Shown: in pieces, positions 1 to 64,000 of the stretch
Numbering within the stretch: position 1 is the first letter of the stretch
Layout of the letters: each line of letters opens with the position of its first letter
DNA from: Virgibacillus senegalensis
GTDB taxonomy: Bacteria > Bacillota > Bacilli > Bacillales > Amphibacillaceae
NCBI RefSeq assembly: GCF_000821245.2
Contig: NZ_LN611424.1
Coordinates: 320,732-384,731, forward strand
Length of the DNA stretch: 64,000 bases
Direction: 5' to 3'
Notes under the pieces: generated by a model
Told to the model about the DNA's origin: nothing
What the model saw: only the letters and a program-made list of their open reading frames with translations
The model's database searches: none
Made by a program: the position numbers and the translations under genes

Positions 1-479
1 CCCGCCATGAAGATTTCGTAAAGTAGCGTTATAAGGAATAAACTTTTGAAAAAGGAAAGCTTTTTCCTCAAGGTGGGGAGCAAAAAACAAGACACAATTT
101 CTGTTAAGCGGATTTCCTTAAATGCTGTCTTTTGATAGTTTAATAGCTAGATTTACCAAGAACCGGTTCTGAAGGTGAACCGGTTCTTATTTTTATTCTA
201 ACTAGCATTTTTTCTTTGAAAATCAATGGTTGTTTTCTTATTTTAATATGGTATTACCATAGAATCCAGGCAGCAAAAAGGTATCATCTTCCTATTAAAC
301 CTATTTTTTTTTACAATTTCATGTATAAAAACCGGGATTATTGCCCCACAATTACAAATATGACAAGTCTATGAAAAAGAGTTACCGTTGTAATTTACTC
401 TTAAATAGGCTGTAACCACAATATGGATTTGTCTATGTTACTATAAGCCTTGTGAGAAATTTTGAGGAGGGAAACACAG
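1..479. other. Left-edge intergenic region
   Basis: No credible coding sequence is visible in these bases on either strand. The stretch holds one strong terminator hairpin near 158-193 and then an AT-rich promoter and leader region for the LysM/3D gene. Three hexamers resembling WalR half-sites (TGTAAT at 389, TGTAAC at 411, TGTTAC at 436) occur before the gene, but no two are at the 11-bp tandem spacing of a true WalR box. Confidence 0.5.
158..193 (+). terminator. Rho-independent terminator
   Basis: A 12-bp perfect stem (AAGAACCGGTTC paired with GAACCGGTTCTT) with a 7-base loop is followed by ATTTTTATT. It probably ends transcription from a gene left of the window; the stem is symmetric enough that it could act in both directions. 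Confidence 0.75.
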
Positions 480-1256
480 ATGAAGAAATTCGTAGTATCT
501 CTAGCTACAGGACTTGTTATTGCAGGGACAGCTGCAACATCTGCATCCGCCGAAGACTATCAAGTAGATTCAGGCGATACGCTTTGGGGAATCGCCAATG
601 ACTACGACGTATCTGTTGAGACACTGAAAGATCTTAACAAGTTGGATTCAGACATTATCTACCCAGGACAAGATTTAGAAATAGATAAAGCAGAAACGTA
701 CAAGGTTAAGAAAGGAGACACGCTATACAGCATCGCTGATGATTATGGCGTAAGCGTCTCTGAATTGAAAGAATGGAACAAACTATCAACTAGCGTGATT
801 CTGCCGGCGCAAGAATTGTTTGTAGAAGAATCCAATAATCTGGATATCATTCCACAAGTAGCAAACGAACCGGTGGATACAGAAACAGCTAAAGAATCTA
901 GTAATGAAAAAACTGCGGAAGCAAAGACTACCCAACCTGAACAAAGCTCTGAAAAAGAAGCAGATGGAAAAGTGGTGACCGTTGAATCTACTGCTTATAC
1001 AGCAGATTGTGCCGGTTGCTCCGGAATCACTGCGACGGGAGTCGACTTAAATGAAAATCCGAACGCTAAAGTGATTGCTGTTGATCCAAAGGTCATTCCG
1101 TTAGGTTCTAAAGTCTATGTAGAAGGGTATGGCGAAGCGATTGCGGCAGATACCGGCGGAGCAATCCAAGGTAACCGCGTGGATCTTCACGTACCGACAA
1201 AATCTGAAGCATATGATTGGGGCAGAAGAACCGTAGAAGTAACGATACTCGATTAA
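480..1256 (+). CDS. yocH: Secreted LysM / 3D-domain cell-wall protein (YocH-like)
   Basis: This encodes a 258-residue exported protein predicted to bind and probably cleave peptidoglycan. A signal peptide (MKKF, a hydrophobic stretch, then ASA) is followed by two LysM repeats, the first starting YQVDSGDTLWGIA and the second YKVKKGDTLYSIA. A low-complexity Glu/Lys/Thr linker leads to a C-terminal 3D domain with the conserved Asp residues around AVDPKVIPLG, AADTGG and VDLHV. The layout is that of Bacillus YocH, a member of the WalR regulon. The ATG at 480 is chosen because GAGGAGGG lies just before it; the in-frame TTG at 462 sits inside that ribosome binding site. The symbol rests on domain layout only. 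Confidence 0.9.
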   Translation: MKKFVVSLATGLVIAGTAATSASAEDYQVDSGDTLWGIANDYDVSVETLKDLNKLDSDIIYPGQDLEIDKAETYKVKKGDTLYSIADDYGVSVSELKEWNKLSTSVILPAQELFVEESNNLDIIPQVANEPVDTETAKESSNEKTAEAKTTQPEQSSEKEADGKVVTVESTAYTADCAGCSGITATGVDLNENPNAKVIAVDPKVIPLGSKVYVEGYGEAIAADTGGAIQGNRVDLHVPTKSEAYDWGRRTVEVTILD

Positions 1257-1273
1257 TTCCCAAGGATAATCAA

Positions 1274-1307
1274 AAAGCAGAAGCGCTACAGTGCTTCTGC
1301 TTTTTTT
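1274..1307 (+). terminator. Terminator after the yocH-like gene
   Basis: An AAAGCAGAAGC stem pairs with GCTTCTGCTTT and runs into a T7 tract about 20 bases after the stop codon, a textbook intrinsic terminator. Confidence 0.9.
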
Positions 1308-1431
1308 ATGTTGGGAAGGGTAACGTTCGGCACTATCTGTCTATAGAGCCCGTCCTCCATTTTCACAATTTATATAGTGAAGCTTTCGCTGCAGGGCATG
1401 GTTAGAAGCAAAATCCCGCTTCTAAAGAGCA

Positions 1432-1563
1432 TTAATTGAGTAACTCGGTGCCTTTGTCCGCTTCCATTTCTACTTCGCCTTCCGGACTGACCGTTTGCAC
1501 ATAACCTACAACTCCAAAGCTAATAATTAACATAAGAAACAAAACGATTAACAGTTTCTTCAC
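1432..1563 (-). CDS. Small membrane or exported protein, 43 aa
   Basis: A GTG-started reading frame of 43 codons on the minus strand has a clear ribosome binding site (AAGGGGAG about 9 bases before the start). The product begins with two lysines and a single hydrophobic helix of about 18 residues (KKLLIVLFLMLIISFGVVGY), followed by a short acidic tail. It is either a single-pass membrane peptide or a small secreted peptide. No family is recognised. The strong Shine-Dalgarno match and the charged-hydrophobic-acidic layout make it better than chance, but there is no homology evidence. Confidence 0.55.
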   Translation of the reverse strand: MKKLLIVLFLMLIISFGVVGYVQTVSPEGEVEMEADKGTELLN

Positions 1564-1630
1564 TACCAATTCTCCCCTTGTTAGATTCTTACTTTTATTG
1601 TAAATGATAGAGCCGTTTCATTTCTATAGG

Positions 1631-1663
1631 AAATTCTAACAATTTTCGATAAAATTCTAACAA
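1631..1663. repeat. 12-bp direct repeat AAATTCTAACAA
   Basis: AAATTCTAACAA occurs at 1631-1642 and again at 1652-1663, 21 bp apart (two helical turns), between the small minus-strand gene and the helicase gene. The spacing suits a regulator bound twice on the same DNA face, but no known operator was recognised. Confidence 0.4.
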
Positions 1664-1800
1664 GTTTGTAAGATAATATCTATTTGTTACGCCCCAGGTT
1701 AAAAGAATGGTATTTTAGGTAAGTAAACAATGTAAACTGTGGTTATACGGCAGAACTACAGGGAACACTATCAAGTAAACCAATAAAAGAGGTGAAACGG

Positions 1801-2910
1801 TTGGCGACATTTACTTCTCTAGGCATTTCTTCCAGGCTGGAAGAAGTTTTAAAACAGCAAGGTATATATGAACCGACTCCCGTTCAGGAACAAACCATTC
1901 CACAACTGCTTGAGGGAGAGGATGTCATTGCTCAGGCACAAACAGGAACCGGTAAAACATTAGCTTTCGTTCTTCCGATACTGGACCAATTACAGGAGGA
2001 AGGTGAAGGCCCTCAGGCACTGATTGTAACACCTACCAGGGAACTAGCTTTGCAAATTACGAGTGAGCTGAACAACCTGGCAGAACACCTTTCCGGCGTA
2101 CATACATTGGCAATTTACGGTGGGCAGGATATTCAAGGTCAATTAAAGAAGTTGAATAAACGGGTGAACATCGTGGTGGCTACGCCAGGCAGATTGCTTG
2201 ATCATCTCCGCCGAGGCACCATCTCCCTTTCCGACGTATCTATGTTTGTTTTGGATGAAGCGGATCAAATGCTGCAATTTGGCTTTATGCCGGAAATAAA
2301 AGAAATCATCAAACAGCTGCCCGTACGGAGGCAAACCATGTTGTTTTCTGCTACCATTCCGGACGAAGTGAGGGCCCTTGCAAACAAGTATATGATCAAT
2401 CCCCGAAATGTTAAGGTAAAGGGAAGTGATACGACCTTAGCTGGCATTAAACAAATGGTGATTGAAACGACAGACAGGGAAAAACAGGATAAGCTTAAAA
2501 CAGTGTTGGACCAGTTTCGTCCATTCCTGGCGGTTATCTTTTGCCGAACAAAGCGAAGGGCTGCCAAGCTGAACGCTGCCTTGCAAAGTGATGGCTATCT
2601 GTCAGATGAACTCCATGGAGACCTTTCCCAAGCGAGACGGGAAAAGGCAATGAAACGGTTTCGGGAAATGAAGACGCAATTTTTGGTGGCAACAGACGTC
2701 GCGGCAAGAGGGTTGGACGTGGAAGGGGTCACCCATGTGATTAATTACGATATACCGGAAGACACCGAAAGTTACATCCATCGGATCGGCCGTACCGGAC
2801 GTGCAGGAAGCGAAGGTCTGGCAATCACCTTTGTTGCACCGAAAGACCGTAAATATTTACAGGCGATCGAACGGGATTTAAAAGGGAAAATAAAACGTAA
2901 GGAACTGTAA
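1801..2910 (+). CDS. DEAD-box ATP-dependent RNA helicase
   Basis: This 369-residue protein is a minimal DEAD-box RNA helicase that remodels RNA or ribonucleoprotein using ATP. In order it shows the Q motif (PTPVQ), Walker A (AQTGTGKT), PTRELA, TPGR, the DEAD box (VLDEADQ), SAT, and in the second RecA-like domain FCRTKRRA and HRIGRTGRAG. It ends shortly after the core, without the long basic or RNA-binding tail of CshA or DbpA types, so it is closest in size to Bacillus YfmL, though the exact orthologue is not certain. The TTG at 1801 is preferred because AAAGAGGTG lies 6 bases before it; a GTG at 1792 overlaps that site. The cysteine-hydrolase gene follows after 13 bases. Confidence 0.92.
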   Translation: MATFTSLGISSRLEEVLKQQGIYEPTPVQEQTIPQLLEGEDVIAQAQTGTGKTLAFVLPILDQLQEEGEGPQALIVTPTRELALQITSELNNLAEHLSGVHTLAIYGGQDIQGQLKKLNKRVNIVVATPGRLLDHLRRGTISLSDVSMFVLDEADQMLQFGFMPEIKEIIKQLPVRRQTMLFSATIPDEVRALANKYMINPRNVKVKGSDTTLAGIKQMVIETTDREKQDKLKTVLDQFRPFLAVIFCRTKRRAAKLNAALQSDGYLSDELHGDLSQARREKAMKRFREMKTQFLVATDVAARGLDVEGVTHVINYDIPEDTESYIHRIGRTGRAGSEGLAITFVAPKDRKYLQAIERDLKGKIKRKEL

Positions 2911-2923
2911 CGGCAAGAAGGGG

Positions 2924-3475
2924 ATGGTGGAAGTGTTACCATATAACCATACCGCTATCAATCTCGATTATGGCGATCTTGGCCGGATCAATGCAGCGGA
3001 TGAAAATGTCTACCCCGGTACGAACATTACGATGGAACCGGGAGACATCCTCTATTCTGCCAAAGGAATGTCTACTTTTTTAGTAGGACATGTTGGAATG
3101 GTGGGGCATGATCAGCTTATCTATCATTCGCATCCTAAAGGCGGGTTTTATGAGAAATTGCCAGTCTATTTATCACGGCACAAGTTCGGTACTGTATTGA
3201 CCGTTTTCCGTCCGGTGTACGGCGCGTCAGCTGCAGCACAGTGGGTGACAGACAATGTTGGCAGAATCCAAAGATATATCTTTGACCCTCGGTTAAACAC
3301 GATTTCTACAAATTATTGTTCCAAATTTCTATGGCAATCGTTCTGGTACACCGGTATTGGGGACATCACCGGCAGACATAGACACGGTAAACAATGGGCC
3401 TGGATCTATCCTTTCATGATTAAAAAGGCAGAGAATTTAAAACAAATTGCTGTTATGAGATTGGGCAAGAGCTAA
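2924..3475 (+). CDS. YiiX/YebB-like permuted papain (NlpC/P60-type) hydrolase
   Basis: This 183-residue protein looks like a circularly permuted papain-fold cysteine hydrolase. The visible signature is MEPGDILYS followed by GHVGMVG (the catalytic histidine strand), and later a catalytic cysteine in NYCSKFLWQ. Such proteins act on peptide or amide bonds in cell-wall or lipid substrates. There is no signal peptide, so it is probably cytoplasmic or peripheral. It lies 13 bases after the helicase gene and may be cotranscribed with it. GTG codons at 2927 or 2933 are better spaced from AAGAAGGGG than the ATG used here. A second member of the fold is encoded at 25692. Confidence 0.75.
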   Translation: MVEVLPYNHTAINLDYGDLGRINAADENVYPGTNITMEPGDILYSAKGMSTFLVGHVGMVGHDQLIYHSHPKGGFYEKLPVYLSRHKFGTVLTVFRPVYGASAAAQWVTDNVGRIQRYIFDPRLNTISTNYCSKFLWQSFWYTGIGDITGRHRHGKQWAWIYPFMIKKAENLKQIAVMRLGKS

Positions 3476-3553
3476 TTTTCCTTGAGATGGCTGGAATAAA
3501 AACGACAAAGCGGGAATTTTCAAAAAAATCGATAACTTTTTATCGTTTCCTTA

Positions 3554-3582
3554 TTGACAAATGAAAACGACCGTACTATGAT
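3554..3582 (+). promoter_or_regulatory. Sigma-A promoter of the trp operon
   Basis: TTGACA at 3554-3559 and TATGAT at 3577-3582 are separated by exactly 17 bp. Transcription would begin near 3589, just before the first T-box leader. Confidence 0.85.
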
Positions 3583-3589
3583 TGTAAAC

Positions 3590-3866
3590 AATAATTCAAT
3601 GAGCTTTGGCGAAGACGAAGAGTAGTAGCACATACTGCGCGTTATAGAGAGCTGGTGGCAGCTGAAAACCAGTACGTCGGCTGTGTGAATGGACTTCCGA
3701 GCCCCAAACCGAACTTCCCGGAACAGTAGGCTTTGGCGGATTGCCCAACGTTAAAAGGGCAGGTGCAGACTTTGGTCTGTACTGTCAAAGTGGCTGTTTC
3801 TTAAATAGCTAAAAAGGTGGTACCACGGGTTTCCTCGTCCTTTATGGAGAGGAAGCCCGTTTTTTA
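3590..3866 (+). promoter_or_regulatory. Tryptophan T-box riboswitch 1
   Basis: The leader carries the AGAGAG/GGTGG-type Stem I elements and a specifier-loop context GAATGGACTTCCGAG in which the specifier codon is UGG (3690-3692), reading tRNA-Trp. The T-box proper, AGGTGGTACCACG, lies at 3815-3827. It is followed by a terminator (ACGGGTTTCCTC paired with GAGGAAGCCCGT, then T6, ending near 3866). Uncharged tRNA-Trp should stabilise the antiterminator and allow read-through into the second T-box. The antiterminator bulge reads UGGU. Confidence 0.93.
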
Positions 3867-3898
3867 TACGTTCCAGACAATGATATACAAGCTTAAAT

Positions 3899-4176
3899 CG
3901 CTGAGTAAGAAGAGTAAGCTTTTTGACTTCTCAAAGAGAGCCGGGGCTGGTGGAATCCTGGCAGAATAGGAAAGCTGAATGGCCTTACGAGAGTTTTTCT
4001 GAAAGCAGAGTAGGAAGAACCGTCCTTCCCACGTTATAGGGATAGAGTATCGGATGAGGATTTTATTCCATCCCGTACTCGAAAAGCGGAAGGAGAATAT
4101 CCTTCAATAGAGGTGGCACCGCGGCAGAAACCGTCCCCTATAAACACAGATGCTTGTGTTTATAGGGGTTTTTTTT
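3899..4176 (+). promoter_or_regulatory. Tryptophan T-box riboswitch 2
   Basis: A second full T-box follows the first. It has its own Stem I (AGAGAGCCGGGGC), a UGG specifier at 3980-3982 within GAATGGCCTTACGAG, the T-box AGGTGGCACCGCGG at 4111-4124, and a long terminator (CCCCTATAAACACA paired with TGTGTTTATAGGGG) followed by T8. The antiterminator bulge reads UGGC, a perfect complement of the GCCA end expected for tRNA-Trp. trpE begins 39 bases after the terminator. Confidence 0.93.
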
Positions 4177-4214
4177 ATCCATCAAACAACACAAAAACAA
4201 AGGAGCGTGTGAAA

Positions 4215-5627
4215 ATGACAGTGACGATACATGAACCGGTATATAAACAAATGCAATTAAATGGAGACACACTGACCCCGATATCGGTTTTTAAACGGAT
4301 GCAGGGGAAACGTAAATTTCTGTTGGAGAGCCTTTCCGGACAATCCGAAAAAGGACGATATTCATTTCTTGGAGCCAACCCTTATAAAGAAATGATTGGG
4401 GAAGGGAATCAAGTATTCAGCAAACAACCGCTCACAGATGAAGCGACAATCGAAACTGGCAGACCGCTCGAGATTGCCCAACGGCATTTAGGAAATCAAG
4501 AGCTGCCGCTTCCATTTCCGTTTTACGGAGGTGCAGTGGGTTACATCGGTTACGATGCCATCCGGCAATATGAATTTATCGGTGACATAGAGAACGATGA
4601 GATTGCGATGCCTGACATGCATTTATTGTTCTATCAGGATGTCATTGTCTTCGATCACCTTCATGATACGGTTTCGATAGTGGCGATAGATATGACGGGA
4701 GATCGTACCGAACAAGAACTGGGTGATAGATTAGATGAGTTAAGAAAGACAATTTTGACTGGGACAGAAGAAGCTGTTCCTGCCCTGGGATCTGTGGATT
4801 TCGAGCCTACAATCGATAAGCAGGCATTCATGGAAAGGGTGGAGCAAGCTAAACAGCATATTATTGATGGGGACATCTTCCAAGTGGTCCTTTCCCAGCG
4901 AATGAAAGCAAGCTTCGACGCTGATCCATTTACTTTTTACAGACATTTGCGCAGAGCCAATCCATCACCATATATGTTTTATTTGGATTTTGAAGATTAC
5001 ATCGTCCTAGGAGCTTCGCCAGAAAGCCTGATCAAAACCACAGGTGATCAAGTCATCACCAACCCTATTGCTGGAACACGACAGAGAGGGCGGACGGCTG
5101 AAGAGGATTACAGGTTAGCGGAAGAATTGCTGGCTGACGAGAAAGAGCTAGCCGAGCATAAAATGCTGGTTGATTTAAGCAGAAACGACCTTGGAAGGGT
5201 TTGTCAGATCGGATCGATAGAGATACCCAAATATATGACAATAGAACGATACCAGCATGTCATGCATATCGTTTCCGAAGTGCAGGGCACCCTGCTTACA
5301 GGGTACAGCGGGCTGGATATACTGGCTGCAACCCTTCCGGCAGGGACGGTGTCCGGCGCACCAAAGATACGGGCCATGCAAATCATCAATGAACTGGAGA
5401 AGGAAAGGCGAGGGGTTTATGCCGGAGCGGTAGGCTACTTGAATATGAACGGAGATGTTGATATGGCGCTTGCCATCCGGACGATGGTCATCAAAGACAA
5501 AGCAGCTTACGTCCAGGCTGGGGCAGGGATCGTCTATGACTCGGATCCGGCTGCAGAATACGAGGAAACGCTCAATAAAGCAAAATCGCTATTGGAGGTG
5601 AACCAGCATGATTTTATTAATCGATAA
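4215..5627 (+). CDS. trpE: Anthranilate synthase component I
   Basis: TrpE (470 residues) converts chorismate to anthranilate with ammonia supplied by TrpG, the first committed step to tryptophan. The chorismate-binding domain fills the C-terminal half, with IAGTRQRGRT, DLSRNDLGRV, AGTVSGAPKIRAM and the AGAGIVYDSD motif visible. The N-terminal region has an LLESL sequence in the position used for tryptophan feedback binding in the family. The ATG at 4215 is chosen because AAAGGAG precedes it by 9 bases; the frame is open further upstream only through the terminator of T-box 2. The end overlaps trpG by 20 bases, suggesting translational coupling. Confidence 0.97.
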   Translation: MTVTIHEPVYKQMQLNGDTLTPISVFKRMQGKRKFLLESLSGQSEKGRYSFLGANPYKEMIGEGNQVFSKQPLTDEATIETGRPLEIAQRHLGNQELPLPFPFYGGAVGYIGYDAIRQYEFIGDIENDEIAMPDMHLLFYQDVIVFDHLHDTVSIVAIDMTGDRTEQELGDRLDELRKTILTGTEEAVPALGSVDFEPTIDKQAFMERVEQAKQHIIDGDIFQVVLSQRMKASFDADPFTFYRHLRRANPSPYMFYLDFEDYIVLGASPESLIKTTGDQVITNPIAGTRQRGRTAEEDYRLAEELLADEKELAEHKMLVDLSRNDLGRVCQIGSIEIPKYMTIERYQHVMHIVSEVQGTLLTGYSGLDILAATLPAGTVSGAPKIRAMQIINELEKERRGVYAGAVGYLNMNGDVDMALAIRTMVIKDKAAYVQAGAGIVYDSDPAAEYEETLNKAKSLLEVNQHDFINR

Positions 5628-6207
5628 TTATGATTCCTTTACGTATAACTTATTCCAATACATTTCCGAACTTGGTAAAACCGTACAGGTAGTCCGAAAC
5701 AATGCGTTGCAAATAGAAGATATCCAGAGGTTGAATCCGGAAGCGATCGTGTTGTCCCCGGGACCTGGTACTCCCCGTGATGCAGGCATCTGTATCGAAA
5801 CGGTGAAGAGCTTTGCTGGGAAAATACCGATACTTGGCATCTGCCTGGGACATCAGGCGATAGGGGAGGCATTCGGGGGTTCGATTGTTCATGCCGGGAC
5901 AGTCATGCACGGCAAAACATCTGTCCTTTCTCATACAGGCTCACGGCTATTTACAGGCTCCCCAGACAAGTTGGAAGTGATGCGTTATCATTCACTGGTC
6001 GTTGATAAGACATCTTTTCCAGCGTGCCTGGACATAACTGCAACTGCGGAAGATGACGGGGAAATCATGGCCTTCCAGCATCGTTCCTTACCAGTTTACG
6101 GACTGCAATTTCATCCTGAATCGATCGGCACAGAATCCGGAAAGGCGATACTTCGGAATTTCTTTTCCATAATACGTAAGGAGGATAAATATGAAACGGT
6201 ATCTTGA
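5608..6207 (+). CDS. trpG: Anthranilate synthase glutamine amidotransferase (component II)
   Basis: This 199-residue class I glutamine amidotransferase releases ammonia from glutamine for TrpE. The nucleophile is Cys79 in GICLGHQ, and the catalytic His and Glu lie in FHPESIGTESG. The oxyanion region LSPGPGTP is intact. In B. subtilis the amidotransferase is encoded in the folate operon and shared with folate synthesis; here it is inside trp, so it is probably dedicated to tryptophan, although sharing with PabB cannot be excluded. It overlaps trpE by 20 bases and trpD by 17. Confidence 0.96.
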   Translation: MILLIDNYDSFTYNLFQYISELGKTVQVVRNNALQIEDIQRLNPEAIVLSPGPGTPRDAGICIETVKSFAGKIPILGICLGHQAIGEAFGGSIVHAGTVMHGKTSVLSHTGSRLFTGSPDKLEVMRYHSLVVDKTSFPACLDITATAEDDGEIMAFQHRSLPVYGLQFHPESIGTESGKAILRNFFSIIRKEDKYETVS

Positions 6208-7219
6208 TAAATTGATTCAACAGGAAGCGCTGAGCCAGGAGGAAATGGAACAGGCTGCACGGGAAATGTTCCTGGAAAGCACATCCGAGACGGAAATCGG
6301 TGCATTTTTGACAGCGTTGAAAATCAAGGGGGAGCAGGCAGGAGAAATAGCCGGACTAGTCACTGTCATTCGTGAAAAATCGATTGCGGTAACCGATGGA
6401 ATCAATGGCGTGATGGATAATTGCGGAACAGGGGGAGATGGCTCGAGGAGTTTTAATATCAGCACAACTTCCGCCTTTGTCATTGCCGGAGCGGGTATTC
6501 CTGTCGCCAAGCATGGGAATCGCAGTGTTTCCAGCAAAACCGGAAGTGCAGATGTGCTCGAGGAGCTGGGAGTCTCGCTTGATTTGAGCAAACAGCAAAT
6601 GCAGGAGATACTCGAAGAAAATGGCATTGCGTTCTTGTTTGCACCGCATGTGCATCCGTCTTTAAAGAAAATCATGCATGTTCGGAAAAACTTGCGGATA
6701 CCGACAATTTTCAATTTGATCGGACCTTTGACAAACCCGGTGGCGCTTGAAACCCAGCTTCTCGGTATTTACAGCCGGGAAATGCTCGAAATGATGGCGT
6801 CTGCGCTACATCGTCTGGGCAGAAAACGCGCCTTGGTAGTCAACGGAGCGGGTTATATGGATGAAGCTTCACTGGCTGGTGAAAACCATTTGGTCTTAAT
6901 GGAAAAAGGAGAGCTGATTCCGTTCACTTTACATCCGGAGGAAGTAGGGCTGCCAGTCTATCCCAATGCAGATATTCGGGGAGGAGACGCCAAGGCAAAT
7001 GCAGATATTCTCTATCGTGTACTAAGAGGAGAACAAGGCGCTTATCGGGACACGGTCGTTTTCAATGCCGGGCTGGCGATCTTGGCCAACGGCAAAGCTT
7101 CTACCGTCCAGGAAGGCGTAGCCATGGCTCAGGAAAGTATAGACTCGGGAGCAGCTTTGACCAAGCTGGAGAAGTTGATTGATTACAGTAATAGAGTGAA
7201 ACAAGAGGTGGTCGGCTGA
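6191..7219 (+). CDS. trpD: Anthranilate phosphoribosyltransferase
   Basis: TrpD (342 residues) transfers the phosphoribosyl group of PRPP to anthranilate. The glycine-rich PRPP site DNCGTGGDGSRSFN and the KHGNRSVSSKTGSADVLE motif are complete, as is the NLIGPLTNP segment. Its length is normal for the family. AGGAGG precedes the ATG, which lies inside the end of trpG. Its stop codon shares bases with the trpC start (TGATG). Confidence 0.97.
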   Translation: MKRYLDKLIQQEALSQEEMEQAAREMFLESTSETEIGAFLTALKIKGEQAGEIAGLVTVIREKSIAVTDGINGVMDNCGTGGDGSRSFNISTTSAFVIAGAGIPVAKHGNRSVSSKTGSADVLEELGVSLDLSKQQMQEILEENGIAFLFAPHVHPSLKKIMHVRKNLRIPTIFNLIGPLTNPVALETQLLGIYSREMLEMMASALHRLGRKRALVVNGAGYMDEASLAGENHLVLMEKGELIPFTLHPEEVGLPVYPNADIRGGDAKANADILYRVLRGEQGAYRDTVVFNAGLAILANGKASTVQEGVAMAQESIDSGAALTKLEKLIDYSNRVKQEVVG

Positions 7220-7995
7220 TGACGATTTTAGATAAAATTCTGGCAGAAAAAACAAAAGAAGTTGCCCGGTTAAAACATAACTATAACCCTGCCCCACATG
7301 CATCGGTGACAGCGAAACGTTCCTTATATGAACGCTTCATCCATGCAGATACTATCAGCATTATCGCAGAGATCAAACGCGCATCCCCATCCAAAGGGGT
7401 CATCAACCCGGACGTCAACCCTGCGGAACAGGCCAGGGATTATGCCGATAATGGAGCAGGAGCCATTTCGATCTTGACCGATCAACCATTTTTCCAGGGC
7501 ACCATGCTTGATTTGGAAACAGTCCGGAAAACGGTCGATGTACCTATTTTGAATAAGGACTTTATCATTGATGAAATTCAGATCGACCGGGCAAAAGACT
7601 ATGGAGCTGATGTGGTTTTACTGATTGCTGCGGCTCTTCCGCAAGAGCGCATGCAAGCATTATATCAGTATGCGAAGGCGAAAGATCTTGATGTCCTGCT
7701 GGAAGTACATGATGAAGCAGAATTAGAAGCTGCAGTGAACATTGGAGCGGAAATCATTGGTATCAATAATCGGAATTTAAAAACATTCGAAGTTGATTTA
7801 GCCGTTACGAAAAAGCTTGCTTCTCAAATAACGGATCCCGAAACGCTGATTATTAGCGAAAGTGGATTTAGGAACAGGAACGATGTAGAAAATGTTCGCC
7901 AGTACGGAGTGAGAGGTATTTTGGTTGGGGAAACGATGATGCGTTCCGGGGACTTATCGCAAACGTTTAAAGACTTGCGGGTGCCGCAGTTGTAG
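7219..7995 (+). CDS. trpC: Indole-3-glycerol-phosphate synthase
   Basis: TrpC (258 residues) closes the indole ring of 1-(2-carboxyphenylamino)-1-deoxyribulose 5-phosphate. It is a TIM barrel with the catalytic lysine in IAEIKRASPSKG, the NKDFIID strand, the INNRNLKTF motif and the phosphate-binding ISESG. The start codon overlaps the trpD stop. The next gene, trpF, follows after 12 bases. Confidence 0.97.
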   Translation: MTILDKILAEKTKEVARLKHNYNPAPHASVTAKRSLYERFIHADTISIIAEIKRASPSKGVINPDVNPAEQARDYADNGAGAISILTDQPFFQGTMLDLETVRKTVDVPILNKDFIIDEIQIDRAKDYGADVVLLIAAALPQERMQALYQYAKAKDLDVLLEVHDEAELEAAVNIGAEIIGINNRNLKTFEVDLAVTKKLASQITDPETLIISESGFRNRNDVENVRQYGVRGILVGETMMRSGDLSQTFKDLRVPQL

Positions 7996-8007
7996 GAGGA
8001 TGAAGAC

Positions 8008-8625
8008 ATGCAAGTGAAGATATGCGGTATTACGACAATCAAGACGGCCCAAGCAGCGGTGGATGCAGGTGCCGACTTTATCGGATTTGTTTTTGCTGCT
8101 AGTAAGCGGCGGGTTAGTAAGCAGCAGGCACGTGCCATTGCAGAGATAATCCCTCCAAAAGTGAAGAAGGTCGGTGTATTTGTCAATGAAACGACGGAAG
8201 TGATCGAAGAGATTGCCGAACACGTTGGCCTTGATTACGTTCAACTTCACGGCGATGAAACGCCGGAACTGGTCGAAAGCTTGAAAATCCCCGTAATCAA
8301 GGCATTTCAAATTACCAGTAAAGGTGATTTGACAAAGCTGGACCATTATAAATGTGATTATTTTTTGCTCGACAGTCCTGCCGGAAAATACCGTGGCGGC
8401 AACGGGGAGGTATTCGACTGGTCCCTAACCCGGAAACTGCCGGCACTGAACGGAAAGCTGATTCTGGCTGGCGGACTTCATGCAGATAACGTAAGCGAAG
8501 CGATAGCAGAGGTCTCCCCGGAAGCGGTAGATGTATCGAGCGGAGTCGAGACAGATGGCAGTAAAGATGAAGCGAAGATTTATGCATTTATTCAGGCGGC
8601 AAAAAGTACTAGAGAGGAAGGGTAA
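8008..8625 (+). CDS. trpF: Phosphoribosylanthranilate isomerase
   Basis: TrpF (205 residues) performs the Amadori rearrangement of phosphoribosylanthranilate before the TrpC step. The catalytic cysteine is in KICGITTI near the N-terminus, and [18 protein letters not shown] and [10 protein letters not shown] are the conserved strands and phosphate-binding loop. A GGAGGATG ribosome binding site lies just upstream. It ends one base before the trpB start codon. Confidence 0.96.
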
Positions 8626-8626
8626 C

Positions 8627-9832
8627 ATGGAAACTTATCAACAACCCGATGTCCAGGGGCACTTTGGCAATTTTGGCGGACGATTCGTCCCCGAAACGTT
8701 GATGCCGGCGGTGTTGGAGCTGGAAAAAGCGTATGAAGAAGCAATGGCCGATCCGGAATTTATCGATCAAGTAGATTATTATTTTAAACAGTATATCGGC
8801 AGGGAAACCCCTTTGTATTATGCTGAAAATTTTTCCAACCAGCTTGGAGGACCAAAAATTTATTTGAAACGGGAGGATCTTAATCACACCGGTGCCCACA
8901 AGATTAACAATGCGATCGGGCAGGCTCTTTTGACCCAGCGGATGGGCAAGAAAAAAGTGGTAGCAGAAACCGGTGCCGGCCAGCATGGCGTGGCAACTGC
9001 AACTGTCTGTGCACTGCTTGGACTAGAATGCGTCATTTTTATGGGGAAAGAGGATATTCGCCGGCAAAAACTGAATGTGTTTCGGATGGAATTGCTTGGA
9101 GCGCGTGTGGAAAGCGTCGAGCAGGGCAGCGGTACGTTGAAGGATGCTGTAAACGAAGCGCTGCGTTACTGGGTGACAAACGTAGAAGATACCCATTATA
9201 TTATCGGTTCTGTCGTCGGTCCGCATCCATTTCCGAAAATCGTCAGGGACTTTCAAAGTGTGATTGGAATTGAGACACGTAAACAAATCATGGAACAGGA
9301 AGGCAGGCTCCCAGAAGCGGTAATAGCTTGTATCGGCGGCGGGAGTAACTCGATGGGGATGTTTTATCCGTTTGTCGAGGATGAACAAGTGGCGCTTCAT
9401 GGCGTGGAAGCAGGCGGTTCAGGTATTGAAACCGGCAAGCATGCCGCTACGCTGACGGACGGGAAAGCCGGTATTCTTCATGGCACACTTAGCTATTTGC
9501 TGCAGGATGAAAACGGCCAGGTAACGGAAGCACATTCCATATCAGCGGGACTGGATTATCCGGGAATAGGCCCGGAGCATAGTCACTTAAAAGAAACAGG
9601 AAGGGTGCAATACGATTCCATCACTGATGAAGAAGCACTGGATGCACTACAGCTTTTGACGAAGACGGAGGGAATCATGCCAGCATTGGAGAGTGCCCAT
9701 GCAGTTGCTTACAGCATGAAGCTGGCCAAGACAATGGATGCCTCGCAGACTATCGTGGTTTGTTTATCCGGCCGCGGGGATAAGGATGTAGATACCGTGA
9801 GATCAGCGTTTGGAGGGAGTTCATATGAGTAA
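8627..9832 (+). CDS. trpB: Tryptophan synthase beta subunit
   Basis: TrpB (401 residues) is the PLP enzyme that joins indole and serine. The PLP lysine lies in the [10 protein letters not shown] motif, the phosphate-binding loop is GGGSNS, and RGDKDVDTV closes the protein. It is the standard TrpB1 form. The ATG at 8627 is chosen because AGAGGAAGG precedes it. The end overlaps the trpA start by 8 bases, consistent with equal production of the alpha-beta complex. Confidence 0.97.
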
Positions 9833-10622
9833 ACAGTACATGCAACAAGCATTCCAGAAGGTTCTCGACCGGGGAGACAAAGCGTTCGTACCTTATATTA
9901 TGGCCGGGGATGGCGGACTGGATAGTTTGGAAGAGAAGGTTCGCTTTTTAGAAGAAAGCGGGGCAACTGTTTTGGAGCTCGGCGTTCCATTTTCGGATCC
10001 TGTAGCAGATGGACCGACCATACAGGAGGCAGGTATTCGGGCGCTTAAGCATGGTGTCAGCCTTCGTGCGATTTTAGAAAAACTGGAACAATTCAAGGAA
10101 TCCCGTTCGATTCCGATTGTACTTATGACCTATCTGAATCCGATTTATGCCTATGGTGTGGAGGCATTTGCTGAAGCATGCCGGACTTCCGGTGTCAGCG
10201 GATTAATCATACCGGATCTGCCGCTTGAAGAGGAAAACATGGTAACACGGCAACTGCAGGCAAACAATATTGCCTTGATCCGGTTGGCTTCTTTAACCAG
10301 TCCTCCGGAGCGTTTAAAGGAACTGGCGAAACGGACGGAAGGATTCTTGTATGCGGTAACGGTAACCGGTACAACGGGAGCGAGGTCGGCATTCCAGGAT
10401 AATTTACAGGAACATTTGGCGTCGTTGAAGAATATTTGCCAAGCCCCGGTACTGGCCGGTTTTGGCGTTTCGACTCCGGATCATGTCAAACAATTGAGTG
10501 CCAACTGTGATGGAGTCGTGGTGGGAAGTAAAATCGTCGACGCCTTACATCAAAACAATCGTGAGGAGATTAAAAAGCTGATTGCTGCAGCAAGCTCAAA
10601 AGAGCAGGCAACGGCAGAGTAA
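9825..10622 (+). CDS. trpA: Tryptophan synthase alpha subunit
   Basis: TrpA (265 residues) cleaves indole-3-glycerol phosphate and passes indole to TrpB. The TIM barrel shows the catalytic Glu in [16 protein letters not shown], the Asp in [11 protein letters not shown], and the GFGVSTP phosphate loop. The ATG at 9825 follows GGAGGG; a GTG/ATG further upstream lies within trpB. No terminator follows directly; the first good hairpin on this strand is the bidirectional one at 11227-11277, so the trp mRNA may carry about 600 bases of repeats at its 3' end. Confidence 0.96.
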
Positions 10623-10636
10623 CAGGTAATAGACTC

Positions 10637-10707
10637 AGGTGGTTCTTCGGCTCGCGCTGTTCCCGCAGGCGTTAACACCGAACGCTCATCGTGGAATCGA
10701 CTGGGTA
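10637..10707 (+). repeat. GC-rich intergenic repeat, 3'-half copy A
   Basis: This segment matches the right half of the complete copy at 44740-44893: both contain TCTTCGGCTCGCGCTGTTCC followed by CGCAGGCGT and ACCGAACGCTCATCGTG. The left half is missing, so this is a truncated copy. It lies 15 bases after the trpA stop codon. Confidence 0.7.
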
Positions 10708-10810
10708 AAACGAAATGCTGCGGGCATTCGTGAAAGATACAAACGACAGAGAAAGTACGTACCTTCTGTAAGAAAGAAAGGGATAACCAACCGCTGCGGC
10801 AGCATACTTC

Positions 10811-10900
10811 GCTTTCCGCGGGCACGGCCTCAGCTTCCTCAGAAGCACACTTCGCTTCTTGCGGGATCTTCGGACGCGTGCTGATCCCGCTGGAGTCTGC
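10811..10900 (+). repeat. GC-rich intergenic hairpin repeat, copy B
   Basis: This copy begins GCTTTCCGCGGGCACGG and ends with CCCGC then GGAGTCT. The arms can pair (GCGGG with CCCGC, GCACG with CGTGC), and a central hairpin AGAAGC/GCTTCT sits inside. It shares this plan with the copies at 11071, 22943 and 44740. Confidence 0.8.
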
Positions 10901-11070
10901 GTATGTTGCCTGCGCTAGGCGTAGGATAGCTATCCTGGATAAACGGATTACGAAACAAACAGGATGTTTGGATTTCCCTGTTTTTTCTAAAGAAGGAGCT
11001 TTCATCGCACCCTCAGAAAGTTGCACGTTTCCTAGCTGAGAATCTGGGAACGGTACATTGCGGAGGAAAT

Positions 11071-11165
11071 ACCCGAAGACTCCCGCGGGAGGAAAGGCCT
11101 CGGTGAGATCCCGCAGAGCTTTAGCTCGAGGAAGCTCACCAGCCGCCCGCGGAAAGCGCAGGGTA
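11071..11165 (-). repeat. GC-rich intergenic hairpin repeat, inverted copy C
   Basis: Read on the minus strand this segment starts GCGCTTTCCGCGGGC, has AGCTTCCTC, a central hairpin GAGCT/AGCTC and TGCGGGATC, and ends with the GGAGTCTTCGGG arm. It is the same element as copy B in the opposite orientation, 170 bp away. Confidence 0.75.
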
Positions 11166-11226
11166 TTTCCGGCAGCGATGAACAAATGAAGGAATATAGA
11201 GAGCGCAAACTTCTTGAAATGAAACG

Positions 11227-11277
11227 AAAAGCGGTCTGTATGGAAATGAAATTCCACACGGACCGCTTTTTTTACTA
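11227..11277. terminator. Bidirectional terminator, hairpin repeat copy H1
   Basis: AAAAGCGGTCTGT pairs with an ACGGACCGCTTTT arm across a short AT-rich loop and has T-rich tails on both strands. It lies between the convergent trpA and NADH oxidase genes and can end both transcripts. Near-identical hairpins occur at 45059-45108 and 63453-63498. Confidence 0.8.
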
Positions 11278-11317
11278 TCTACCTATTATAAAGCTTCGAT
11301 TTTTCAGTGGCCATCTT

Positions 11318-12691
11318 TTAAGAGACGGCTTTTTGTTGTTTGCCTTGTTTTTCCTCGATTTGTTTCATTGCCTGGATACAGACCTGATTGAGATAATTCC
11401 AGGGCTTATTGTAATGCGGCTGGAAGAAGAAATCGGTCATCGCCATTTGTTCAATCGTCATCTTGTTTTGAATGGCTACACTCAAGGTGTTCATCGCTTG
11501 GGTGAAATCTGCTTCAGAGATGACTTGGGCACCGACAATCCGGTGGCTGTCAACCTCGTAAACAACCTTCAACCGGAGCACCGCATTTTCCGGCATGAAT
11601 TCTGGTCGATAGGTATCTTCCAGCAAGGCACTTTCCACTCGGATACCTGCTGCAGCTGCTGCGGTTTCAGTCAAGCCGGTCGCCGAAATATTGTGCTGAT
11701 GGATTTTCAGACCAGAAGTCCCTTGTGTCCCTTGATGTGCAAGGCGTGGAGCTAATAGATTATATGCAGCGAGTGTCCCCATCCTGACAGCATTTGTAGC
11801 AAGGGGGATATAAGCCGTTTTCTTCGTAGGATTATAGGCGACAGCACAACAGTCACCTGCAGCGAACACGTCTTTTTTACTCGTTTGCATATATTCATCT
11901 ACTATGATGGCTCCATTCTTAAGCATCTCTACTTGCCCTGTAAACAAGGTAGTGTTCGGGCGGAAGCCGATGCACATAATGACTAAATCTGCTTCATAGC
12001 TTGATTGACCAGTGATTACTTGCGTGACTTTTCCATCCTTACCTTGGAAGGAGCTGACTGTCTGCTTCAGGGCTAAGGAGACTCCCTTTTCTGTAAGTGT
12101 TCTTTCAATCGGGCTGGTAAATTCCTCGTCCAGATAACGATTAAGGATTCGCTTTTCACTATCAATCAAGGTGACGTGCTTGCCAGCCTGTTCGAATGCT
12201 TCGACCAGCTCGATACCGATATAGCCGGCACCGACTACAACGATGTTTTTGGCAGATTTTGCGCGTTCTATGATTTCGTTGGCATGGTGGAAGTTTTTGC
12301 AAATCTGTACGTTTTCCAGGTCACTCCCTGGAATTGGCGGTGTTACCGGCCAGGAACCAGATGTAATTATCAGTTTGTCATAACTGTATTTTTTTGTTAG
12401 ATTTGTTTTCAAATTTTTGGCTTCCAAGGTTTTGTTGCTCGTATCGCATTCCGTGACGACGTGCTGCATATGCATGCGCACCCCTTGTTCTTCGAAGCCC
12501 TCGACGGATGCATAGAACAGTCCGTCGGAATCTTTTACTACTCCTCCTACATATAAAGCAATACCGCAAGATAAAAAAGATACATTATCGTTTTTTTCAA
12601 AGACATCGATTTCTGCTTCAGGGTACATATTCAATATATTGGTGATTGCTGCAGTTCCTGCGTGTGTACATCCGATAACCGCTACCTTCAT
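11318..12691 (-). CDS. nox: NADH oxidase (H2O-forming type) / CoA-disulfide reductase family
   Basis: This 457-residue flavoprotein belongs to the pyridine-nucleotide disulfide oxidoreductase family. It has an N-terminal FAD-binding fold (VAVIGCTHAGT), the single redox cysteine Cys42 in NVSFLSCGIALY, a central NAD-binding fold (VVVGAGYIGIE), the FAD motif DVFAAGDC and a C-terminal dimerisation domain. The single cysteine in SCGIALY is typical of water-forming NADH oxidases that regenerate NAD+ using O2. CoA-disulfide reductase is the main alternative, but the Rex operators upstream fit NADH oxidation. The ATG at 12691 follows GGAGGATGATG. Confidence 0.88.
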   Translation of the reverse strand: MKVAVIGCTHAGTAAITNILNMYPEAEIDVFEKNDNVSFLSCGIALYVGGVVKDSDGLFYASVEGFEEQGVRMHMQHVVTECDTSNKTLEAKNLKTNLTKKYSYDKLIITSGSWPVTPPIPGSDLENVQICKNFHHANEIIERAKSAKNIVVVGAGYIGIELVEAFEQAGKHVTLIDSEKRILNRYLDEEFTSPIERTLTEKGVSLALKQTVSSFQGKDGKVTQVITGQSSYEADLVIMCIGFRPNTTLFTGQVEMLKNGAIIVDEYMQTSKKDVFAAGDCCAVAYNPTKKTAYIPLATNAVRMGTLAAYNLLAPRLAHQGTQGTSGLKIHQHNISATGLTETAAAAAGIRVESALLEDTYRPEFMPENAVLRLKVVYEVDSHRIVGAQVISEADFTQAMNTLSVAIQNKMTIEQMAMTDFFFQPHYNKPWNYLNQVCIQAMKQIEEKQGKQQKAVS

Positions 12692-12727
12692 GGAACATCA
12701 TCCTCCAATGGAATAATTATATATAAA

Positions 12728-12745
12728 TTGTGATGGAATTCACAA
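12728..12745. promoter_or_regulatory. Rex operator 1
   Basis: TTGTGATGGAATTCACAA is an 18-bp near-perfect palindrome matching the Rex consensus TTGTGAAnnnnTTCACAA. It lies downstream of the predicted transcription start of the NADH oxidase gene, where bound Rex would block elongation or clearance. Confidence 0.8.
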
Positions 12746-12749
12746 GTGA

Positions 12750-12767
12750 ATGTGAAATCAATCACAA
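12750..12767. promoter_or_regulatory. Rex operator 2
   Basis: On the minus strand this reads TTGTGATTGATTTCACAT, one arm mismatch from the Rex consensus. It is 22 bp from operator 1, so both lie on the same face of the helix. Confidence 0.7.
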
Positions 12768-12781
12768 TTACTTACAACCAA

Positions 12782-12810
12782 AGTATAGTCTTTTATAGTC
12801 CAGAAAGCAA
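12782..12810 (-). promoter_or_regulatory. Promoter of the NADH oxidase gene
   Basis: On the minus strand TTGCTT (12805-12810) and TATACT (12782-12787) are separated by 17 bp. The start point would be near 12775, placing Rex operators on both sides of the promoter. Confidence 0.7.
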
Positions 12811-12815
12811 TAAGT

Positions 12816-12833
12816 TTGTGATAAATTTCACAA
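12816..12833. promoter_or_regulatory. Rex operator 3
   Basis: TTGTGATAAATTTCACAA is an excellent match to the Rex consensus. It lies just upstream of the -35 box of the NADH oxidase promoter. Rex leaves DNA when NADH rises, which would switch the oxidase on. Confidence 0.85.
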
Positions 12834-12855
12834 AATAGTCATTTAGTACGATGAA

Positions 12856-13014
12856 ATGGAGGAGCCTCGTGCCATTCAACTTCTGGAGGTTGTTAGTAGC
12901 AGAGGATATTTCTACACCGCGTATTCCCGCTATTTTTTCAAGTATTCGGATGGCGTGGTTTCTCTCAAATACGCCAATGAAGATAGTATTAAGGAGAGGA
13001 AAATAACCTTCTAA
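12856..13014 (+). CDS. Possible small protein, 52 aa, unrecognised
   Basis: An ATG frame of 52 codons lies between the NADH oxidase promoter and the ABC-F terminator. Its amino-acid mix is protein-like, with aromatic segments (RGYFYTAYSRYFFKYSDG) and a charged C-terminus. No convincing ribosome binding site precedes the ATG, and an in-frame stop lies only 10 bases upstream. It may be a real small gene, a remnant of a longer one, or chance. Confidence 0.3.
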   Translation: MEEPRAIQLLEVVSSRGYFYTAYSRYFFKYSDGVVSLKYANEDSIKERKITF

Positions 13015-13021
13015 ACATAAT

Positions 13022-13050
13022 AAAAAACCAGCCGCTTATGCGACTGGTTC
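13022..13050 (-). terminator. Terminator of the ABC-F gene
   Basis: On the minus strand a stem formed by ACCAGTCGC and GCGGCTGGT is followed by six T residues, starting a few bases after the ABC-F stop codon. Confidence 0.85.
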
Positions 13051-13055
13051 AAAGG

Positions 13056-14681
<1,626 letters not shown>

Positions 14682-14856
14682 TTATAACATTCCTCCAAAA
14701 AGTATTCCATCCAATCAAGGATAATGGTTTTACCGCTTTAAGTCAATGTATGGAAAGGGTTACTTGCTATTAATGCGGCTGCTTTTTTCTGCGGGCGGCT
14801 GTCAAAACGAGTTTTATCGATTAAAGCCTCTATATAATAAGGAAGAGATTTAACAG

Positions 14857-14905
14857 AAAAACTACAATCCGCCAAAATCACACTTTTCGGCAATTGTAGT
14901 TTTTC
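14857..14905 (-). terminator. Terminator of the phn operon
   Basis: AAAAACTACAAT pairs with ATTGTAGTTTTT around an inner CCGCC/GGC segment. On the minus strand it ends in a T-rich tract about 27 bases after the last permease gene. Confidence 0.85.
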
Positions 14906-14931
14906 TCTAATGGATGACATTGTCAGTCATA

Positions 14932-15732
14932 CTAAACAATCTTTTTACGTAGGTATCCGGAAATGATATCCACGATGGTTACCATCACGATAATCCCCAG
15001 TAGGATGATGCCAACACGGCTCCAGTCACGGGATTGCATGGCAAAAATCAATGGAGTTCCTATCCCGCCTGCCCCGATAATACCTAGTACACTGGCAGAA
15101 CGGAGGTTGATCTCAAACCGATACAGAGTGTAAGAAATAAAGCCTGGCAATACTTGCGGGAATACAGCAAACCACAACGTCTGTAACGGACGGGCACCGG
15201 TTGCCTTCAACGCCTCGGAAGGCCCGAAATCAATATTTTCGACTTCTTCAGAGAACAGTTTGCCAAGCATGCCGATGGAATGCAGTCCTAATGCCAGTAC
15301 CCCTGCAAACGAACCAGGCCCTACCATTTTGATGAATAACAAGGCCATGACCAATTCGGGGAAGGTACGGATAAAGCTGAGAAAGAATTTTCCGATACCT
15401 GCATTGGCTTTCCATTTACTCATGTTGTTCGCTGCCCAAAAAGCGAAAGGAATACATAGAAAAGCCGATATAAACGTACCAAGAATAGCAATGGCTAGTG
15501 TATCAAGAAGTCCGCGGAGCAAATCTTCTCCTTCCGGCAAGTAAACATAGTCCCAATCCGGTGAAAAGATTCCCGAAACGATGGCTTTCGAAATTTGCCC
15601 GGCTGTCTCTTTGAATCCTTCAATCGGAACACCGGATAAAGCCCAGATATACAATAAGGCGAGCGCGATAAAGATAACCCAGCGTCTAACGATTCTCTTT
15701 TTTGGTTTAATTGGTCTCGTTGCACTGCTCAT
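14932..15732 (-). CDS. phnE: Phosphonate/phosphite-type ABC transporter permease (second PhnE)
   Basis: This 266-residue inner-membrane protein has about six membrane segments and the EAA-like loop GPSEALKATGARPLQTL that contacts the ATPase. The motif ASVLGIIGAGGIG is typical of PhnE permeases. It is paired with the similar permease encoded immediately upstream; their genes overlap by 4 bases (ATGA). Together they form the heterodimeric channel of the importer. Confidence 0.92.
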   Translation of the reverse strand: MSSATRPIKPKKRIVRRWVIFIALALLYIWALSGVPIEGFKETAGQISKAIVSGIFSPDWDYVYLPEGEDLLRGLLDTLAIAILGTFISAFLCIPFAFWAANNMSKWKANAGIGKFFLSFIRTFPELVMALLFIKMVGPGSFAGVLALGLHSIGMLGKLFSEEVENIDFGPSEALKATGARPLQTLWFAVFPQVLPGFISYTLYRFEINLRSASVLGIIGAGGIGTPLIFAMQSRDWSRVGIILLGIIVMVTIVDIISGYLRKKIV

Positions 15733-16520
15733 AGTAAATTCTCCCGTAATTTAGTACTAATATAATCAATGATTAACACAACCAACAACGTAAATATAAT
15801 AATCGTGCTGACCTTGTCATACTCCAGGAAGCCGAGGGTCCGGTCATAGTATTCACCGATCCCGCCTGCACCTACGAGCCCTAAAATAGCAGCAGCACGG
15901 ACATTGATTTCAAAGGAATAAAGAACATAAGACACATAATAAGCGGCAACCTGTGGAACAACGGAAAACATGATCCACTGGATTTTATTAGCTCCTACTG
16001 CTGTCATTGACTCCAGCGGTCCTTTGTCGATTCCTTCAATTGCCTCATATGTCAATTTGGCAATGATTCCTGTTGAAAAGATTCCCAGGGCGAAAATACC
16101 TGGCAGCGGCCCTAAGCCAAAAATGGCAACGAATATTGCCGCAAGCAATAGCTCCGGAATAGTACGGACCAGGTTTAAAAGAAACCGGACAGGGTAATAA
16201 ATCCATGTGGACTTTACCATATTACTTGCCGAGAAAATCGCGAAAGGTACGGCAATCAACGCGCCAATGGTCGTTCCCAAAACAGCCATACGAATCGTAT
16301 CGAGCATAGCGCCGATGATGTTGTCGAAGTAGGCCCAATTGGGTGGAATCATTTGATCAAGAACAGAGAACATGTTGGGAAAGCCTTCAATCAATTCCCT
16401 GAATGTGCTGTCCGTTTGATAGGCGCTTCCCCATAGCAATAATAAGATCAGGAAAAAGGTAAAATAGTGCTTCAGATTACTTGGTGCTTTCGGAATCTTT
16501 TGCTCATTTACTTGGTTCAT
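15729..16520 (-). CDS. phnE: Phosphonate/phosphite-type ABC transporter permease (first PhnE)
   Basis: This 263-residue permease has a short cytoplasmic N-terminus, about six helices, the coupling loop [20 protein letters not shown] (trimmed at the edges) and the [15 protein letters not shown] signature. It is homologous to its downstream neighbour, and the gene overlaps phnC by 17 bases. It is the first of two permease genes in the operon. Confidence 0.92.
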
Positions 16521-17295
16521 CGGCAGACTCTCCTACTTCTTCATCTTCTCTTGTTTCAAGAGGACGGCCATAAATTTCAGAGAACCTTTCGTCAGTCGCT
16601 TCTTCGACCGGACCGTCAAATACTACTTCGCCAGCTTGCAGACCGATAATTCTTGTCGCATACTGTCTGGCGATATCAATGAAATGCAGGTTTACAACGG
16701 TGGTAATGCCAAGTTCCTGGTTGATTTTTTGCAAGTCATCCATTACTTGTTTGGTAGTAAGAGGATCAAGGGATGCGACTGGTTCATCAGCCAAAATAAT
16801 TTTTGCTTCCTGTGCCAATGCACGTGCAATCGATACCCTTTGCTGCTGTCCGCCGGAAAGCTGATCGGATCGTGTGTACGCTTTTTCAACGATGTTTACC
16901 CGCTCCAAAGCGTTAAGGGCAAGGTTGACGTCCTCTTTAGGAAACAGGCCCAAGACAGTCCGAAGTGTGGAGTGATAACCAACCCGTCCTGACAAAACAT
17001 TGCGTATGACCGACGATCTTTTGACTAGGTTGAAGTTCTGAAAAATCATTCCGATATCACGGCGGGCAATACGTAAATCCTTTCCTTTTGCTTTCGTGAT
17101 GGATTTCCCGTCGATGAGTATTTCACCTGCAGAAATCTCATGCAATCTGTTGATCGACCGGAGAAAAGTAGATTTACCAGCTCCGGAAAGGCCGACGATT
17201 ACGACAAATTCACCTTTTTCAATCTTGATATTGATATCTTTCAGTCCTTGTGTGCCATTAGGATAAACTTTGGATACGTTCTTGAATTCTATCAC
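16504..17295 (-). CDS. phnC: Phosphonate/phosphite-type ABC transporter ATP-binding protein
   Basis: PhnC (263 residues) powers the importer. Walker A is GLSGAGKST, the signature [15 protein letters not shown], Walker [12 protein letters not shown], and the switch histidine lies in VNLHFIDIA. The start is GTG at 17295, with AAAGG about 12 bases before it. It follows phnD after an intercistronic hairpin and overlaps the first permease gene. Confidence 0.93.
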
Positions 17296-17359
17296 TCTTC
17301 ATACCAACCTTTATAAGAATTTAATCGATCTTAGCTGTAGGGATGTATCTCTTTGTTCA

Positions 17360-17398
17360 CATAAAAGAAAAGCCAGTGCGAGATAATATCGACTGGCT
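17360..17398 (-). terminator. Intercistronic attenuating terminator between phnD and phnC
   Basis: On the minus strand AGCCAGT pairs with ACTGGCT around an inner CGA/TCG stem, followed by TTTTCTTTT. It lies between phnD and phnC and would leave the binding protein in excess over the transporter, a common design for such operons. Confidence 0.75.
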
Positions 17399-17444
17399 GT
17401 ATGTTCATACTATTGGATAAGTTATATCCCGAAAATGGATGAAT

Positions 17445-18386
17445 CTATTCGGTTTTTACTTTGTCAGAGTATTCTCTTACAATATCAAATTTGCTGTCTT
17501 CGGACTCGACATATCCTTCATGAGTATAGATTTCTTTAATGATTTCGTGTCCTTCCTCATCTTGACCGATATCGATGAAAGCATCTGTAATCTTTTTGCT
17601 CCATTCCTCGTCCATGTCAGAACGGACAGCAATGGTATCGTTAGGAATCATTTCAGTAAACTCAATAATCTTTGTATCTTCGAATACAGTAGGGTAATCG
17701 CCTACTACCGTATTACGGGCATCCTGGAAGACAACTGCGGCGTCTACATCGTCATTCAGTACGGAGATAATACCCTGGTCGTGACCTTTGACCGTAACGC
17801 CTTGTACATCTTCAAGCGGGTCGATTCCAGCATCCATCAAAGACGCTGCCGGCCATACATAACCTGCGGAAGAAGTCACATCCTGGAAGGCGATTTTTTT
17901 GCCTTTTAAGTCTTCAATACTTTCAATATCGGAATCTGCTTTTACTACAAACTCGGATTTATAACCGTCTACCAGCTCGTCTGTCGGCTGGCCTGTTTCA
18001 TCTTCTACTCCGTAACGTTGGGCTTGCAGGATTACTTCTGCTGCACCTTTTTCTTTTGCTAACACATAAGCAGTAGGGGGTAAGAATCCTACGTCAACTT
18101 TCTTTGAATCCATAGCTTCTATGATGGTGTTGTAGTTGGTGGATACACTAACTTCAACAGGGATGTCCAGACGTTCACTAAGCAATTCTTCCAATGGCTT
18201 CGCTTTAGCTTCCAATGTATCCGCGTTCTGGGAAGGGACGAATTGAACGGTCAATTTCTCTGGAACATATGCCTCTGAACCTTCACTACCAGCGCCATTT
18301 GCATCATCTGAACCGCCGCACCCACTAATAATACCAGCCGTTAAAGCTAAAGTCGCTCCAACTGTTGCAAGCTTCTTAAACAACAT
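17445..18386 (-). CDS. phnD: Phosphonate/phosphite-type substrate-binding lipoprotein
   Basis: PhnD (313 residues) is the surface-anchored binding protein. Its lipoprotein signal peptide ends at Cys23 in the lipobox IISGC, followed by a Gly/Ser/Asp linker. The conserved NYNTIIEAM, KKVDVGFLPP and FQDVTSSAGYVWP segments line the anion site of the family. No C-P lyase or phosphite dehydrogenase genes are nearby, so the substrate could be phosphonate, phosphite or phosphate; it cannot be decided here. Confidence 0.9.
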   Translation of the reverse strand: MLFKKLATVGATLALTAGIISGCGGSDDANGAGSEGSEAYVPEKLTVQFVPSQNADTLEAKAKPLEELLSERLDIPVEVSVSTNYNTIIEAMDSKKVDVGFLPPTAYVLAKEKGAAEVILQAQRYGVEDETGQPTDELVDGYKSEFVVKADSDIESIEDLKGKKIAFQDVTSSAGYVWPAASLMDAGIDPLEDVQGVTVKGHDQGIISVLNDDVDAAVVFQDARNTVVGDYPTVFEDTKIIEFTEMIPNDTIAVRSDMDEEWSKKITDAFIDIGQDEEGHEIIKEIYTHEGYVESEDSKFDIVREYSDKVKTE

Positions 18387-18429
18387 AGGAAAACTACCTC
18401 CAATATATTTTAAAATGTGTTACTTCGTT

Positions 18430-18472
18430 ACTATAGCATAATTTTTGTTACAAGTTGTCAATATTTTGTAAA
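18430..18472 (-). promoter_or_regulatory. PHO-box-like repeats and promoter of phnD
   Basis: On the minus strand three hexamers, TTTACA (18467-18472), TTGACA (18456-18461) and TAACAA (18445-18450), are spaced exactly 11 bp apart, followed by a -10-like TATAGT at 18430-18435. Tandem TTnACA repeats at 11-bp spacing are the binding pattern of PhoP~P in Bacillus. The third repeat is degenerate. This would tie the importer to phosphate starvation. Confidence 0.6.
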
Positions 18473-18571
18473 ATTTTTTAAAAAATTTTTCCGATTTCGA
18501 TTATAATAGATTTTGAAATTGTTATGATAATTTAAGAGAAAGTTAAGAGTAATCAAATCAGGAGGGGAACC

Positions 18572-20134
18572 ATGCAAACAGAGATTCACGTGTTAGTCAC
18601 CAGCGACATCCATGGGTATGTCTATCCAACAACCTATAGGGATCATACGGAAGAGGGGCTGGGACTTGCGAAAATTTCCACCCTGGTAAAACAAAAAAGG
18701 GCAGAGGGCAACGTATTGCTTCTTGATAATGGAGACTTGATCCAGGGTAGTCCTTTAACTTATTACCATGCAAAATATAAGCAGGATGAACCGAATCCGA
18801 TTATCAAGGTCGCCAATCATATTGGTTATCAGTCTTCTGTTTTTGGTAATCATGAATTTAACTATGGACGGGAATATTTGAATAAGGTAGTGGAACAGGC
18901 TGATTTCCCCTGGCTTTCGGCGACCGTAGTCGATCAAAACACGGGGAAACCGGCATTTGGAAAGCCGTATATCATAAAGGAGATAGACGGTGCCAAAATA
19001 GCCGTTCTCGGAGTGACGACTCAGTTTATCCCTAATTGGGAGGAATCCCGGAATATTCAAGGATTGGATTTCCCGGATGCATTGGAAACGACAAAAAAAT
19101 GGGTCGCTTCTATCCGGGAATCCGAGAGACCTGATGTGATGATTGTTTCTTATCACGGCGGCTTTGAAAGAGACTTGAAAACCGGTGAACCGACCGAACG
19201 GCTGACGGGTGAAAATGAAGGATATCAAATGCTGCAAGAGTTAGAAGGGGTCGATGTTTTGATTACTGGTCATCAGCATCGAACTATAGCAGAAAAGGTA
19301 AATGACATAGCGGTCGTACAGCCAAGCAATAACGGACAGGTACTTGGCGAGGTGAAGCTGACACTGGAGCAGACCGTTGAAGGCTGGAAAGTGAAGCAGG
19401 TACTTCCGAATATAATTGAGGTAGACGATGGAATCGAGGCCGATAAAGAGGTGTTGGATTTAATTTCCGATTTTGAAGCAGCCACACAACAATGGCTGGA
19501 CAGCCCGATCGGAAAAATAGAAGGGGATATGACAATCGATGATCCACTGCAAACACGTTTGCAAGACAACCCGTTAATTGAATTTATCAATAAAGTTCAA
19601 ATGGATGCTGCAGGTGTCGATATTGCCAACACCGCTCTGTTTAATAATGAATCTCCTGGTTTCAGGAAAGATGTCACCATGCGTGATATTGTTTCAAACT
19701 ACGTTTATCCCAATACATTGAATGTCATCCGCATCAGCGGAAAGGATATCAAAGATGCGTTGGAGCAGAGCGCAAAATATTTTCAGCTGGTAGATGGGGA
19801 AATCACCGTCAATCCATCCTTTGTAGAGCCTAAACCACAGCATTATAACTATGATATGTGGGAAGGCATCGATTATCAGTTGAAGATATCCAATCCAGTC
19901 GGAGAGCGGGTCATCAAACTGGAATACCATGGAAGCCCGATCGACCCGGATAAACAGTATGATGTAGTAATGAACAATTACCGTGCAGGCGGGGCTGGCG
20001 ACTATGATATGTATCAAGGCAAACCGTTAATCAAGGATATACCGGTAGATATGACGGAACTTATCGCCGATTACATTGTAAAACGGAAAACAATCAAAGC
20101 AACATGTGACCATAATTGGAAGGTCACAATCTAA
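18572..20134 (+). CDS. 5'-nucleotidase / 2',3'-cyclic phosphodiesterase family metallophosphatase
   Basis: This 520-residue protein has an N-terminal calcineurin-like metallophosphatase domain, with metal ligands in VTSDIHG, DNGDLIQG, FGNHEFNYG and ITGHQH, and a C-terminal 5'-nucleotidase domain (from about residue 310) ending with the NNYRAGGAGDY substrate loop. It should release phosphate from nucleotides. Unlike the secreted UshA and YfkN it has no signal peptide, so it is probably cytoplasmic. It is divergent from phnD, and a TTAAGAG direct repeat with 11-bp spacing (18532, 18543) and a TATAAT (18502) lie upstream. GGAGGGG precedes the ATG. Confidence 0.88.
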   Translation: MQTEIHVLVTSDIHGYVYPTTYRDHTEEGLGLAKISTLVKQKRAEGNVLLLDNGDLIQGSPLTYYHAKYKQDEPNPIIKVANHIGYQSSVFGNHEFNYGREYLNKVVEQADFPWLSATVVDQNTGKPAFGKPYIIKEIDGAKIAVLGVTTQFIPNWEESRNIQGLDFPDALETTKKWVASIRESERPDVMIVSYHGGFERDLKTGEPTERLTGENEGYQMLQELEGVDVLITGHQHRTIAEKVNDIAVVQPSNNGQVLGEVKLTLEQTVEGWKVKQVLPNIIEVDDGIEADKEVLDLISDFEAATQQWLDSPIGKIEGDMTIDDPLQTRLQDNPLIEFINKVQMDAAGVDIANTALFNNESPGFRKDVTMRDIVSNYVYPNTLNVIRISGKDIKDALEQSAKYFQLVDGEITVNPSFVEPKPQHYNYDMWEGIDYQLKISNPVGERVIKLEYHGSPIDPDKQYDVVMNNYRAGGAGDYDMYQGKPLIKDIPVDMTELIADYIVKRKTIKATCDHNWKVTI

Positions 20135-20142
20135 CAAAATGG

Positions 20143-20168
20143 CCTGGCGGAATTACGCCAGGTTTTTT
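20143..20168 (+). terminator. Terminator after the nucleotidase gene
   Basis: CCTGGCG pairs with CGCCAGG, followed by T6, nine bases after the stop codon. Confidence 0.9.
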
Positions 20169-20328
20169 GGTAACAGAACGCAGTATTACTAGTATGGATG
20201 ATGGCTTTTTACATATAAATAATATGAACGGTCAGTCATAAGGTTTATCACTCATTGTTGTTTTTTTGCGTGTGATATAATTGATTATAAAGAGGAAGAG
20301 AAAAGAAAAAACGGAAAGGATTGGCAGA

Positions 20329-20457
20329 GTGAAATTATACACAATTTGTCGAAACTGTCGCGGAAAAGGGAGTGTATCGAAGAAGTTTCTGTTTTTTTAT
20401 ATGGAAAATAAGTGTCCGGAATGCAAGGGACTAGGAAAAACCATGAAAAAAGTTTAA
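20329..20457 (+). CDS. Mini zinc-ribbon protein with DnaJ-type CxxCxGxG motifs, 42 aa
   Basis: A GTG-started 42-residue frame follows GGAAAGGA by about 9 bases and a TATAAT box at 20276. The protein contains two knuckles, CRNCRGKG and CPECKGLG, about 20 residues apart, with the same CxxCxGxG pattern as the zinc-binding centre of DnaJ. It should bind one zinc ion. The rest of the chain is basic. It could be a nucleic-acid or protein-binding adaptor; no function is known to me. It stands alone between the nucleotidase and ars genes. Confidence 0.65.
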   Translation: MKLYTICRNCRGKGSVSKKFLFFYMENKCPECKGLGKTMKKV

Positions 20458-20537
20458 GACTCAGTCTTGGCTGGAATCCTTCTTCATCTGAACAGGAATA
20501 CGAAGGAGGAGACCAGAGCTGTTTTCATATTTTTTGA

Positions 20538-20574
20538 TTGTTGTATATAAGCAAATTATTATATAATTATATAA
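20538..20574 (+). promoter_or_regulatory. ars promoter with overlapping palindromic operator
   Basis: TTGTTG (20538-20543) and TATAAT (20562-20567) are 18 bp apart. The perfect 16-bp palindrome TTATATAATTATATAA (20559-20574) covers the -10 box, as expected for an ArsR operator that blocks polymerase. The palindrome is very AT-rich, so its meaning needs testing. Confidence 0.55.
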
Positions 20575-20596
20575 GAATCAGGAAGGAGAGGCATTT

Positions 20597-20941
20597 ATGG
20601 TTAAAACGGAAATTAGCATGGAGAAAGCAGCGCAGGTCCTCAAGCTGCTCGGAGATAAAACCCGCTTGACAATGATGAAGCTGTTGGTTAGCAATGATTG
20701 CTGCGTTTGTGAATTCGTTGAAATTTTTCATGCAAGTCAACCATCGATCAGTCAGCATCTTCGCAAGCTGCGCGATGCCGGTTTAGTAAAAGAAGAGCGC
20801 AAGGGACAATGGATCTTTTATTCCATAAATCAATCCAGCGATTACTTTCCGTTTGTCCAGCAAGTGCTCATGCAACTACCTGATCAAACAGATAAATTAA
20901 AAGAATTGGAAGCGAAAGGTACACGGATTACCTGTTGTTAA
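20597..20941 (+). CDS. arsR: ArsR-type arsenite-responsive repressor
   Basis: This 114-residue winged-helix repressor carries a cysteine-rich segment DCCVCEF in the DNA-recognition helix region, the position of the arsenite-binding ELCVCDL motif of ArsR. The recognition helix HASQPSISQHLRKL follows. A C-terminal CC pair may give an additional thiol ligand. AGGAAGGAG precedes the ATG. It heads the arsRBC set and probably represses it until As(III) or Sb(III) binds. Confidence 0.92.
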   Translation: MVKTEISMEKAAQVLKLLGDKTRLTMMKLLVSNDCCVCEFVEIFHASQPSISQHLRKLRDAGLVKEERKGQWIFYSINQSSDYFPFVQQVLMQLPDQTDKLKELEAKGTRITCC

Positions 20942-20957
20942 CTGGAGGGAATAGTCG

Positions 20958-22256
20958 TTGTCTTTATCTGTCATCTTAGCATTACTAATCTTTTTGGCGA
21001 CCCTTGTCCTGGTGATTTGGCAGCCAAAAGACTTATCGATTGGATGGTCCGCCTGCGGGGGAGCTGTCCTTGCATTACTGGTGGGAGTGGTCGGTTTCAG
21101 CGATGTTTGGGAAGTGATCGACATTGTCTGGAATGCCACGCTTGCTTTTGTCGCCATCATACTTATTTCTTTGATATTAGATGAAATAGGTTTTTTCGAG
21201 TGGGCAGCCTTGCACATGGCAAGGGCCGCCCAGGGGAACGGAACCAAAATGTTTGTATACGTCAGCCTGCTGGGGGCTGTTGTAGCTGCACTGTTTGCCA
21301 ATGACGGAGCTGCGTTGATTTTGACGCCGATTGTGCTGGCGATGGTGCGAAACTTGGATTTTCATGAAAAAATGATTTTTCCCTTTATCATGGCGAGCGG
21401 CTTTATTGCCGACACGACATCACTGCCGTTCGTTGTCAGCAACCTGGTGAATATTGTATCCGCAGACTTCTTTGACATCGGGTTTCTGGAATATGCTTCG
21501 CGGATGATCATCCCTAACCTGTTCTCACTGGCAGCAACGGTCTTGGTACTGTTCATTTACTTTAGAAAACACATTCCAAAGCAGTATGACTTATCACAGC
21601 TTAAAAGGCCGGCTGAAGCAATCAGAGATCCAAAATTATTCCGGATTTCCTGGTATGTGCTTGGTGTGCTGCTCATCGGTTATTTTGTGAGTGAATTTAT
21701 CTCCTTGCCTGTCTCCATTGTGGCAGGATTAGTGGCGTTATGCTTCCTGTTGCTGGCTCGTGGAAGCAAGGCAGTTAACACGACTGCTGTCGTGAAGGGA
21801 GCACCTTGGGAGATAGTTTTCTTCTCGATCGGAATGTACGTAGTCGTGTATGGTTTACGGAATGCCGGACTAACCGAGGTGTTGGCCCGTGCAATCGAGG
21901 TAAGTACCGAGCATGGTCTGTTCGCCGGAACAGTGGCAATGGGCTTCATTGCAGCGATTTTATCCTCGATTATGAACAACATGCCGACTGTCATGATTGA
22001 TGCGCTTGCTATCGCAGAAACCAATACAACGGGTGTCATGAGGGAAGCACTCATTTATGCCAATGTCATCGGTTCTGACTTAGGTCCGAAAATCACACCG
22101 ATCGGTTCCCTTGCAACGCTGCTATGGCTTCATGTTCTTTCCCAGAAAGGGGTTAAGATCAGCTGGGGCACTTATTTCAAGACGGGGATCATTTTAACGA
22201 TCCCAATATTGTTCTTTACATTGGTAGGATTATTTCTAACGTTATTACTACTTTAA
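20958..22256 (+). CDS. arsB: Arsenite efflux permease
   Basis: This 432-residue integral membrane protein has roughly 11-12 hydrophobic segments and matches the ArsB branch of the ion transporter superfamily; [12 protein letters not shown] and [20 protein letters not shown] are the conserved repeats. It exports arsenite using the membrane potential, and no ArsA ATPase gene is present. Translation starts at TTG 20958, ten bases after CTGGAGGG. It is 16 bases after arsR. Confidence 0.93.
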
Positions 22257-22271
22257 AAAAGGAGAATCAAC

Positions 22272-22691
22272 ATGGCTAAAAAAACACTATATTTCTTATG
22301 CACGGGAAACTCTTGCCGCAGTCAGATGGCGGAAGGATGGGGAAAAAAGTATCTTGGCGACGAATGGGAAGTAAAAAGTGCAGGGATTGAAGCGCACGGG
22401 CTAAATCCAAAAGCAGTGAATGCGATGAACGAGGCTGGCATCGATATTTCCAGCCAGACATCCGATATCATTGATCCGGAAATTCTTAACAACGCTGATC
22501 TGGTTGTTACCTTGTGCGGTGACGCAGCGGATAAATGTCCGATGACGCCGCCTCAGGTGAAAAGAGAGCACTGGGGATTTGATGATCCAGCCAAAGCAGA
22601 AGGAACAGAGGAAGAAAAATGGCAAGTGTTCCAGCGTGTACGTGATCAAATCGGTGAACGCATTCAACGGTTTGCCCAGTCAGGGGAATAA
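22272..22691 (+). CDS. arsC: Thioredoxin-dependent arsenate reductase
   Basis: ArsC (139 residues) has the low-molecular-weight phosphatase fold. Cys10 in the P-loop CTGNSCRS attacks arsenate, and the redox pair lies in LCGDAADKC, so electrons come from thioredoxin. It converts As(V) to As(III) for export by ArsB. It follows arsB after 15 bases with an AAAGGAG site and ends the ars operon. Confidence 0.95.
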
Positions 22692-22723
22692 TATTATTCG
22701 GGGACTATAGCATATTGACCAAG

Positions 22724-22761
22724 CAAAAACCGACCGATTCGATACATTCGGTTGGTTTTTG
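22724..22761 (+). terminator. Terminator of the ars operon
   Basis: CAAAAACCGACCGA pairs over 14 positions with TCGGTTGGTTTTTG (one G-T pair), about 30 bases after the arsC stop. The stem can work on both strands. Confidence 0.85.
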
Positions 22762-22942
22762 TATAAGCTACGAATAAACTTAGCAAAAAGTAAACCGTTC
22801 TAACCTTCTCTTACGAAAACTGCTATATATTAGGGAAAAACGCCACTAGTTTTAAAGAAGTTGGGGCATAAACATGGCAGACATAGCAAAAACCAACCTG
22901 TATTTTCTTTTACGCTGTTATTCGATGAGTGCGCATGCTACA

Positions 22943-23054
22943 GCAAGATACTACGCTTTCCGCGGGCACGGCTTCAACTTCCTCAGAAAGCACATATCGC
23001 TTTCTTGCGGGATTTTCTGCTCGTGCTGTTCCCGTAGGAGTCTCCGTAACTTGC
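22943..23054 (+). repeat. GC-rich intergenic hairpin repeat, copy D
   Basis: This copy has GCTTTCCGCGGGCACGG at 22955, a central hairpin AGAAAGC/GCTTTCT, CTCGTGCTGTTCCCG and GGAGTCT. Outer arms (GCAAG with CTTGC, TACG with CGTA) extend the pairing. It fills the 490-bp gap between arsC and topB. Confidence 0.8.
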
Positions 23055-23181
23055 CTTCGCTACATATTCGTCTTCTGATTTCCCCGTAATCAAAACACTT
23101 TAAGCCAAGGAACATCTATTCTGCCTAAAGTTAAAATGTGTTAAAGTAAAGAAGAGCATTATCCAGAAAGGATTTGTTTTA

Positions 23182-25359
23182 ATGAGCAAAACTGTAGTAC
23201 TAGCAGAAAAACCTTCTGTAGGCAGAGATATTGCCAGAGTGCTTGGGTGTCATAAGCAGGGCAACGGCTTCCTGGAAGGTTCTAACTATATCGTAACGTG
23301 GGCGCTTGGCCATTTGGTTACCTTGGCCGACCCTGAATTATATGATGATAAGTACAAAACATGGCGGATGGAGGATCTGCCAATGCTGCCGGATCGCCTG
23401 AAGCTAGTGGTGATTAAGAAGACTGGCAAGCAGTTCAATACAGTAAAAAACCAGTTAAACCGAAACGATGTCAACCAGATTGTCATCGCTACAGATGCCG
23501 GCCGTGAAGGAGAGCTGGTCGCACGCTGGATTATCGAAAAGGCACGGGTCAAAAAGCCAGTCAAAAGGTTGTGGATTTCTTCCGTCACCGATAAAGCGAT
23601 TAAAGATGGCTTTAAACAGCTGAAGCCGGGCAAGCAATACGAGAACTTGTATGATGCAGCAGTTGCCCGCTCGGAAGCGGACTGGTATGTCGGACTGAAT
23701 ACAACGAGGGCATTGACGACCAAATTTAATGCTCAGCTGTCCAGCGGTCGCGTTCAGACGCCGACATTGGCGATGATTGCTGTCCGGGAACAGGAAATAA
23801 AAGACTTTAAACCACAGGAATACTTTGGCGTACAAGCAAAGACGGCTAAAGGTTTCACTTTAACATGGCAGGATGAGCAAAATAACAGCAGGACCTTCTC
23901 CAGGCAAAAAGCCGAGCAAATCTTGAACAGTGTTAAGGGTAAGCCGGCGAGAGTAGTCAAAGCCGATAAAAAGCAAAAGAAGAGCTTTGCTCCGCAGCTG
24001 TATGACCTGACTGAATTGCAACGGGATGCGAACCGGATTTTTGGTTTTTCCGGTAAGCAGACATTGTCTCTCATGCAGAAGCTGTATGAGCAGCACAAAG
24101 TGTTGACTTATCCGCGAACCGACTCCCGCTATCTGTCCAGTGATATTGTTCCGACCTTGAAGGACAGAGTGAAAGCGTGTGGAGTCGACGAATATGCCAA
24201 GCTCGCCAACAAGATCAGTAAGCGGGACATCAAGCTAGGGAAATCTGTGGTCGATAATAACAAGGTATCCGATCACCATGCGATTATCCCGACTGAACAG
24301 CCGGTTATATTGGAAGAGTTAAATGACAAGGAACGAAAAATTTACGACCTGGTGGTGAAGCGATTCCTCGCGGTCCTTTATCCGCCGCATGAATATGAGC
24401 AAACCAAAATCACTGCAGATATTGGGGGTCACACTTTTATAGCGAGCGGCAAACGAATCAGCAAACAAGGCTGGAAAGAAGTCTATGACAATCGCTATCA
24501 GGATGAGAATGACCAGGATGACGACCAGCAACTGCCGAACATCGAAACAGGCGACCAATTCACCAACTTGAACGTCTCCTTAACAAACGGAAAGACCAAG
24601 CCACCAGAACGATTTACCGAAGGAAACCTGTTGCAGGCGATGGAAAATCCGGTTCGTTACATGGCAAAGGACGACAAACACCTTGCCAAAACGATCAATC
24701 AGACAGGTGGATTAGGTACTGTTGCCACACGCGCCGATATCATTGAAAAGCTGTTCAACAGTTTTTACATGGAGAAGAAAGGCAAGCATATCTTCATTAC
24801 ATCGAAAGGGCGGCAGCTGCTTGACCTTGTTCCGGAAGACCTTAAGTCTCCCGCTTTAACGGCTGAATGGGAACAGAAACTTGGTCAAATAGCGGAAGGC
24901 AAGTTGAGCAAGGCGGCTTTCATCAAAGAAATGAAGGGGTACGCCAAGCAGGTTGTCCAGGAAATCAAACAAAGTGATGCAACCTTCAAGCATGACAATA
25001 TGACTGGGACCAAATGTCCGGAGTGCGGCAAGCTGATGCTGGAGGTCAACGGCAAAAAAGGGAAAATGCTTGTTTGCCAGGATCGTTCTTGTGGGCATAA
25101 GAAAAATATAGCAAAAAAGACTAACGCAAGATGCCCAAACTGCCACAAACGTTTGGAACTCCGAGGAGAAGGGGAAGGCCAAATGTTCACTTGCAGCTGC
25201 GGCCATCGCGAAAAGTTGTCGACATTTAATGAACGAAAGAAAAAAGAGAAGCAGCAAAAAGTGTCGAAAAAAGATGTCAACCAGTATATGAAGAAACAGA
25301 ACGAATCGTTCACCAACCCTGCACTGGCTGAGGCATTGGCCAAATTAAAAGATAAATAA
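23182..25359 (+). CDS. topB: DNA topoisomerase III
   Basis: TopB (725 residues) is a type IA topoisomerase that decatenates and relaxes DNA through a single-strand break. The N-terminal Toprim domain shows VLAEKPSVGRD and the acidic site in IATDAGREGE; the catalytic Tyr310 lies in LTYPRTDSRY. The C-terminus has two zinc-ribbon-like units, CPECGK with CQDRSCGH and CPNCHK with CSCGH, the second with an incomplete set of spacings. A Lys-rich tail follows. It is a single gene with its own terminator. Confidence 0.95.
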   Translation: MSKTVVLAEKPSVGRDIARVLGCHKQGNGFLEGSNYIVTWALGHLVTLADPELYDDKYKTWRMEDLPMLPDRLKLVVIKKTGKQFNTVKNQLNRNDVNQIVIATDAGREGELVARWIIEKARVKKPVKRLWISSVTDKAIKDGFKQLKPGKQYENLYDAAVARSEADWYVGLNTTRALTTKFNAQLSSGRVQTPTLAMIAVREQEIKDFKPQEYFGVQAKTAKGFTLTWQDEQNNSRTFSRQKAEQILNSVKGKPARVVKADKKQKKSFAPQLYDLTELQRDANRIFGFSGKQTLSLMQKLYEQHKVLTYPRTDSRYLSSDIVPTLKDRVKACGVDEYAKLANKISKRDIKLGKSVVDNNKVSDHHAIIPTEQPVILEELNDKERKIYDLVVKRFLAVLYPPHEYEQTKITADIGGHTFIASGKRISKQGWKEVYDNRYQDENDQDDDQQLPNIETGDQFTNLNVSLTNGKTKPPERFTEGNLLQAMENPVRYMAKDDKHLAKTINQTGGLGTVATRADIIEKLFNSFYMEKKGKHIFITSKGRQLLDLVPEDLKSPALTAEWEQKLGQIAEGKLSKAAFIKEMKGYAKQVVQEIKQSDATFKHDNMTGTKCPECGKLMLEVNGKKGKMLVCQDRSCGHKKNIAKKTNARCPNCHKRLELRGEGEGQMFTCSCGHREKLSTFNERKKKEKQQKVSKKDVNQYMKKQNESFTNPALAEALAKLKDK

Positions 25360-25401
25360 AATCCAAAGAAGGGGTTATCCCAATAGTCCTCTTTAAAAGG
25401 A

Positions 25402-25441
25402 AAAAACCACGAAGAAATTGCTTTTTCTTCGTGGTTTTTTG
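25402..25441 (+). terminator. Terminator of topB
   Basis: AAAAAACCACGAAGAAA pairs with TTTCTTCGTGGTTTTTT around a short loop, about 45 bases after the topB stop; it is symmetrical and may be bidirectional. Confidence 0.9.
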
Positions 25442-25464
25442 TTATGAGCTTTTTTCAGAAAAAC

Positions 25465-25535
25465 GTCGAGCATGGTGACTCGACCAAGCCCTAGACGCAT
25501 TTTATCCATGCCACAATTAAGCAAAACTTAATTGT
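25465..25535. other. Two short perfect hairpins in the topB downstream gap
   Basis: GTCGAG/CTCGAC with an 8-base loop (25465-25484) and ACAATTAAG/CTTAATTGT with a 5-base loop (25513-25535) lie in an otherwise empty gap. On the minus strand the first hairpin is followed by GTTTTTC and looks like a weak terminator, which could mark the end of a small minus-strand transcript. Confidence 0.4.
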
Positions 25536-25612
25536 AGGACAGCCTCTTTCCTATTGGTAAAACAGATCATGCACGTATTGCAAATCTTCTGAAAGGTATG
25601 TTGCCAATCCAT
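25517..25612 (-). CDS. Possible 31-aa cysteine-rich peptide
   Basis: A minus-strand ATG frame of 31 codons is preceded by TAGGGGAAAACCG, a fair ribosome binding site, and contains CNTCMIC. A terminator-like hairpin (25465-25484) lies downstream on the same strand. There is no homology evidence and the frame is short, so it may be chance. Confidence 0.22.
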   Translation of the reverse strand: MDWQHTFQKICNTCMICFTNRKEAVLQLSFA

Positions 25613-25691
25613 CGGTTTTCCCCTATATTAAAAAGTAATACGCCTTTAAAAATAGAAAATCACGGTCGTTGTTGATGGGGGAAAATGCGTG

Positions 25692-26267
25692 ATGCAAACG
25701 AAGCAGGTTTTTGTTGTTTTTTCTGATACCGGTACCGTTTTAGGGAGAGTCATCAATCTTTGGACCAAATCGACCATGAACCATGTGTCGATCGCTTTAG
25801 ATCGGGAGTTAACGGAACTATACAGTTTTGGCAGAAAAAATCCACGCAATCCGTTTATCGGTGGTTTTGTAAAAGAGGATATCCGCACGGCGTTTTTCCA
25901 TAACAGCAAAGGCGCCGTCTACTGTTTAACCGTCAGCAGCCATGAATATCGGCGAATGCGGCTCAAAATCCAGGCAATGGAAGCGGAAAAAGCGAATTAT
26001 CGATACAATTTTATTGGATTGTTCCTTGTGCCGTTAAAACGGGAGCTCCAACGCAAAAACGCATTTTTCTGTTCGCAGTTTGTGGCAACATTGCTTGGGG
26101 AATGCGGCAGCTATCGCCATGAAAAGCCTGCCTGTTTGACCAAACCGCAGGATATTCGTTCCTGGCACCAGCTACGTTTGATATATCGTGGTAAATTAGT
26201 AGATTACCCTGCATTTTTGGAAGATACAAATCAGAAGCAGATAGAACCTGAAAAAACGACAGCCTAA
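25692..26267 (+). CDS. Permuted papain-fold (YiiX/YebB-like) hydrolase
   Basis: This 191-residue protein resembles the permuted papain superfamily. The histidine strand is MNHVSIAL, where GH(V) is replaced by NH(V), and the catalytic cysteine lies in FFCSQFVATLL. There is no signal peptide or membrane segment. It is a distant relative of the protein encoded at 2924. The ATG at 25692 is chosen over GTG 25689 because it is better spaced from GATGGGGG. Substrate unknown. Confidence 0.65.
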   Translation: MQTKQVFVVFSDTGTVLGRVINLWTKSTMNHVSIALDRELTELYSFGRKNPRNPFIGGFVKEDIRTAFFHNSKGAVYCLTVSSHEYRRMRLKIQAMEAEKANYRYNFIGLFLVPLKRELQRKNAFFCSQFVATLLGECGSYRHEKPACLTKPQDIRSWHQLRLIYRGKLVDYPAFLEDTNQKQIEPEKTTA

Positions 26268-26276
26268 ATTGGATCA

Positions 26277-26295
26277 AACCCAAAAAGGGTTTTTT
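26277..26295 (+). terminator. Short terminator
   Basis: AACCC pairs with GGGTT around AAAAA and is followed by a T tract, ten bases after the hydrolase stop codon. The stem is short. Confidence 0.55.
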
Positions 26296-26486
26296 GTCGT
26301 TAGAAGGAAAAAGAAAGTTTGGATAACCTTATCGTAGCTTTTTTGTGTGTCATCACGTTCCACTGACTTTAAAAACCCGATTCAGTCCATAATTTCTCAT
26401 TCCCATGAAGGAATTCTACTCATCTATCATGAATAATGAAGATAGGACCCATTTATTTACAGGATGAAAAAAGGAGAAATACAATA

Positions 26487-28133
26487 ATGGACTGTACAAA
26501 CGAGCTTGAAGAGAAAATACGCCATATCGAGGCAGATTTATTGGAAGTGAAAAAGGAACTAAGAAGGTTAAAGCAGGAAGAGCAGGAAGCGGTGCCTGTA
26601 AAGAATATCAATACTCCAGTGGAAAAGGCGTCTTCCTCAATGGAAAAACAGCCAATCAGCATGGAAAAAATCATTAGTGACTGGCTGCCGCGGGTATTCA
26701 TTTTCGTTTTCGTTTTGGGAGTAATCTGGGCCTTTATTGCTGCCGTGGACAGAGGGATTTTGAGCCCGCCGATCCGGGTGCTGGCTGGCTTTGTGGTGTC
26801 CGGATTGCTGTATGGATTAGGTCACCGGCAGTATCGCAGGGATGTCGGCGCGCTCAGCATTGTGCTACTTGGCGGCAGTATCGTCGTGTATATTGCCACC
26901 GTTTTTGCTGGCAACATCCTGTATCAGCTAATTTCATATTGGATTACCATGTTTTTGCTTGCTGTAGCAATAGGGATAGGAGTTTGGATGTCAAGAAAGT
27001 ATGCTTCGCAAAGTCTGCTTGCCATCATCGGACTCGGAGCGTACGTTTATCCTTTTTTATTTGCAGGCGACAGAGGGACGGAAAATATCTTTTACGTATA
27101 TGAAACACTGATTTTTGCCGGCCTGGTATTGGAATCGATTCACAGACGCTATAAAGTGACTTGGAACATTGCCAACTATGCCTTCCTATTCGCCGTGGTG
27201 TTTTTTGCTTTTGTGGGGATGGGATCGATAACTTACGTCACGTTGGCTGCACTGGCTTTACAACAGCTGTTGATCATCTATCTTACTTTTCGGTTTGATC
27301 ACACGAGTAGTAAGGAAATGTATATTCCTGCTATTGCGACAGGTGCCTTTTTTCTGTATTTGATTGGAAGGGACGTTTTCTGGCAGAGTGAGGGCTATCT
27401 ATACAGCTTTTATTTCGTGACAGCAATTATTTATGGTGGGTTGAGCCTTGTGAAAGGCAAGCCGCATACAGAGTTGAAAAATACCTTTTTCGTTTTTTCG
27501 ATGTTTTATCTATTTTTGGTGCTCAGTGAATGGCTGGAAGATACAGAATACGTGCAGATGCTCATTTATATTATTCAGGCGGCAATTGTTTATTATCTGT
27601 CGCAAAAACGGAACAGTATATTTGGTACGGTGGCAAGCCTCTTGCTGTTGTTCATCGTCTTTAATCAATTAACTGCAAGTCCGGGCAGGGAACTGTTGGT
27701 AGTCGAAGTCTTATGCTGGCTGTTATTGGTTAGCTTCTTCCTGGCAATCTATCTATTTAAAGAGAAAGCAGTCGTGTTAACGGAATCGGTGATTACTCTT
27801 ATTGCTCCCTATATCATTGCTGCATTGCTGTTACTATTCTTCAACGAAGTCGCTGACGCTGCTACGTACGGGAATAATTTGGACTTTAACATCGCCCTCT
27901 CGATTTCCTGGATGGTATTCGTTGCTTTGATGTATGCTGGATACAGCTTCTTTAAGGAAAAACAGTGGCAGTATCTCGGCTTAGCATTCTTGTTAATCAC
28001 GCTCGGTAAGATCATCCTGGTTGATTTAACGACGATTGATATCATCTGGAGGGCAATTTTATTCATTACGCTTGGTGCTATAGGTTTGGTCATTTCGAGA
28101 TTTTATTACAACCAGCAGAAAAACCAGGGATAA
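26487..28133 (+). CDS. DUF2339-like polytopic membrane protein
   Basis: This 548-residue protein starts with a coiled coil of about 40 residues rich in Glu and Lys (LEEKIRHIEADLLEVKKEL), followed by around 14 or more hydrophobic segments to the end. That layout is typical of the DUF2339 family of unknown function. The ATG at 26487 follows AAAGGAG; the frame is open for 17 codons upstream but without a ribosome binding site. It has its own terminator, which also serves the convergent exporter gene. Confidence 0.75.
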   Translation: MDCTNELEEKIRHIEADLLEVKKELRRLKQEEQEAVPVKNINTPVEKASSSMEKQPISMEKIISDWLPRVFIFVFVLGVIWAFIAAVDRGILSPPIRVLAGFVVSGLLYGLGHRQYRRDVGALSIVLLGGSIVVYIATVFAGNILYQLISYWITMFLLAVAIGIGVWMSRKYASQSLLAIIGLGAYVYPFLFAGDRGTENIFYVYETLIFAGLVLESIHRRYKVTWNIANYAFLFAVVFFAFVGMGSITYVTLAALALQQLLIIYLTFRFDHTSSKEMYIPAIATGAFFLYLIGRDVFWQSEGYLYSFYFVTAIIYGGLSLVKGKPHTELKNTFFVFSMFYLFLVLSEWLEDTEYVQMLIYIIQAAIVYYLSQKRNSIFGTVASLLLLFIVFNQLTASPGRELLVVEVLCWLLLVSFFLAIYLFKEKAVVLTESVITLIAPYIIAALLLLFFNEVADAATYGNNLDFNIALSISWMVFVALMYAGYSFFKEKQWQYLGLAFLLITLGKIILVDLTTIDIIWRAILFITLGAIGLVISRFYYNQQKNQG

Positions 28134-28135
28134 GG

Positions 28136-28166
28136 CAAGCGCTGCTTTGAGCAGTGCTTGTTTATT
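28136..28166. terminator. Terminator between convergent genes
   Basis: CAAGCGCTGC pairs with GCAGTGCTTG (loop TTTGA), followed on the plus strand by TTTATTCTTCTTTT. It lies just after the DUF2339 gene and touches the end of the convergent CDF gene. Confidence 0.75.
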
Positions 28167-29139
28167 CTTCTTTTCCCGAAGATTGGGACCAGGTTGCGAC
28201 TTGGTCATCTTCGTCGAATTCGATAATAACATCTGTTACGCCTCTTTGTGACTTGATTTGTTTCTCAAGTCTGTCCCGCATATCATCTGCCTCGGCAATG
28301 GTCAGTTGGGGATCGACTTCGATTTTCAACTCGACATGGCGTTGATCCCCTTCTTTGATGACATTCAGCCTTTTGATGTCTTTCACCAATTTTTCCTTCA
28401 TAGCAAGGACACCGACCGTAGTTTCCATTTCGGGCACGGTAATTCCCAGTGCACCAGCTGCATTGTCGAGAAAAATTCTTCCTACCACAATAAATAATAA
28501 AAGGGCGATGAGAATGGAAGCATAACCTGTTGCACTATGAAAAGGTGTATAACTGGATAGGGCGATTGCAATCATGGCAATTAACGCACCAATAGTGGCC
28601 ACTAAATCCTCCAGGAAGACTAACTTTGTTGCTGGGTTAGCTTTCTTAACATGTTTGAAACTTTGCGTGACCAGTCCAAGGCCTTTTTTTTCCTTATCGG
28701 GAATATGTTCTGTGATTTCTTTCATTGCCTTTGTAAGGACGAAACCTTCCAAAAGAAAAGATAATCCCAATACACCTATGTTCAGCCAGAACCATCCTTC
28801 GTGCCCGGCGGGCTCCAATACATGGTGGATTCCCTCTTTAATCGTTTCATAAGCAAGAATACCGACAATCAAAACAGCACCAAGCAGAACAAGGTTGACT
28901 AATCGGCCGAACCCGTTCGGAAAACGCTCGGTTGGCGCTTTTTTACTTAAAGCGGATCCAGTAAAAACGAACAATTGGTTGGCTGCATCTGCGTAACTAT
29001 GCATCATTTCCGCAAACATCGCCACATTTCCAGTTATCAAATAAGCGATTGTTTTTATAATCCCGACGACGATATTGACAGTCGCCGCCCATAAGGAGGA
29101 TTTTGTTCCTTGTTTTAAGAGTCTCCATAATTCTCCCAT
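28162..29139 (-). CDS. Cation diffusion facilitator family transporter
   Basis: This 325-residue protein is a CDF-type divalent cation exporter. Six membrane helices are visible; the metal site residues are in EMMHSYADAANQ (helix 2) and FLEDLVATIGA (helix 5). A cytoplasmic C-terminal domain with a ferredoxin-like fold (VELKIEVDP...) ends the chain. The spacing and the ED rather than HD in helix 5 resemble the ZnT9-like branch. The ATG at 29139 is preceded by GGCAGGAG at a short distance; a TTG at 29160 has no ribosome binding site. Metal is unknown. Confidence 0.85.
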   Translation of the reverse strand: MGELWRLLKQGTKSSLWAATVNIVVGIIKTIAYLITGNVAMFAEMMHSYADAANQLFVFTGSALSKKAPTERFPNGFGRLVNLVLLGAVLIVGILAYETIKEGIHHVLEPAGHEGWFWLNIGVLGLSFLLEGFVLTKAMKEITEHIPDKEKKGLGLVTQSFKHVKKANPATKLVFLEDLVATIGALIAMIAIALSSYTPFHSATGYASILIALLLFIVVGRIFLDNAAGALGITVPEMETTVGVLAMKEKLVKDIKRLNVIKEGDQRHVELKIEVDPQLTIAEADDMRDRLEKQIKSQRGVTDVIIEFDEDDQVATWSQSSGKEE

Positions 29140-29293
29140 AACTCCTGCCTTCCTTTCCAAAGATGTTTGTCTAAGCCGTTGATTGTAATGAAACGAGATG
29201 GATTGCTGCTATTTATAATGCCTCTGTTTGGAGAAAATGAAACCTCTTGTCCGACATTTTATGTAATCAGATGACTGACAATGAAGCCAGAAT

Positions 29294-29309
29294 AAGCCTT
29301 CAGGCTTAG
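29294..29309 (+). promoter_or_regulatory. Palindrome upstream of the lia locus
   Basis: TAAGCCT, two bases, AGGCTTA form a perfect inverted repeat about 77 bp before the liaI start, upstream of a weak -10-like TATGAT at 29356. Its place fits a LiaR operator, but the sequence has not been matched to any published site. Confidence 0.4.
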
Positions 29310-29385
29310 TAGAAGTTATAGCTCCAGGTCGTTATATCTTGTTTTGATTCCTTTTATGATAGAAACAAGAAAGGAGGCTATCGAC

Positions 29386-29724
29386 ATGAAAACATTTTTG
29401 TTGCTATTACTAGGTGTGACAGCAGTCGTCCTCATTTTGGCAAATCTCGGGCCGATGATTTTATTGGCTGTCAGTCTGGTTGTTTCCTATTATGCCGTGA
29501 AAAAATTTATTCTAGCAGACACGGTTGGTCAGAAAGTACTTTGGGCCATCGCGGTGCTGGTCGGACTCTCGATTTCGTTGGCCAATCTGCCGGCGTTAAT
29601 TGGCGTTGCTGCCTTTGTCGTCTTGTACTATACCTATAAAAAGTGGAAAAGAGATAAGCAAGATACCAGTTTTCTGGATGAAGATCTCTTTAATGAAACT
29701 GGAAAAGAATCCTGGTTGAACTAA
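29386..29724 (+). CDS. liaI: LiaI-like small membrane protein
   Basis: This 112-residue protein has three to four hydrophobic helices and a charged C-terminal tail. It lies directly before the PspA/LiaH gene, the position and character of LiaI, which anchors LiaH at the membrane in B. subtilis. Sequence similarity to LiaI cannot be judged here; the call rests on context. AAAGGAGG precedes the ATG at 29386. Confidence 0.75.
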   Translation: MKTFLLLLLGVTAVVLILANLGPMILLAVSLVVSYYAVKKFILADTVGQKVLWAIAVLVGLSISLANLPALIGVAAFVVLYYTYKKWKRDKQDTSFLDEDLFNETGKESWLN

Positions 29725-29748
29725 ACCTAATAGAGGAGTTGGATGAAA

Positions 29749-30372
29749 ATGAGTAATTTATTTACAAGAATCAAGGATACCATTTCTGCGGACTTTAATG
29801 AGATGCTCGATCAAAAGGAGCAAAAAAATCCCATCGCACAGTTAAATCAATATGTCCGCCGCTGTGAGCAGGAAGTGAAGAAAATCAGAGGGCTCGTGGA
29901 GAAACAATACGCCCTCAAACAAGAATTCACTAGAGAATACCATCAGGCCGCTGCCATGGCGGACAAGCGTAAACATCAGGCAGAAGTCGCCTTGAAGGCA
30001 AATGAACAGGAGCTGTATGACCAAGCTCATAAAGATCAGGTGTATTTCGAGGAACGGGCGGCTAAGCTGGACTCCATCAGGCAAAGTGCCATTAAAGAAC
30101 TGGAATCGCTGGAAAGTAAATATGTGCAGATGAAGCACAAATTAAAGGACCTTTATGTAAAACGGATGGAATTGAAAGGACGGGAAAACGCTGCTCAAGC
30201 CCACCAAGGGATGAATAGAGTACTGCAAGCCGATCGTTTCGCAGAAAAAAGCTATTCAACTTTTGCGGAAATGGAGGATTATATCGAACGGCTGGAAAAC
30301 CAGGTGAATGCGGAATATCGAAGTTACACGCTTGATGCCCGGATCGCCGAACTAGAAAAAAGAGCGGATTAA
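29749..30372 (+). CDS. liaH: PspA/IM30 family membrane-stress protein (LiaH-like)
   Basis: This 207-residue protein is almost entirely alpha-helical with long coiled coils (for example QLNQYVRRCEQEVKKIRGLV), as in PspA, Vipp1 and LiaH, which polymerise on damaged membranes. The N-terminal NLFTRIKDTI forms the amphipathic helix. The second ATG (29749) is preferred because it is ten bases from AGAGGAG; the ATG at 29743 is only four. It follows liaI after 24 bases. In B. subtilis LiaH is strongly induced by bacitracin and other lipid II-targeting antibiotics. Confidence 0.9.
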   Translation: MSNLFTRIKDTISADFNEMLDQKEQKNPIAQLNQYVRRCEQEVKKIRGLVEKQYALKQEFTREYHQAAAMADKRKHQAEVALKANEQELYDQAHKDQVYFEERAAKLDSIRQSAIKELESLESKYVQMKHKLKDLYVKRMELKGRENAAQAHQGMNRVLQADRFAEKSYSTFAEMEDYIERLENQVNAEYRSYTLDARIAELEKRAD

Positions 30373-30430
30373 GTAGGGGGCTTCTCCTTCTCTTCAGGTT
30401 CTGGTAATCTAAAAGGGAAACATTATCAGC

Positions 30431-30640
30431 ATGTTTCAAAGGCGTACTTCTATCGTACGCCTTATTCTACTGTTGATTTCTGACTGCTTATTGGGAAAAT
30501 TCCTTGTAAACAAACATATGATACATTCGATGAATCCGGGTGTGTTTTTTGCTGGCTCAGTGTTATTCATCCACCGTTATATGTTGATTGATCAGCAGAT
30601 GCCCAGCGAGGTGCTTTTCCGAAGCGGAATTGGTTCCTAA
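30431..30640 (+). CDS. Possible 69-aa membrane protein between liaH and liaF
   Basis: An ATG frame with two hydrophobic stretches (IVRLILLLISDCLL and FFAGSVLFIHRYML) occupies the place where B. subtilis has liaG, but shows no likeness to LiaG. Its 5' part overlaps a strong hairpin and the ribosome binding site is weak (AAAAGGG, distant), so it may be chance. Confidence 0.28.
   Translation: MFQRRTSIVRLILLLISDCLLGKFLVNKHMIHSMNPGVFFAGSVLFIHRYMLIDQQMPSEVLFRSGIGS
30441..30466 (+). terminator. Weak terminator / processing hairpin after liaH
   Basis: GGCGTAC pairs perfectly with GTACGCC (loop TTCTATC), followed by TTATTCT. A weak terminator here would let most transcripts end after liaIH while some read into liaFSR, as in the B. 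subtilis lia operon. Confidence 0.65.
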
Positions 30641-30687
30641 ATATTTGCTTTTAGAAAACAGCTTATTAGAAAAAGAGGAGTAGCCTT

Positions 30688-31413
30688 ATGTTTAATCGTA
30701 AAAATACAGACCTCATTGTTATGATTTTGCTGATTACGGTCGTCATCTTTGTGTTTGAATTGCTTTTTGACGGTCCATGGCTTCTCTTCTGTATTATTAT
30801 GTACATCGCAGCGATCTACTACGGCCGACTGCATATTGACAAGTCTTGGGGAAGGCTCGTTTTTTGGGCTGGGTTGGTCGGCTTGATCATTACAATATTA
30901 AACACCACTGCATTTAGATTTTTACTGTTGACCTCTTTGGCATACCTAATGTACAGATGGTATCATTCCAAAAAACAACCAGTATATCATAAACCACAGT
31001 TCGAGAAGGACGGTTCCGGAGAAGGGGCGATTCAGCGACCGACAATCTTCACGAATAAATGGTTCGGTCGTCAGAAAACAAGTACAAAACCTTATGAATG
31101 GCAGGATATCAATATACAAACAGGAATCGGCGATGCTGTCATTGATATGAACAACACCGTTCTTCCGAAAGGAGAAGCGGTTATATTCATTCGAAATCTT
31201 TTTGGCAATATGGAAATTCTTGTCCCTTATGAGGTGGAAGTAAGCATCAGTCATTCTACCTTGTTCGGTTCGGCCGAGATACTTGACTATGCTGAAGACC
31301 ACATGTGGAATAAGGTCATCCATATCGAATCAGAGAATTATCAACATGCCAAACAAAAGGTGAAGATTGTCACATCCACACTGGCCGGCAAGATAGAGGT
31401 GAAGCGCGTATGA
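30688..31413 (+). CDS. liaF: LiaF-like inhibitor of the LiaRS system
   Basis: LiaF (241 residues) has four N-terminal membrane helices and a soluble C-terminal beta-rich domain (from about residue 125, around IQTGIGDAVIDMNN) typical of the family. In B. subtilis LiaF keeps the LiaS kinase inactive without stress. AGAGGAG precedes the ATG. The stop codon overlaps the liaS start. Confidence 0.9.
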   Translation: MFNRKNTDLIVMILLITVVIFVFELLFDGPWLLFCIIMYIAAIYYGRLHIDKSWGRLVFWAGLVGLIITILNTTAFRFLLLTSLAYLMYRWYHSKKQPVYHKPQFEKDGSGEGAIQRPTIFTNKWFGRQKTSTKPYEWQDINIQTGIGDAVIDMNNTVLPKGEAVIFIRNLFGNMEILVPYEVEVSISHSTLFGSAEILDYAEDHMWNKVIHIESENYQHAKQKVKIVTSTLAGKIEVKRV

Positions 31414-32450
31414 GAAACGTCTTACAGCGTTCACTTGTGGTTGGTTTGTTGACATCCTTGATACTCCTGGTTGTTTTTACTGCAGTTTTCTTTTTTGGTT
31501 TTCCACTTGATGAGTGGCAAGATCTGTGGCAGCGAAAAATATGGGAATTGCCATTTGTTGTTTTTATCATCACGATTACCCTGGTAGCAGGTGGAAGTTT
31601 CGGGGTGGCGGAAGGCTTGTACTGGAAAAAGCAGCTAACTGGGTTGGAAGCTGCACTGAAAAGGAATCGGGACAATCGGAAGCTTCCACAAGATAAAGCT
31701 TCATTAGCTGAAGTGCAAGCATTACATGAAAGAGCCGGAAATCTTCAGCGATACATGGACGAACAAACGAAACTGGCTCAAAAAATGGCAACGGAACGGG
31801 TAGAGAATCAGGAAAAGGAGATTGAAAGGGTAATATCAGAGGAAAGGAACCGGCTGGCAAGGGAGTTGCATGACTCGGTCAGCCAGGAGTTGTTCGCAGC
31901 TTCTATGCTAATTTCCGCGCTTAATGAGCTGAACAAGGATGAAGTTGTATCTGTCCAACTCAAACAAATCGAAGCCATGATTCAGCAATCCCAATTGGAA
32001 ATGCGGGCGCTCCTCCTGCATTTACGACCTGCTGCTTTGAAAGGAAAATCGCTGCAGCAAGGGATCGAGCAACTGCTGGGAGAACTGAAACAAAAGGTAC
32101 CGATAACAATTTCCTGGAAAATGGACCATGTACAGCTTGAGAGAGGTATAGAAGACCATCTTTTCAGGATTTTGCAAGAGTCGGTTTCCAATACGCTTCG
32201 ACACGCAAAAGCCCACTCACTGGATATCCTGTTGATCGAAAGGGAAGGACAGGTTGTTTTACGGGTAATTGATGACGGGATTGGATTCCAGGTAGAAGAA
32301 AGCCAGTCGGGATCCTATGGCTTGCAAAACATGAAAGAACGGGCAGCCGAGATAGGGGCTGTCATCAAAATCATTAGCTTACCGGATAAAGGGACAAGAT
32401 TGGAAGTAAGGGTACCGGTACTAAAATCAGAGGGTGATGTGGATGATTAA
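31410..32450 (+). CDS. liaS: Intramembrane-sensing histidine kinase LiaS
   Basis: LiaS (346 residues) has two membrane helices separated by a short extracellular loop, a HAMP-like coiled linker, a HisKA_3 domain with His154 in [12 protein letters not shown], and an ATPase domain with NTLRHAKAH and DDGIGF. The small extracellular loop fits indirect sensing through LiaF. It overlaps liaF by 4 bases and liaR by 8. Confidence 0.95.
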
Positions 32451-33078
32451 GGTATTGTTTGTCGACGATCATGAAATGGTCCGGATTGGAGTAAGTGCTT
32501 ACTTGGCTACCCAGCTGGATATTGAAGTGGTTGCCGAAGCAGATAATGGCAAAAAGGCAGTTGATTTGGCATTGGAGCTTCGCCCGGACATTATTTTGAT
32601 GGATTTGGTGATGGAGGAAATGGATGGGATCGAAGCGACGGAGAAGATTGTCCAAAATTGGCCGGAGGCGAAAATCATTGTCGTAACCAGTTTTATCGAT
32701 GATGAGAAAGTGTACCCGGCATTAGAAGCAGGCGCTTCCAGTTACTTGCTGAAAACATCGAAGGCGAGTGAAATAGCTGAGGCAATACGTGCCACTTTTC
32801 AAGGAGAATCGGTTTTTGAACCGGAAGTGACCAATAAGGTCATGTCAAAAATGAGACACAGACGATCATCCCTTCCGCATGAAAGCTTGACTGCAAGGGA
32901 GATGGAAGTGTTGTTGCTGGTGGCTCAAGGAAAGACCAATCAGGAAATAGCGGATGAGCTTTTCATAGCCTTGAAAACAGCGAAAGTACACGTCAGCAAC
33001 ATATTGAGCAAGCTCGAGGTGCAGGATCGCACCCAGGCTGCTGTGTATGCCCATCGACAAGGGCTTGTTCAACAGTGA
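32443..33078 (+). CDS. liaR: NarL/LuxR-family response regulator LiaR
   Basis: LiaR (211 residues) has a receiver domain with phospho-acceptor Asp54 in IILMDLVME and a C-terminal LuxR-type helix-turn-helix ([20 protein letters not shown]). It should be phosphorylated by LiaS and activate liaIH. The ATG at 32443 is well spaced from AGAGGGTG; GTG 32434 and ATG 32437 overlap that site. Confidence 0.95.
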
Positions 33079-33137
33079 AATAACGGAACAAACCTGACAC
33101 ATGGAACGTTTAATTGTTAAACTTTATACCTCTCCGT

Positions 33138-33163
33138 AAAAAAGGCAGCCCTTTAAGGCCGCC
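33138..33163 (-). terminator. Terminator of the ypmRS genes
   Basis: On the minus strand GGCGGCC pairs with GGCTGCC (one mismatch) and is followed by TTTTTT, ten bases after the YpmS stop. Confidence 0.75.
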
Positions 33164-33172
33164 GCATTGTCT

Positions 33173-33787
33173 TCAAAGACCTAATGTTTCATTTGGTACT
33201 TTTATTCGGAAGGAAATATCGTCATTCTTTAAGTCGAATTTTTCCGCTTTTACTTTGAAGTTGCTCTTTATGTCCATTTGGGTGATGGCGATATATATTT
33301 GTTCTTTATCGGGATTGACGACCACCCAGTCTGGAGTTGGGTAACTTTTATTCAAATACTCCAATACTTTCCTGTTAGGAAGGTATAATAATCCGAGTGA
33401 AATATCCTTCTGTTTTAGGACAAGGTCTCCGTTTTCCTGCACGATTGGTTCTAAGCGGATGGAAAAAGGAATATCGGTGCTAAATGCCCGTAATGTACCG
33501 GTGAATTGCACGTCATCCTCAAGAGACACTTCGTATTTTCCGGTAGTATCCTGGAACATTTGGTCTATATAAGCATTAACCAATTCATTGACGTTTTCTT
33601 TACTGGAAGTGACCGTGAATTCGGCCCCAGGTACTTGCTCCAGCTCTTCCCAATCAAGCGACGGATTTGACCAGGAAGGAATGAATATCAGAAACAGCAG
33701 GATCAGAATGACAGCTGCATCTATACCTAACAGTACTAGAAACCAACGCTTCCAATTCCTCCGTTTCTGCAGTTTTTCTTCGCTCAT
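33173..33787 (-). CDS. ypmS: YpmS family membrane-anchored protein (DUF2140)
   Basis: This 204-residue protein has a basic N-terminus, one membrane helix (residues about 15-37) and an extracytoplasmic domain. Together with the adjacent YpmR lipase-like gene it reproduces the B. subtilis ypmR-ypmS pair. Function is not known. It starts 27 bases after ypmR ends. Confidence 0.85.
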   Translation of the reverse strand: MSEEKLQKRRNWKRWFLVLLGIDAAVILILLFLIFIPSWSNPSLDWEELEQVPGAEFTVTSSKENVNELVNAYIDQMFQDTTGKYEVSLEDDVQFTGTLRAFSTDIPFSIRLEPIVQENGDLVLKQKDISLGLLYLPNRKVLEYLNKSYPTPDWVVVNPDKEQIYIAITQMDIKSNFKVKAEKFDLKNDDISFRIKVPNETLGL

Positions 33788-33814
33788 TGTTTCATTCCCC
33801 TATCTTGGTAAGGC

Positions 33815-34744
33815 TTACTCTGATCGTTCTATTTCCGGCCTGATATATTCAAGCACCCGTTCAGCCATCAACTTATAGCCGACAGGGTTCGGGTGGAAGT
33901 TATCTTCGTATAGTAAGTTCTGTTCCGCATTCGCAAATAAATCTTTGGTCGGAATGTAGTTGACTTGATCATATTCTAAAGCTACGCTACTTCCTGTCCC
34001 GTTCCAATCATCAATGATTTGGCCTAATTGTTCGACATCATTGAAATAATTGGCAAAAGGGTTATAAAATCCAATCAAATAAATGGTTGCATCTGGATTT
34101 AATTGCAGCATTTCATCAAAGATACTTCGTAAACGTTCCCTGTAATTTGCCTGTTCTTTTACAAATGGTTCGTATTCCAGGTTGGTAAAATTATCTTTTA
34201 CGACTTTCATGATATCATTTGCTCCAATGGTAATCAGGACGATATCAGCATCCTCGAGGGAATCCTTTATTTCGGTCTGATCCAGGCGCTTTAGCAGCTG
34301 ATCGGAACGGTTTCCCCGTTTTCCATAGTTGACGATATCCACTTCCTGCTTCCCGTCATCATTCAAGGTATTTTGAAGAATTCCTACATAACCGCCATTA
34401 TGTGAGGTATCACCAACACCTTGGGTTAACGAGTCCCCAATAGCCACAATATCCAAGTCTTTTTTCACAAACAAACCGAGTGCGCTCTCGATAACCTGGC
34501 TGACTCTATCCTTTAGGTCCTCAGCCAAGGGTTGTTCCTCTTCTTCTGTTTCTTCGGCTTTTTGCAGTTCGGTATCCTCTGGTATGTCTTCTGAGACCTC
34601 AAGGTCTTTCTCTTGTGTATCCTGACTTATATTTTTTTCTGCATGATCGTTTTCATTGGGCTGCATTGCCTGAAAAGTGACAATCGACAGCAGTAAAATC
34701 AACAAAACGGCACCGATGAAAATCGTGGGGTATTTATTTCGCAA
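33815..34744 (-). CDS. ypmR: YpmR-like SGNH/GDSL lipase-esterase
   Basis: This protein of about 309 residues has one N-terminal membrane anchor, an acidic linker of about 60 residues (many Glu and Asp), then an SGNH hydrolase domain. The nucleophile is in AIGDSLTQG, the oxyanion Asn in IGANDIM, and the catalytic Asp-His in DNFHPNPVG. It should be an extracytoplasmic esterase or lipase. TTG 34744 is favoured because AGTAGGTG is six bases before it; the alternative GTG at 34753 abuts that site. It is followed by ypmS. Confidence 0.87.
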   Translation of the reverse strand: MRNKYPTIFIGAVLLILLLSIVTFQAMQPNENDHAEKNISQDTQEKDLEVSEDIPEDTELQKAEETEEEEQPLAEDLKDRVSQVIESALGLFVKKDLDIVAIGDSLTQGVGDTSHNGGYVGILQNTLNDDGKQEVDIVNYGKRGNRSDQLLKRLDQTEIKDSLEDADIVLITIGANDIMKVVKDNFTNLEYEPFVKEQANYRERLRSIFDEMLQLNPDATIYLIGFYNPFANYFNDVEQLGQIIDDWNGTGSSVALEYDQVNYIPTKDLFANAEQNLLYEDNFHPNPVGYKLMAERVLEYIRPEIERSE

Positions 34745-34974
34745 TCTTATCACACCTACTATGCAATATATTAATTCAATATTAAAAGAATATTCCCCTC
34801 ATCTTAGTTGTGGAAACGTGCGAAGGACAGTCGATCTCTATCAGTTGTTCGTACCATGTAAAAATATCGGCAAGGCCGATATACGGGTTACTAATAGTAT
34901 ACAATATGATACCATGTCTTGCGCTATCAGCCATAATTATTTTCGGTCAATGAAAAAAGAGATTGGAGAATAAA

Positions 34975-35010
34975 GAAAAAACCGGACTAGAGAATACTAG
35001 TGTCCGGTTT
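34975..35010 (-). terminator. Terminator of the isomerase gene
   Basis: AAACCGGAC pairs with GTCCGGTTT around an inner CTAG/CTAG stem and ends in six T residues on the minus strand, 17 bases after the stop codon. Confidence 0.88.
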
Positions 35011-35027
35011 ATAAATAAAGGATGTTG

Positions 35028-35996
35028 TCAGGTCCACCACATTTCTCCGACTTGTTCTTTCAGTATGACAGGTTGAAGATTCTCGACCGCTTTAGTGAAT
35101 CCTTCATCAATAGACATCAAGCCATCTTCATGTTCAATACTAACCACGTAGTCATATCCAACCAGACGCAAAGCACTGGTGATATCAGCCCACGCTTTTC
35201 TTCCATGTCCAAAACCGACCGTCCGGAAATACCAAGCTCTGCTGCGCATCTCGTTATAAGGTGTCATATCCGTCAGTCCTTGCCGATTCATATTTTGCTG
35301 GTCGATGATGGTATCTTTCGCATGGAAGTGATGGATGGCATCTGCATCTCCAAGAATTTTAATTGCTTCTACGGGATCAATGCCCTGCCACCACATATGG
35401 CTAGGATCCAAGTTAGCTCCGATTGCAGTGCCGCATGCTTCCCGAAGCTTTAACATGGTTGCGGGTGTATGGACAGAAAATCCGCCATGGAGTTCGAGAC
35501 CTATTTTCACGTGATGAGAAGCTGCGAAATCATTGATATCTTTCCAGTATGGAATGAGCTTTTCCTCCCATTGCCATTTCAGTACTTCCTGATAATCATG
35601 CGGCCATGCTGCCACCGGCCAATTTGGATAAAGAGCGCCATCATGGTCTCCTGGACAGCCCGAGAAGGTGTTCACAACCTGTACTCCTAATTGAGATGCC
35701 AATTTTATCGTGTTGCGGAGCAGCTTATCTGCGGGATCAGCTACCTTGTTCTGGGGATGCAGCGGATTGGAATGGCAGCTTAAAGCACTGATCATCAGCC
35801 CTTTATCAGCCAGTTTTTGAAGCATTTCCTGTTGATTATCAGGATTGTCCAATAGTTCTTCTATCTGGCAATGAGCATTCCCGGGGTATCCTCCAGTTCC
35901 CAGTTCAACTGCTTCCAATCCCTTGGAAGAAACATAATCGACCATGTCATCAAACGTTCTATCTGAGCATAAAACAGTAAAAACACCTAATTTCAT
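35028..35996 (-). CDS. Sugar phosphate isomerase/epimerase (TIM barrel, AP-endonuclease 2 fold)
   Basis: This 322-residue protein belongs to the xylose-isomerase-like TIM barrel superfamily. Metal-site residues are visible in GLELHGGFSVH, ANLDPSHMWWQG, HHFHAKDT and SIEHEDGL. Relatives act on inositol derivatives (IolE, IolI) or keto-sugars. It is divergent from a LacI-type regulator and near a Gfo/Idh/MocA dehydrogenase, a pairing common in inositol and 3-keto-glycoside pathways. The ATG follows AAGGGGGAGAGG. Substrate is not known. Confidence 0.85.
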   Translation of the reverse strand: MKLGVFTVLCSDRTFDDMVDYVSSKGLEAVELGTGGYPGNAHCQIEELLDNPDNQQEMLQKLADKGLMISALSCHSNPLHPQNKVADPADKLLRNTIKLASQLGVQVVNTFSGCPGDHDGALYPNWPVAAWPHDYQEVLKWQWEEKLIPYWKDINDFAASHHVKIGLELHGGFSVHTPATMLKLREACGTAIGANLDPSHMWWQGIDPVEAIKILGDADAIHHFHAKDTIIDQQNMNRQGLTDMTPYNEMRSRAWYFRTVGFGHGRKAWADITSALRLVGYDYVVSIEHEDGLMSIDEGFTKAVENLQPVILKEQVGEMWWT

Positions 35997-36025
35997 CTTC
36001 CTCTCCCCCTTTGTGATACCTGCAT

Positions 36026-36039
36026 TGTAATCCTTTACA
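36026..36039 (-). promoter_or_regulatory. LacI-family operator, isomerase-proximal
   Basis: On the minus strand this reads TGTAAAGGATTACA, one base different from the two TGTAAACGATTACA sites at 36104 and 37207. It lies about 30 bases before the isomerase start codon and could repress that gene. Confidence 0.65.
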
Positions 36040-36068
36040 TAAAAAGTTACTTAGTTTTACAAAAACAA

Positions 36069-36097
36069 TTGACAGACTCTTTTTCGTCCAGTACTAT
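36069..36097 (+). promoter_or_regulatory. Promoter of the LacI-family regulator gene
   Basis: TTGACA (36069-36074) and TACTAT (36092-36097) are 17 bp apart. The start point would be near 36104, inside the operator, as expected for autorepression. Confidence 0.8.
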
Positions 36098-36103
36098 TTG
36101 TAT

Positions 36104-36117
36104 TGTAAACGATTACA
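36104..36117 (+). promoter_or_regulatory. LacI-family / cre-like operator upstream of the regulator
   Basis: TGTAAACGATTACA is palindromic with the central CG of LacI-family operators. It also satisfies the catabolite-response consensus TGWAANCGNTNWCA, so CcpA could bind too. It overlaps the predicted transcription start. Confidence 0.75.
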
Positions 36118-36153
36118 AAAAATAACGCAATGTAGAAAGAAGGACTGGGTAAG

Positions 36154-37143
36154 ATGGCAACAATCCACCAGGTCGCAAAGCAAGCAGGGGTATCTGTGGC
36201 AACAGTCTCTAGAGTTTTGAATGGGCAAGACTCTGTCACGGCAAAAACAAGAATTAAAGTAGAAGATGCAATCAAGAAACTAAATTATGAACCTAGTCTT
36301 CTTGGCCGGAATTTAAGAAACTCTGAAAGCAGGCTCCTGTTAGTCCTACTCCCGAACATATCGAATCCTTTCTACTCAGAAATCATCAATGGAATTGAGA
36401 CCACAGCAATCGCCTTGAATTATAATATCCTCCTTTGCGAAACCGACACCAATGCGGAAAGAGAGAATATTTACTTTGATTTGGTACGTAAAAAGATGGC
36501 CGATGGTATCATTTCTATGGACCCGGCTGTTAATATCGACACTCTCGTGAAACTAGCCGAAAATCACGCTATCATCCAATGCAGTGAATATGCTGTCGAC
36601 AGTGGGATCCCTTATGTGACAATTGATAATGTTTCCGCTGCTTATCGTGCTGTGAAGCATTTAATAAGAATAGGGCATCAGAAAATTGCATTGATTAACT
36701 CGGATGAAAAATACCTGTATGCCCGTCAACGGCAGCTTGGTTACCAAAAAGCATTGGAAGAAAACGATATGGAATTAGAGGACAGCTTGATTATCCACAC
36801 CCAGGGACTTGATTTTTCCAGTGGCCAACAGGCGATGAAAAAAATTCTGATGCAAGAAGAACGTCCATCCGCCATTTTTGCGGTATCCGACTTGCTTGCC
36901 ATCGGAGCGCTGAAAGAAATTCACAGTCAAGGGTTAAGAGTACCGGAAGACATAGCGATAGTCGGTTTTGACAAAATTGCTTTTTCGAATATGACACACC
37001 CTACGTTGACAACTATTTCGCAGCCGATGTATGAGATGGGGAAGACGGCTGCCGAAATGCTCGTCAAGAAAATTCAGGGAGTAGAAGTGGAAAGTATCAT
37101 TTTGGATCATGAATTAGTAATCAGGGAGTCTACTTTAGGTTGA
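36154..37143 (+). CDS. LacI-family transcriptional regulator
   Basis: This 329-residue repressor has an N-terminal helix-turn-helix (TIHQVAKQAGVSVATVSRVLNG), a hinge helix (PSLLGRNLR) and a periplasmic-binding-protein-like effector domain (from LLLVLLPNISNPF to the end). It probably controls the neighbouring isomerase, importer and dehydrogenase genes through the TGTAA(A)CGATTACA sites. The start ATG follows AGAAGGA. The effector should be the transported sugar or a breakdown product. Confidence 0.93.
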   Translation: MATIHQVAKQAGVSVATVSRVLNGQDSVTAKTRIKVEDAIKKLNYEPSLLGRNLRNSESRLLLVLLPNISNPFYSEIINGIETTAIALNYNILLCETDTNAERENIYFDLVRKKMADGIISMDPAVNIDTLVKLAENHAIIQCSEYAVDSGIPYVTIDNVSAAYRAVKHLIRIGHQKIALINSDEKYLYARQRQLGYQKALEENDMELEDSLIIHTQGLDFSSGQQAMKKILMQEERPSAIFAVSDLLAIGALKEIHSQGLRVPEDIAIVGFDKIAFSNMTHPTLTTISQPMYEMGKTAAEMLVKKIQGVEVESIILDHELVIRESTLG

Positions 37144-37154
37144 TCGACAACAAA

Positions 37155-37196
37155 GACTGGCACTGTGATATCAAGGTATTCTTGATATTAGAGTGC
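37155..37196 (+). other. Hairpin between the regulator and importer genes
   Basis: GCACT with AGTGC and GATATCAAG with CTTGATAT form an interrupted stem. No T tract follows, so this is either a weak attenuator or an mRNA-stabilising structure. Confidence 0.45.
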
Positions 37197-37206
37197 TGGC
37201 CTTATA

Positions 37207-37220
37207 TGTAAACGATTACA
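37207..37220 (+). promoter_or_regulatory. LacI-family / cre-like operator upstream of the ABC importer
   Basis: This is an exact copy of TGTAAACGATTACA at 36104-36117, 39 bases before the GTG start of the binding protein gene. Confidence 0.75.
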
Positions 37221-37258
37221 TTAAAGCGAGCTTCCAAAAACAAAAAAGGGGTGGAGAA

Positions 37259-38233
37259 GTGAAAAAACGACTACTTGTTTTGTTCGTGTCTATGTTGGTT
37301 TTATGGGGACTTTCAGCATGTGGAAGCGGAGAGGAAAGCGGTGGAGAGGCATCAGGAGAAGACGGGGATCTTAAAATTGGCATATCTTTGCCATCTGCAA
37401 CCCATGGGTGGATGGGAGCATTGATCGATAATGCAGAAAAACAAGCCCAGGAGTTGAAAGAAGAGCAAGGAATCGACTATGTCATGACCAACGCAGCTGA
37501 TCCAAACAAGCAGGCAAATGATGTGGAAGACCTCATTTCCCAAGAAGTAGATGTAATCGTCATGCTGCCGATTGAATCTGCGGCCCTGTCTCCCGTCGGC
37601 CAAAAAGTGAAAGATGAAGGGATTCCTTTAGTAATCGTTGACCGTGAGCTTGAAAATGACGCAGCAACTGTTGTTGTTAAAGGGGACAATGAAGGGATTG
37701 GAGTCAATGCAGGGAAATACTTTATTGAACAATTGAACGGTACTGGAAAAGTTGTCGAGATTACCGGACCGCCAAGCTCTGTAACGAATCAGAGAGGAAG
37801 CGGATTCCAGGAAGCAATGGAAGGAGAAGAAGGAATCGAGGTAATTGCTTCACAAAATGGCGACTTTTCTAAAGAGGCTTCATTAGAAGTAATGCAAAAC
37901 ATTTTGCAAGCGCATTCTCAGATTGATGCAGTGTTTACCCAGGATGACGAAATGGCATTAGGAGTTCTCCAGGCCATTAACGAAGCGGATCGCGAAGATA
38001 TTCAATTCATCACCGGTGCTGGAGGCAATAAAACCGTTTTTGAAAACATGAAGGAAGATGGATTGATCAAAGCGACGTTTCTTTATTCTCCAACGATGGT
38101 CAGGGATGCAGTAACGATAGCGGCAGATCTCGCTAAAGGGGAAGAGCCCGAAGAAGGATTGGTGGTAAAAGAGGCAACCCAGGTAACCAAAGACAACGTA
38201 GACCAATACTATAACGAAGATTCCAAGTATTAA
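37259..38233 (+). CDS. Ribose-type sugar ABC transporter substrate-binding lipoprotein
   Basis: This 324-residue protein has a lipoprotein signal ending at Cys21 in LSACGS, a Gly/Glu-rich linker and a Peripla_BP_4 sugar-binding domain (KIGISLPSATHGWMG... AADPNKQANDVEDLI). It delivers a sugar or polyol to the permease encoded downstream. The GTG at 37259 follows GGGGTGGAG; the frame is open upstream through the operator but has no ribosome binding site there. It resembles RbsB/IbpA-type proteins; the exact ligand is unknown. Confidence 0.9.
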   Translation: MKKRLLVLFVSMLVLWGLSACGSGEESGGEASGEDGDLKIGISLPSATHGWMGALIDNAEKQAQELKEEQGIDYVMTNAADPNKQANDVEDLISQEVDVIVMLPIESAALSPVGQKVKDEGIPLVIVDRELENDAATVVVKGDNEGIGVNAGKYFIEQLNGTGKVVEITGPPSSVTNQRGSGFQEAMEGEEGIEVIASQNGDFSKEASLEVMQNILQAHSQIDAVFTQDDEMALGVLQAINEADREDIQFITGAGGNKTVFENMKEDGLIKATFLYSPTMVRDAVTIAADLAKGEEPEEGLVVKEATQVTKDNVDQYYNEDSKY

Positions 38234-38262
38234 GCTGACACCCTGTAAAAGAAGAGGCATAG

Positions 38263-38306
38263 AAAAAGGAAATACAATCGATAAACGTTGTATTTCCTTT
38301 TTCTGA
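38263..38306 (+). terminator. Intercistronic attenuating terminator
   Basis: A perfect 15-bp stem (AAAAAGGAAATACAA with TTGTATTTCCTTTTT, ten-base loop) lies between the binding-protein and ATPase genes. Partial termination would leave the binding protein in excess. Confidence 0.8.
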
Positions 38307-38322
38307 TAGGGAGAGATGATAA

Positions 38323-39837
38323 ATGAGTAGTAAGTATGTATTGGAAATGGAAAATATCGACAAATCATTTAATCGCGTTCCTGTGCTTAAACAGGCCGGT
38401 ATTCGGTTGGAAGAGGGAGAAATACATGCCTTGTTGGGTGAAAATGGTGCTGGTAAATCAACGTTGATGAATATCCTGGGCGGCATTTTTCCTGCTGATA
38501 AAGGCACGGTGAAAATAAACGGTGAACTGGCGGATATAGCTGACCCGCGAACATCTCAACAGCTTGGAATCAGTTTTATCCATCAAGAGTTGAATGTAGT
38601 CGCTGACTTGAAAGTTTACGAAAATATGTTTTTAGGTGTGGAAAAAAGGAACCGGTTCGGACTGCTGCAAGTGGAAGAGATGTGCCGCAAGACTAGCGAG
38701 GTTCTGGCTGAATTAGGTGTTGAGATTGATCCAAAAGCTTATGTCCGCCAATTGGATGCCTCTTACAAGCAAATGATCGAAATCGCCAAAGCTCTGCTTC
38801 AGGAATCCAACATTATTATTATGGATGAACCAACTACTGCCTTAACGGAACACGAAGTTTATCGGTTATTCGAATTGATGAGGAGATTGAAGAAAGCCAA
38901 TGTTTCGATTATCTATATCTCCCATAAATTAAAGGAAATCCAGGAAGTATGTGATAGTTATACAGTTTTGCGGGACGGAAAAGTAGTCGGTTCCGGCCGG
39001 ATGGCTGAGCAGAGCCTGGAAATGATTACAAAGCTGATGGTCGGTAGGTCTGTATCGGAAGAGTGGTTTGCCCAGCAGCATGATGCTGGAAAGGAAGTAC
39101 TGAAAGTAGCTGGACTGACTAGCCCGGGGTTATTTCAGAACGTCCACTTCACATTGCATGCTGGGGAGATTCTAGGTTTTACAGGGTTAGCTGGAGATGG
39201 TCGGACAGAGTTGTTTGAGAGCATTTTTGGATACAGAAAGAAGTATTCCGGCCAAATTACCGTGAATGGTCAACCGGTTCGTATTAACCATCCGAAAAAT
39301 GCGTTACAGGCTGGCATCGGTTTTGTACCAAAGGATCGCAAAGAGAATGGAATTATTAAAGATTTGAGTGTCTATCATAACATGAGTTTATCCGCACTAT
39401 CCCATTTTGAACGGATTGGATTTCTTCACCAGAAAAAAGAAAAGGCACGGTTTGAGTACTTCAAAGAAAAGCTGAATATAAAAGTTCACAATCCAACGGT
39501 GACCATCGATAAACTGTCTGGCGGCAACCAGCAAAAAGTGGTGCTGGCTAAATGGCTGGAAATCGATACGCCTATCCTAATATTTGATAATCCCACGCAG
39601 GGCATAGATATCGGAGCGAAGAGGGAGATTTACCAATTAATTGTCCAACTTGCTGAGCAAGGCAAGGCAATCATTATCCTATCGTCCGAAGCTCCGGAAA
39701 TTTTAAAAGTCTGCCACACGATACATGTTATGTTTCAAGGAGAAATCACCGCAAAATTGAGGCGTGACCAAGCCAGTGAGGATGAACTAATGAAATTTGC
39801 CACTGGCTCCAAAAAGGAGGTCGAGCAAATTGGCTAG
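38323..39837 (+). CDS. Ribose-type sugar ABC transporter ATP-binding protein (two ABC domains)
   Basis: This 504-residue RbsA-like ATPase has two ABC domains. Domain 1 has GENGAGKST and IIMDEPTTALTE; domain 2 has the degenerate Walker A GLAGDGRTE, signature LSGGNQQKV and ILIFDNPTQGID, all typical of the RbsA/MglA family. It powers uptake of the sugar bound by the upstream lipoprotein. The 3' end overlaps the permease gene by 8 bases. Confidence 0.93.
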   Translation: MSSKYVLEMENIDKSFNRVPVLKQAGIRLEEGEIHALLGENGAGKSTLMNILGGIFPADKGTVKINGELADIADPRTSQQLGISFIHQELNVVADLKVYENMFLGVEKRNRFGLLQVEEMCRKTSEVLAELGVEIDPKAYVRQLDASYKQMIEIAKALLQESNIIIMDEPTTALTEHEVYRLFELMRRLKKANVSIIYISHKLKEIQEVCDSYTVLRDGKVVGSGRMAEQSLEMITKLMVGRSVSEEWFAQQHDAGKEVLKVAGLTSPGLFQNVHFTLHAGEILGFTGLAGDGRTELFESIFGYRKKYSGQITVNGQPVRINHPKNALQAGIGFVPKDRKENGIIKDLSVYHNMSLSALSHFERIGFLHQKKEKARFEYFKEKLNIKVHNPTVTIDKLSGGNQQKVVLAKWLEIDTPILIFDNPTQGIDIGAKREIYQLIVQLAEQGKAIIILSSEAPEILKVCHTIHVMFQGEITAKLRRDQASEDELMKFATGSKKEVEQIG

Positions 39838-40810
39838 TCCAGCAATCAAACAGGAAAGTGAAAGTACGCAACCGTCAAGCAGAAGTCGATACTTGGCCTT
39901 TCTCTGGTCCGAGTATAGTGTAATTCTGGCATTTATCGTGATTTTTGTCCTGGCATCTTTCTTAAATCCACGGTTTCTTGATCTGAATAATCAGTTGAAC
40001 ATTTTCATGCAGGTTTCCATTATTGGAATTGTCGCATTAGGGATGACCATTGTCATGCTTTCCGGTGGGATTGACTTGTCTGTTGGATCGGTGCTGGCAC
40101 TTGTCGGTGTTGTCTCGATTTTGGCATTGAATGGGACGGGAAGTATCTTGCTAGCGATTTTGACAGCTTTTTTAATCGGAACATTTGCAGGGCTGTTGAA
40201 TGGACTGATGGTCGCCAAAGGGAGAATCGCATCGTTCATTGCTACATTGGGCATGATGGCTGGTGCAAGATCGATTGCGCTCTATATAGCTGACGGGGGA
40301 AGTATTTCCGGAGAGGTATCTAACTTCACTGTGATAGCAAACAGCGAGCTATGGATCATCGATTATCCCATCATCATTTTCCTGGTGATGACCGCTCTTG
40401 TTTATTTGTTGATGCAAAAGACGCGGTTTGGAAGATATGTCTATGCGATCGGAAGTAATGAAAAGGCGGCTTTGTTGTCGACCATCCGTGTAGACCGCGT
40501 CAAAATCGGTGTTTACAGTTTGGCAGGCCTGCTGGTAAGTATTGCGGCCATTATTGAAACATCAAGGCTTAATTCCATTTCTTCTTCAAGCTCCGGTCAA
40601 GCGTATGAACTGGACGCAATTGCCGCAGTAATCATTGGAGGGACAAGAATGACGGGCGGGAGAGGCAAGGTTATAGGTACATTTTTTGGTGTTTTGATTC
40701 TCGGTATTTTAAATAACATGATGAATCTGATGAATGTCTCTCCGCATTTACAGGGATTCGTAAAGGGCTTGATCATTATCATAGCGGTTGTTTTCCAGAA
40801 ACGGGAATAG
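39830..40810 (+). CDS. Ribose-type sugar ABC transporter permease
   Basis: This 326-residue RbsC-like permease has about 8-10 membrane segments; GIVALGMTIVMLSGGIDLSVG and AAVIIGGTRMTGGRGKVIGT are family signatures (shown in part). Translation starts at TTG 39830, nine bases after AAAGGAGG, and the gene overlaps the ATPase gene. It completes a one-binding-protein, one-ATPase, one-permease importer. Confidence 0.93.
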   Translation: MASPAIKQESESTQPSSRSRYLAFLWSEYSVILAFIVIFVLASFLNPRFLDLNNQLNIFMQVSIIGIVALGMTIVMLSGGIDLSVGSVLALVGVVSILALNGTGSILLAILTAFLIGTFAGLLNGLMVAKGRIASFIATLGMMAGARSIALYIADGGSISGEVSNFTVIANSELWIIDYPIIIFLVMTALVYLLMQKTRFGRYVYAIGSNEKAALLSTIRVDRVKIGVYSLAGLLVSIAAIIETSRLNSISSSSSGQAYELDAIAAVIIGGTRMTGGRGKVIGTFFGVLILGILNNMMNLMNVSPHLQGFVKGLIIIIAVVFQKRE

Positions 40811-40821
40811 GAGGAGTGTCA

Positions 40822-41877
40822 ATGAAGTTGAAAGCTGGGATAATCGGCTGTGGTTCCATTACCAAGTTTCGGCATGCCCCGGAATACGCGGCGAATCCGT
40901 TTGTCGAAGAAATCGTTTTTTATGATCGAAATCCCGAAAGAGCGGAGCTGCTAGCCAGCCAGTATGCAGGCTCGGTTGCAGCATCTTTGGACGACTTAAT
41001 AGCAGATCCGACGATCGATATGATTAGCGATTGTTCCTCGAATGAGTTTCATCATATCAATTCCGTAAAAGCGTTGCTAGGCGGGAAGCATGTTCTATGT
41101 GAAAAACCAATTTCGTTAACCCTTGAGGGTGCAGAACAAATCGTTCAGGCACAGAAGACTTCGAATAAGAAACTGATGATCGATCATAACCAGCGTTTTA
41201 CAAAAGCCCATCAAAAAGCCAGACAGTTGATAAAGAGGAAAGAACTAGGGGAGGTCCTTACTTTTAAAACGAGCTTCGGCCATGGGGGGCCGGAACTGTG
41301 GGGAATTAACAAAACGAATACCACTTGGTTTTTTTCAAAGGATCGTTCCGGGTTAGGGGTTGCAGGAGATCTGGGAATCCATAAGATTGATTTGCTGCAT
41401 TACTTGCTGGACGATGAAATTCAACAAGTTAGTGCTTTTCAAGGGACATTAGATAAAACTACGGTTACTGGGGAACCCATTGAGGTTTGTGACAATCTTG
41501 TATGCACGTTAAAAACAGCCAAAGGACGAATTGGAACAGGAGCTTTCTCTTGGACTTATTACGGGGAAGAAGATAATAGCACGATTATTTATCTTACTGG
41601 CGGAATTTTAAAGATTTACCATGATAGTGAGTATCCGTTGATTGTTGTAGAGAAGGATGGGGCAATGGCGAAGTATCAATTGGAAACGATACAAACCAAT
41701 GATAACCAAACATCCAGCGGTGTCATTGATTCCTTCGTGAATAGTATCTTACATGAGCACGAACCGCCTGTAACAGGGGAAGATGCGCTTGTTTCTCTAA
41801 AAGTGATTTTAGCTATCATGGAAGCGGCAGAAACAGAGTCTATCGTTCATATATCTGGACCGATGAGTAAAGTATGA
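40822..41877 (+). CDS. Gfo/Idh/MocA family NAD(P)-dependent oxidoreductase
   Basis: This 351-residue protein has an N-terminal Rossmann fold (AGIIGCGSITKFRHAP), the conserved EKPISLTLEGA motif containing the catalytic lysine, and a C-terminal alpha/beta domain with GDLGIHKIDLLHYLL. Such enzymes oxidise sugars, inositols or sugar derivatives. It follows the permease by about 11 bases and ends the operon. With the TIM-barrel isomerase it suggests oxidation of the imported polyol or glycoside followed by isomerisation. ATG 40822 follows AGGAGGAG. Confidence 0.92.
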   Translation: MKLKAGIIGCGSITKFRHAPEYAANPFVEEIVFYDRNPERAELLASQYAGSVAASLDDLIADPTIDMISDCSSNEFHHINSVKALLGGKHVLCEKPISLTLEGAEQIVQAQKTSNKKLMIDHNQRFTKAHQKARQLIKRKELGEVLTFKTSFGHGGPELWGINKTNTTWFFSKDRSGLGVAGDLGIHKIDLLHYLLDDEIQQVSAFQGTLDKTTVTGEPIEVCDNLVCTLKTAKGRIGTGAFSWTYYGEEDNSTIIYLTGGILKIYHDSEYPLIVVEKDGAMAKYQLETIQTNDNQTSSGVIDSFVNSILHEHEPPVTGEDALVSLKVILAIMEAAETESIVHISGPMSKV

Positions 41878-41995
41878 CAAGGTAATAGTGAAAAGAAAGG
41901 TTTAGCAGCACAAGGCGGCAAAGGTTTGGGTCGCGTAGCTGTCGGGAATTGTTTTATAAATACAAGTAAAGCAATTCTGAAAGGGAGCGATAAGC

Positions 41996-42193
41996 ATGAA
42001 AGATTACAGCGTAGCACCAAACAAAAATGCAGAAGGCTGGTATGTAAAAATCGAAGACGTAGCTCCGACAGATTTATACAGCAATAAGGCGGATGCGATT
42101 GCAGAAGCAGAAAAACTTGCTTCTAATGATACACCAAGCCGGCTGATGATCCTGGACGAAAACCACGAAATCGTGGAAGAGAAAAAGTATTAA
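41996..42193 (+). CDS. DUF2188 domain protein
   Basis: This 65-residue protein matches the small DUF2188 family: an N-terminal segment YSVAPNKNAEGWYVKIE, a helix rich in Ala (SNKADAIAEAEKLA) and a C-terminal strand ILDENHEIVEE. Function is unknown; members are short basic-to-acidic cytoplasmic proteins. AAAGGGAG precedes the ATG and a strong terminator follows. Confidence 0.8.
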   Translation: MKDYSVAPNKNAEGWYVKIEDVAPTDLYSNKADAIAEAEKLASNDTPSRLMILDENHEIVEEKKY

Positions 42194-42220
42194 GCCTAAC
42201 AAATACCCATATCAAACCAA

Positions 42221-42259
42221 AAAGAAAGGACAGCTCTGCATGAGCTGTCCTTTCTTTTA
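42221..42259 (+). terminator. Terminator after the DUF2188 gene
   Basis: AAAGAAAGGACAGCTC pairs perfectly with GAGCTGTCCTTTCTTT around TGCAT and ends in a T-rich tract. Confidence 0.9.
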
Positions 42260-42265
42260 TAGAAG

Positions 42266-42470
42266 GGAGGGGACAGTCCCTCTCCGGCTCATTATGGAAG
42301 ATACTACCCTTAGAGGGGTCAGTCCCCCAAATCGTTGAAATGCTTGGAGTATCAGGATTCTCTTGAGAAAAACACCGGAAATCAGGGGTGAATTTGCTTG
42401 ATGGGGACTGACCCCACCAAGGGCAATAGAGAGGAAATATTCCCTAGGAGGGACTGACCCCTGTTAGTCC
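42266..42470. repeat. Cluster of GGGGACAGTCCC / GGGGTCAGTCCCC palindromic repeats
   Basis: Four related palindromes lie in about 200 bp: GGGGACAGTCCC near 42269, GGGGTCAGTCCCCC near 42314, and the inverted forms GGGGACTGACCCC at 42403 and GGGACTGACCCC at 42450. The second can pair with the third and fourth. Otherwise the 348-bp gap holds only the preceding terminator and the methyltransferase ribosome binding site. Confidence 0.75.
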
Positions 42471-42541
42471 CATCCTATTGCTTTTCCATTTATGGTATTC
42501 TTGTAAAAACATAGTCATTGGGGATGGGGAGGAATCGAAAC

Positions 42542-43321
42542 ATGGACACGACACAGCAAAACAGCAATGCCTGGGATCAGAAAGTAGAGGAGGGTTCGCG
42601 TTATACCCAATCGGTGGGTAGTGAAACGATTGAAAAAGCGAAGGCTGGTGATTGGCAGATCAGCGTGACAACGGAAAAACCTGTACCGAGAAACTGGTTT
42701 CCTGAGTCTCTGGTGGGAGTGAAAATCCTCTGCCTTGCTTCAGGCGGTGGCCAGCAGGCCCCAGTATTGGCAGCTGCAGGTGCGGATGTAACCGTCACGG
42801 ACATATCGAGAAAACAACTGGAGCAAGACCAGTTGGTAGCAGAACGAGACGGTTTGTCATTACGTACTGTGCAAGGAGATATGCGTGATTTAAGTGATTT
42901 TGGCGATGAAACCTTTGATATGATTGTTCATCCTGTTTCTAACTTATTCGTGGATAACATCCGTCTGGTATGGAAAGAAGCGGCAAGGGTTTTAAAAAGC
43001 AATGGCACATTAATTGCCGGATTTACCAATCCATTATTGTTTATTTTCGATGACGATCAGGAACAAAAAGGAGTGCTCGATGTCAAGCATGCTATTCCTT
43101 CTTCAACTTTAGACCACTTGCCGAAAGATGAGGTAGAGGCTTACCTTCAATCCAATCAAACCATCGAATATGCTCATACCCTGGAAGACCAGATGCAGGG
43201 TCAAATCGACGCCGGCTTTGGAATAATGGGCTTTTATGAGGACAATTTCGGCGGTACACGGGTTTTGGATCAGTATATCAATACGTTTATTGCGACAAAG
43301 GCTGTAAAGCTGGGTGGATAA
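42542..43321 (+). CDS. Class I SAM-dependent methyltransferase
   Basis: This 259-residue protein has a Rossmann-like methyltransferase fold: motif I KILCLASGGGQQAPVLAAAG, an acidic residue ending strand 2 (VTVTDIS), motif II-like RTVQGDMRDLS and DMIVHPVSN. It resembles Methyltransf_11 proteins acting on small molecules; substrate unknown. The ATG at 42542 follows GGGGAGGA. It stands alone between two repeat-rich regions. Confidence 0.85.
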   Translation: MDTTQQNSNAWDQKVEEGSRYTQSVGSETIEKAKAGDWQISVTTEKPVPRNWFPESLVGVKILCLASGGGQQAPVLAAAGADVTVTDISRKQLEQDQLVAERDGLSLRTVQGDMRDLSDFGDETFDMIVHPVSNLFVDNIRLVWKEAARVLKSNGTLIAGFTNPLLFIFDDDQEQKGVLDVKHAIPSSTLDHLPKDEVEAYLQSNQTIEYAHTLEDQMQGQIDAGFGIMGFYEDNFGGTRVLDQYINTFIATKAVKLGG

Positions 43322-43326
43322 TGGAA

Positions 43327-43352
43327 TGGCTTACTAGATTGGCTTACTAGAT
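43327..43352 (+). repeat. Tandem duplication of a 13-mer
   Basis: TGGCTTACTAGAT is repeated twice in immediate tandem just after the methyltransferase stop, a probable replication-slippage duplication at the edge of a decayed region. Confidence 0.6.
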
Positions 43353-43405
43353 TTCTTTCTCTCATTTACAATTGACGCGCAGTCCATATGAACTAAGTCC
43401 GTCTC

Positions 43406-43561
43406 TTCGCGGCGGAGCCTATATTAGATCAAATGGTACGGGAGGGAAGTGTTTTATCAGAAGAACTCCACAATGAGGTTTGAAGAAAATGGATGGGAGC
43501 ATTAATTCAGGGCAGTCATATAGCATGGGATGACTGGAATAACATCAAGAAAGCTAAATAG
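43406..43561 (+). pseudogene. Decayed coding remnant with an in-frame stop
   Basis: One frame reads FAAEPILDQMVREGSVLSEE, a few more residues, a TGA at 43481-43483, then continues in the same frame with RKWMGALIQGSHIAWDDWNN and a TAG. Both parts look protein-like, so this may be the broken 3' end of a former gene. No family was recognised and no start is visible, so the call is tentative. Confidence 0.3.
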
Positions 43562-43577
43562 TCATGGGGGTGGTTTT

Positions 43578-43881
43578 ATAAAGAACACATATCGTATTAC
43601 CGTGCATGTTATTAACATAAGATTGTTAGCTGCTTTCAGCATTCTTGGTTTTTTACTATTCATAAATATAAGCGCACTGGGCAGAGTGCCCAACGTCAAC
43701 CCGTTAAAAATAGGCTATTTAATCGTATTGTTGTTCATGTGGGTGGTTAATTACTAGTACCAACTGTAAGAATAGAAAATGGATCGTACCGATAGCTGGA
43801 ACTATCCTTTTCGTTGCCATTACTTTGCTGCTTTCGGGTGTGGCAATGCCATTTCTACAACAAGTTTTTTATTTTAGATAA
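43578..43881 (+). pseudogene. Frameshifted small membrane protein gene
   Basis: The first part encodes two hydrophobic helices (around LLAAFSILGFLLFINISAL and IGYLIVLLFMWV) and stops at 43755-43757. Removing one base near 43750 joins it to a second frame encoding a basic turn and a third helix (IVPIAGTILFVAITLLLSG) that ends at 43881. The join gives a plausible three-helix protein, so a one-base insertion, or a sequencing error, is likely. The start is uncertain: GGGGGTGG is followed by an ATA, and GTG 43602 is the first standard candidate with that site upstream. Confidence 0.4.
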
Positions 43882-43963
43882 ACCCGCATTATCTCGGATT
43901 AAATAGAGACGACAAAAGAGAATGAAAAGAATAACGTTTAATGGAATATGTATCAAAAAAATA

Positions 43964-44002
43964 ACCCTCCAGATCCATGAACACGGGGAAGGGCTTTTTT
44001 TC
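43964..44002 (+). terminator. Probable terminator
   Basis: An imperfect stem between CCCTCC and GGAAGGG with a long loop is followed by T7. It would end the small membrane gene transcript. Confidence 0.45.
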
Positions 44003-44104
44003 TATGCAAATACGATGTTATTATAGAGACCGCTACAAGGCACTTGCTCAGCGGAACAAGAATGTTGGAGCACCTGATAAAAATGTTAAAGGGGAGGGAT
44101 TTTC

Positions 44105-44266
44105 TTGGTAGAAATAGGCTTATTGTTTATCATGGCGTTTGCTGGTGGTATCGTGGCCTTGTTCGGTTTTATCGGTATGTTTAACAAAAGAAATAGCGAA
44201 CCAGAAAGGGAACTCCTGGAAAGAGTCGAACAGCTGGAGGAAGAGATACGTCAACTGAAAAAGTAG
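44105..44266 (+). CDS. Small membrane protein with C-terminal coiled coil, 53 aa
   Basis: A TTG start six bases after AAAGGGGAGGG opens a 53-codon frame. Residues 2-25 form one membrane helix rich in Gly and Phe; the rest (PERELLERVEQLEEEIRQLK) is a heptad-patterned coiled coil. This layout is common in small Bacillus membrane proteins that tether or oligomerise. No family is recognised. The very strong ribosome binding site supports it. Confidence 0.7.
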   Translation: MVEIGLLFIMAFAGGIVALFGFIGMFNKRNSEPERELLERVEQLEEEIRQLKK

Positions 44267-44288
44267 CGAGTAATACTTATCGCCTTGC

Positions 44289-44591
44289 TTAGCTGACAGA
44301 AGAAAGTCTTTTTCGTCTGCGTTTGTTTAAAAAAGCAATGATGGTAGTTTTTAACGAGGCATAGGAACCAATAGCTGCATATCCATAGAACCATCCCATG
44401 AAAATACCGTCAATCAGGCTGCCGCGATGGCTGATAAAAATAGAGAAGGCCAATCCAATTATCAAAGCGATTGTGGGGACGAATTTCTTCGGCACACGGA
44501 AAAACACCTTTATCAGTTGGGTAATGATCATAACTGCAGGGACCGCAATCACGGCATCCCAGAAATTTGTATGAATGGTCGGAAAATCCAT
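44289..44591 (-). CDS. Small holin-like membrane protein, 100 aa
   Basis: This 100-residue protein has three hydrophobic segments (about 12-27, 35-50 and 60-85) and a strongly basic C-terminus (NKRRRKRL), the general plan of small holin-like proteins. No phage or lysis gene is nearby, so the function is open. The ATG at 44591 is spaced seven bases from AAGGAGGG; the frame continues upstream without another site. It is convergent with the 53-aa gene. Confidence 0.6.
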   Translation of the reverse strand: MDFPTIHTNFWDAVIAVPAVMIITQLIKVFFRVPKKFVPTIALIIGLAFSIFISHRGSLIDGIFMGWFYGYAAIGSYASLKTTIIAFLNKRRRKRLSSVS

Positions 44592-44739
44592 CACTATTCC
44601 CTCCTTATCAAGAATAGTATGTAGGTTGAAAAGAAGTTTATACGGAAAGCCCAAGTGCCTCGAAAGCAAAACACGGTGGAACAAATGAGGTTGCTGAAAA
44701 AGTCCTTTTTAATCTATAGGGGCTGTCAAAGTTTGTTTG

Positions 44740-44893
44740 TCGTTGATTCCACAAATCGCTTGTCGGTGGATGCTTGCCGCGGGCACAGCCTCAGCTAACT
44801 TGGTCCAGAAGATCACTTGACCAAGTGGATCTTCGGCTCGCGCTGTTCCCGCAGGCGTCACCACCGAACGCTCATCGTGAAAATCAACAAAGG
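44740..44893 (+). repeat. GC-rich intergenic hairpin repeat, copy E (longest)
   Basis: This is the most complete copy. Nested pairings are TTGATT/AATCAA, CGGTGG/CCACCG, GCGGG/CCCGC and a central CTTGGTC/GACCAAG. The central stem differs in sequence from copies B, C and D yet remains self-complementary. Its right half matches copy A. Confidence 0.8.
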
Positions 44894-45058
44894 TTAAACG
44901 AAAAGACTGTTTCGAAAAGGTTGTCTCTTTCGTCCATTGTTGGAGTGGTTACCCAACGCTTTTTGCGTTGGGGGTATCCACATATACGGGAGCTTCACGG
45001 AAAATGTGTAAAGAATCGTTAAACGAATAAATGAACAGTGGGCACAAACTTGAATTAA

Positions 45059-45108
45059 ACGAAAAGCGGTCTGGATGGAATTTATATTTCATCCAGACCG
45101 CTTTTTTA
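45059..45108. terminator. Terminator of metY, hairpin repeat copy H2
   Basis: AAAAGCGGTCTGGATG pairs with CATCCAGACCGCTTTT, with T-rich tails on both strands, 22 bases after the metY stop codon on the minus strand. It is homologous to the hairpins at 11227 and 63453, including part of the flank (TTAAACGAAAAGCGG). Confidence 0.85.
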
Positions 45109-45129
45109 AAATTCTACCCTGCAATTTAC

Positions 45130-46896
45130 TTAGGCATGCACAGGCTGTTGTTTGGATTCGCCGCTTCTTAGTCTTACCGCTTCTTGATAGGGGCAAAGAC
45201 TTTCCACAACCGTAATTCCTTGTACACGAGCCTGATCGGTAACATCCAGGCTGGTTTCTTGGGAATCAAGCCACAATATCTTTGCATTCACCTCGTTGCC
45301 ATTCGCCAGTAGCGCCTCGGCAGCCAATGTATCCTGAGTATAAAGGATGTCAATCTCCTCCTCAATCGCCGATACGCTAGCTACAGGAGTTTCTCCGAGA
45401 ATTTTTTCGTTTCCATTATAGACCGGAATGATTTTGTAGCCAAGATTTTGCAATTTAGCTGTCGTTTGATGAGCTGGCTTAGATGTATCAGGGTCGATTC
45501 CCAATACAGCAATAGTCTTCTGGCGCAGGCCATTTTCACGGTCGAATGGTGAATGGAGTGCCCATTGAATGGCCTGTTCATTTGTTGCCGTAATAGTAGG
45601 CTGGCTACCGGTAGCTTTCGCAATAGCCTGATCCAGGTCCTGAATCAAGTCCTCTGCGGTTTCGATGCCGATGGACAGTCGGATTAATTCTTCGGTTACT
45701 CCGCTCTCTTTCAAACCATCTGCATCAAGCTGCTGATGGGTGGTGGAAGCAGGATGAATGATCAGTGACTTCGCATCTCCGACATTCGCTACGTGAGACC
45801 ATAGTGTAATATTATCGATTACCTGGCGTCCGGCATCGCGTCCACCTTTGATGCCAAAGGTGATGATCGAGCCTGCTTTGCCGCTCAAATATTTTTGTGC
45901 AAGCTGGTGGGAAGGATGGTTTTCCAATCCCGGGTATGCGACCCATTCGACTGCTGGATGTTCATGAAGATAGTTAGCTACTTGCTTGGCATTCTGGTTA
46001 TGCTTTTCGATACGAAGATGCAAAGTTTCCAGGCCTTGTAATAGCAAGAATGCGTTTTGCGGGCTCAGGCATGCTCCGATATCGCGCAGCAGCTGTACAC
46101 GTAACTTTGTAGCAAAGGCAGCTGGTGCGGTATCGACAGCATAGCGGATGCCATGATAACTTTCGTCTGGGTTGATAAATTCAGGGAACTTCGGGTTGTT
46201 CCAATTGAACCGTCCGCCATCGACTACAACACCGCCGATTGTCGTTCCATGGCCACCGATCCATTTGGTGGCGGAATGGACCACAACGTCTGCTCCCCAT
46301 GCGATTGGTTTGGTTAAGTATGGCGTGGCGAAAGTATTATCAATGATTAACGGAATATCGTGTTCATGTGCAATTGCAGAAATGGCTTCTACGTCAAATA
46401 CGTTTAGGCTAGGGTTTGTGATGATTTCTCCAAAAACCGCTTTTGTTTTGTCCGTAATGGCTGCCCGTACATTTTCCGGATCGGTTGCATCGACAAAGGT
46501 GACATTGATTCCATAGCGAGGAAGTGTTTTGACGAATAAATTGTAGGTGCCGCCATACAAATTGCCGTCCGCCACGATTTCATCACCGCTTCCGGCCAGG
46601 TTCAAAATCGACAAGGTAATCGCAGCCATGCCGGATGATGTTGCAACTGCAGCAACGCCGTCTTCCAGCAGGGCAATCCGCTGTTCAAATGCATCGACGG
46701 TCGGGTTCATGATCCTCGAATAAATATTGCCTTGTTCGGCAAGGGCAAATAGATTTTGGGCATGTTCGGTATCGCGGAATACATAAGACGTTGTTTGATA
46801 AATCGGGACTGCGCGGGATCCTGTCGCAGGATCAGGTGTCTGTCCTCCGTGAAGCAGTTGTGTTTCGGTTCCATGCAAATGAAATGGGTTTGTCAT
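45130..46896 (-). CDS. metY: O-acetylhomoserine sulfhydrylase fused to a CoA-binding domain
   Basis: The first ~430 residues are a complete PLP enzyme of the Cys/Met metabolism family (PIYQTTSYVF, the SRIMNPT motif, PLP lysine Lys211 in HSATKWIGGHG, and the long AGSIITFGIKGG segment typical of MetY). It makes homocysteine from O-acetylhomoserine and sulfide. The last ~150 residues (from about QKTIAVLGIDPDTSK) look like a YccU-type CoA-binding domain. Standard MetY proteins end near 430 residues, so this 588-residue fusion is unusual. A SAM riboswitch precedes the gene. The ATG follows AGGAGG. Confidence 0.92.
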   Translation of the reverse strand: MTNPFHLHGTETQLLHGGQTPDPATGSRAVPIYQTTSYVFRDTEHAQNLFALAEQGNIYSRIMNPTVDAFEQRIALLEDGVAAVATSSGMAAITLSILNLAGSGDEIVADGNLYGGTYNLFVKTLPRYGINVTFVDATDPENVRAAITDKTKAVFGEIITNPSLNVFDVEAISAIAHEHDIPLIIDNTFATPYLTKPIAWGADVVVHSATKWIGGHGTTIGGVVVDGGRFNWNNPKFPEFINPDESYHGIRYAVDTAPAAFATKLRVQLLRDIGACLSPQNAFLLLQGLETLHLRIEKHNQNAKQVANYLHEHPAVEWVAYPGLENHPSHQLAQKYLSGKAGSIITFGIKGGRDAGRQVIDNITLWSHVANVGDAKSLIIHPASTTHQQLDADGLKESGVTEELIRLSIGIETAEDLIQDLDQAIAKATGSQPTITATNEQAIQWALHSPFDRENGLRQKTIAVLGIDPDTSKPAHQTTAKLQNLGYKIIPVYNGNEKILGETPVASVSAIEEEIDILYTQDTLAAEALLANGNEVNAKILWLDSQETSLDVTDQARVQGITVVESLCPYQEAVRLRSGESKQQPVHA

Positions 46897-46996
46897 CTTA
46901 ATTCCTCCTAAAAATGAATGTTGTTCTAGGATAAAGCAGTACCTAAGGCCATTGCTGCAACGAAAGGCGTGTGGACTGGAAAAGAGGGGAAAATAG

Positions 46997-47150
46997 AAAA
47001 GCCCTCTTCCTAAGAAGAGGGCATGTAGTCGGAGTCCTCCTCTTATCTTTCAGATCATCGACCTGTAGGAATTGGCACCTTTTCAAGCTTCGTTGCTTGA
47101 AGGTTGCCGGGCATCATCGGGCCTAGTCCCTCCGCCGCTCTTGATAAGAG
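46997..47150 (-). promoter_or_regulatory. SAM-I (S-box) riboswitch
   Basis: On the minus strand the RNA begins CTCTTATCAAGAG, carries the conserved GGGACTAGGCCCGATGATG and CCCGGCAACC core and GGTGCCAATTCC, and closes with CTGAAAGATAAGAG. A terminator (GCCCTCTTC with GAAGAGGGC, then TTTT) follows at 46997-47023. SAM binding should favour termination, so metY is on when methionine is scarce. Confidence 0.95.
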
Positions 47151-47191
47151 TCTAATTATTCAACTTGTTAGAAATTTCAATCTTTGAAAAA

Positions 47192-47220
47192 ATTATAAAC
47201 CACTCAATCTCTCTCGTCAA
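47192..47220 (-). promoter_or_regulatory. Promoter of the SAM riboswitch-metY unit
   Basis: On the minus strand TTGACG (47215-47220) and TATAAT (47192-47197) are 17 bp apart; the start point would be about 30 bases before the riboswitch. Confidence 0.85.
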
Positions 47221-47252
47221 CCGCTAGGGAAAATTTTTTATTTCGTCGATAA

Positions 47253-47291
47253 GGACAGTCCCCAGGCTTAAAAACGGAGGGACTGTCCCCC
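47253..47291. repeat. GGACAGTCCCC / GGGACTGTCCCC paired palindrome
   Basis: GGACAGTCCCC and GGGACTGTCCCCC lie 15 bases apart just downstream of the last gene of the sigma operon. Each is palindromic and they can pair with each other. Related pairs lie at 42266, 50315 and 51701. Confidence 0.75.
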
Positions 47292-47314
47292 ACTGCTCTA
47301 CTAGAGTAAAGGAT

Positions 47315-48154
47315 TTATTTAGTTTGTAGTTGGTTGGATGCTTCCACTTCGAACAGATAGGTTCCTTTTCCAAATGTTTTGGTTTGATCGCTGACTTCTT
47401 CTTGCCAAACATTTTCTACATGAAGTTGAACATCAGCCTTATCCGTATTAGTTAAGTATATCTGGTCCACTTCCGTCAAAGACCAATCGCTTGTGATAGT
47501 AGCCAGGTCTAGGTGTGCTTCGCTCAGCCAGGAACGAACTTCCGTATCAATGTCACCCGGTATCGAAACGGTGGCAGTATATTGACTATCATCATAACCA
47601 AAGCGACTGGTTGGAGCTTCCAGCATTTCAATATACAAGGTGTTGCCTATCTGATGGAAGGAGACAATTTCCTCTGGCTTGATGTCTTTTTTATCCATCG
47701 TATTGGAATGGTAGGTACCAAATAAATGAACGTCCCCAGTGTTATTTGTCTCCAGTGTGGTTCCAGGGGCTGGTTGCAATACGATTTTTTCCACCTTATC
47801 GTCGACGTTTTTTTCGATGGTTGGAAAAGTTGTTTCTACTTCTTCTGCCTCGACAGTGGACCTAATCTTGTCCAGAACTCCAGAGGAAGCCCCAATAAAC
47901 AGTATGAGCGCAATTCCTCCTAAGCACGTGATAAAAATAATCGATAAGATATCGTACTTGACCACTGGCTGTTCCTGCTTAGCAAAGAAAACGTACAGGA
48001 TGATTTCAATGCCCAGGATAACCAGGATGAGCGGAAACCACGCTAGCAATATAGTGGCTGAATCCCAGTCGAGAAATTGCGAGAGCATGATAATGAAACC
48101 CAACAAAACAAGTGCACTACCCATTGAAATAGATCCTACTCGCCACTTCCTCAT
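47315..48154 (-). CDS. Membrane protein with extracytoplasmic beta-rich domain (sigma operon)
   Basis: This 279-residue protein has three to four N-terminal membrane helices (residues about 8-30, 33-58, 68-92) and a C-terminal domain of about 180 residues with short repeated strand-like segments, resembling the putative adhesin/DUF4097 or LiaF C-terminal type. It is the last gene of the sigma-anti-sigma operon and overlaps the gene before it by 4 bases. The layout suggests an envelope sensor or effector, but no function is known. Confidence 0.6.
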   Translation of the reverse strand: MRKWRVGSISMGSALVLLGFIIMLSQFLDWDSATILLAWFPLILVILGIEIILYVFFAKQEQPVVKYDILSIIFITCLGGIALILFIGASSGVLDKIRSTVEAEEVETTFPTIEKNVDDKVEKIVLQPAPGTTLETNNTGDVHLFGTYHSNTMDKKDIKPEEIVSFHQIGNTLYIEMLEAPTSRFGYDDSQYTATVSIPGDIDTEVRSWLSEAHLDLATITSDWSLTEVDQIYLTNTDKADVQLHVENVWQEEVSDQTKTFGKGTYLFEVEASNQLQTK

Positions 48155-49257
48155 TGTTCCTTTCCTCCTTTATTAGGTCCAGCTCCGACAATCAAGCGAA
48201 TTCCGCCGGCGATCAAAAGCAGACATACGAGCGATACTTGAAAATATTGGTGGTAATAATACCAAATATCAATTTGAAAAACAGTACGTACTTGTTCCGC
48301 GATGACCGGCAGGAGAATGGAATCGGTTATATAAAACAGTCCGAGCAGCAGGAGTGCAATGCCAAGCCACTTTTGGTGATTGGCCAAGTATTTGACAATG
48401 GGTACGTCCTCGACATCGCCCCGTTCCGCTTTACTTGTGTGCTGCAGGGCATCGAAAAAGCTGAAAAACCAGATAATCGGAATCAAAAACAAAAAGATCG
48501 ACAGGCGCAGAATATCCAGCACATAAATAGACAGTAGGAAGGCTGCCATTAACTGCAAGCCTCTTCGTTGCAATCCCAAGTACATATGCCCTGCTCCTGG
48601 AAAAATCGCTAATATCGTAGCTAGCATTTTGCTCTTTTGGCCTTCGTCTCTATACTGTTCCAGGTCTTCGATAATCGTCCGGTCTTCCAATGTTTCGCCG
48701 CTTTGTTTTTTGTTTAGTAACTGAATCGCGTCAAAAAAGCTGTAAATCCAGATGATCGGCATAGCTAGCAGGAAAATTAAAAAACCGTCCTGGTGGCTCA
48801 CAAAGGCTACAAAGAAAATCATCGAAGCCACTCCGAAAAATCCAGCTAAAAACGTCAGGCCGCGCTGGTTTAATCCGAGCTGGAAATGGCCGACTCCCGG
48901 GATGAACGACAATAAAATGGTGGTGAATCGCTCATTTTGAATTTCCGGCTGACCACCCGGATACCCTGTTGCTTCCTGGCTCGAAGATGCTGCTTGGTTC
49001 ATAGGCTGGATTCTGCTTCGTTTTAAAAGGGTTATGAGCATGTCGATGACATTTACTGCCCAAATCAGAAATGCCAAAAGCAAGGTGAAAGGAATTAACT
49101 CACCGACTGCCGATATAATGAACGCAAACGCTCCGAAACCAAGAACGCTAAAGAACAGCACGGGATAGAGCACACCTTTCCGCCTATGGCCGAGATACAT
49201 ATGTCCAAAACCAGGGATAAGCGCCAAAAAGAATGCCAGTATAGAAGATTTATTCAT
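48151..49257 (-). CDS. Membrane protein with three internal PGxGHxxLG repeats (sigma operon)
   Basis: This 368-residue protein is built from three similar units of about 100 residues, each starting with a motif such as LALIPGFGHMYLGHRRKG, LSFIPGVGHFQLGLNQRG or LAIFPGAGHMYLGLQRRG, followed by helices and a WxxxxxDxxxLL motif. A fourth hydrophobic section ends the chain. The motif is like that of TM2/DUF5683-type small membrane proteins, here tripled in one chain. The ATG at 49257 overlaps the anti-sigma stop (ATGA). Function is not known. Confidence 0.65.
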   Translation of the reverse strand: MNKSSILAFFLALIPGFGHMYLGHRRKGVLYPVLFFSVLGFGAFAFIISAVGELIPFTLLLAFLIWAVNVIDMLITLLKRSRIQPMNQAASSSQEATGYPGGQPEIQNERFTTILLSFIPGVGHFQLGLNQRGLTFLAGFFGVASMIFFVAFVSHQDGFLIFLLAMPIIWIYSFFDAIQLLNKKQSGETLEDRTIIEDLEQYRDEGQKSKMLATILAIFPGAGHMYLGLQRRGLQLMAAFLLSIYVLDILRLSIFLFLIPIIWFFSFFDALQHTSKAERGDVEDVPIVKYLANHQKWLGIALLLLGLFYITDSILLPVIAEQVRTVFQIDIWYYYHQYFQVSLVCLLLIAGGIRLIVGAGPNKGGKEQ

Positions 49258-49694
49258 TGATCTTCCCCCTTCAGTAGTTGTGTCAGCCAACTGTCTGTTT
49301 TTTGCATGAGACTATCCGTCATGGACGGCCGGCTGTCTAAATTTGTTTGATCGGTTATATGCAAAATATCCTGGAAAATGCCGCTTGCCATCAATAAAAG
49401 AGTCAATCCAGCTGCCAATAAATAATGGCGTACTGTTTTCATTTTACTGGTATGGGAGGATGACTTTTGCTGTAAGGATTTTTGCGGAAAAGGTTGTTGG
49501 ATATTTATTTTGTCAATGGCTGTCTCTGTAAAGGAATCAGATAGACGACCAGGTGCATTCCACTGTTCAAGTAAATCAATATAATAACCAAAACATTGTT
49601 CGCAGGTTTCCAAATGTCCCTCGATTTGCTGCCGTTTCTGTTCATCGACTTTTTCCTCGATGTATGGCCACAGATCTTTTTCAATATGTATCAC
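49254..49694 (-). CDS. Anti-sigma factor with zinc-finger domain
   Basis: This 146-residue protein has an N-terminal zf-HC2-like domain with the HLETCEQCFGYYIDLL signature (HxxxCxxC) and one membrane helix (residues about 88-108). It should hold the ECF sigma factor at the membrane and release it on a signal. Translation starts at GTG 49694, sharing bases with the sigma stop codon, and the stop overlaps the next start, so the proteins are made in coupled amounts. Confidence 0.85.
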   Translation of the reverse strand: MIHIEKDLWPYIEEKVDEQKRQQIEGHLETCEQCFGYYIDLLEQWNAPGRLSDSFTETAIDKINIQQPFPQKSLQQKSSSHTSKMKTVRHYLLAAGLTLLLMASGIFQDILHITDQTNLDSRPSMTDSLMQKTDSWLTQLLKGEDQ

Positions 49695-50233
49695 TAAAAA
49701 TCATCCTCCTTCCAATGGGTTTTCATCCATTTTCTTGCCCGATACAGCCGCACTTCAATTGTTTTTTCGGCTAAACCGAGCTGATTAGCGATTTCCGCAT
49801 AGGACATGTCCTCTAAATAATAGCAACGGACGGCTAGCTGCAGTTTTTCCGGCAATTGGTCAATCTGATCACGGATACGTTGTCTTCTTTCTCGCAGCAA
49901 GACCTGGTCTTCTACGCTGTCAACATGGCCGTGGTGGTATTCATGCCGGGTACCGTTGAAATCCTCCTGCATGCGCTGCTGTTTCCTGCGTGCATCAATT
50001 GCTTTATGGAAGGCAATCCGCCCGAGCCAAGTTTTAAAGCCTTGTTGCTGGTAAGAGGGGAGGGCATCTACCATTTTAATAAACGTTTCCTGGGCGACAT
50101 CCTCAGCTGCCTTTTCATCATGCAATACGCTCATCGTCACTTTGAACACGTGCTGTTTGTGACGCTCGACCAGCAACCGAAGTGCCTGCTGATTGCCGGA
50201 TTTTATCTTTTTGATTAGCAGTTCATCTTGAAT
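49694..50233 (-). CDS. ECF RNA polymerase sigma factor, probable AUU start
   Basis: This sigma-70 family factor has region 2 (AAEDVAQETFIKMVDALPSYQ) and region 4 (LPEKLQLAVRCYYLEDMSYAEIA) with LYRARKWMK. The first standard start codon is TTG 50176, but the frame upstream encodes DELLIKKIKSGNQQALRLL, the usual region 2.1, and is open to a stop at 50261. No ATG, GTG or TTG lies in that extension. An ATT at 50233 is five bases from a GGGGGGAG ribosome binding site, so translation probably starts there, giving 179 residues. A CGTCTATA motif about 30 bases upstream may be an ECF -10 box, with no clear -35. Confidence 0.85.
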   Translation of the reverse strand: MQDELLIKKIKSGNQQALRLLVERHKQHVFKVTMSVLHDEKAAEDVAQETFIKMVDALPSYQQQGFKTWLGRIAFHKAIDARRKQQRMQEDFNGTRHEYHHGHVDSVEDQVLLRERRQRIRDQIDQLPEKLQLAVRCYYLEDMSYAEIANQLGLAEKTIEVRLYRARKWMKTHWKEDDF

Positions 50234-50314
50234 GGATGCTCCCCCCTCTCTTCGACCATTTCACTATATAGACGAACGAGCTAACCATATCCACTACAAA
50301 AAATAGTAATATTT

Positions 50315-50377
50315 TTGGGGACAGTCCCCAAAATCGTATCATGATGGGAGGGACTGTCCCCGGTTCCTGTCCCCGGT
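50315..50377. repeat. GGGGACAGTCCCC / GGGACTGTCCCC paired palindrome
   Basis: TGGGGACAGTCCCCA and GGGACTGTCCCC lie about 20 bases apart, followed by a partial copy (CCTGTCCCCGG). The pair lies between the divergent-free gap of the sigma gene promoter and the terminator of the CAP gene. Confidence 0.75.
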
Positions 50378-50383
50378 TCAACT

Positions 50384-50429
50384 AAAAAAAGGCTGCCCAT
50401 TATCGTATTGGTGACGATAATGGGCAGCC
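50384..50429 (-). terminator. Terminator of the CAP-domain gene
   Basis: A perfect 16-bp stem (GGCTGCCCATTATCGT with its complement, 7-base loop) ends in T7 on the minus strand, 27 bases after the stop codon. Confidence 0.92.
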
Positions 50430-50455
50430 CCTGTTTCTGTAAATCTATTTATTTA

Positions 50456-51256
50456 TTATTTACCGATGAACTGTTGCGTCCAAACATTGCCGTTTTCTAC
50501 ATAGCCGACTCCAATATGAGTGAAGTTGCCGTTAAGAATGTTTTTACGGTGGCCATCACTATTCATCCAGGCATTGACTACTTCTTCCGGTGTGCGTTGA
50601 CCTTTGGCAATGTTTTCACCTGCAGTTTTGTAGGAAATACCAAATTGTTTCATCATGTCAAACGGAGAACCATAAGTCGGGCTGTTATGGTCGAAGTAAC
50701 CATTTTCAGCCATATCCGCTGATTTTTCACGTGCTACTTTGCTAAGTTCTGTATCGATTTCCAGTGGATCAAGCCCTTGTTTGGCTCTTTCCTGGTTAGT
50801 CAATTCTACAACTTGTTGTTCGAATTCGTTAAGCTCTTGTCCTGCTTTTTCAGGCTGTTCCTGCTTAGATTCTTCTGCAGTGGTCTGGTTGTTGTTTTCT
50901 TGTGGTGCTGGAGCTTGTTCAGCTTGTTCTTTACTTGGAGCTTCTTCTTTCTTGTCAGCAGGCTGCTCGTTTGTTTGCTCTTGCTGTTTGTTTTCTTCAG
51001 CTTTTTCTGGCTGGTCTTGTTCTTGCTTGGCTGGAGTTTGTTGTTGTTTCCAGTTACCGAAGCATTTATCTATAACACTTTGAATATCCTCTTTTGAAAA
51101 AGTACCGGCATTGCTATTGACAGAGTAATAGACTTGGTACGAATTTGCTTGTTCTTGGTTCGTGCTATCTGCTTGCGCACTTACTGAGGAAGAAAAAGCT
51201 CCTCCAAAAAGCAATGCGGCTGAAATTCCAGTGACAATACCTACTTTTTTGAACAT
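50456..51256 (-). CDS. Secreted CAP-domain (SCP/PR1-like) protein, YkwD type
   Basis: This 266-residue protein has a signal peptide (MFKKVGIVTG..., cleavage near VSAQA), an N-terminal region, a long low-complexity Glu/Gln/Lys/Pro linker (about residues 70-140), and a C-terminal CAP domain. Conserved CAP residues are visible in LTNQERAKQGLDPL, GYFDHNSP, GENIAKG and GHRKNILN. Such proteins are secreted and common around spore or cell-envelope biology, with no settled enzymatic role. The ATG at 51256 follows GAGGAGAG. Confidence 0.88.
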   Translation of the reverse strand: MFKKVGIVTGISAALLFGGAFSSSVSAQADSTNQEQANSYQVYYSVNSNAGTFSKEDIQSVIDKCFGNWKQQQTPAKQEQDQPEKAEENKQQEQTNEQPADKKEEAPSKEQAEQAPAPQENNNQTTAEESKQEQPEKAGQELNEFEQQVVELTNQERAKQGLDPLEIDTELSKVAREKSADMAENGYFDHNSPTYGSPFDMMKQFGISYKTAGENIAKGQRTPEEVVNAWMNSDGHRKNILNGNFTHIGVGYVENGNVWTQQFIGK

Positions 51257-51465
51257 TTCCTTACACTCTCCTCTTTGTTTTTGTATTACTGTTACATCAT
51301 AGCATGACTTTTTTGTAATATTTGAGGAGCTATTTTCCATTTACAGACAGGCATTCATTCGTTCTATTTTATGTAAAAGTAGTAGACCTTGTTTATTTCC
51401 TATGATGATAAGGGGTAAATCGATCAATCCATCTCTCATTTCTTCCTATGAAAAGGAGGGAAAAC

Positions 51466-51492
51466 GTGAAAAAAGCCTGCCAGAATGGATAA
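51466..51492 (+). CDS. Possible 8-codon micro-ORF
   Basis: GTG AAA AAA GCC TGC CAG AAT GGA is preceded by AAAAGGAGGG at ideal spacing and stops after eight codons. It may be the broken start of a former secreted-protein gene (basic start) or a leader peptide, but nothing follows that it could regulate on this strand. Confidence 0.2.
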   Translation: MKKACQNG

Positions 51493-51700
51493 TTTTACAT
51501 AGGAAACCATGTTGACAGCCTTAAGAATCGAATTCCAATATTACAAATACCGCTGACCTTGTAAACGTCTTGTTACCTTGTAACAGAAGCGAGATATAAG
51601 AAGGGAGGGATTCACCCTTAAGGAACTGCCTGGGAGGGGTGACAAAACTCGCATGCGTGGAGAAAGCCTCAACCCCGGCGTATACTTTCGGTAATGAAAA

Positions 51701-51746
51701 GGGGACAGTCCCCACGCCTCGAAATCGATGGCGGGGACTGTCCCCG
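51701..51746. repeat. GGGGACAGTCCCC / GGGGACTGTCCCC paired palindrome
   Basis: The two complete palindromes are separated by about 20 bases and can fold back on each other. The element lies nine bases beyond the DUF3231 stop codon and could also act as part of its 3' end. Confidence 0.78.
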
Positions 51747-51754
51747 AAACTTGT

Positions 51755-52261
51755 TTATTCAAAGTTTTGGTTATGGAGCGGAGGTGGAATGAGCCAGCCT
51801 TTATCTTTATTGAGCCGGAGCAGTCTGGCACCGAATTGAGCTTTGCTCATATGGATTTGACCATACATCATCGCGATATCTTCCCTGATGCATTGGGCGA
51901 TGATTTGACTGCAGGCAACTAGTCCTTGAGCAATGTCCCGTGAAATCGCCGCACTGATTTCCGGATCATTGAATCTGGCACCGGAAGGGATTTGCTCCAA
52001 GGCAGCTTTAGCTCGTTCCGGTGGTGAAGGCGGAAGAGCGATTCCGTTGTTTTTCAAAAGCTCTTCGATTTCTTCGTTTTCCTGTTTCATCGTTCTTATC
52101 AAATCTTCGATTAGTTTCTTTAAATCTCTGTCGCCAGTATGGTTTGCCATGGTCTGGTAACCAGCAATCATGCCTTTACTCCCGGCAAGGCTGCTCCAGA
52201 TACCGAACACCTCGCCGTAATGCAATGGCTGGTTTTTAGGATTTCCGCTTAAAATACCCAT
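51755..52261 (-). CDS. DUF3231 family protein
   Basis: This 168-residue all-helical protein matches the DUF3231 family, usually found as single or double units in spore-forming bacteria. The GEVFGIWSSL start, the central ENEEIEELLKNNGIALPP segment and the SQIIAQCIREDIAMMY helix are characteristic. It may adopt a ferritin-like helical bundle; function is not established. The ATG at 52261 follows AAGGAG by eight bases. Confidence 0.8.
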   Translation of the reverse strand: MGILSGNPKNQPLHYGEVFGIWSSLAGSKGMIAGYQTMANHTGDRDLKKLIEDLIRTMKQENEEIEELLKNNGIALPPSPPERAKAALEQIPSGARFNDPEISAAISRDIAQGLVACSQIIAQCIREDIAMMYGQIHMSKAQFGARLLRLNKDKGWLIPPPLHNQNFE

Positions 52262-52444
52262 GTTTTCACTCCTTGCTGTGTAGTCGCGCAAGGATATTTT
52301 TTGCAAATGTCAGGGAAACTATTCGGGATACACCAATCTTGTTTGCAATGTAACGGAAATGTACCCCTTAAAAAGCTACAAGAATTTCAAGGGGTAAAAG
52401 GTAGCCGTTTCGGGAAAAGATTGTAGTGTGTCATCCAATCTGTA

Positions 52445-53362
52445 TTAATAACTTTTGGAGAACCTTGTCTCCAAGTGATGAAACCATTTGGTCCTGGAAA
52501 TAGTATATATAGCCAGGGCTGCCCAAATACATGTGAACGAAACGAGGTGGGCGTGGGTAAATGTTTCATCATAGAGAAAAACACCGATAAACAGCATTAG
52601 AGTAGGAGCGAAATATTGCAAGAATCCAACCATTGAAAGTGGAATCCGCTGCGCCCCGCTGGCAAACAAGAGTAATGGAACGGCCGTAGCTACACCGCTT
52701 AAAATTAACAGCCCGGTTGTCGGGCTGACTAAGTCAGGAGAGCTGCCGGCTGCTGTTTGAACACCGACCAAATATACAAGAGCGATCGGCGTGACGATCA
52801 GTGTCTCAATTGCCAGTCCGAACATGGCGCTAATGGCAACGGTTTTTTTCAACAAACCATACAGACCGAAGGATAATGCCAGCAGGATGGATACCCATGG
52901 GAAAACACCAAAGCTGACGGTCAAATTGACGACACCTGCTGCCGCCAGCAAGAAGGAAACCAACTGCCACTTTGTCAATTTTTCTTTCAATACTACCATC
53001 CCCAGAATAATGCTGATTAATGGATTGATATAATAACCGAGACTTGCCTGTACGACATGATCGCTGTTTACCGCCCAAATGAATACCAGCCAGTTGATAC
53101 TGATTACGACCGATGCGAGCGTAATCCCAATCAGTTTTTGTTTATCACGGATGATCTGCTTGGATTCCAGAATGAATGGCCTCCACTTTTTTAAAAAAGA
53201 CAGCAACAAGGCCATGAAGACGAAAGACCAAACAATCCGGTGGGCGAGAATTTCGCCGGCGGGGACATCTTGCACCAGCTTCCAGTATATCGGCAGAAAC
53301 CCCCACAAAATATAAGCGGCGGAAGTGTAAAGCACGCCAGCTTTAAAGTCTTTGTTTTCCAT
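52445..53362 (-). CDS. rarD: EamA-family transporter RarD
   Basis: This 305-residue protein has ten membrane helices and two EamA repeats. The opening segment GVLYTSAAYILWGFLPIYWK and EILAHRIVWSF are typical of RarD, named from chloramphenicol sensitivity; the true substrate is uncertain, and relatives export amino acids or metabolites. The ATG at 53362 is preferred to a TTG three codons upstream because AGAGG is nine bases before it. Confidence 0.9.
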   Translation of the reverse strand: MENKDFKAGVLYTSAAYILWGFLPIYWKLVQDVPAGEILAHRIVWSFVFMALLLSFLKKWRPFILESKQIIRDKQKLIGITLASVVISINWLVFIWAVNSDHVVQASLGYYINPLISIILGMVVLKEKLTKWQLVSFLLAAAGVVNLTVSFGVFPWVSILLALSFGLYGLLKKTVAISAMFGLAIETLIVTPIALVYLVGVQTAAGSSPDLVSPTTGLLILSGVATAVPLLLFASGAQRIPLSMVGFLQYFAPTLMLFIGVFLYDETFTHAHLVSFTCIWAALAIYTISRTKWFHHLETRFSKSY

Positions 53363-53540
53363 TATGTCCAACCTCTTTTTCTTTAGTATTTTTGCTGGTT
53401 CTTTCCTAATATAACTTAGGAAAAGGGAAACAACCGAAGGAAAGTGAATAGAGTAATTTTAGATTCATCAGGTGAAAAAATCAATCATTTAAAATGGAAT
53501 GCTTGCTTCTTTTGATGGCGGAAAGCTTGAGAAAATAGTT

Positions 53541-53569
53541 TTGGAAAAAACCGGAGAGAAGAGTATAAT
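53541..53569 (+). promoter_or_regulatory. Promoter of the cardiolipin synthase gene
   Basis: TTGGAA (53541-53546) and TATAAT (53564-53569) are 17 bp apart, giving a 5' leader of about 100 bases. The rest of the 313-bp gap shows nothing else. Confidence 0.8.
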
Positions 53570-53675
53570 AACACTGCTAATGTCTTAACAATGAAATGGA
53601 GTTCATGGCATGCTGTCCAGCCGATAGACAGATGAAAAGAAGACAACGAAACTTTTGGCGGAGGGGGGGAGCATT

Positions 53676-55133
53676 ATGTTAACCGATATAATGATAGTAT
53701 TTCCATATATTTTAGGTTCCATTTTAATTTTCAATATCCTTTTGGCGCTAGCGATTGTTTTTCTGGAAAGAAGGGATGCTTCTTCCACATGGGCATGGCT
53801 GATGGTGCTGTTATTTATACCGATTGCCGGATTCATTCTTTATCTAATATTTGGCCGTAAGCTTAGCAACAAGAAAATCTTTACCTGGGACACGAAAAGC
53901 AGGCTTGGTGTCAAAACTGCAGTCCAGGCACAAATGCGGGCACTGGAAGAGGGTAGCTTTCAATTCAAGGACGAGAGCTTGATTCCATATAAGGACTTAT
54001 TTTACTTGCACTTACGGAATGATGATGCCATTCTGACCCAGGATAACCGCGTAGAAATTTTTACGGACGGTCAAAAAAAATTCCATTCGCTTCTCCAGGA
54101 TCTTGAAGAAGCGGAAGACCATATCCACTTGTTGTATTACATCATGCGGGCAGACCGGCTTGGAGAACTGCTGGCCGATACACTTATCAAAAAGGCTAGA
54201 CAAGGTGTGAAGGTCCGTATTCTTTATGATGATATGGGATCAAGGGAATTGAGCAGGAAGTACATCCGGAAACTCCGGGCAGCTGGAGCAGAAGTAGAAG
54301 CCTTTTTTCCGCCGTTAATTCCCAAGGTCAATTTAAAAATTAATTACCGCAATCACCGGAAGCTGGCAATTATAGATGGCAAAATCGGCTATATTGGCGG
54401 ATTTAACATCGGGGATGAATACTTGGGGTATAGCAAAAAATTCGGCTACTGGCGGGACACTCACCTTAAAATCGTCGGTGACGCAGTCAGGAATATGCAG
54501 ACCCGGTTTATCCTGGACTGGAATCAGGCATCCAGGCATGATATCTTATATGAGGAAAGATATTATGCAGCTGAGCCTACCGGAGATGTCGGAATTCAAA
54601 TTGTATCCAGCGGTCCAGATTCGGACTGGGAACAAATAAAAAACGGCTATATCAAAATGATTATGTCTGCAAAGGAATACATCTATATTCAAACACCTTA
54701 CTTTATTCCGGATGATAGTCTGGCGGACGCTTTGAAAATTGCGGTGCTGTCGGGCGTGGATGTACGAATCATGATACCGAACAAACCGGATCACCCGTTT
54801 GTCTATTGGGCTACTTACTCCAATATTGGCGATTTGTTAAAAGCGGGAGCAGATGTCTATATTTATCAAAATGGTTTTCTCCATGCAAAAACGATCGTAG
54901 TGGATGAAAAGATTGCCTCCATAGGAACAGCAAATATTGATGTGCGAAGCTTCAAGCTCAACTTTGAGGTAAATGCATTCCTTTATGATCGCCAGATTGC
55001 CGGTGAATTGGCTGAAAAATTCAACGAGGATATTTTGCATTCCAGTCAGTTGTCCTATAAGCTTTACTTAAAGCGATCCATATGGATTCGATTCAAAGAG
55101 GCGATTGCTCGTCTGCTCTCGCCGATCCTATAA
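53676..55133 (+). CDS. cls: Cardiolipin synthase
   Basis: This 485-residue phospholipase D superfamily enzyme makes cardiolipin from two phosphatidylglycerols at the inner membrane. Two N-terminal membrane helices are followed by two HKD motifs, NHRKLAIIDGKIGYIGG and LHAKTIVVDEKIASIGT. Length and layout fit bacterial ClsA. The ATG at 53676 follows GGAGGGGGGAG; a TTG seven codons upstream overlaps no better site. Confidence 0.95.
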   Translation: MLTDIMIVFPYILGSILIFNILLALAIVFLERRDASSTWAWLMVLLFIPIAGFILYLIFGRKLSNKKIFTWDTKSRLGVKTAVQAQMRALEEGSFQFKDESLIPYKDLFYLHLRNDDAILTQDNRVEIFTDGQKKFHSLLQDLEEAEDHIHLLYYIMRADRLGELLADTLIKKARQGVKVRILYDDMGSRELSRKYIRKLRAAGAEVEAFFPPLIPKVNLKINYRNHRKLAIIDGKIGYIGGFNIGDEYLGYSKKFGYWRDTHLKIVGDAVRNMQTRFILDWNQASRHDILYEERYYAAEPTGDVGIQIVSSGPDSDWEQIKNGYIKMIMSAKEYIYIQTPYFIPDDSLADALKIAVLSGVDVRIMIPNKPDHPFVYWATYSNIGDLLKAGADVYIYQNGFLHAKTIVVDEKIASIGTANIDVRSFKLNFEVNAFLYDRQIAGELAEKFNEDILHSSQLSYKLYLKRSIWIRFKEAIARLLSPIL

Positions 55134-55160
55134 TTTTAATCAGAAAAGTGAGGAATCACG

Positions 55161-55694
55161 ATGGAAGCAAAACCTTGTGTGGCATCTTTGACAGTAAAAA
55201 ATTCACATGTCCTTCCACCCGACACGAACAGTCACGGCACGTTGTTTGGCGGCCGATTGATGGCGCATATCGATGATGTAGCAGCTATTGCGGCGAGAAG
55301 GCACGCCCGTAAGCCTGTTGTCACTGCATCTACCGATTCAGTCGACTTTCTGGCACCAGTAAAAGAAGGGGATACCATCTGTTTGGAAGCCTTCGTTACC
55401 TGGACGCATAAAACATCGATGGAAGTATTTATTAAAGCCGTTACCGAGGATTTGAATACCGGTGAGCGGAAGGTATGTACAACCGCGTTTGTAACGATGG
55501 TAGCGATTGGCCCGGATAACCGTCCGGTCACAGTGCCGCCGGTTTACCCAGAATCCGAGGAAGAGAAATTTTTACACGAGAAAGCACCGAAACGGGCAGA
55601 ACTCCGTAAACAACGGAGAAACAATTCCAAAGAAATGGCTCAAACTTTTGGCACACGTTTTCCTTGGAATGAACATACGAGATACGAAGCATAA
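55161..55694 (+). CDS. Acyl-CoA thioesterase (YkhA/YciA-type hotdog fold)
   Basis: This 177-residue protein has the hotdog signature PPDTNSHGTLFGGRLMAHID with the catalytic Asp, and VDFLAPVKEGD, typical of Bacillus YkhA-like acyl-CoA hydrolases. It lies 27 bases after cls and is probably cotranscribed with it. The C-terminal ~40 residues are basic and less conserved. It cleaves fatty acyl-CoA. Confidence 0.9.
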   Translation: MEAKPCVASLTVKNSHVLPPDTNSHGTLFGGRLMAHIDDVAAIAARRHARKPVVTASTDSVDFLAPVKEGDTICLEAFVTWTHKTSMEVFIKAVTEDLNTGERKVCTTAFVTMVAIGPDNRPVTVPPVYPESEEEKFLHEKAPKRAELRKQRRNNSKEMAQTFGTRFPWNEHTRYEA

Positions 55695-55716
55695 TCGACC
55701 GCGTCCATGCAAAAAG

Positions 55717-55762
55717 AAAAGCTGCTGCATTCCTGATGATCAGGTTTGCGGCAGCTTTTTTC
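55717..55762. terminator. Terminator between convergent thioesterase and methylase genes
   Basis: AAAAGCTGC and GCAGCTTTT flank an extended stem (with CCTGAT/ATCAGG inside). T-rich tracts follow on both strands, so it can end both genes. Confidence 0.85.
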
Positions 55763-55769
55763 TGTAGCT

Positions 55770-57377
55770 TTATTCTTTCAGCAAGATTCGTTCAAACAAG
55801 GAATCCAGTTTTAGTATGGAGTTTTCGTGCCCCGATTCCGGGTCATGAAGATGGTTTTTTCGAATCTCCTGGTAGATTTTCCGGATTTCTTCTGCTTCTT
55901 TATCTGTAATCGCATCAAGGTCGACAGCCATGGTTTGCTTGATATCATTCGGTTCCAATTTTTTCAGTCCATTGCCGTATTGTCGTTGGGATTGTTCTAT
56001 TACTTCTTGTGAAATGTTGGTCATAAAGTAAGCCATCAACAGGTCCAATTTCTCGCGGTACTGGGGATGGATATACAAACAATGAAAACAGGTCAGGCTC
56101 CGGGCTCCGGCTTCATTCCGGATAAATTTTACCTTTCCGCGGCTAAAAGTGGAAATGAAAATATCCGGTGGCAGTCTTGTTTCATTCTTATACCATGGTT
56201 TCCTTCGTTTCGTTAAATATCTATCACTACTGCCCGTTTCTTCCCCGTGCTTCAGATAAGCTTGAACATGTTCATTTTGGGGGCTGCTTTCCTCGATATT
56301 CAAAAGGAAAACCGGAGATCCTTTTTCGACAAGCGATTGATAATCCTGGGAAAAAAAGAAATGCTTATTTGCTTGGTTGGATTTTGAAAGACAAGGAAGA
56401 AAATGATCCCTGTCCAGTTTCCAATTTTTGCGTGTCGATTCTGAAACACAGAAGAATTTATTATCACCTGTTGCAATCCCCCTGGTCACACGGGTAAAAT
56501 CAGCCAACGGTCTTAAATGGCGGTACGGGCTTTCGTTTGCCGGCTGATAGTAACGCCGCCACTTTGCGTATACATCTAAATCTTTATGGCTAAGTATACG
56601 TCCGATTGGGTTCCGCTGTCCGTAGTGCTCCACATATGTTTGCAACTCCGCCAGTTCTTCCTGGCTCTTGATAGGAATGAATTCTATCTCTGAGGTTTGC
56701 CGACTATTATCGAAAAAGAAAAGAGCGGAGGTCGTTGCAGCCTGGTCAAACCAGTTCATTGTAAAGTCGGTGACCGCAATGATCGGAAGGTTTTGCTGCT
56801 GCAGGATAAACTGTTTGATCACTGCTCCATAATCGGCATTCAAAAAGTCTGAAGGGACAATGAAGGCTGCGCGGCCGTCCTGTTTCAACTGGTAAATTGC
56901 CTTAAGCAAAAACAACGCATACATATTGGTGAACCCGGATAATTTAATGCCAAGATGCTCTTCAACTAATCGCAAATATTCCTGTTTTTCCTCATAATGT
57001 TTAAAGCGGATATAAGGGGGATTGCATATAATACCCTGATACCTTTCGCTCCATCCGTGTTTTAAAAAATCCTTCTGAATAAGTTCGGCTGTAATACCTT
57101 CTATTTGCAGGCGATGCCTGGCAAAGTCAAGTATCTGCCGGTCGATATCATAGCCGAGGACGGACAGTTGCTCCGGAAGACCGGTGATCAATTCGCCAAG
57201 CCCTACCGCGGGGTCTACGATTTGCCTGCACGCATGATTTCCAGTTACCCAGGCTTTCATGATTCTGGCAATGCTGTCTGGCGTAAAGTACTGTCCCAGT
57301 TTCTTTCGCTTATCGGCTGCCACCTGCCGATAATAGTGATTGATTATTTCCTGACTGTTACTCACCTCTGCGCACAC
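55770..57377 (-). CDS. Orphan N6-adenine DNA methyltransferase
   Basis: This protein of up to 535 residues has the gamma-class N6-adenine methyltransferase layout: KKLGQYFTPDSIA near the N-terminus, SAM motif I-like DPAVGLGELI, catalytic motif IV in GIICNPPYIRFKH, and a C-terminal target-recognition half (M.TaqI/Eco57I style). No restriction endonuclease, specificity subunit or helicase is adjacent, so it looks like an orphan. Starts GTG 57377 and GTG 57365 are both imperfectly spaced from AAAGGTG, so the first four residues are uncertain. Confidence 0.85.
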   Translation of the reverse strand: MCAEVSNSQEIINHYYRQVAADKRKKLGQYFTPDSIARIMKAWVTGNHACRQIVDPAVGLGELITGLPEQLSVLGYDIDRQILDFARHRLQIEGITAELIQKDFLKHGWSERYQGIICNPPYIRFKHYEEKQEYLRLVEEHLGIKLSGFTNMYALFLLKAIYQLKQDGRAAFIVPSDFLNADYGAVIKQFILQQQNLPIIAVTDFTMNWFDQAATTSALFFFDNSRQTSEIEFIPIKSQEELAELQTYVEHYGQRNPIGRILSHKDLDVYAKWRRYYQPANESPYRHLRPLADFTRVTRGIATGDNKFFCVSESTRKNWKLDRDHFLPCLSKSNQANKHFFFSQDYQSLVEKGSPVFLLNIEESSPQNEHVQAYLKHGEETGSSDRYLTKRRKPWYKNETRLPPDIFISTFSRGKVKFIRNEAGARSLTCFHCLYIHPQYREKLDLLMAYFMTNISQEVIEQSQRQYGNGLKKLEPNDIKQTMAVDLDAITDKEAEEIRKIYQEIRKNHLHDPESGHENSILKLDSLFERILLKE

Positions 57378-57432
57378 ACCTTTACAAGGAATAAAGAACA
57401 GCCGCTCCTGTGGAAGCGGCTGTTACCAGCTA

Positions 57433-57759
57433 TTATAAAGTTTCGTTGACTTCTTCTGCAGCCACCCAGTTTTCGGACCAAGTCTTTATTTCTTTGATGA
57501 CCGGCTCCATGGCTCTGCCTTTTTCTGTGAGTCTATACTCAATCCGAACAGGAAATTCCGAATAAACATTACGTTCCACAATGTTTTCCTGTTCCAGCAT
57601 TTTTAATCGGTCGGATAACAGTCTACCACTGATTGGCAGTTCCGCTTCCATTTCGGAAAAGCGTTTCTCCCCATCGAGAAGCTCAAACAAGATGAGTCCC
57701 ACCCAGCGTTTACTGAACAACTGCATGGCCTTTTCAAAACGAGGACATAATTCTTGCAT
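57433..57759 (-). CDS. HxlR-family redox/electrophile-type repressor
   Basis: This 108-residue winged-helix protein of the HxlR family has the N-terminal Cys in LCPRFEKAMQLF, the position of the thiol sensor in YodB and CatR of B. subtilis. The recognition helix is around PISGRLLSDRLKML. It is divergent from a VOC-family dioxygenase-like gene, the same arrangement as regulator and target in quinone or diamide response. AGGGGTG precedes the ATG at 57759. Confidence 0.85.
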   Translation of the reverse strand: MQELCPRFEKAMQLFSKRWVGLILFELLDGEKRFSEMEAELPISGRLLSDRLKMLEQENIVERNVYSEFPVRIEYRLTEKGRAMEPVIKEIKTWSENWVAAEEVNETL

Positions 57760-57775
57760 CAATATCACCCCTGCC

Positions 57776-57786
57776 TTACTTACTAA
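57776..57786. promoter_or_regulatory. Operator half with TTACTTACTAA, regulator side
   Basis: TTACTTACTAA recurs exactly at 57885-57895, and TACTAATATA follows here and also occurs at 57872. The repeat brackets the divergent promoters of the HxlR regulator and the VOC gene. Confidence 0.6.
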
Positions 57787-57884
57787 TATATCTTATTATT
57801 CACCAGTAGAAAAGGGAGTATAAGAAGTCTGAAAAAACAAACGGTTGGGAAAAAGATTGACGAAAGGATATTACTAATATACAC

Positions 57885-57901
57885 TTACTTACTAAAAGTA
57901 A
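57885..57901. promoter_or_regulatory. Inverted-repeat operator, VOC side
   Basis: TTACTT, five bases, AAGTAA forms a 17-bp inverted repeat resembling the TTACTT-type operators of YodB/CatR regulators. It lies about 40 bases before the VOC gene start and just after a TTGACG-containing promoter-like sequence (57857). Confidence 0.65.
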
Positions 57902-57939
57902 CTATTTAAAATATACCATATAAAAAGGAGATAGTAAAC

Positions 57940-58758
57940 ATGGACCTGCAAATATTGCGATCCTTCCAATTGCAATCAATTGAATTGACGATTAGTGATC
58001 TTACTCGATCGATCGCATTCTATCAAAATATAGTAGGATTTACCGTGCTCGAAAAGCAAGAGGACTCAGCAGTTCTCGGAACTCCCGATCAGACAGCTTT
58101 GCTGCGGTTGCATGCAGACAGCAACGCAGCAACCCCATTGAAAAACATGGCAGGGCTCTATCACTTTGCAATCCTTGTTCCGGAACGGAAGGATCTTGCC
58201 TCGTTTTTACAGCATATACTGGATAAACGCTATCCACTTGTAGGAGCATCAGACCATGGCTTTAGCGAGGCGATCTATTTAGAAGATCCGGACGGGATCG
58301 GGATTGAGGTATATGCAGATCGGGAAAGGAGCAAGTGGCAACGGCTGGACGGCGAACTTCCAGTAACGGCAGACCCATTGCATGTCCGCGATTTGCTCCA
58401 GTCAGCTGTAAAATGGGACGGATTTGCAGACGGTACATCGATTGGGCATTTGCATTTTCATGTGTCATCGATAGCAGAGGCACGACAATTTTATGTGGAG
58501 CAACTCGGCTTTTCCCCAACAATCACGCTTGGCAACCAAGTGTTATTTGTAGCTGCTGAAGGCTATCATCATCACATTGGTTTAAACACCTGGCATGGAG
58601 AAGGAGCTTCTCTTCCGGAACCAGGGATGATCGGATTGCGGGAAGTAACGGCGAACATAGGGCGGAGGGACTTTGAAACGCTTGTCCATCAAGGAACCCT
58701 TGGATCAGATGGAAAAACGACCGACCCCTTTGGCGTTACCTACTATTTTCAAGTATGA
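57940..58758 (+). CDS. VOC-family glyoxalase / extradiol dioxygenase-like protein (CatE-like)
   Basis: This 272-residue protein has two vicinal-oxygen-chelate units; metal ligands are likely His residues in LYHFAIL and in HLHFHVSS, with Glu residues near the ends of the modules (IGIEVYAD). The two-module layout and size match CatE (catechol 2,3-dioxygenase) of Bacillus, which is controlled by CatR and YodB. A role in detoxifying quinones or catechols is inferred from the divergent HxlR repressor. AAAGGAG precedes the ATG. Confidence 0.82.
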   Translation: MDLQILRSFQLQSIELTISDLTRSIAFYQNIVGFTVLEKQEDSAVLGTPDQTALLRLHADSNAATPLKNMAGLYHFAILVPERKDLASFLQHILDKRYPLVGASDHGFSEAIYLEDPDGIGIEVYADRERSKWQRLDGELPVTADPLHVRDLLQSAVKWDGFADGTSIGHLHFHVSSIAEARQFYVEQLGFSPTITLGNQVLFVAAEGYHHHIGLNTWHGEGASLPEPGMIGLREVTANIGRRDFETLVHQGTLGSDGKTTDPFGVTYYFQV

Positions 58759-58948
58759 AAACAAGAAAGTCTGACAAAAAAGAAAAACAGAAGCTGCCAA
58801 GGTCCGGCAACCTCCCCGCAATCCGGAGAGGTTTCTATCCGATTCATCAATAGGATGTGTGTACGCTTCCTTTTTCCATCATGTTTAACATTGGACGGAA
58901 AATGGAATAGAAAAAATGTACAAAGCCTTACCAAAGGAGGCGTCACAC

Positions 58949-59605
58949 ATGGGGAAAAGAGTATTAATGGTCGTTACGTCTTCCCAACGTATGGGAGATC
59001 ACCAAACGGGATTATGGCTGTCTGAATACGGCGAACCATATAGTATTTTTGAAAAAAATGGATTTGATATTACAGTAGCCAGTCCTAGTGGCGGCAATGT
59101 CCCGCTCGATCCCAATAGTTATGAAGAAGAAGCACCCGATGAGTGGGAGAAGCCGGTTAAATTGCTGGAGAACACAGAAAATCTAGCGGCTCAGAATCCG
59201 GATGACTTTGACGGGGTCTTTCTTCCTGGAGGTCATGGAACCATGGAAGATTTTCCGAATAACTCCGCCTTACAGGAATTTTTAAGCGACTTTGCCGCGA
59301 AAAACAAAGCAATTGGGGCCGTATGCCACGGTCCGGCAGGATTTGTCAACGTCACACTCGACAATGGACGGAAATTAGCCGATGGACGGAGATTGACTGC
59401 GTTTACGAATGAAGAGGAACAACAGATGAATTTGATGGACATGCTTCCTTTCAAATTGGAGAGCAGTTTGAGAAATGAAGGAGCAGATTTCAGCCAAGGC
59501 GAGCCGTTTTCCGATTATACGGTAACCGACGGCAATATCGTTACCGGACAAAACCCTCAATCCAGTATATCGACTGCAAATGCATTTGTCGATTTGCTAA
59601 AATAA
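58949..59605 (+). CDS. DJ-1/PfpI family protein (class I glutamine amidotransferase-like)
   Basis: This 218-residue protein has the DJ-1/PfpI fold with the nucleophile Cys in IGAVCHGPAG and a Glu in the GLWLSEYGEPY segment. Such proteins act as glyoxalase III/deglycase or stress chaperones. The ATG at 58949 follows AAAGGAGG. It lies near the VOC gene, which may suggest carbonyl or electrophile defence, though the two genes are 190 bp apart and may be independent. Confidence 0.88.
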   Translation: MGKRVLMVVTSSQRMGDHQTGLWLSEYGEPYSIFEKNGFDITVASPSGGNVPLDPNSYEEEAPDEWEKPVKLLENTENLAAQNPDDFDGVFLPGGHGTMEDFPNNSALQEFLSDFAAKNKAIGAVCHGPAGFVNVTLDNGRKLADGRRLTAFTNEEEQQMNLMDMLPFKLESSLRNEGADFSQGEPFSDYTVTDGNIVTGQNPQSSISTANAFVDLLK

Positions 59606-59637
59606 CCTATCTCAGATAGGATAATATAGAGGCAAAC

Positions 59638-59677
59638 CACACGAACGGGGACATTCTCCCCGTTCGTGTGTTTGTGT
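59638..59677 (+). terminator. Terminator after the DJ-1/PfpI gene
   Basis: CACACGAACGGGGA pairs perfectly with TCCCCGTTCGTGTG (loop CATTC), followed by TTTGTGT, 33 bases after the stop codon. Confidence 0.85.
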
Positions 59678-59795
59678 AAAAAACGAATACGCCTCTTCCC
59701 GTGGGTTTGCACCGCTTGCCTGAGGGGTAAAAATAGATAAACCGTCCACCTGTTTTACTTAGAGTAGCAGATGATAAATGAGTAGGAGGAACGAT

Positions 59796-61217
59796 ATGTT
59801 TGCTGATATATTATCCACATTGAACGACCTGTTATGGGGATATGTGCTGATCGCGGTCTTAATCGGCCTCGGACTGTATTTCACTATACGCACGAAATTC
59901 GTGCAGTTTAAATTGATTCCGGAAATGTTCCGGGTACTATTTGATAAGCGGACGTTAAGTGCAGCAGGAAAAAAGGGCACATCCGCCTTTCAGGCATTTA
60001 CAATCAGTACCGCCTCCCGTGTCGGTACCGGAAACCTGGCAGGTGTTGCCTCGGCAATTGCTGCGGGAGGACCTGGAGCTGTATTTTGGATGTGGCTCAT
60101 CGCTTTAATCGGCGGGGCTACCAGTTTCGTAGAAAGCACCTTGGCACAAGTCTATAAAGTACCAGATAAGAACCAGTACCGGGGCGGACCGGCATATTAC
60201 ATGGATAAAGGATTGAATAAGCGTTGGCTCGGGATTGTATTCGCCATCATTATTACGTTTACATATGGGCTTGTCTTCAACTCTGTCCAATCCAATACAA
60301 TTCGGCTGGCTTTTGAAGAATCCTTTGGAGTCAGTCCCGGTTGGATGGCCGTCATCCTGGTTATTCTGACTGCTGTCGTGATATTTGGCGGTTTGAAAAG
60401 CATCGCCAGGGTTACTCAGTTCATCATCCCATTTATGGCGATCATGTACGTAATCCTTGCCATTTACATTCTTCTTGCGAATGTTACCGCTATCCCGGAA
60501 ATGTTTCAGTTGATATTCGCCAATGCGTTCGGGATTAGGGAAATTGCCGGTGGTGGTTTCGGTGCAGCTATCATGATGGGAATCAAGCGTGGCTTGTTTT
60601 CCAACGAAGCAGGTATGGGTAGTGCCCCGAATGCTGCTGCCACAGCTGAGGTCACGCACCCAGTCAAGCAGGGTCTAATCCAGACGCTTGGCGTATTTCT
60701 GGATACCTTGGTCATCTGTAGTGCGACTGCATTGATCATATTAACGACAGAGGGCTATGCCGGCAGCTCGCTGCAAGGCATCCAAATTACTCAGAGTGCG
60801 TTTGAAGCACAGCTTGGCTCTTGGGCGGCTGTTTTTGTAGCCATTGCTATTTTTCTGTTCGCCTATTCCTCCATTCTTGGTAACTATTACTATGGAGAAA
60901 CAAACATTGAGTTTATCAGATCAAGCAAACCAGCACTTACTGTTTACAGGGTGGCCGTATTGCTCATGGTTACTTTTGGAGCATTACAGGAATTCGATCT
61001 CGTGTGGAACATGGCCGACTTATCGATGGCAATCATGGCATTGATTAACTTATATGCAATCGCCATGCTTTCGAAAGTAGCATACCGGACACTGACCGAC
61101 TACTTAAACCAGAAGAAACAGGGGAAAGATCCAGTCTTTTACCGGGAAACGCTTGGAGGGGTATCTGGGATTGAATACTGGGGAAAAGACCAAACCTCTC
61201 AAAAAGAAAAGGAATAG
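59796..61217 (+). CDS. Alanine/glycine:cation symporter family protein
   Basis: This 473-residue transporter has about ten or more membrane helices and belongs to the AGCS (AlsT) family. Signatures include GTSAFQAFTISTASRVGTGN and RGLFSNEAGMGSAPNAAATA (each shown in part), and the GGPAYYMDKGL segment. It takes up alanine, glycine or glutamine with sodium or protons. The ATG at 59796 follows GAGTAGGAGG; the upstream ATG at 59778 is too close to that site to be used. Confidence 0.92.
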   Translation: MFADILSTLNDLLWGYVLIAVLIGLGLYFTIRTKFVQFKLIPEMFRVLFDKRTLSAAGKKGTSAFQAFTISTASRVGTGNLAGVASAIAAGGPGAVFWMWLIALIGGATSFVESTLAQVYKVPDKNQYRGGPAYYMDKGLNKRWLGIVFAIIITFTYGLVFNSVQSNTIRLAFEESFGVSPGWMAVILVILTAVVIFGGLKSIARVTQFIIPFMAIMYVILAIYILLANVTAIPEMFQLIFANAFGIREIAGGGFGAAIMMGIKRGLFSNEAGMGSAPNAAATAEVTHPVKQGLIQTLGVFLDTLVICSATALIILTTEGYAGSSLQGIQITQSAFEAQLGSWAAVFVAIAIFLFAYSSILGNYYYGETNIEFIRSSKPALTVYRVAVLLMVTFGALQEFDLVWNMADLSMAIMALINLYAIAMLSKVAYRTLTDYLNQKKQGKDPVFYRETLGGVSGIEYWGKDQTSQKEKE

Positions 61218-61243
61218 CATAGAGCACTGGATTATGGTGCTTC

Positions 61244-61275
61244 AGGCTGTCGGAAACCCTCCGACGGCCTTTTTC
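61244..61275 (+). terminator. Terminator after the symporter gene
   Basis: AGGCTGTCGGA pairs with TCCGACGGCCT (one G-T pair) around AACC, then TTTTT. Confidence 0.88.
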
Positions 61276-61464
61276 TATAGGGTAGAGAACAATTTTGCAG
61301 AAACCGTCTGGCGCTTTATTTTTTTCCATCACCAGTAATGTCTCTCTCTGTTTCTCTATACTCTGACGGTGTTGGGAGAGAGGAAAGACTAAATTGTTAA
61401 CTTCATTCATTATCCTTTATAATTGAAAAGGTATAGCTAAATAATCAAAAGGATGAATAAAATT

Positions 61465-63348
61465 ATGAGTATCCTATCTGTAGAGCAATTATATAAATCA
61501 TTTGGTGACAAAGTATTGTTTGATCATATTAATTTTACCATCGAACCAAGAGAACGAATTGGGTTGATAGGTGTCAATGGAACCGGGAAGTCTACGTTGC
61601 TGAAAGTGATAGCAGGAGTCGAATCCAATGAGGGAGGATCCATCAAGCATGCCAACGACTTCCGGATCGAATATTTAAACCAGGAACCGGATCTAGATGG
61701 TCGATTGACTGTATTGGAACAGGTATATCAGGGTGAATCGACAATCATGCGGACGATGCGGCAGTATGAAGAAACGCTTCAGCTGTTGGAAAAAAATCCA
61801 CAAGATGCGGCATTGCAGGAGAAGCTATTGAAAGCACAGCAATCAATGGATGAACAAGAGGCATGGGATGCCAATACAGCTGCCAAATCGATCCTGACAA
61901 AGCTGGGGATCACAGATTATACGAAAAAAACCGCCGAGCTGTCCGGCGGGCAAAAAAAGCGGACAGCTATTGCCCGTGCTTTGATCCAGCCGGCTGATTT
62001 ACTGATTCTCGACGAGCCAACCAACCATCTCGATAATGAAACGATTGAATGGCTGGAAGGGTATTTACCGCAATATGAAGGTGCCTTGATTCTTGTAACG
62101 CATGACCGTTATTTCCTCAATAGGATTACCAACCGTATTTATGAATTGGATAATGGCCATCTATATACGTACGAAGGCAACTATGAAATGTATCTGGAGA
62201 AGAAAGCGGAACGGGAAGCCCTGGAGATGCAGAATGAACAAAAACATAAAAATACCCTTCGCCGTGAGTTAGAATGGTTGCGGCGTGGGGCAAAGGCCCG
62301 CTCTACCAAGCAAAAGGCCAGGAAGCAGCGTGTGGAGGAAATGAAACAGGCCACTTTTGATACAGGGGCGCAGGAGTTGGATTTTCAGGTTGGTTCCCAG
62401 CGCCTGGGAAAAAAAGTAATCGAGTTGGACGCTATCGGCAAATCTTTTACCGGAACATCCTATATTACCGATTTAAGCTATCTCGTTGTACCGGGAGACC
62501 GTATTGGTATCATCGGACCAAACGGGAGTGGGAAAACGACGCTTTTAAATATCATGGCCGGAAGAATGGATCCCGATAATGGATCAATAGAAACCGGGCC
62601 TACAGTCAAAATCGGGTATTATACGCAGGACCATAGCGAAATGGATGAATCCTTGCGCGTTGTAGAATATATAAAAAAGACTGCCGAGATCGTTCATACT
62701 GCCGACGGAGAAGTAATTAGTGCCGAGCAAATGCTCGAACGTTTCCTTTTCCCCCGTTCGCAGCAGTGGAGTTATATCAGCAGACTATCCGGAGGAGAGC
62801 GGCGCCGGCTATATTTATTGCGTGTTCTAATGGAAGAACCAAATGTCCTGTTGCTTGATGAACCGACCAATGACTTGGATACCCAAACACTCGGTGTACT
62901 CGAGGAGTATCTCGATCAATTTCCGGGCGTCGTAATCACTGTATCACACGATCGCTACTTCCTGGACCGGGTCGTCCATCGTTTGATCGCTTTTGAAGGA
63001 CGGAATGATATCCATTTCTTTTACGGTAATTACACCGATTATCTGGAGGAAGCGAAATCCCGGCAAAAGCCGAAAGAAATGGCAGAAAAACAAACACAGG
63101 CTCCTCGTAAAAAGAAGAAAAAGCTTTCCTATCATGAACAAAAGGAATGGGAAGGAATAGAGGATAAAATCTCCGTTCTGGAGGAAGGTCTGGAAACGGT
63201 GAAGGGGGAAATCGAACAGGCGGGAAGCGATTTTGGAAAAGTCCAGGAACTGTACAACCGCCAAGAAGAGCTGGAAGCCGGTTTGGAACAGGCAATGGAA
63301 CGATGGGAAGAATTGTCGATTTTAGTGGAAGAAATCGATCAGCAATAA
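61465..63348 (+). CDS. yfmR: ABC-F family ATPase (YfmR/Uup type)
   Basis: This 627-residue soluble protein has two ABC domains and a C-terminal coiled-coil tail, the layout of YfmR and Uup. Domain 1 has GVNGTGKST, LSGGQKKR and [11 protein letters not shown]; domain 2 has GPNGSGKT, LSGGERRR and [11 protein letters not shown]; a Lys/Arg-rich linker and a final helix rich in Glu follow. Such proteins act on stalled or peptidyl-transferase-blocked ribosomes. The ATG at 61465 is preferred: AAAAGGA is 11 bases before it and abuts the upstream ATG at 61453. The symbol is by length and layout. Confidence 0.9.
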   Translation: MSILSVEQLYKSFGDKVLFDHINFTIEPRERIGLIGVNGTGKSTLLKVIAGVESNEGGSIKHANDFRIEYLNQEPDLDGRLTVLEQVYQGESTIMRTMRQYEETLQLLEKNPQDAALQEKLLKAQQSMDEQEAWDANTAAKSILTKLGITDYTKKTAELSGGQKKRTAIARALIQPADLLILDEPTNHLDNETIEWLEGYLPQYEGALILVTHDRYFLNRITNRIYELDNGHLYTYEGNYEMYLEKKAEREALEMQNEQKHKNTLRRELEWLRRGAKARSTKQKARKQRVEEMKQATFDTGAQELDFQVGSQRLGKKVIELDAIGKSFTGTSYITDLSYLVVPGDRIGIIGPNGSGKTTLLNIMAGRMDPDNGSIETGPTVKIGYYTQDHSEMDESLRVVEYIKKTAEIVHTADGEVISAEQMLERFLFPRSQQWSYISRLSGGERRRLYLLRVLMEEPNVLLLDEPTNDLDTQTLGVLEEYLDQFPGVVITVSHDRYFLDRVVHRLIAFEGRNDIHFFYGNYTDYLEEAKSRQKPKEMAEKQTQAPRKKKKKLSYHEQKEWEGIEDKISVLEEGLETVKGEIEQAGSDFGKVQELYNRQEELEAGLEQAMERWEELSILVEEIDQQ

Positions 63349-63352
63349 CCGG

Positions 63353-63414
63353 TACGCTTTCCGAGGGCAGGGCCGCCTTTGTAGAAGCAAAAAAAACGCT
63401 TCTTCAGGTGAGAG
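63353..63414 (+). repeat. GC-rich intergenic repeat, degenerate copy F
   Basis: GCTTTCCGAGGGCAGGGCC resembles the left arm of the other copies, and AGAAGC/GCTTCT forms a central hairpin across an A-rich loop. The right half is decayed. It follows the yfmR stop directly. Confidence 0.55.
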
Positions 63415-63452
63415 GCCACTGAAAAACTGAAGTTGTTTGAAAAGTAGAATTT

Positions 63453-63498
63453 AAAAAAGCGGTCTGTATGGAATTTAATTTCCATACAGATCGCTTTT
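63453..63498. terminator. Terminator, hairpin repeat copy H3
   Basis: AAAGCGGTCTGTATGGAA pairs with TTCCATACAGATCGCTTT. It matches the hairpins at 11227 and 45059. T-rich tracts lie on both sides. It sits at the broken end of the transposase remnant and follows repeat copy F. Confidence 0.78.
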
Positions 63499-63510
63499 AT
63501 CTAATTTCAA

Positions 63511-64000
63511 TGATTTGTGCCCCAAACGGGCATCAGGATCTTGAGACTCTTGTAATTCCAGTTGGTCATCTGTAATCGTCTCTTTCAGTAAGTTCAGAGG
63601 TTCTTTGATTTTGGGGATAAAAACGAGCTTTGGTTCCTTTTCAATGACTTCGACAAGACGTTCTGAATAGTCCAGCTCAGCTTCAAGCGTATCTTCGGTT
63701 GGTTTCAGGAAATTTTTTTCTTCATGGATTCATCGAGAGAATAAATCATTTTACGGACGTTCTTGGAACGGCTACGCAATACTTCTTGAGGGGATGTTTG
63801 ATTGTATCGAGCCTTTGTGTGTGTCGCATCAAGGATGAGAGACTTCGATTGGATCACGCCTTTCTCAAGCGCGACCTCTACGGTTTTTCCAATCAGGAAA
63901 TCTAAAAGGTTTGGATCTTTCAGACGTTTACGACGGAAGTAAGCTAATAAGCTGGGATCAATGACGTCATCTTCCGGTGCCATTTCCCCTCTGTTGATTC
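63511..64000 (-). pseudogene. IS1182-type transposase remnant, frameshifted and truncated
   Basis: On the minus strand the frame entering from the right edge reads SLLAYFRRKRLKDPNLLDFL and on to MIYSLDESMKKK, as in IS1182-family transposases (LDATHTKARYNQ is the DDE region start). A T7 run at 63713-63719 then shifts the frame; the other frame continues with DYSERLVEVIEKEPKLVF and DPDARLGHKS. Likeness stops near 63511, beside the H3 hairpin, so the C-terminal half is missing. The N-terminal part continues beyond the window. It cannot be active from this copy. Confidence 0.8.

Follow-up and report, generated by a model that had tools for sequence, protein, structure and literature searches.

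The window analysed here is a stretch of 64,000 nt of Virgibacillus senegalensis (GCF_000821245.2, NZ_LN611424.1, positions 320,732–384,731, forward strand), and coordinates below refer to it. The plus strand carries a trp operon in the order trpEGDCFBA (4215–10622), downstream of two T-box riboswitches. trpE begins with an ATG at 4215 and extends to 5627 (TIGR00564, 613.9 bits, cut-off 517.7), followed at 5608–10622 (+) by trpG, trpD, trpC, trpF, trpB and trpA, in this order, each of which passes the curated NCBIfam cut-off of one or more families bearing its name. A 183-aa ORF (2924–3475, +) lies immediately upstream of the trp leader and has no NCBIfam match at E 1e-10. Elsewhere in the window, a SAM riboswitch (RF00162, 94.2 bits) occupies 47150–47040 on the minus strand. 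A TRAP-controlled trp operon finds no support here: a search of the genome (99.78% complete) with PF02081 gave no match for the TRAP gene mtrB; the B. subtilis control was positive.

The trp leader contains two contiguous, complete T-boxes before trpE, which is the arrangement of a tandem trp T-box. The first (T1, Stem I to T-box sequence, 3603–3845, +) matches RF00230 with 118.1 bits (E 1.6e-25) and the second (T2, 3892–4141, +) with 122.5 bits (E 1.2e-26); both matches span model positions 1–219 and exceed the gathering score of 93. Sequence and RF00230 alignment place a UGG specifier at 3690–3692 (+) in T1 and at 3980–3982 (+) in T2, in agreement with the trp genes downstream. From sequence and folding, the T1 antiterminator is predicted at 3813–3843 (+), with A1 strands AAAGG/CCUUU and an A2 element (3825–3838) closed by A3825-U3838, and the T2 antiterminator at 4108–4140 (+), with A1 strands UAGAGG/CCCCUA containing an A4111-C4137 mismatch and A2 closed by G4121·U4134. 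The predicted intrinsic terminators lie at 3825–3865 (+; hairpin 3825–3860, six T) for T1 and at 4135–4176 (+; hairpin 4135–4168, eight T; −22.3 kcal/mol, z −5.96) for T2. Their segments have similar energies, −25.4 kcal/mol for T1 versus −25.8 kcal/mol for T2, the latter segment taking in the A2 hairpin. A simple terminator scan of the plus strand listed only the T2 terminator, and the T1 hairpin comes from folding. Antiterminator and terminator strands overlap in both T-boxes, giving mutually exclusive predicted structures. The covariance matches and folding thus bear out the initial annotation, which had described two complete tryptophan T-boxes with UGG specifiers and their own terminators before trpE. 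The bulges are also as it had read them, UGGU (3818–3821, +) in T1 and UGGC (4114–4117, +) in T2, both able to pair with the NCCA end of the host tRNA.

T1 and T2 are identical at 162 of 228 aligned bases. A promoter-like site upstream of T1 (TTGACA-17-TATGAT, 3554–3582, +) agrees with the consensus at 11 of 12 bases. It was the one site found in a plus-strand scan of 3400–4300, which gave none between T1 and T2; this site count is at chance level (shuffles average 1.7). The genome has 22 T-box matches at E ≤0.001, 15 of them above the cut-off, and includes a second tandem pair (loci L017 and L022, G000:C7:1244629-1245138, −), followed by an ORF that is presumably a threonyl-tRNA synthetase. 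Its two members, unlike those of the trp pair, agree in the bulge (UGGA) and in having A at the base of A2.

A single tRNA-Trp gene was found in the genome (59 tRNA matches; ARAGORN; one genome-wide pattern match). Its 3′ end, CCCCT-G-CCA (CCCCUGCCA), has a G discriminator, and the A73 that the initial annotation had named as a refutation of its proposal is absent. From G73 it follows, as that annotation had argued, that bulge C pairs in Watson-Crick fashion and bulge U by wobble: the T2 bulge is predicted to form four Watson-Crick pairs with GCCA, and the T1 bulge three and a G:U wobble. Nearest-neighbour energies of the four-pair contacts alone are 1.4 kcal/mol apart, or about 9.7-fold with all else equal. 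Among 120 genomes of the window's family, a G73 pattern was found in 67, a non-G pattern in 0 and neither in 53. U is the usual bulge letter of T-boxes for A73 tRNAs.

For comparison, 178 trpE leaders were gathered, 101 from the window's family and 77 from other families of the order, chosen because their TrpE closely resembles that of the window (thresholds E 1e-110 for the family and 1e-125 for the order). Genomes without such a TrpE match (17 of 120 in the family, 163 of 249 in the order) are outside the sample, and the family matches G091 and G104 are outside the 101. The counted set comprises the 172 leaders with two standard cores, window included, from 15 families and 68 genera. The motif filter required A or G, then any letter, then GGUGG, and excluded AAC second bulges; of the six leaders dropped, two were ended by a contig end, one had a changed second core and three had AAC in the second bulge. 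Seven further Bacillales loci (L091–L097) are also two-cored and were kept outside the counts, at least two being apparent duplicates of counted genomes. The covariance model gave two RF00230 matches in 58 of the 60 trpE leaders scanned (18/20, 20/20 and 20/20), and T-boxes in the remaining leaders were called by motif and specifier alone. The UGG specifier was found in all 172 first elements and in 166 of the 172 second ones. Single T-boxes were taken from the best 30 of 59 trpS matches in the family, 28 of which have a T-box core. No T-box above the gathering score was found at nine TrpE-like loci of greater distance from the window. At one locus (L098, Enterococcus sp.), two T-box-like cores just 96 bases apart precede a TrpE-like match, perhaps a partial tandem.

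The bulge letter was U or C in all 344 elements. First and second letters were U/C in 105 leaders, C/C in 42, C/U in 18 and U/U in 7; within the window's family (n = 96) the counts were U/C 76, C/U 8, C/C 8 and U/U 4, and all five members of the window's genus are U/C. With 76 of 96 family leaders alike, the difference is no chance feature of this one genome; the U/C order prevails in the family without being obligatory. U occurs in 112 of 172 first elements, 25 of 172 second elements and 1 of 28 trpS T-boxes (C in 27). For tRNA-Trp, then, C is the common letter here, and U is found chiefly in the first trp element, which holds 112 of the 137 U among the 344 pooled elements (40%). Genus majorities were 43 U/C versus 9 C/U (sign test p 2e-6, uncorrected for the tree).

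The reversed order, C then U, was observed in family f1 (genera g3, g8, g9, g43 and g49) and in other families (g23, g118, g67 and single members of g72 and g107). G73 was present in every reversed lineage checked. In 30 further chosen genomes, reversed and U/U lineages included, tRNA-Trp was found in 27 and had a G discriminator in all 27; on these grounds a discriminator change behind the reversed lineages was rejected. Eight of the 172 leaders, from a few lineages, depart from ACC in the first bulge (AUA in L061, L062, L195, L206 and L207; AUC in L263, L271 and L307), and all eight carry U in the second bulge. On a leader tree built with the core columns removed, a minimum of 18 letter changes is needed for the first element and of 10 for the second, and independent-pair tests on this tree found no coupling between the two letters. 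The scarcity of U/U leaders raised a compensating swap, in which one U and one C are kept in either order; it was rejected, with 8 independent pairs, partner change almost absent and a median p of 1.

We give roughly even chances to the reading that the pyrimidines U and C serve almost equally well opposite G73, the first-element U being a product of drift or history. The restriction to these two letters and their repeated change on the leader tree are consistent with it, as is the report in TBDB that 46% of Trp T-boxes with G73 tRNAs carry U, described there as an exception (PMC7778990, available part). The strong bias between first, second and trpS elements over 68 genera argues against it, as do the five uniform members of the window's genus.

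The bulge is one of several steady differences between first and second elements. The 5′ strand of A1 is AAGG in all 172 first elements and GNGG in 169 of 172 second elements. At the base of A2, first elements have A-U (152) or G·U (20), and second elements have G·U (148), A-U (13), G-C (9) or G-A (2). An A at this place is found in 6 of the 22 T-boxes of the window's genome, and so is no oddity. The A-U pair of the first element might nonetheless matter, since G·U at the A2 base has been named the chief barrier to 3′-aminoacyl-tRNA, acting as the steric sensor of the canonical transcriptional T-box (PMC7583486, available part). Terminator layout was judged by the start of the 5′ arm in 167 of the 172 leaders: in first elements the arm starts 9–13 bases before the A2 3′ closing base, inside A2 (153/167), and in second elements from 2 bases before to 3 after it, at A1 (144/167). 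A strict three-class layout label was a poor measure and was set aside, because "other" took up 161 of the 167 first elements and 108 of the 167 second ones. The base after the specifier differs weakly (A in 121/172 first versus 108/166 second elements). A conserved A1 mismatch as a general feature of the second element was likewise rejected: GAGG/CCUC is fully paired in most, and the A-C mismatch seen in T2 occurs in 13 leaders.

Folding energies were obtained for the same number of leaders, 167 of 172; they are local, leave out tRNA and Stem III, and take in the A2 hairpin in the second segment. So defined, the family median for the terminator is −20.2 kcal/mol in first versus −24.2 kcal/mol in second elements, and for the antiterminator −4.9 versus −7.2 kcal/mol (n = 95 in each case, genomes not being independent). 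In 58 of 95 and 52 of 72 leaders the gap between antiterminator and terminator is greater for the second element, so the trend is not uniform. Taken together, the two elements are genuinely unequal, and this conserved inequality extends beyond the bulge; any functional meaning is conjectural.

A quick element tree was built from 68 first, 68 second and 12 trpS elements, with one pair per genus. The position labels need two changes in all, the minimum possible; second elements form one group (support 87), trpS elements form one group, and first elements account for two changes. Support is moderate, 77 of 145 inner branches being weak. Because the labels separate with only two changes, the duplication would predate the sampled order and the copies would have escaped homogenisation. 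T1 and T2 thus appear, on this tree, to be separately inherited, order-wide paralogues and no recent copies.

These data are best accounted for, in our view with high probability, by a trp leader in which two transcriptional T-boxes in series, specialised paralogues of each other, form an AND gate for one and the same ligand. The anatomy, G73, conservation and separate lineages in this explanation are shown by sequence. RNA polymerase starting from one upstream promoter would meet two attenuators in turn. Uncharged tRNA-Trp (G73) would stabilise the first antiterminator and so allow passage of the T1 terminator, and passage of the T2 terminator would need a further uncharged tRNA-Trp bound by the second T-box. 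In the first gate, bulge U (by wobble) or C would face G73, A-U would close A2 and a weaker terminator would invade A2; the second gate would mostly have bulge C, with a G·U pair and a stronger terminator that competes with A1 only. From these features we infer the AND gating, the binding of two tRNAs, a benefit lying in low leak more than in steepness, and different thresholds set by the differences between elements.

The initial annotation had ascribed a clearly steeper response to the tandem arrangement. In a model of two independent, non-cooperative gates, the 10–90% span fell from 81-fold to 40-fold with n_H of just 1.19, and that claim is not borne out. It also pulls against the unequal sensitivity proposed alongside it, since tenfold-unequal gates gave a span of 55-fold and n_H of 1.10. 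A leak of 5% per gate became 0.25% for two (illustrative numbers), and leak reduction is likely the larger gain in the model. Non-equilibrium effects or cooperativity could alter this outcome.

A tuned bulge is a less probable reading, and a tentative one: T1, with its G:U contact, would be less sensitive and set a threshold, and T2 would act as a more sensitive follow-up gate. The concentration of U in first elements relative to second and trpS elements, the genus majorities and the difference in contact energy agree with such tuning. The C/C and reversed leaders and the absence of tree-corrected coupling count against it, as does the lower strength of first terminators in the family, which would act in the opposite direction. 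Since A1 and the A2 base differ as well, the bulge alone cannot be read as a sensitivity setting. What stands of the deliberate difference in sensitivity suggested initially is that U then C recurs in most family leaders; the C/C, reversed and U/U leaders and the uncoupled letters do not fit it, and it is possible at most. It is very improbable that a single element is of consequence, the other being a duplicate in decay, as the altered first-bulge ACC and the six leaders dropped for want of two standard cores (two of them ended by a contig end) might suggest, given the UGG specifiers kept in both positions, the strong covariance matches and the terminators in both elements.

Within the AND gate of two paralogues, a stronger version of specialisation is conceivable and, to us, rather improbable. 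The two trp T-boxes might be anciently specialised, non-interchangeable modules, each sensing something else about the tRNA-Trp pool, such as total occupancy in one case and strict charging in the other. The first module would have the wobble contact, A-U in place of the G·U sieve and an A2-invading terminator, and the second the perfect contact, the G·U sieve and an A1-only terminator; the G:U exception of Trp T-boxes would then be a property of the first module. If the elements are truly specialised, the trp pair amounts to an experiment already set up by nature, in which the tRNA and the transcript are the same and a few defined letters and the terminator layout differ.

Tandem T-boxes of Bacillota trp operons are reportedly described by Gutierrez-Preciado (2005, 2009) and Vitreschak (2008). 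A literature search for an asymmetry between first and second trp T-boxes found no description; these works and Grundy (1994) were beyond its reach. The tandem arrangement itself is ordinary for Bacillota, and the initial annotation had called it known in Firmicutes. One survey finds tandem T-boxes upstream of trpE more often than any other contiguous riboswitch arrangement in biosynthesis, and 99% of its trpE leaders with several T-boxes are pairs (PMC12452182, available part); the same pair precedes the trp operon of B. methanolicus (PMC4342826, available part). For tandem T-boxes of branched-chain operons, the stated view is that two uncharged tRNAs are required (PMC12452182), and PMC7583486 counts the way in which tandem T-boxes act among the open questions.

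The leader described here shares with the Bacillota tandems the two contiguous complete T-boxes before trpE; position-specific signatures in the bulge, A2 base, A1 and terminator go unmentioned in the available part of PMC12452182. What the present analysis adds is that, as far as the compared sequences indicate, first and second trp elements form separate lineages with steady signatures. The second element resembles the canonical T-box with G·U at the A2 base (available part of PMC7583486), whereas the first mostly has A-U instead. T1 makes the same wobble contact as the TBDB Trp T-boxes with UGGU and G73, for which the available part of PMC7778990 gives one pooled share of U; here U falls largely in first elements and scarcely at all in trpS. 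First-element U may thus explain the pooled figure and, if the elements are specialised, the G:U exception of Trp T-boxes could be traced to the first element.
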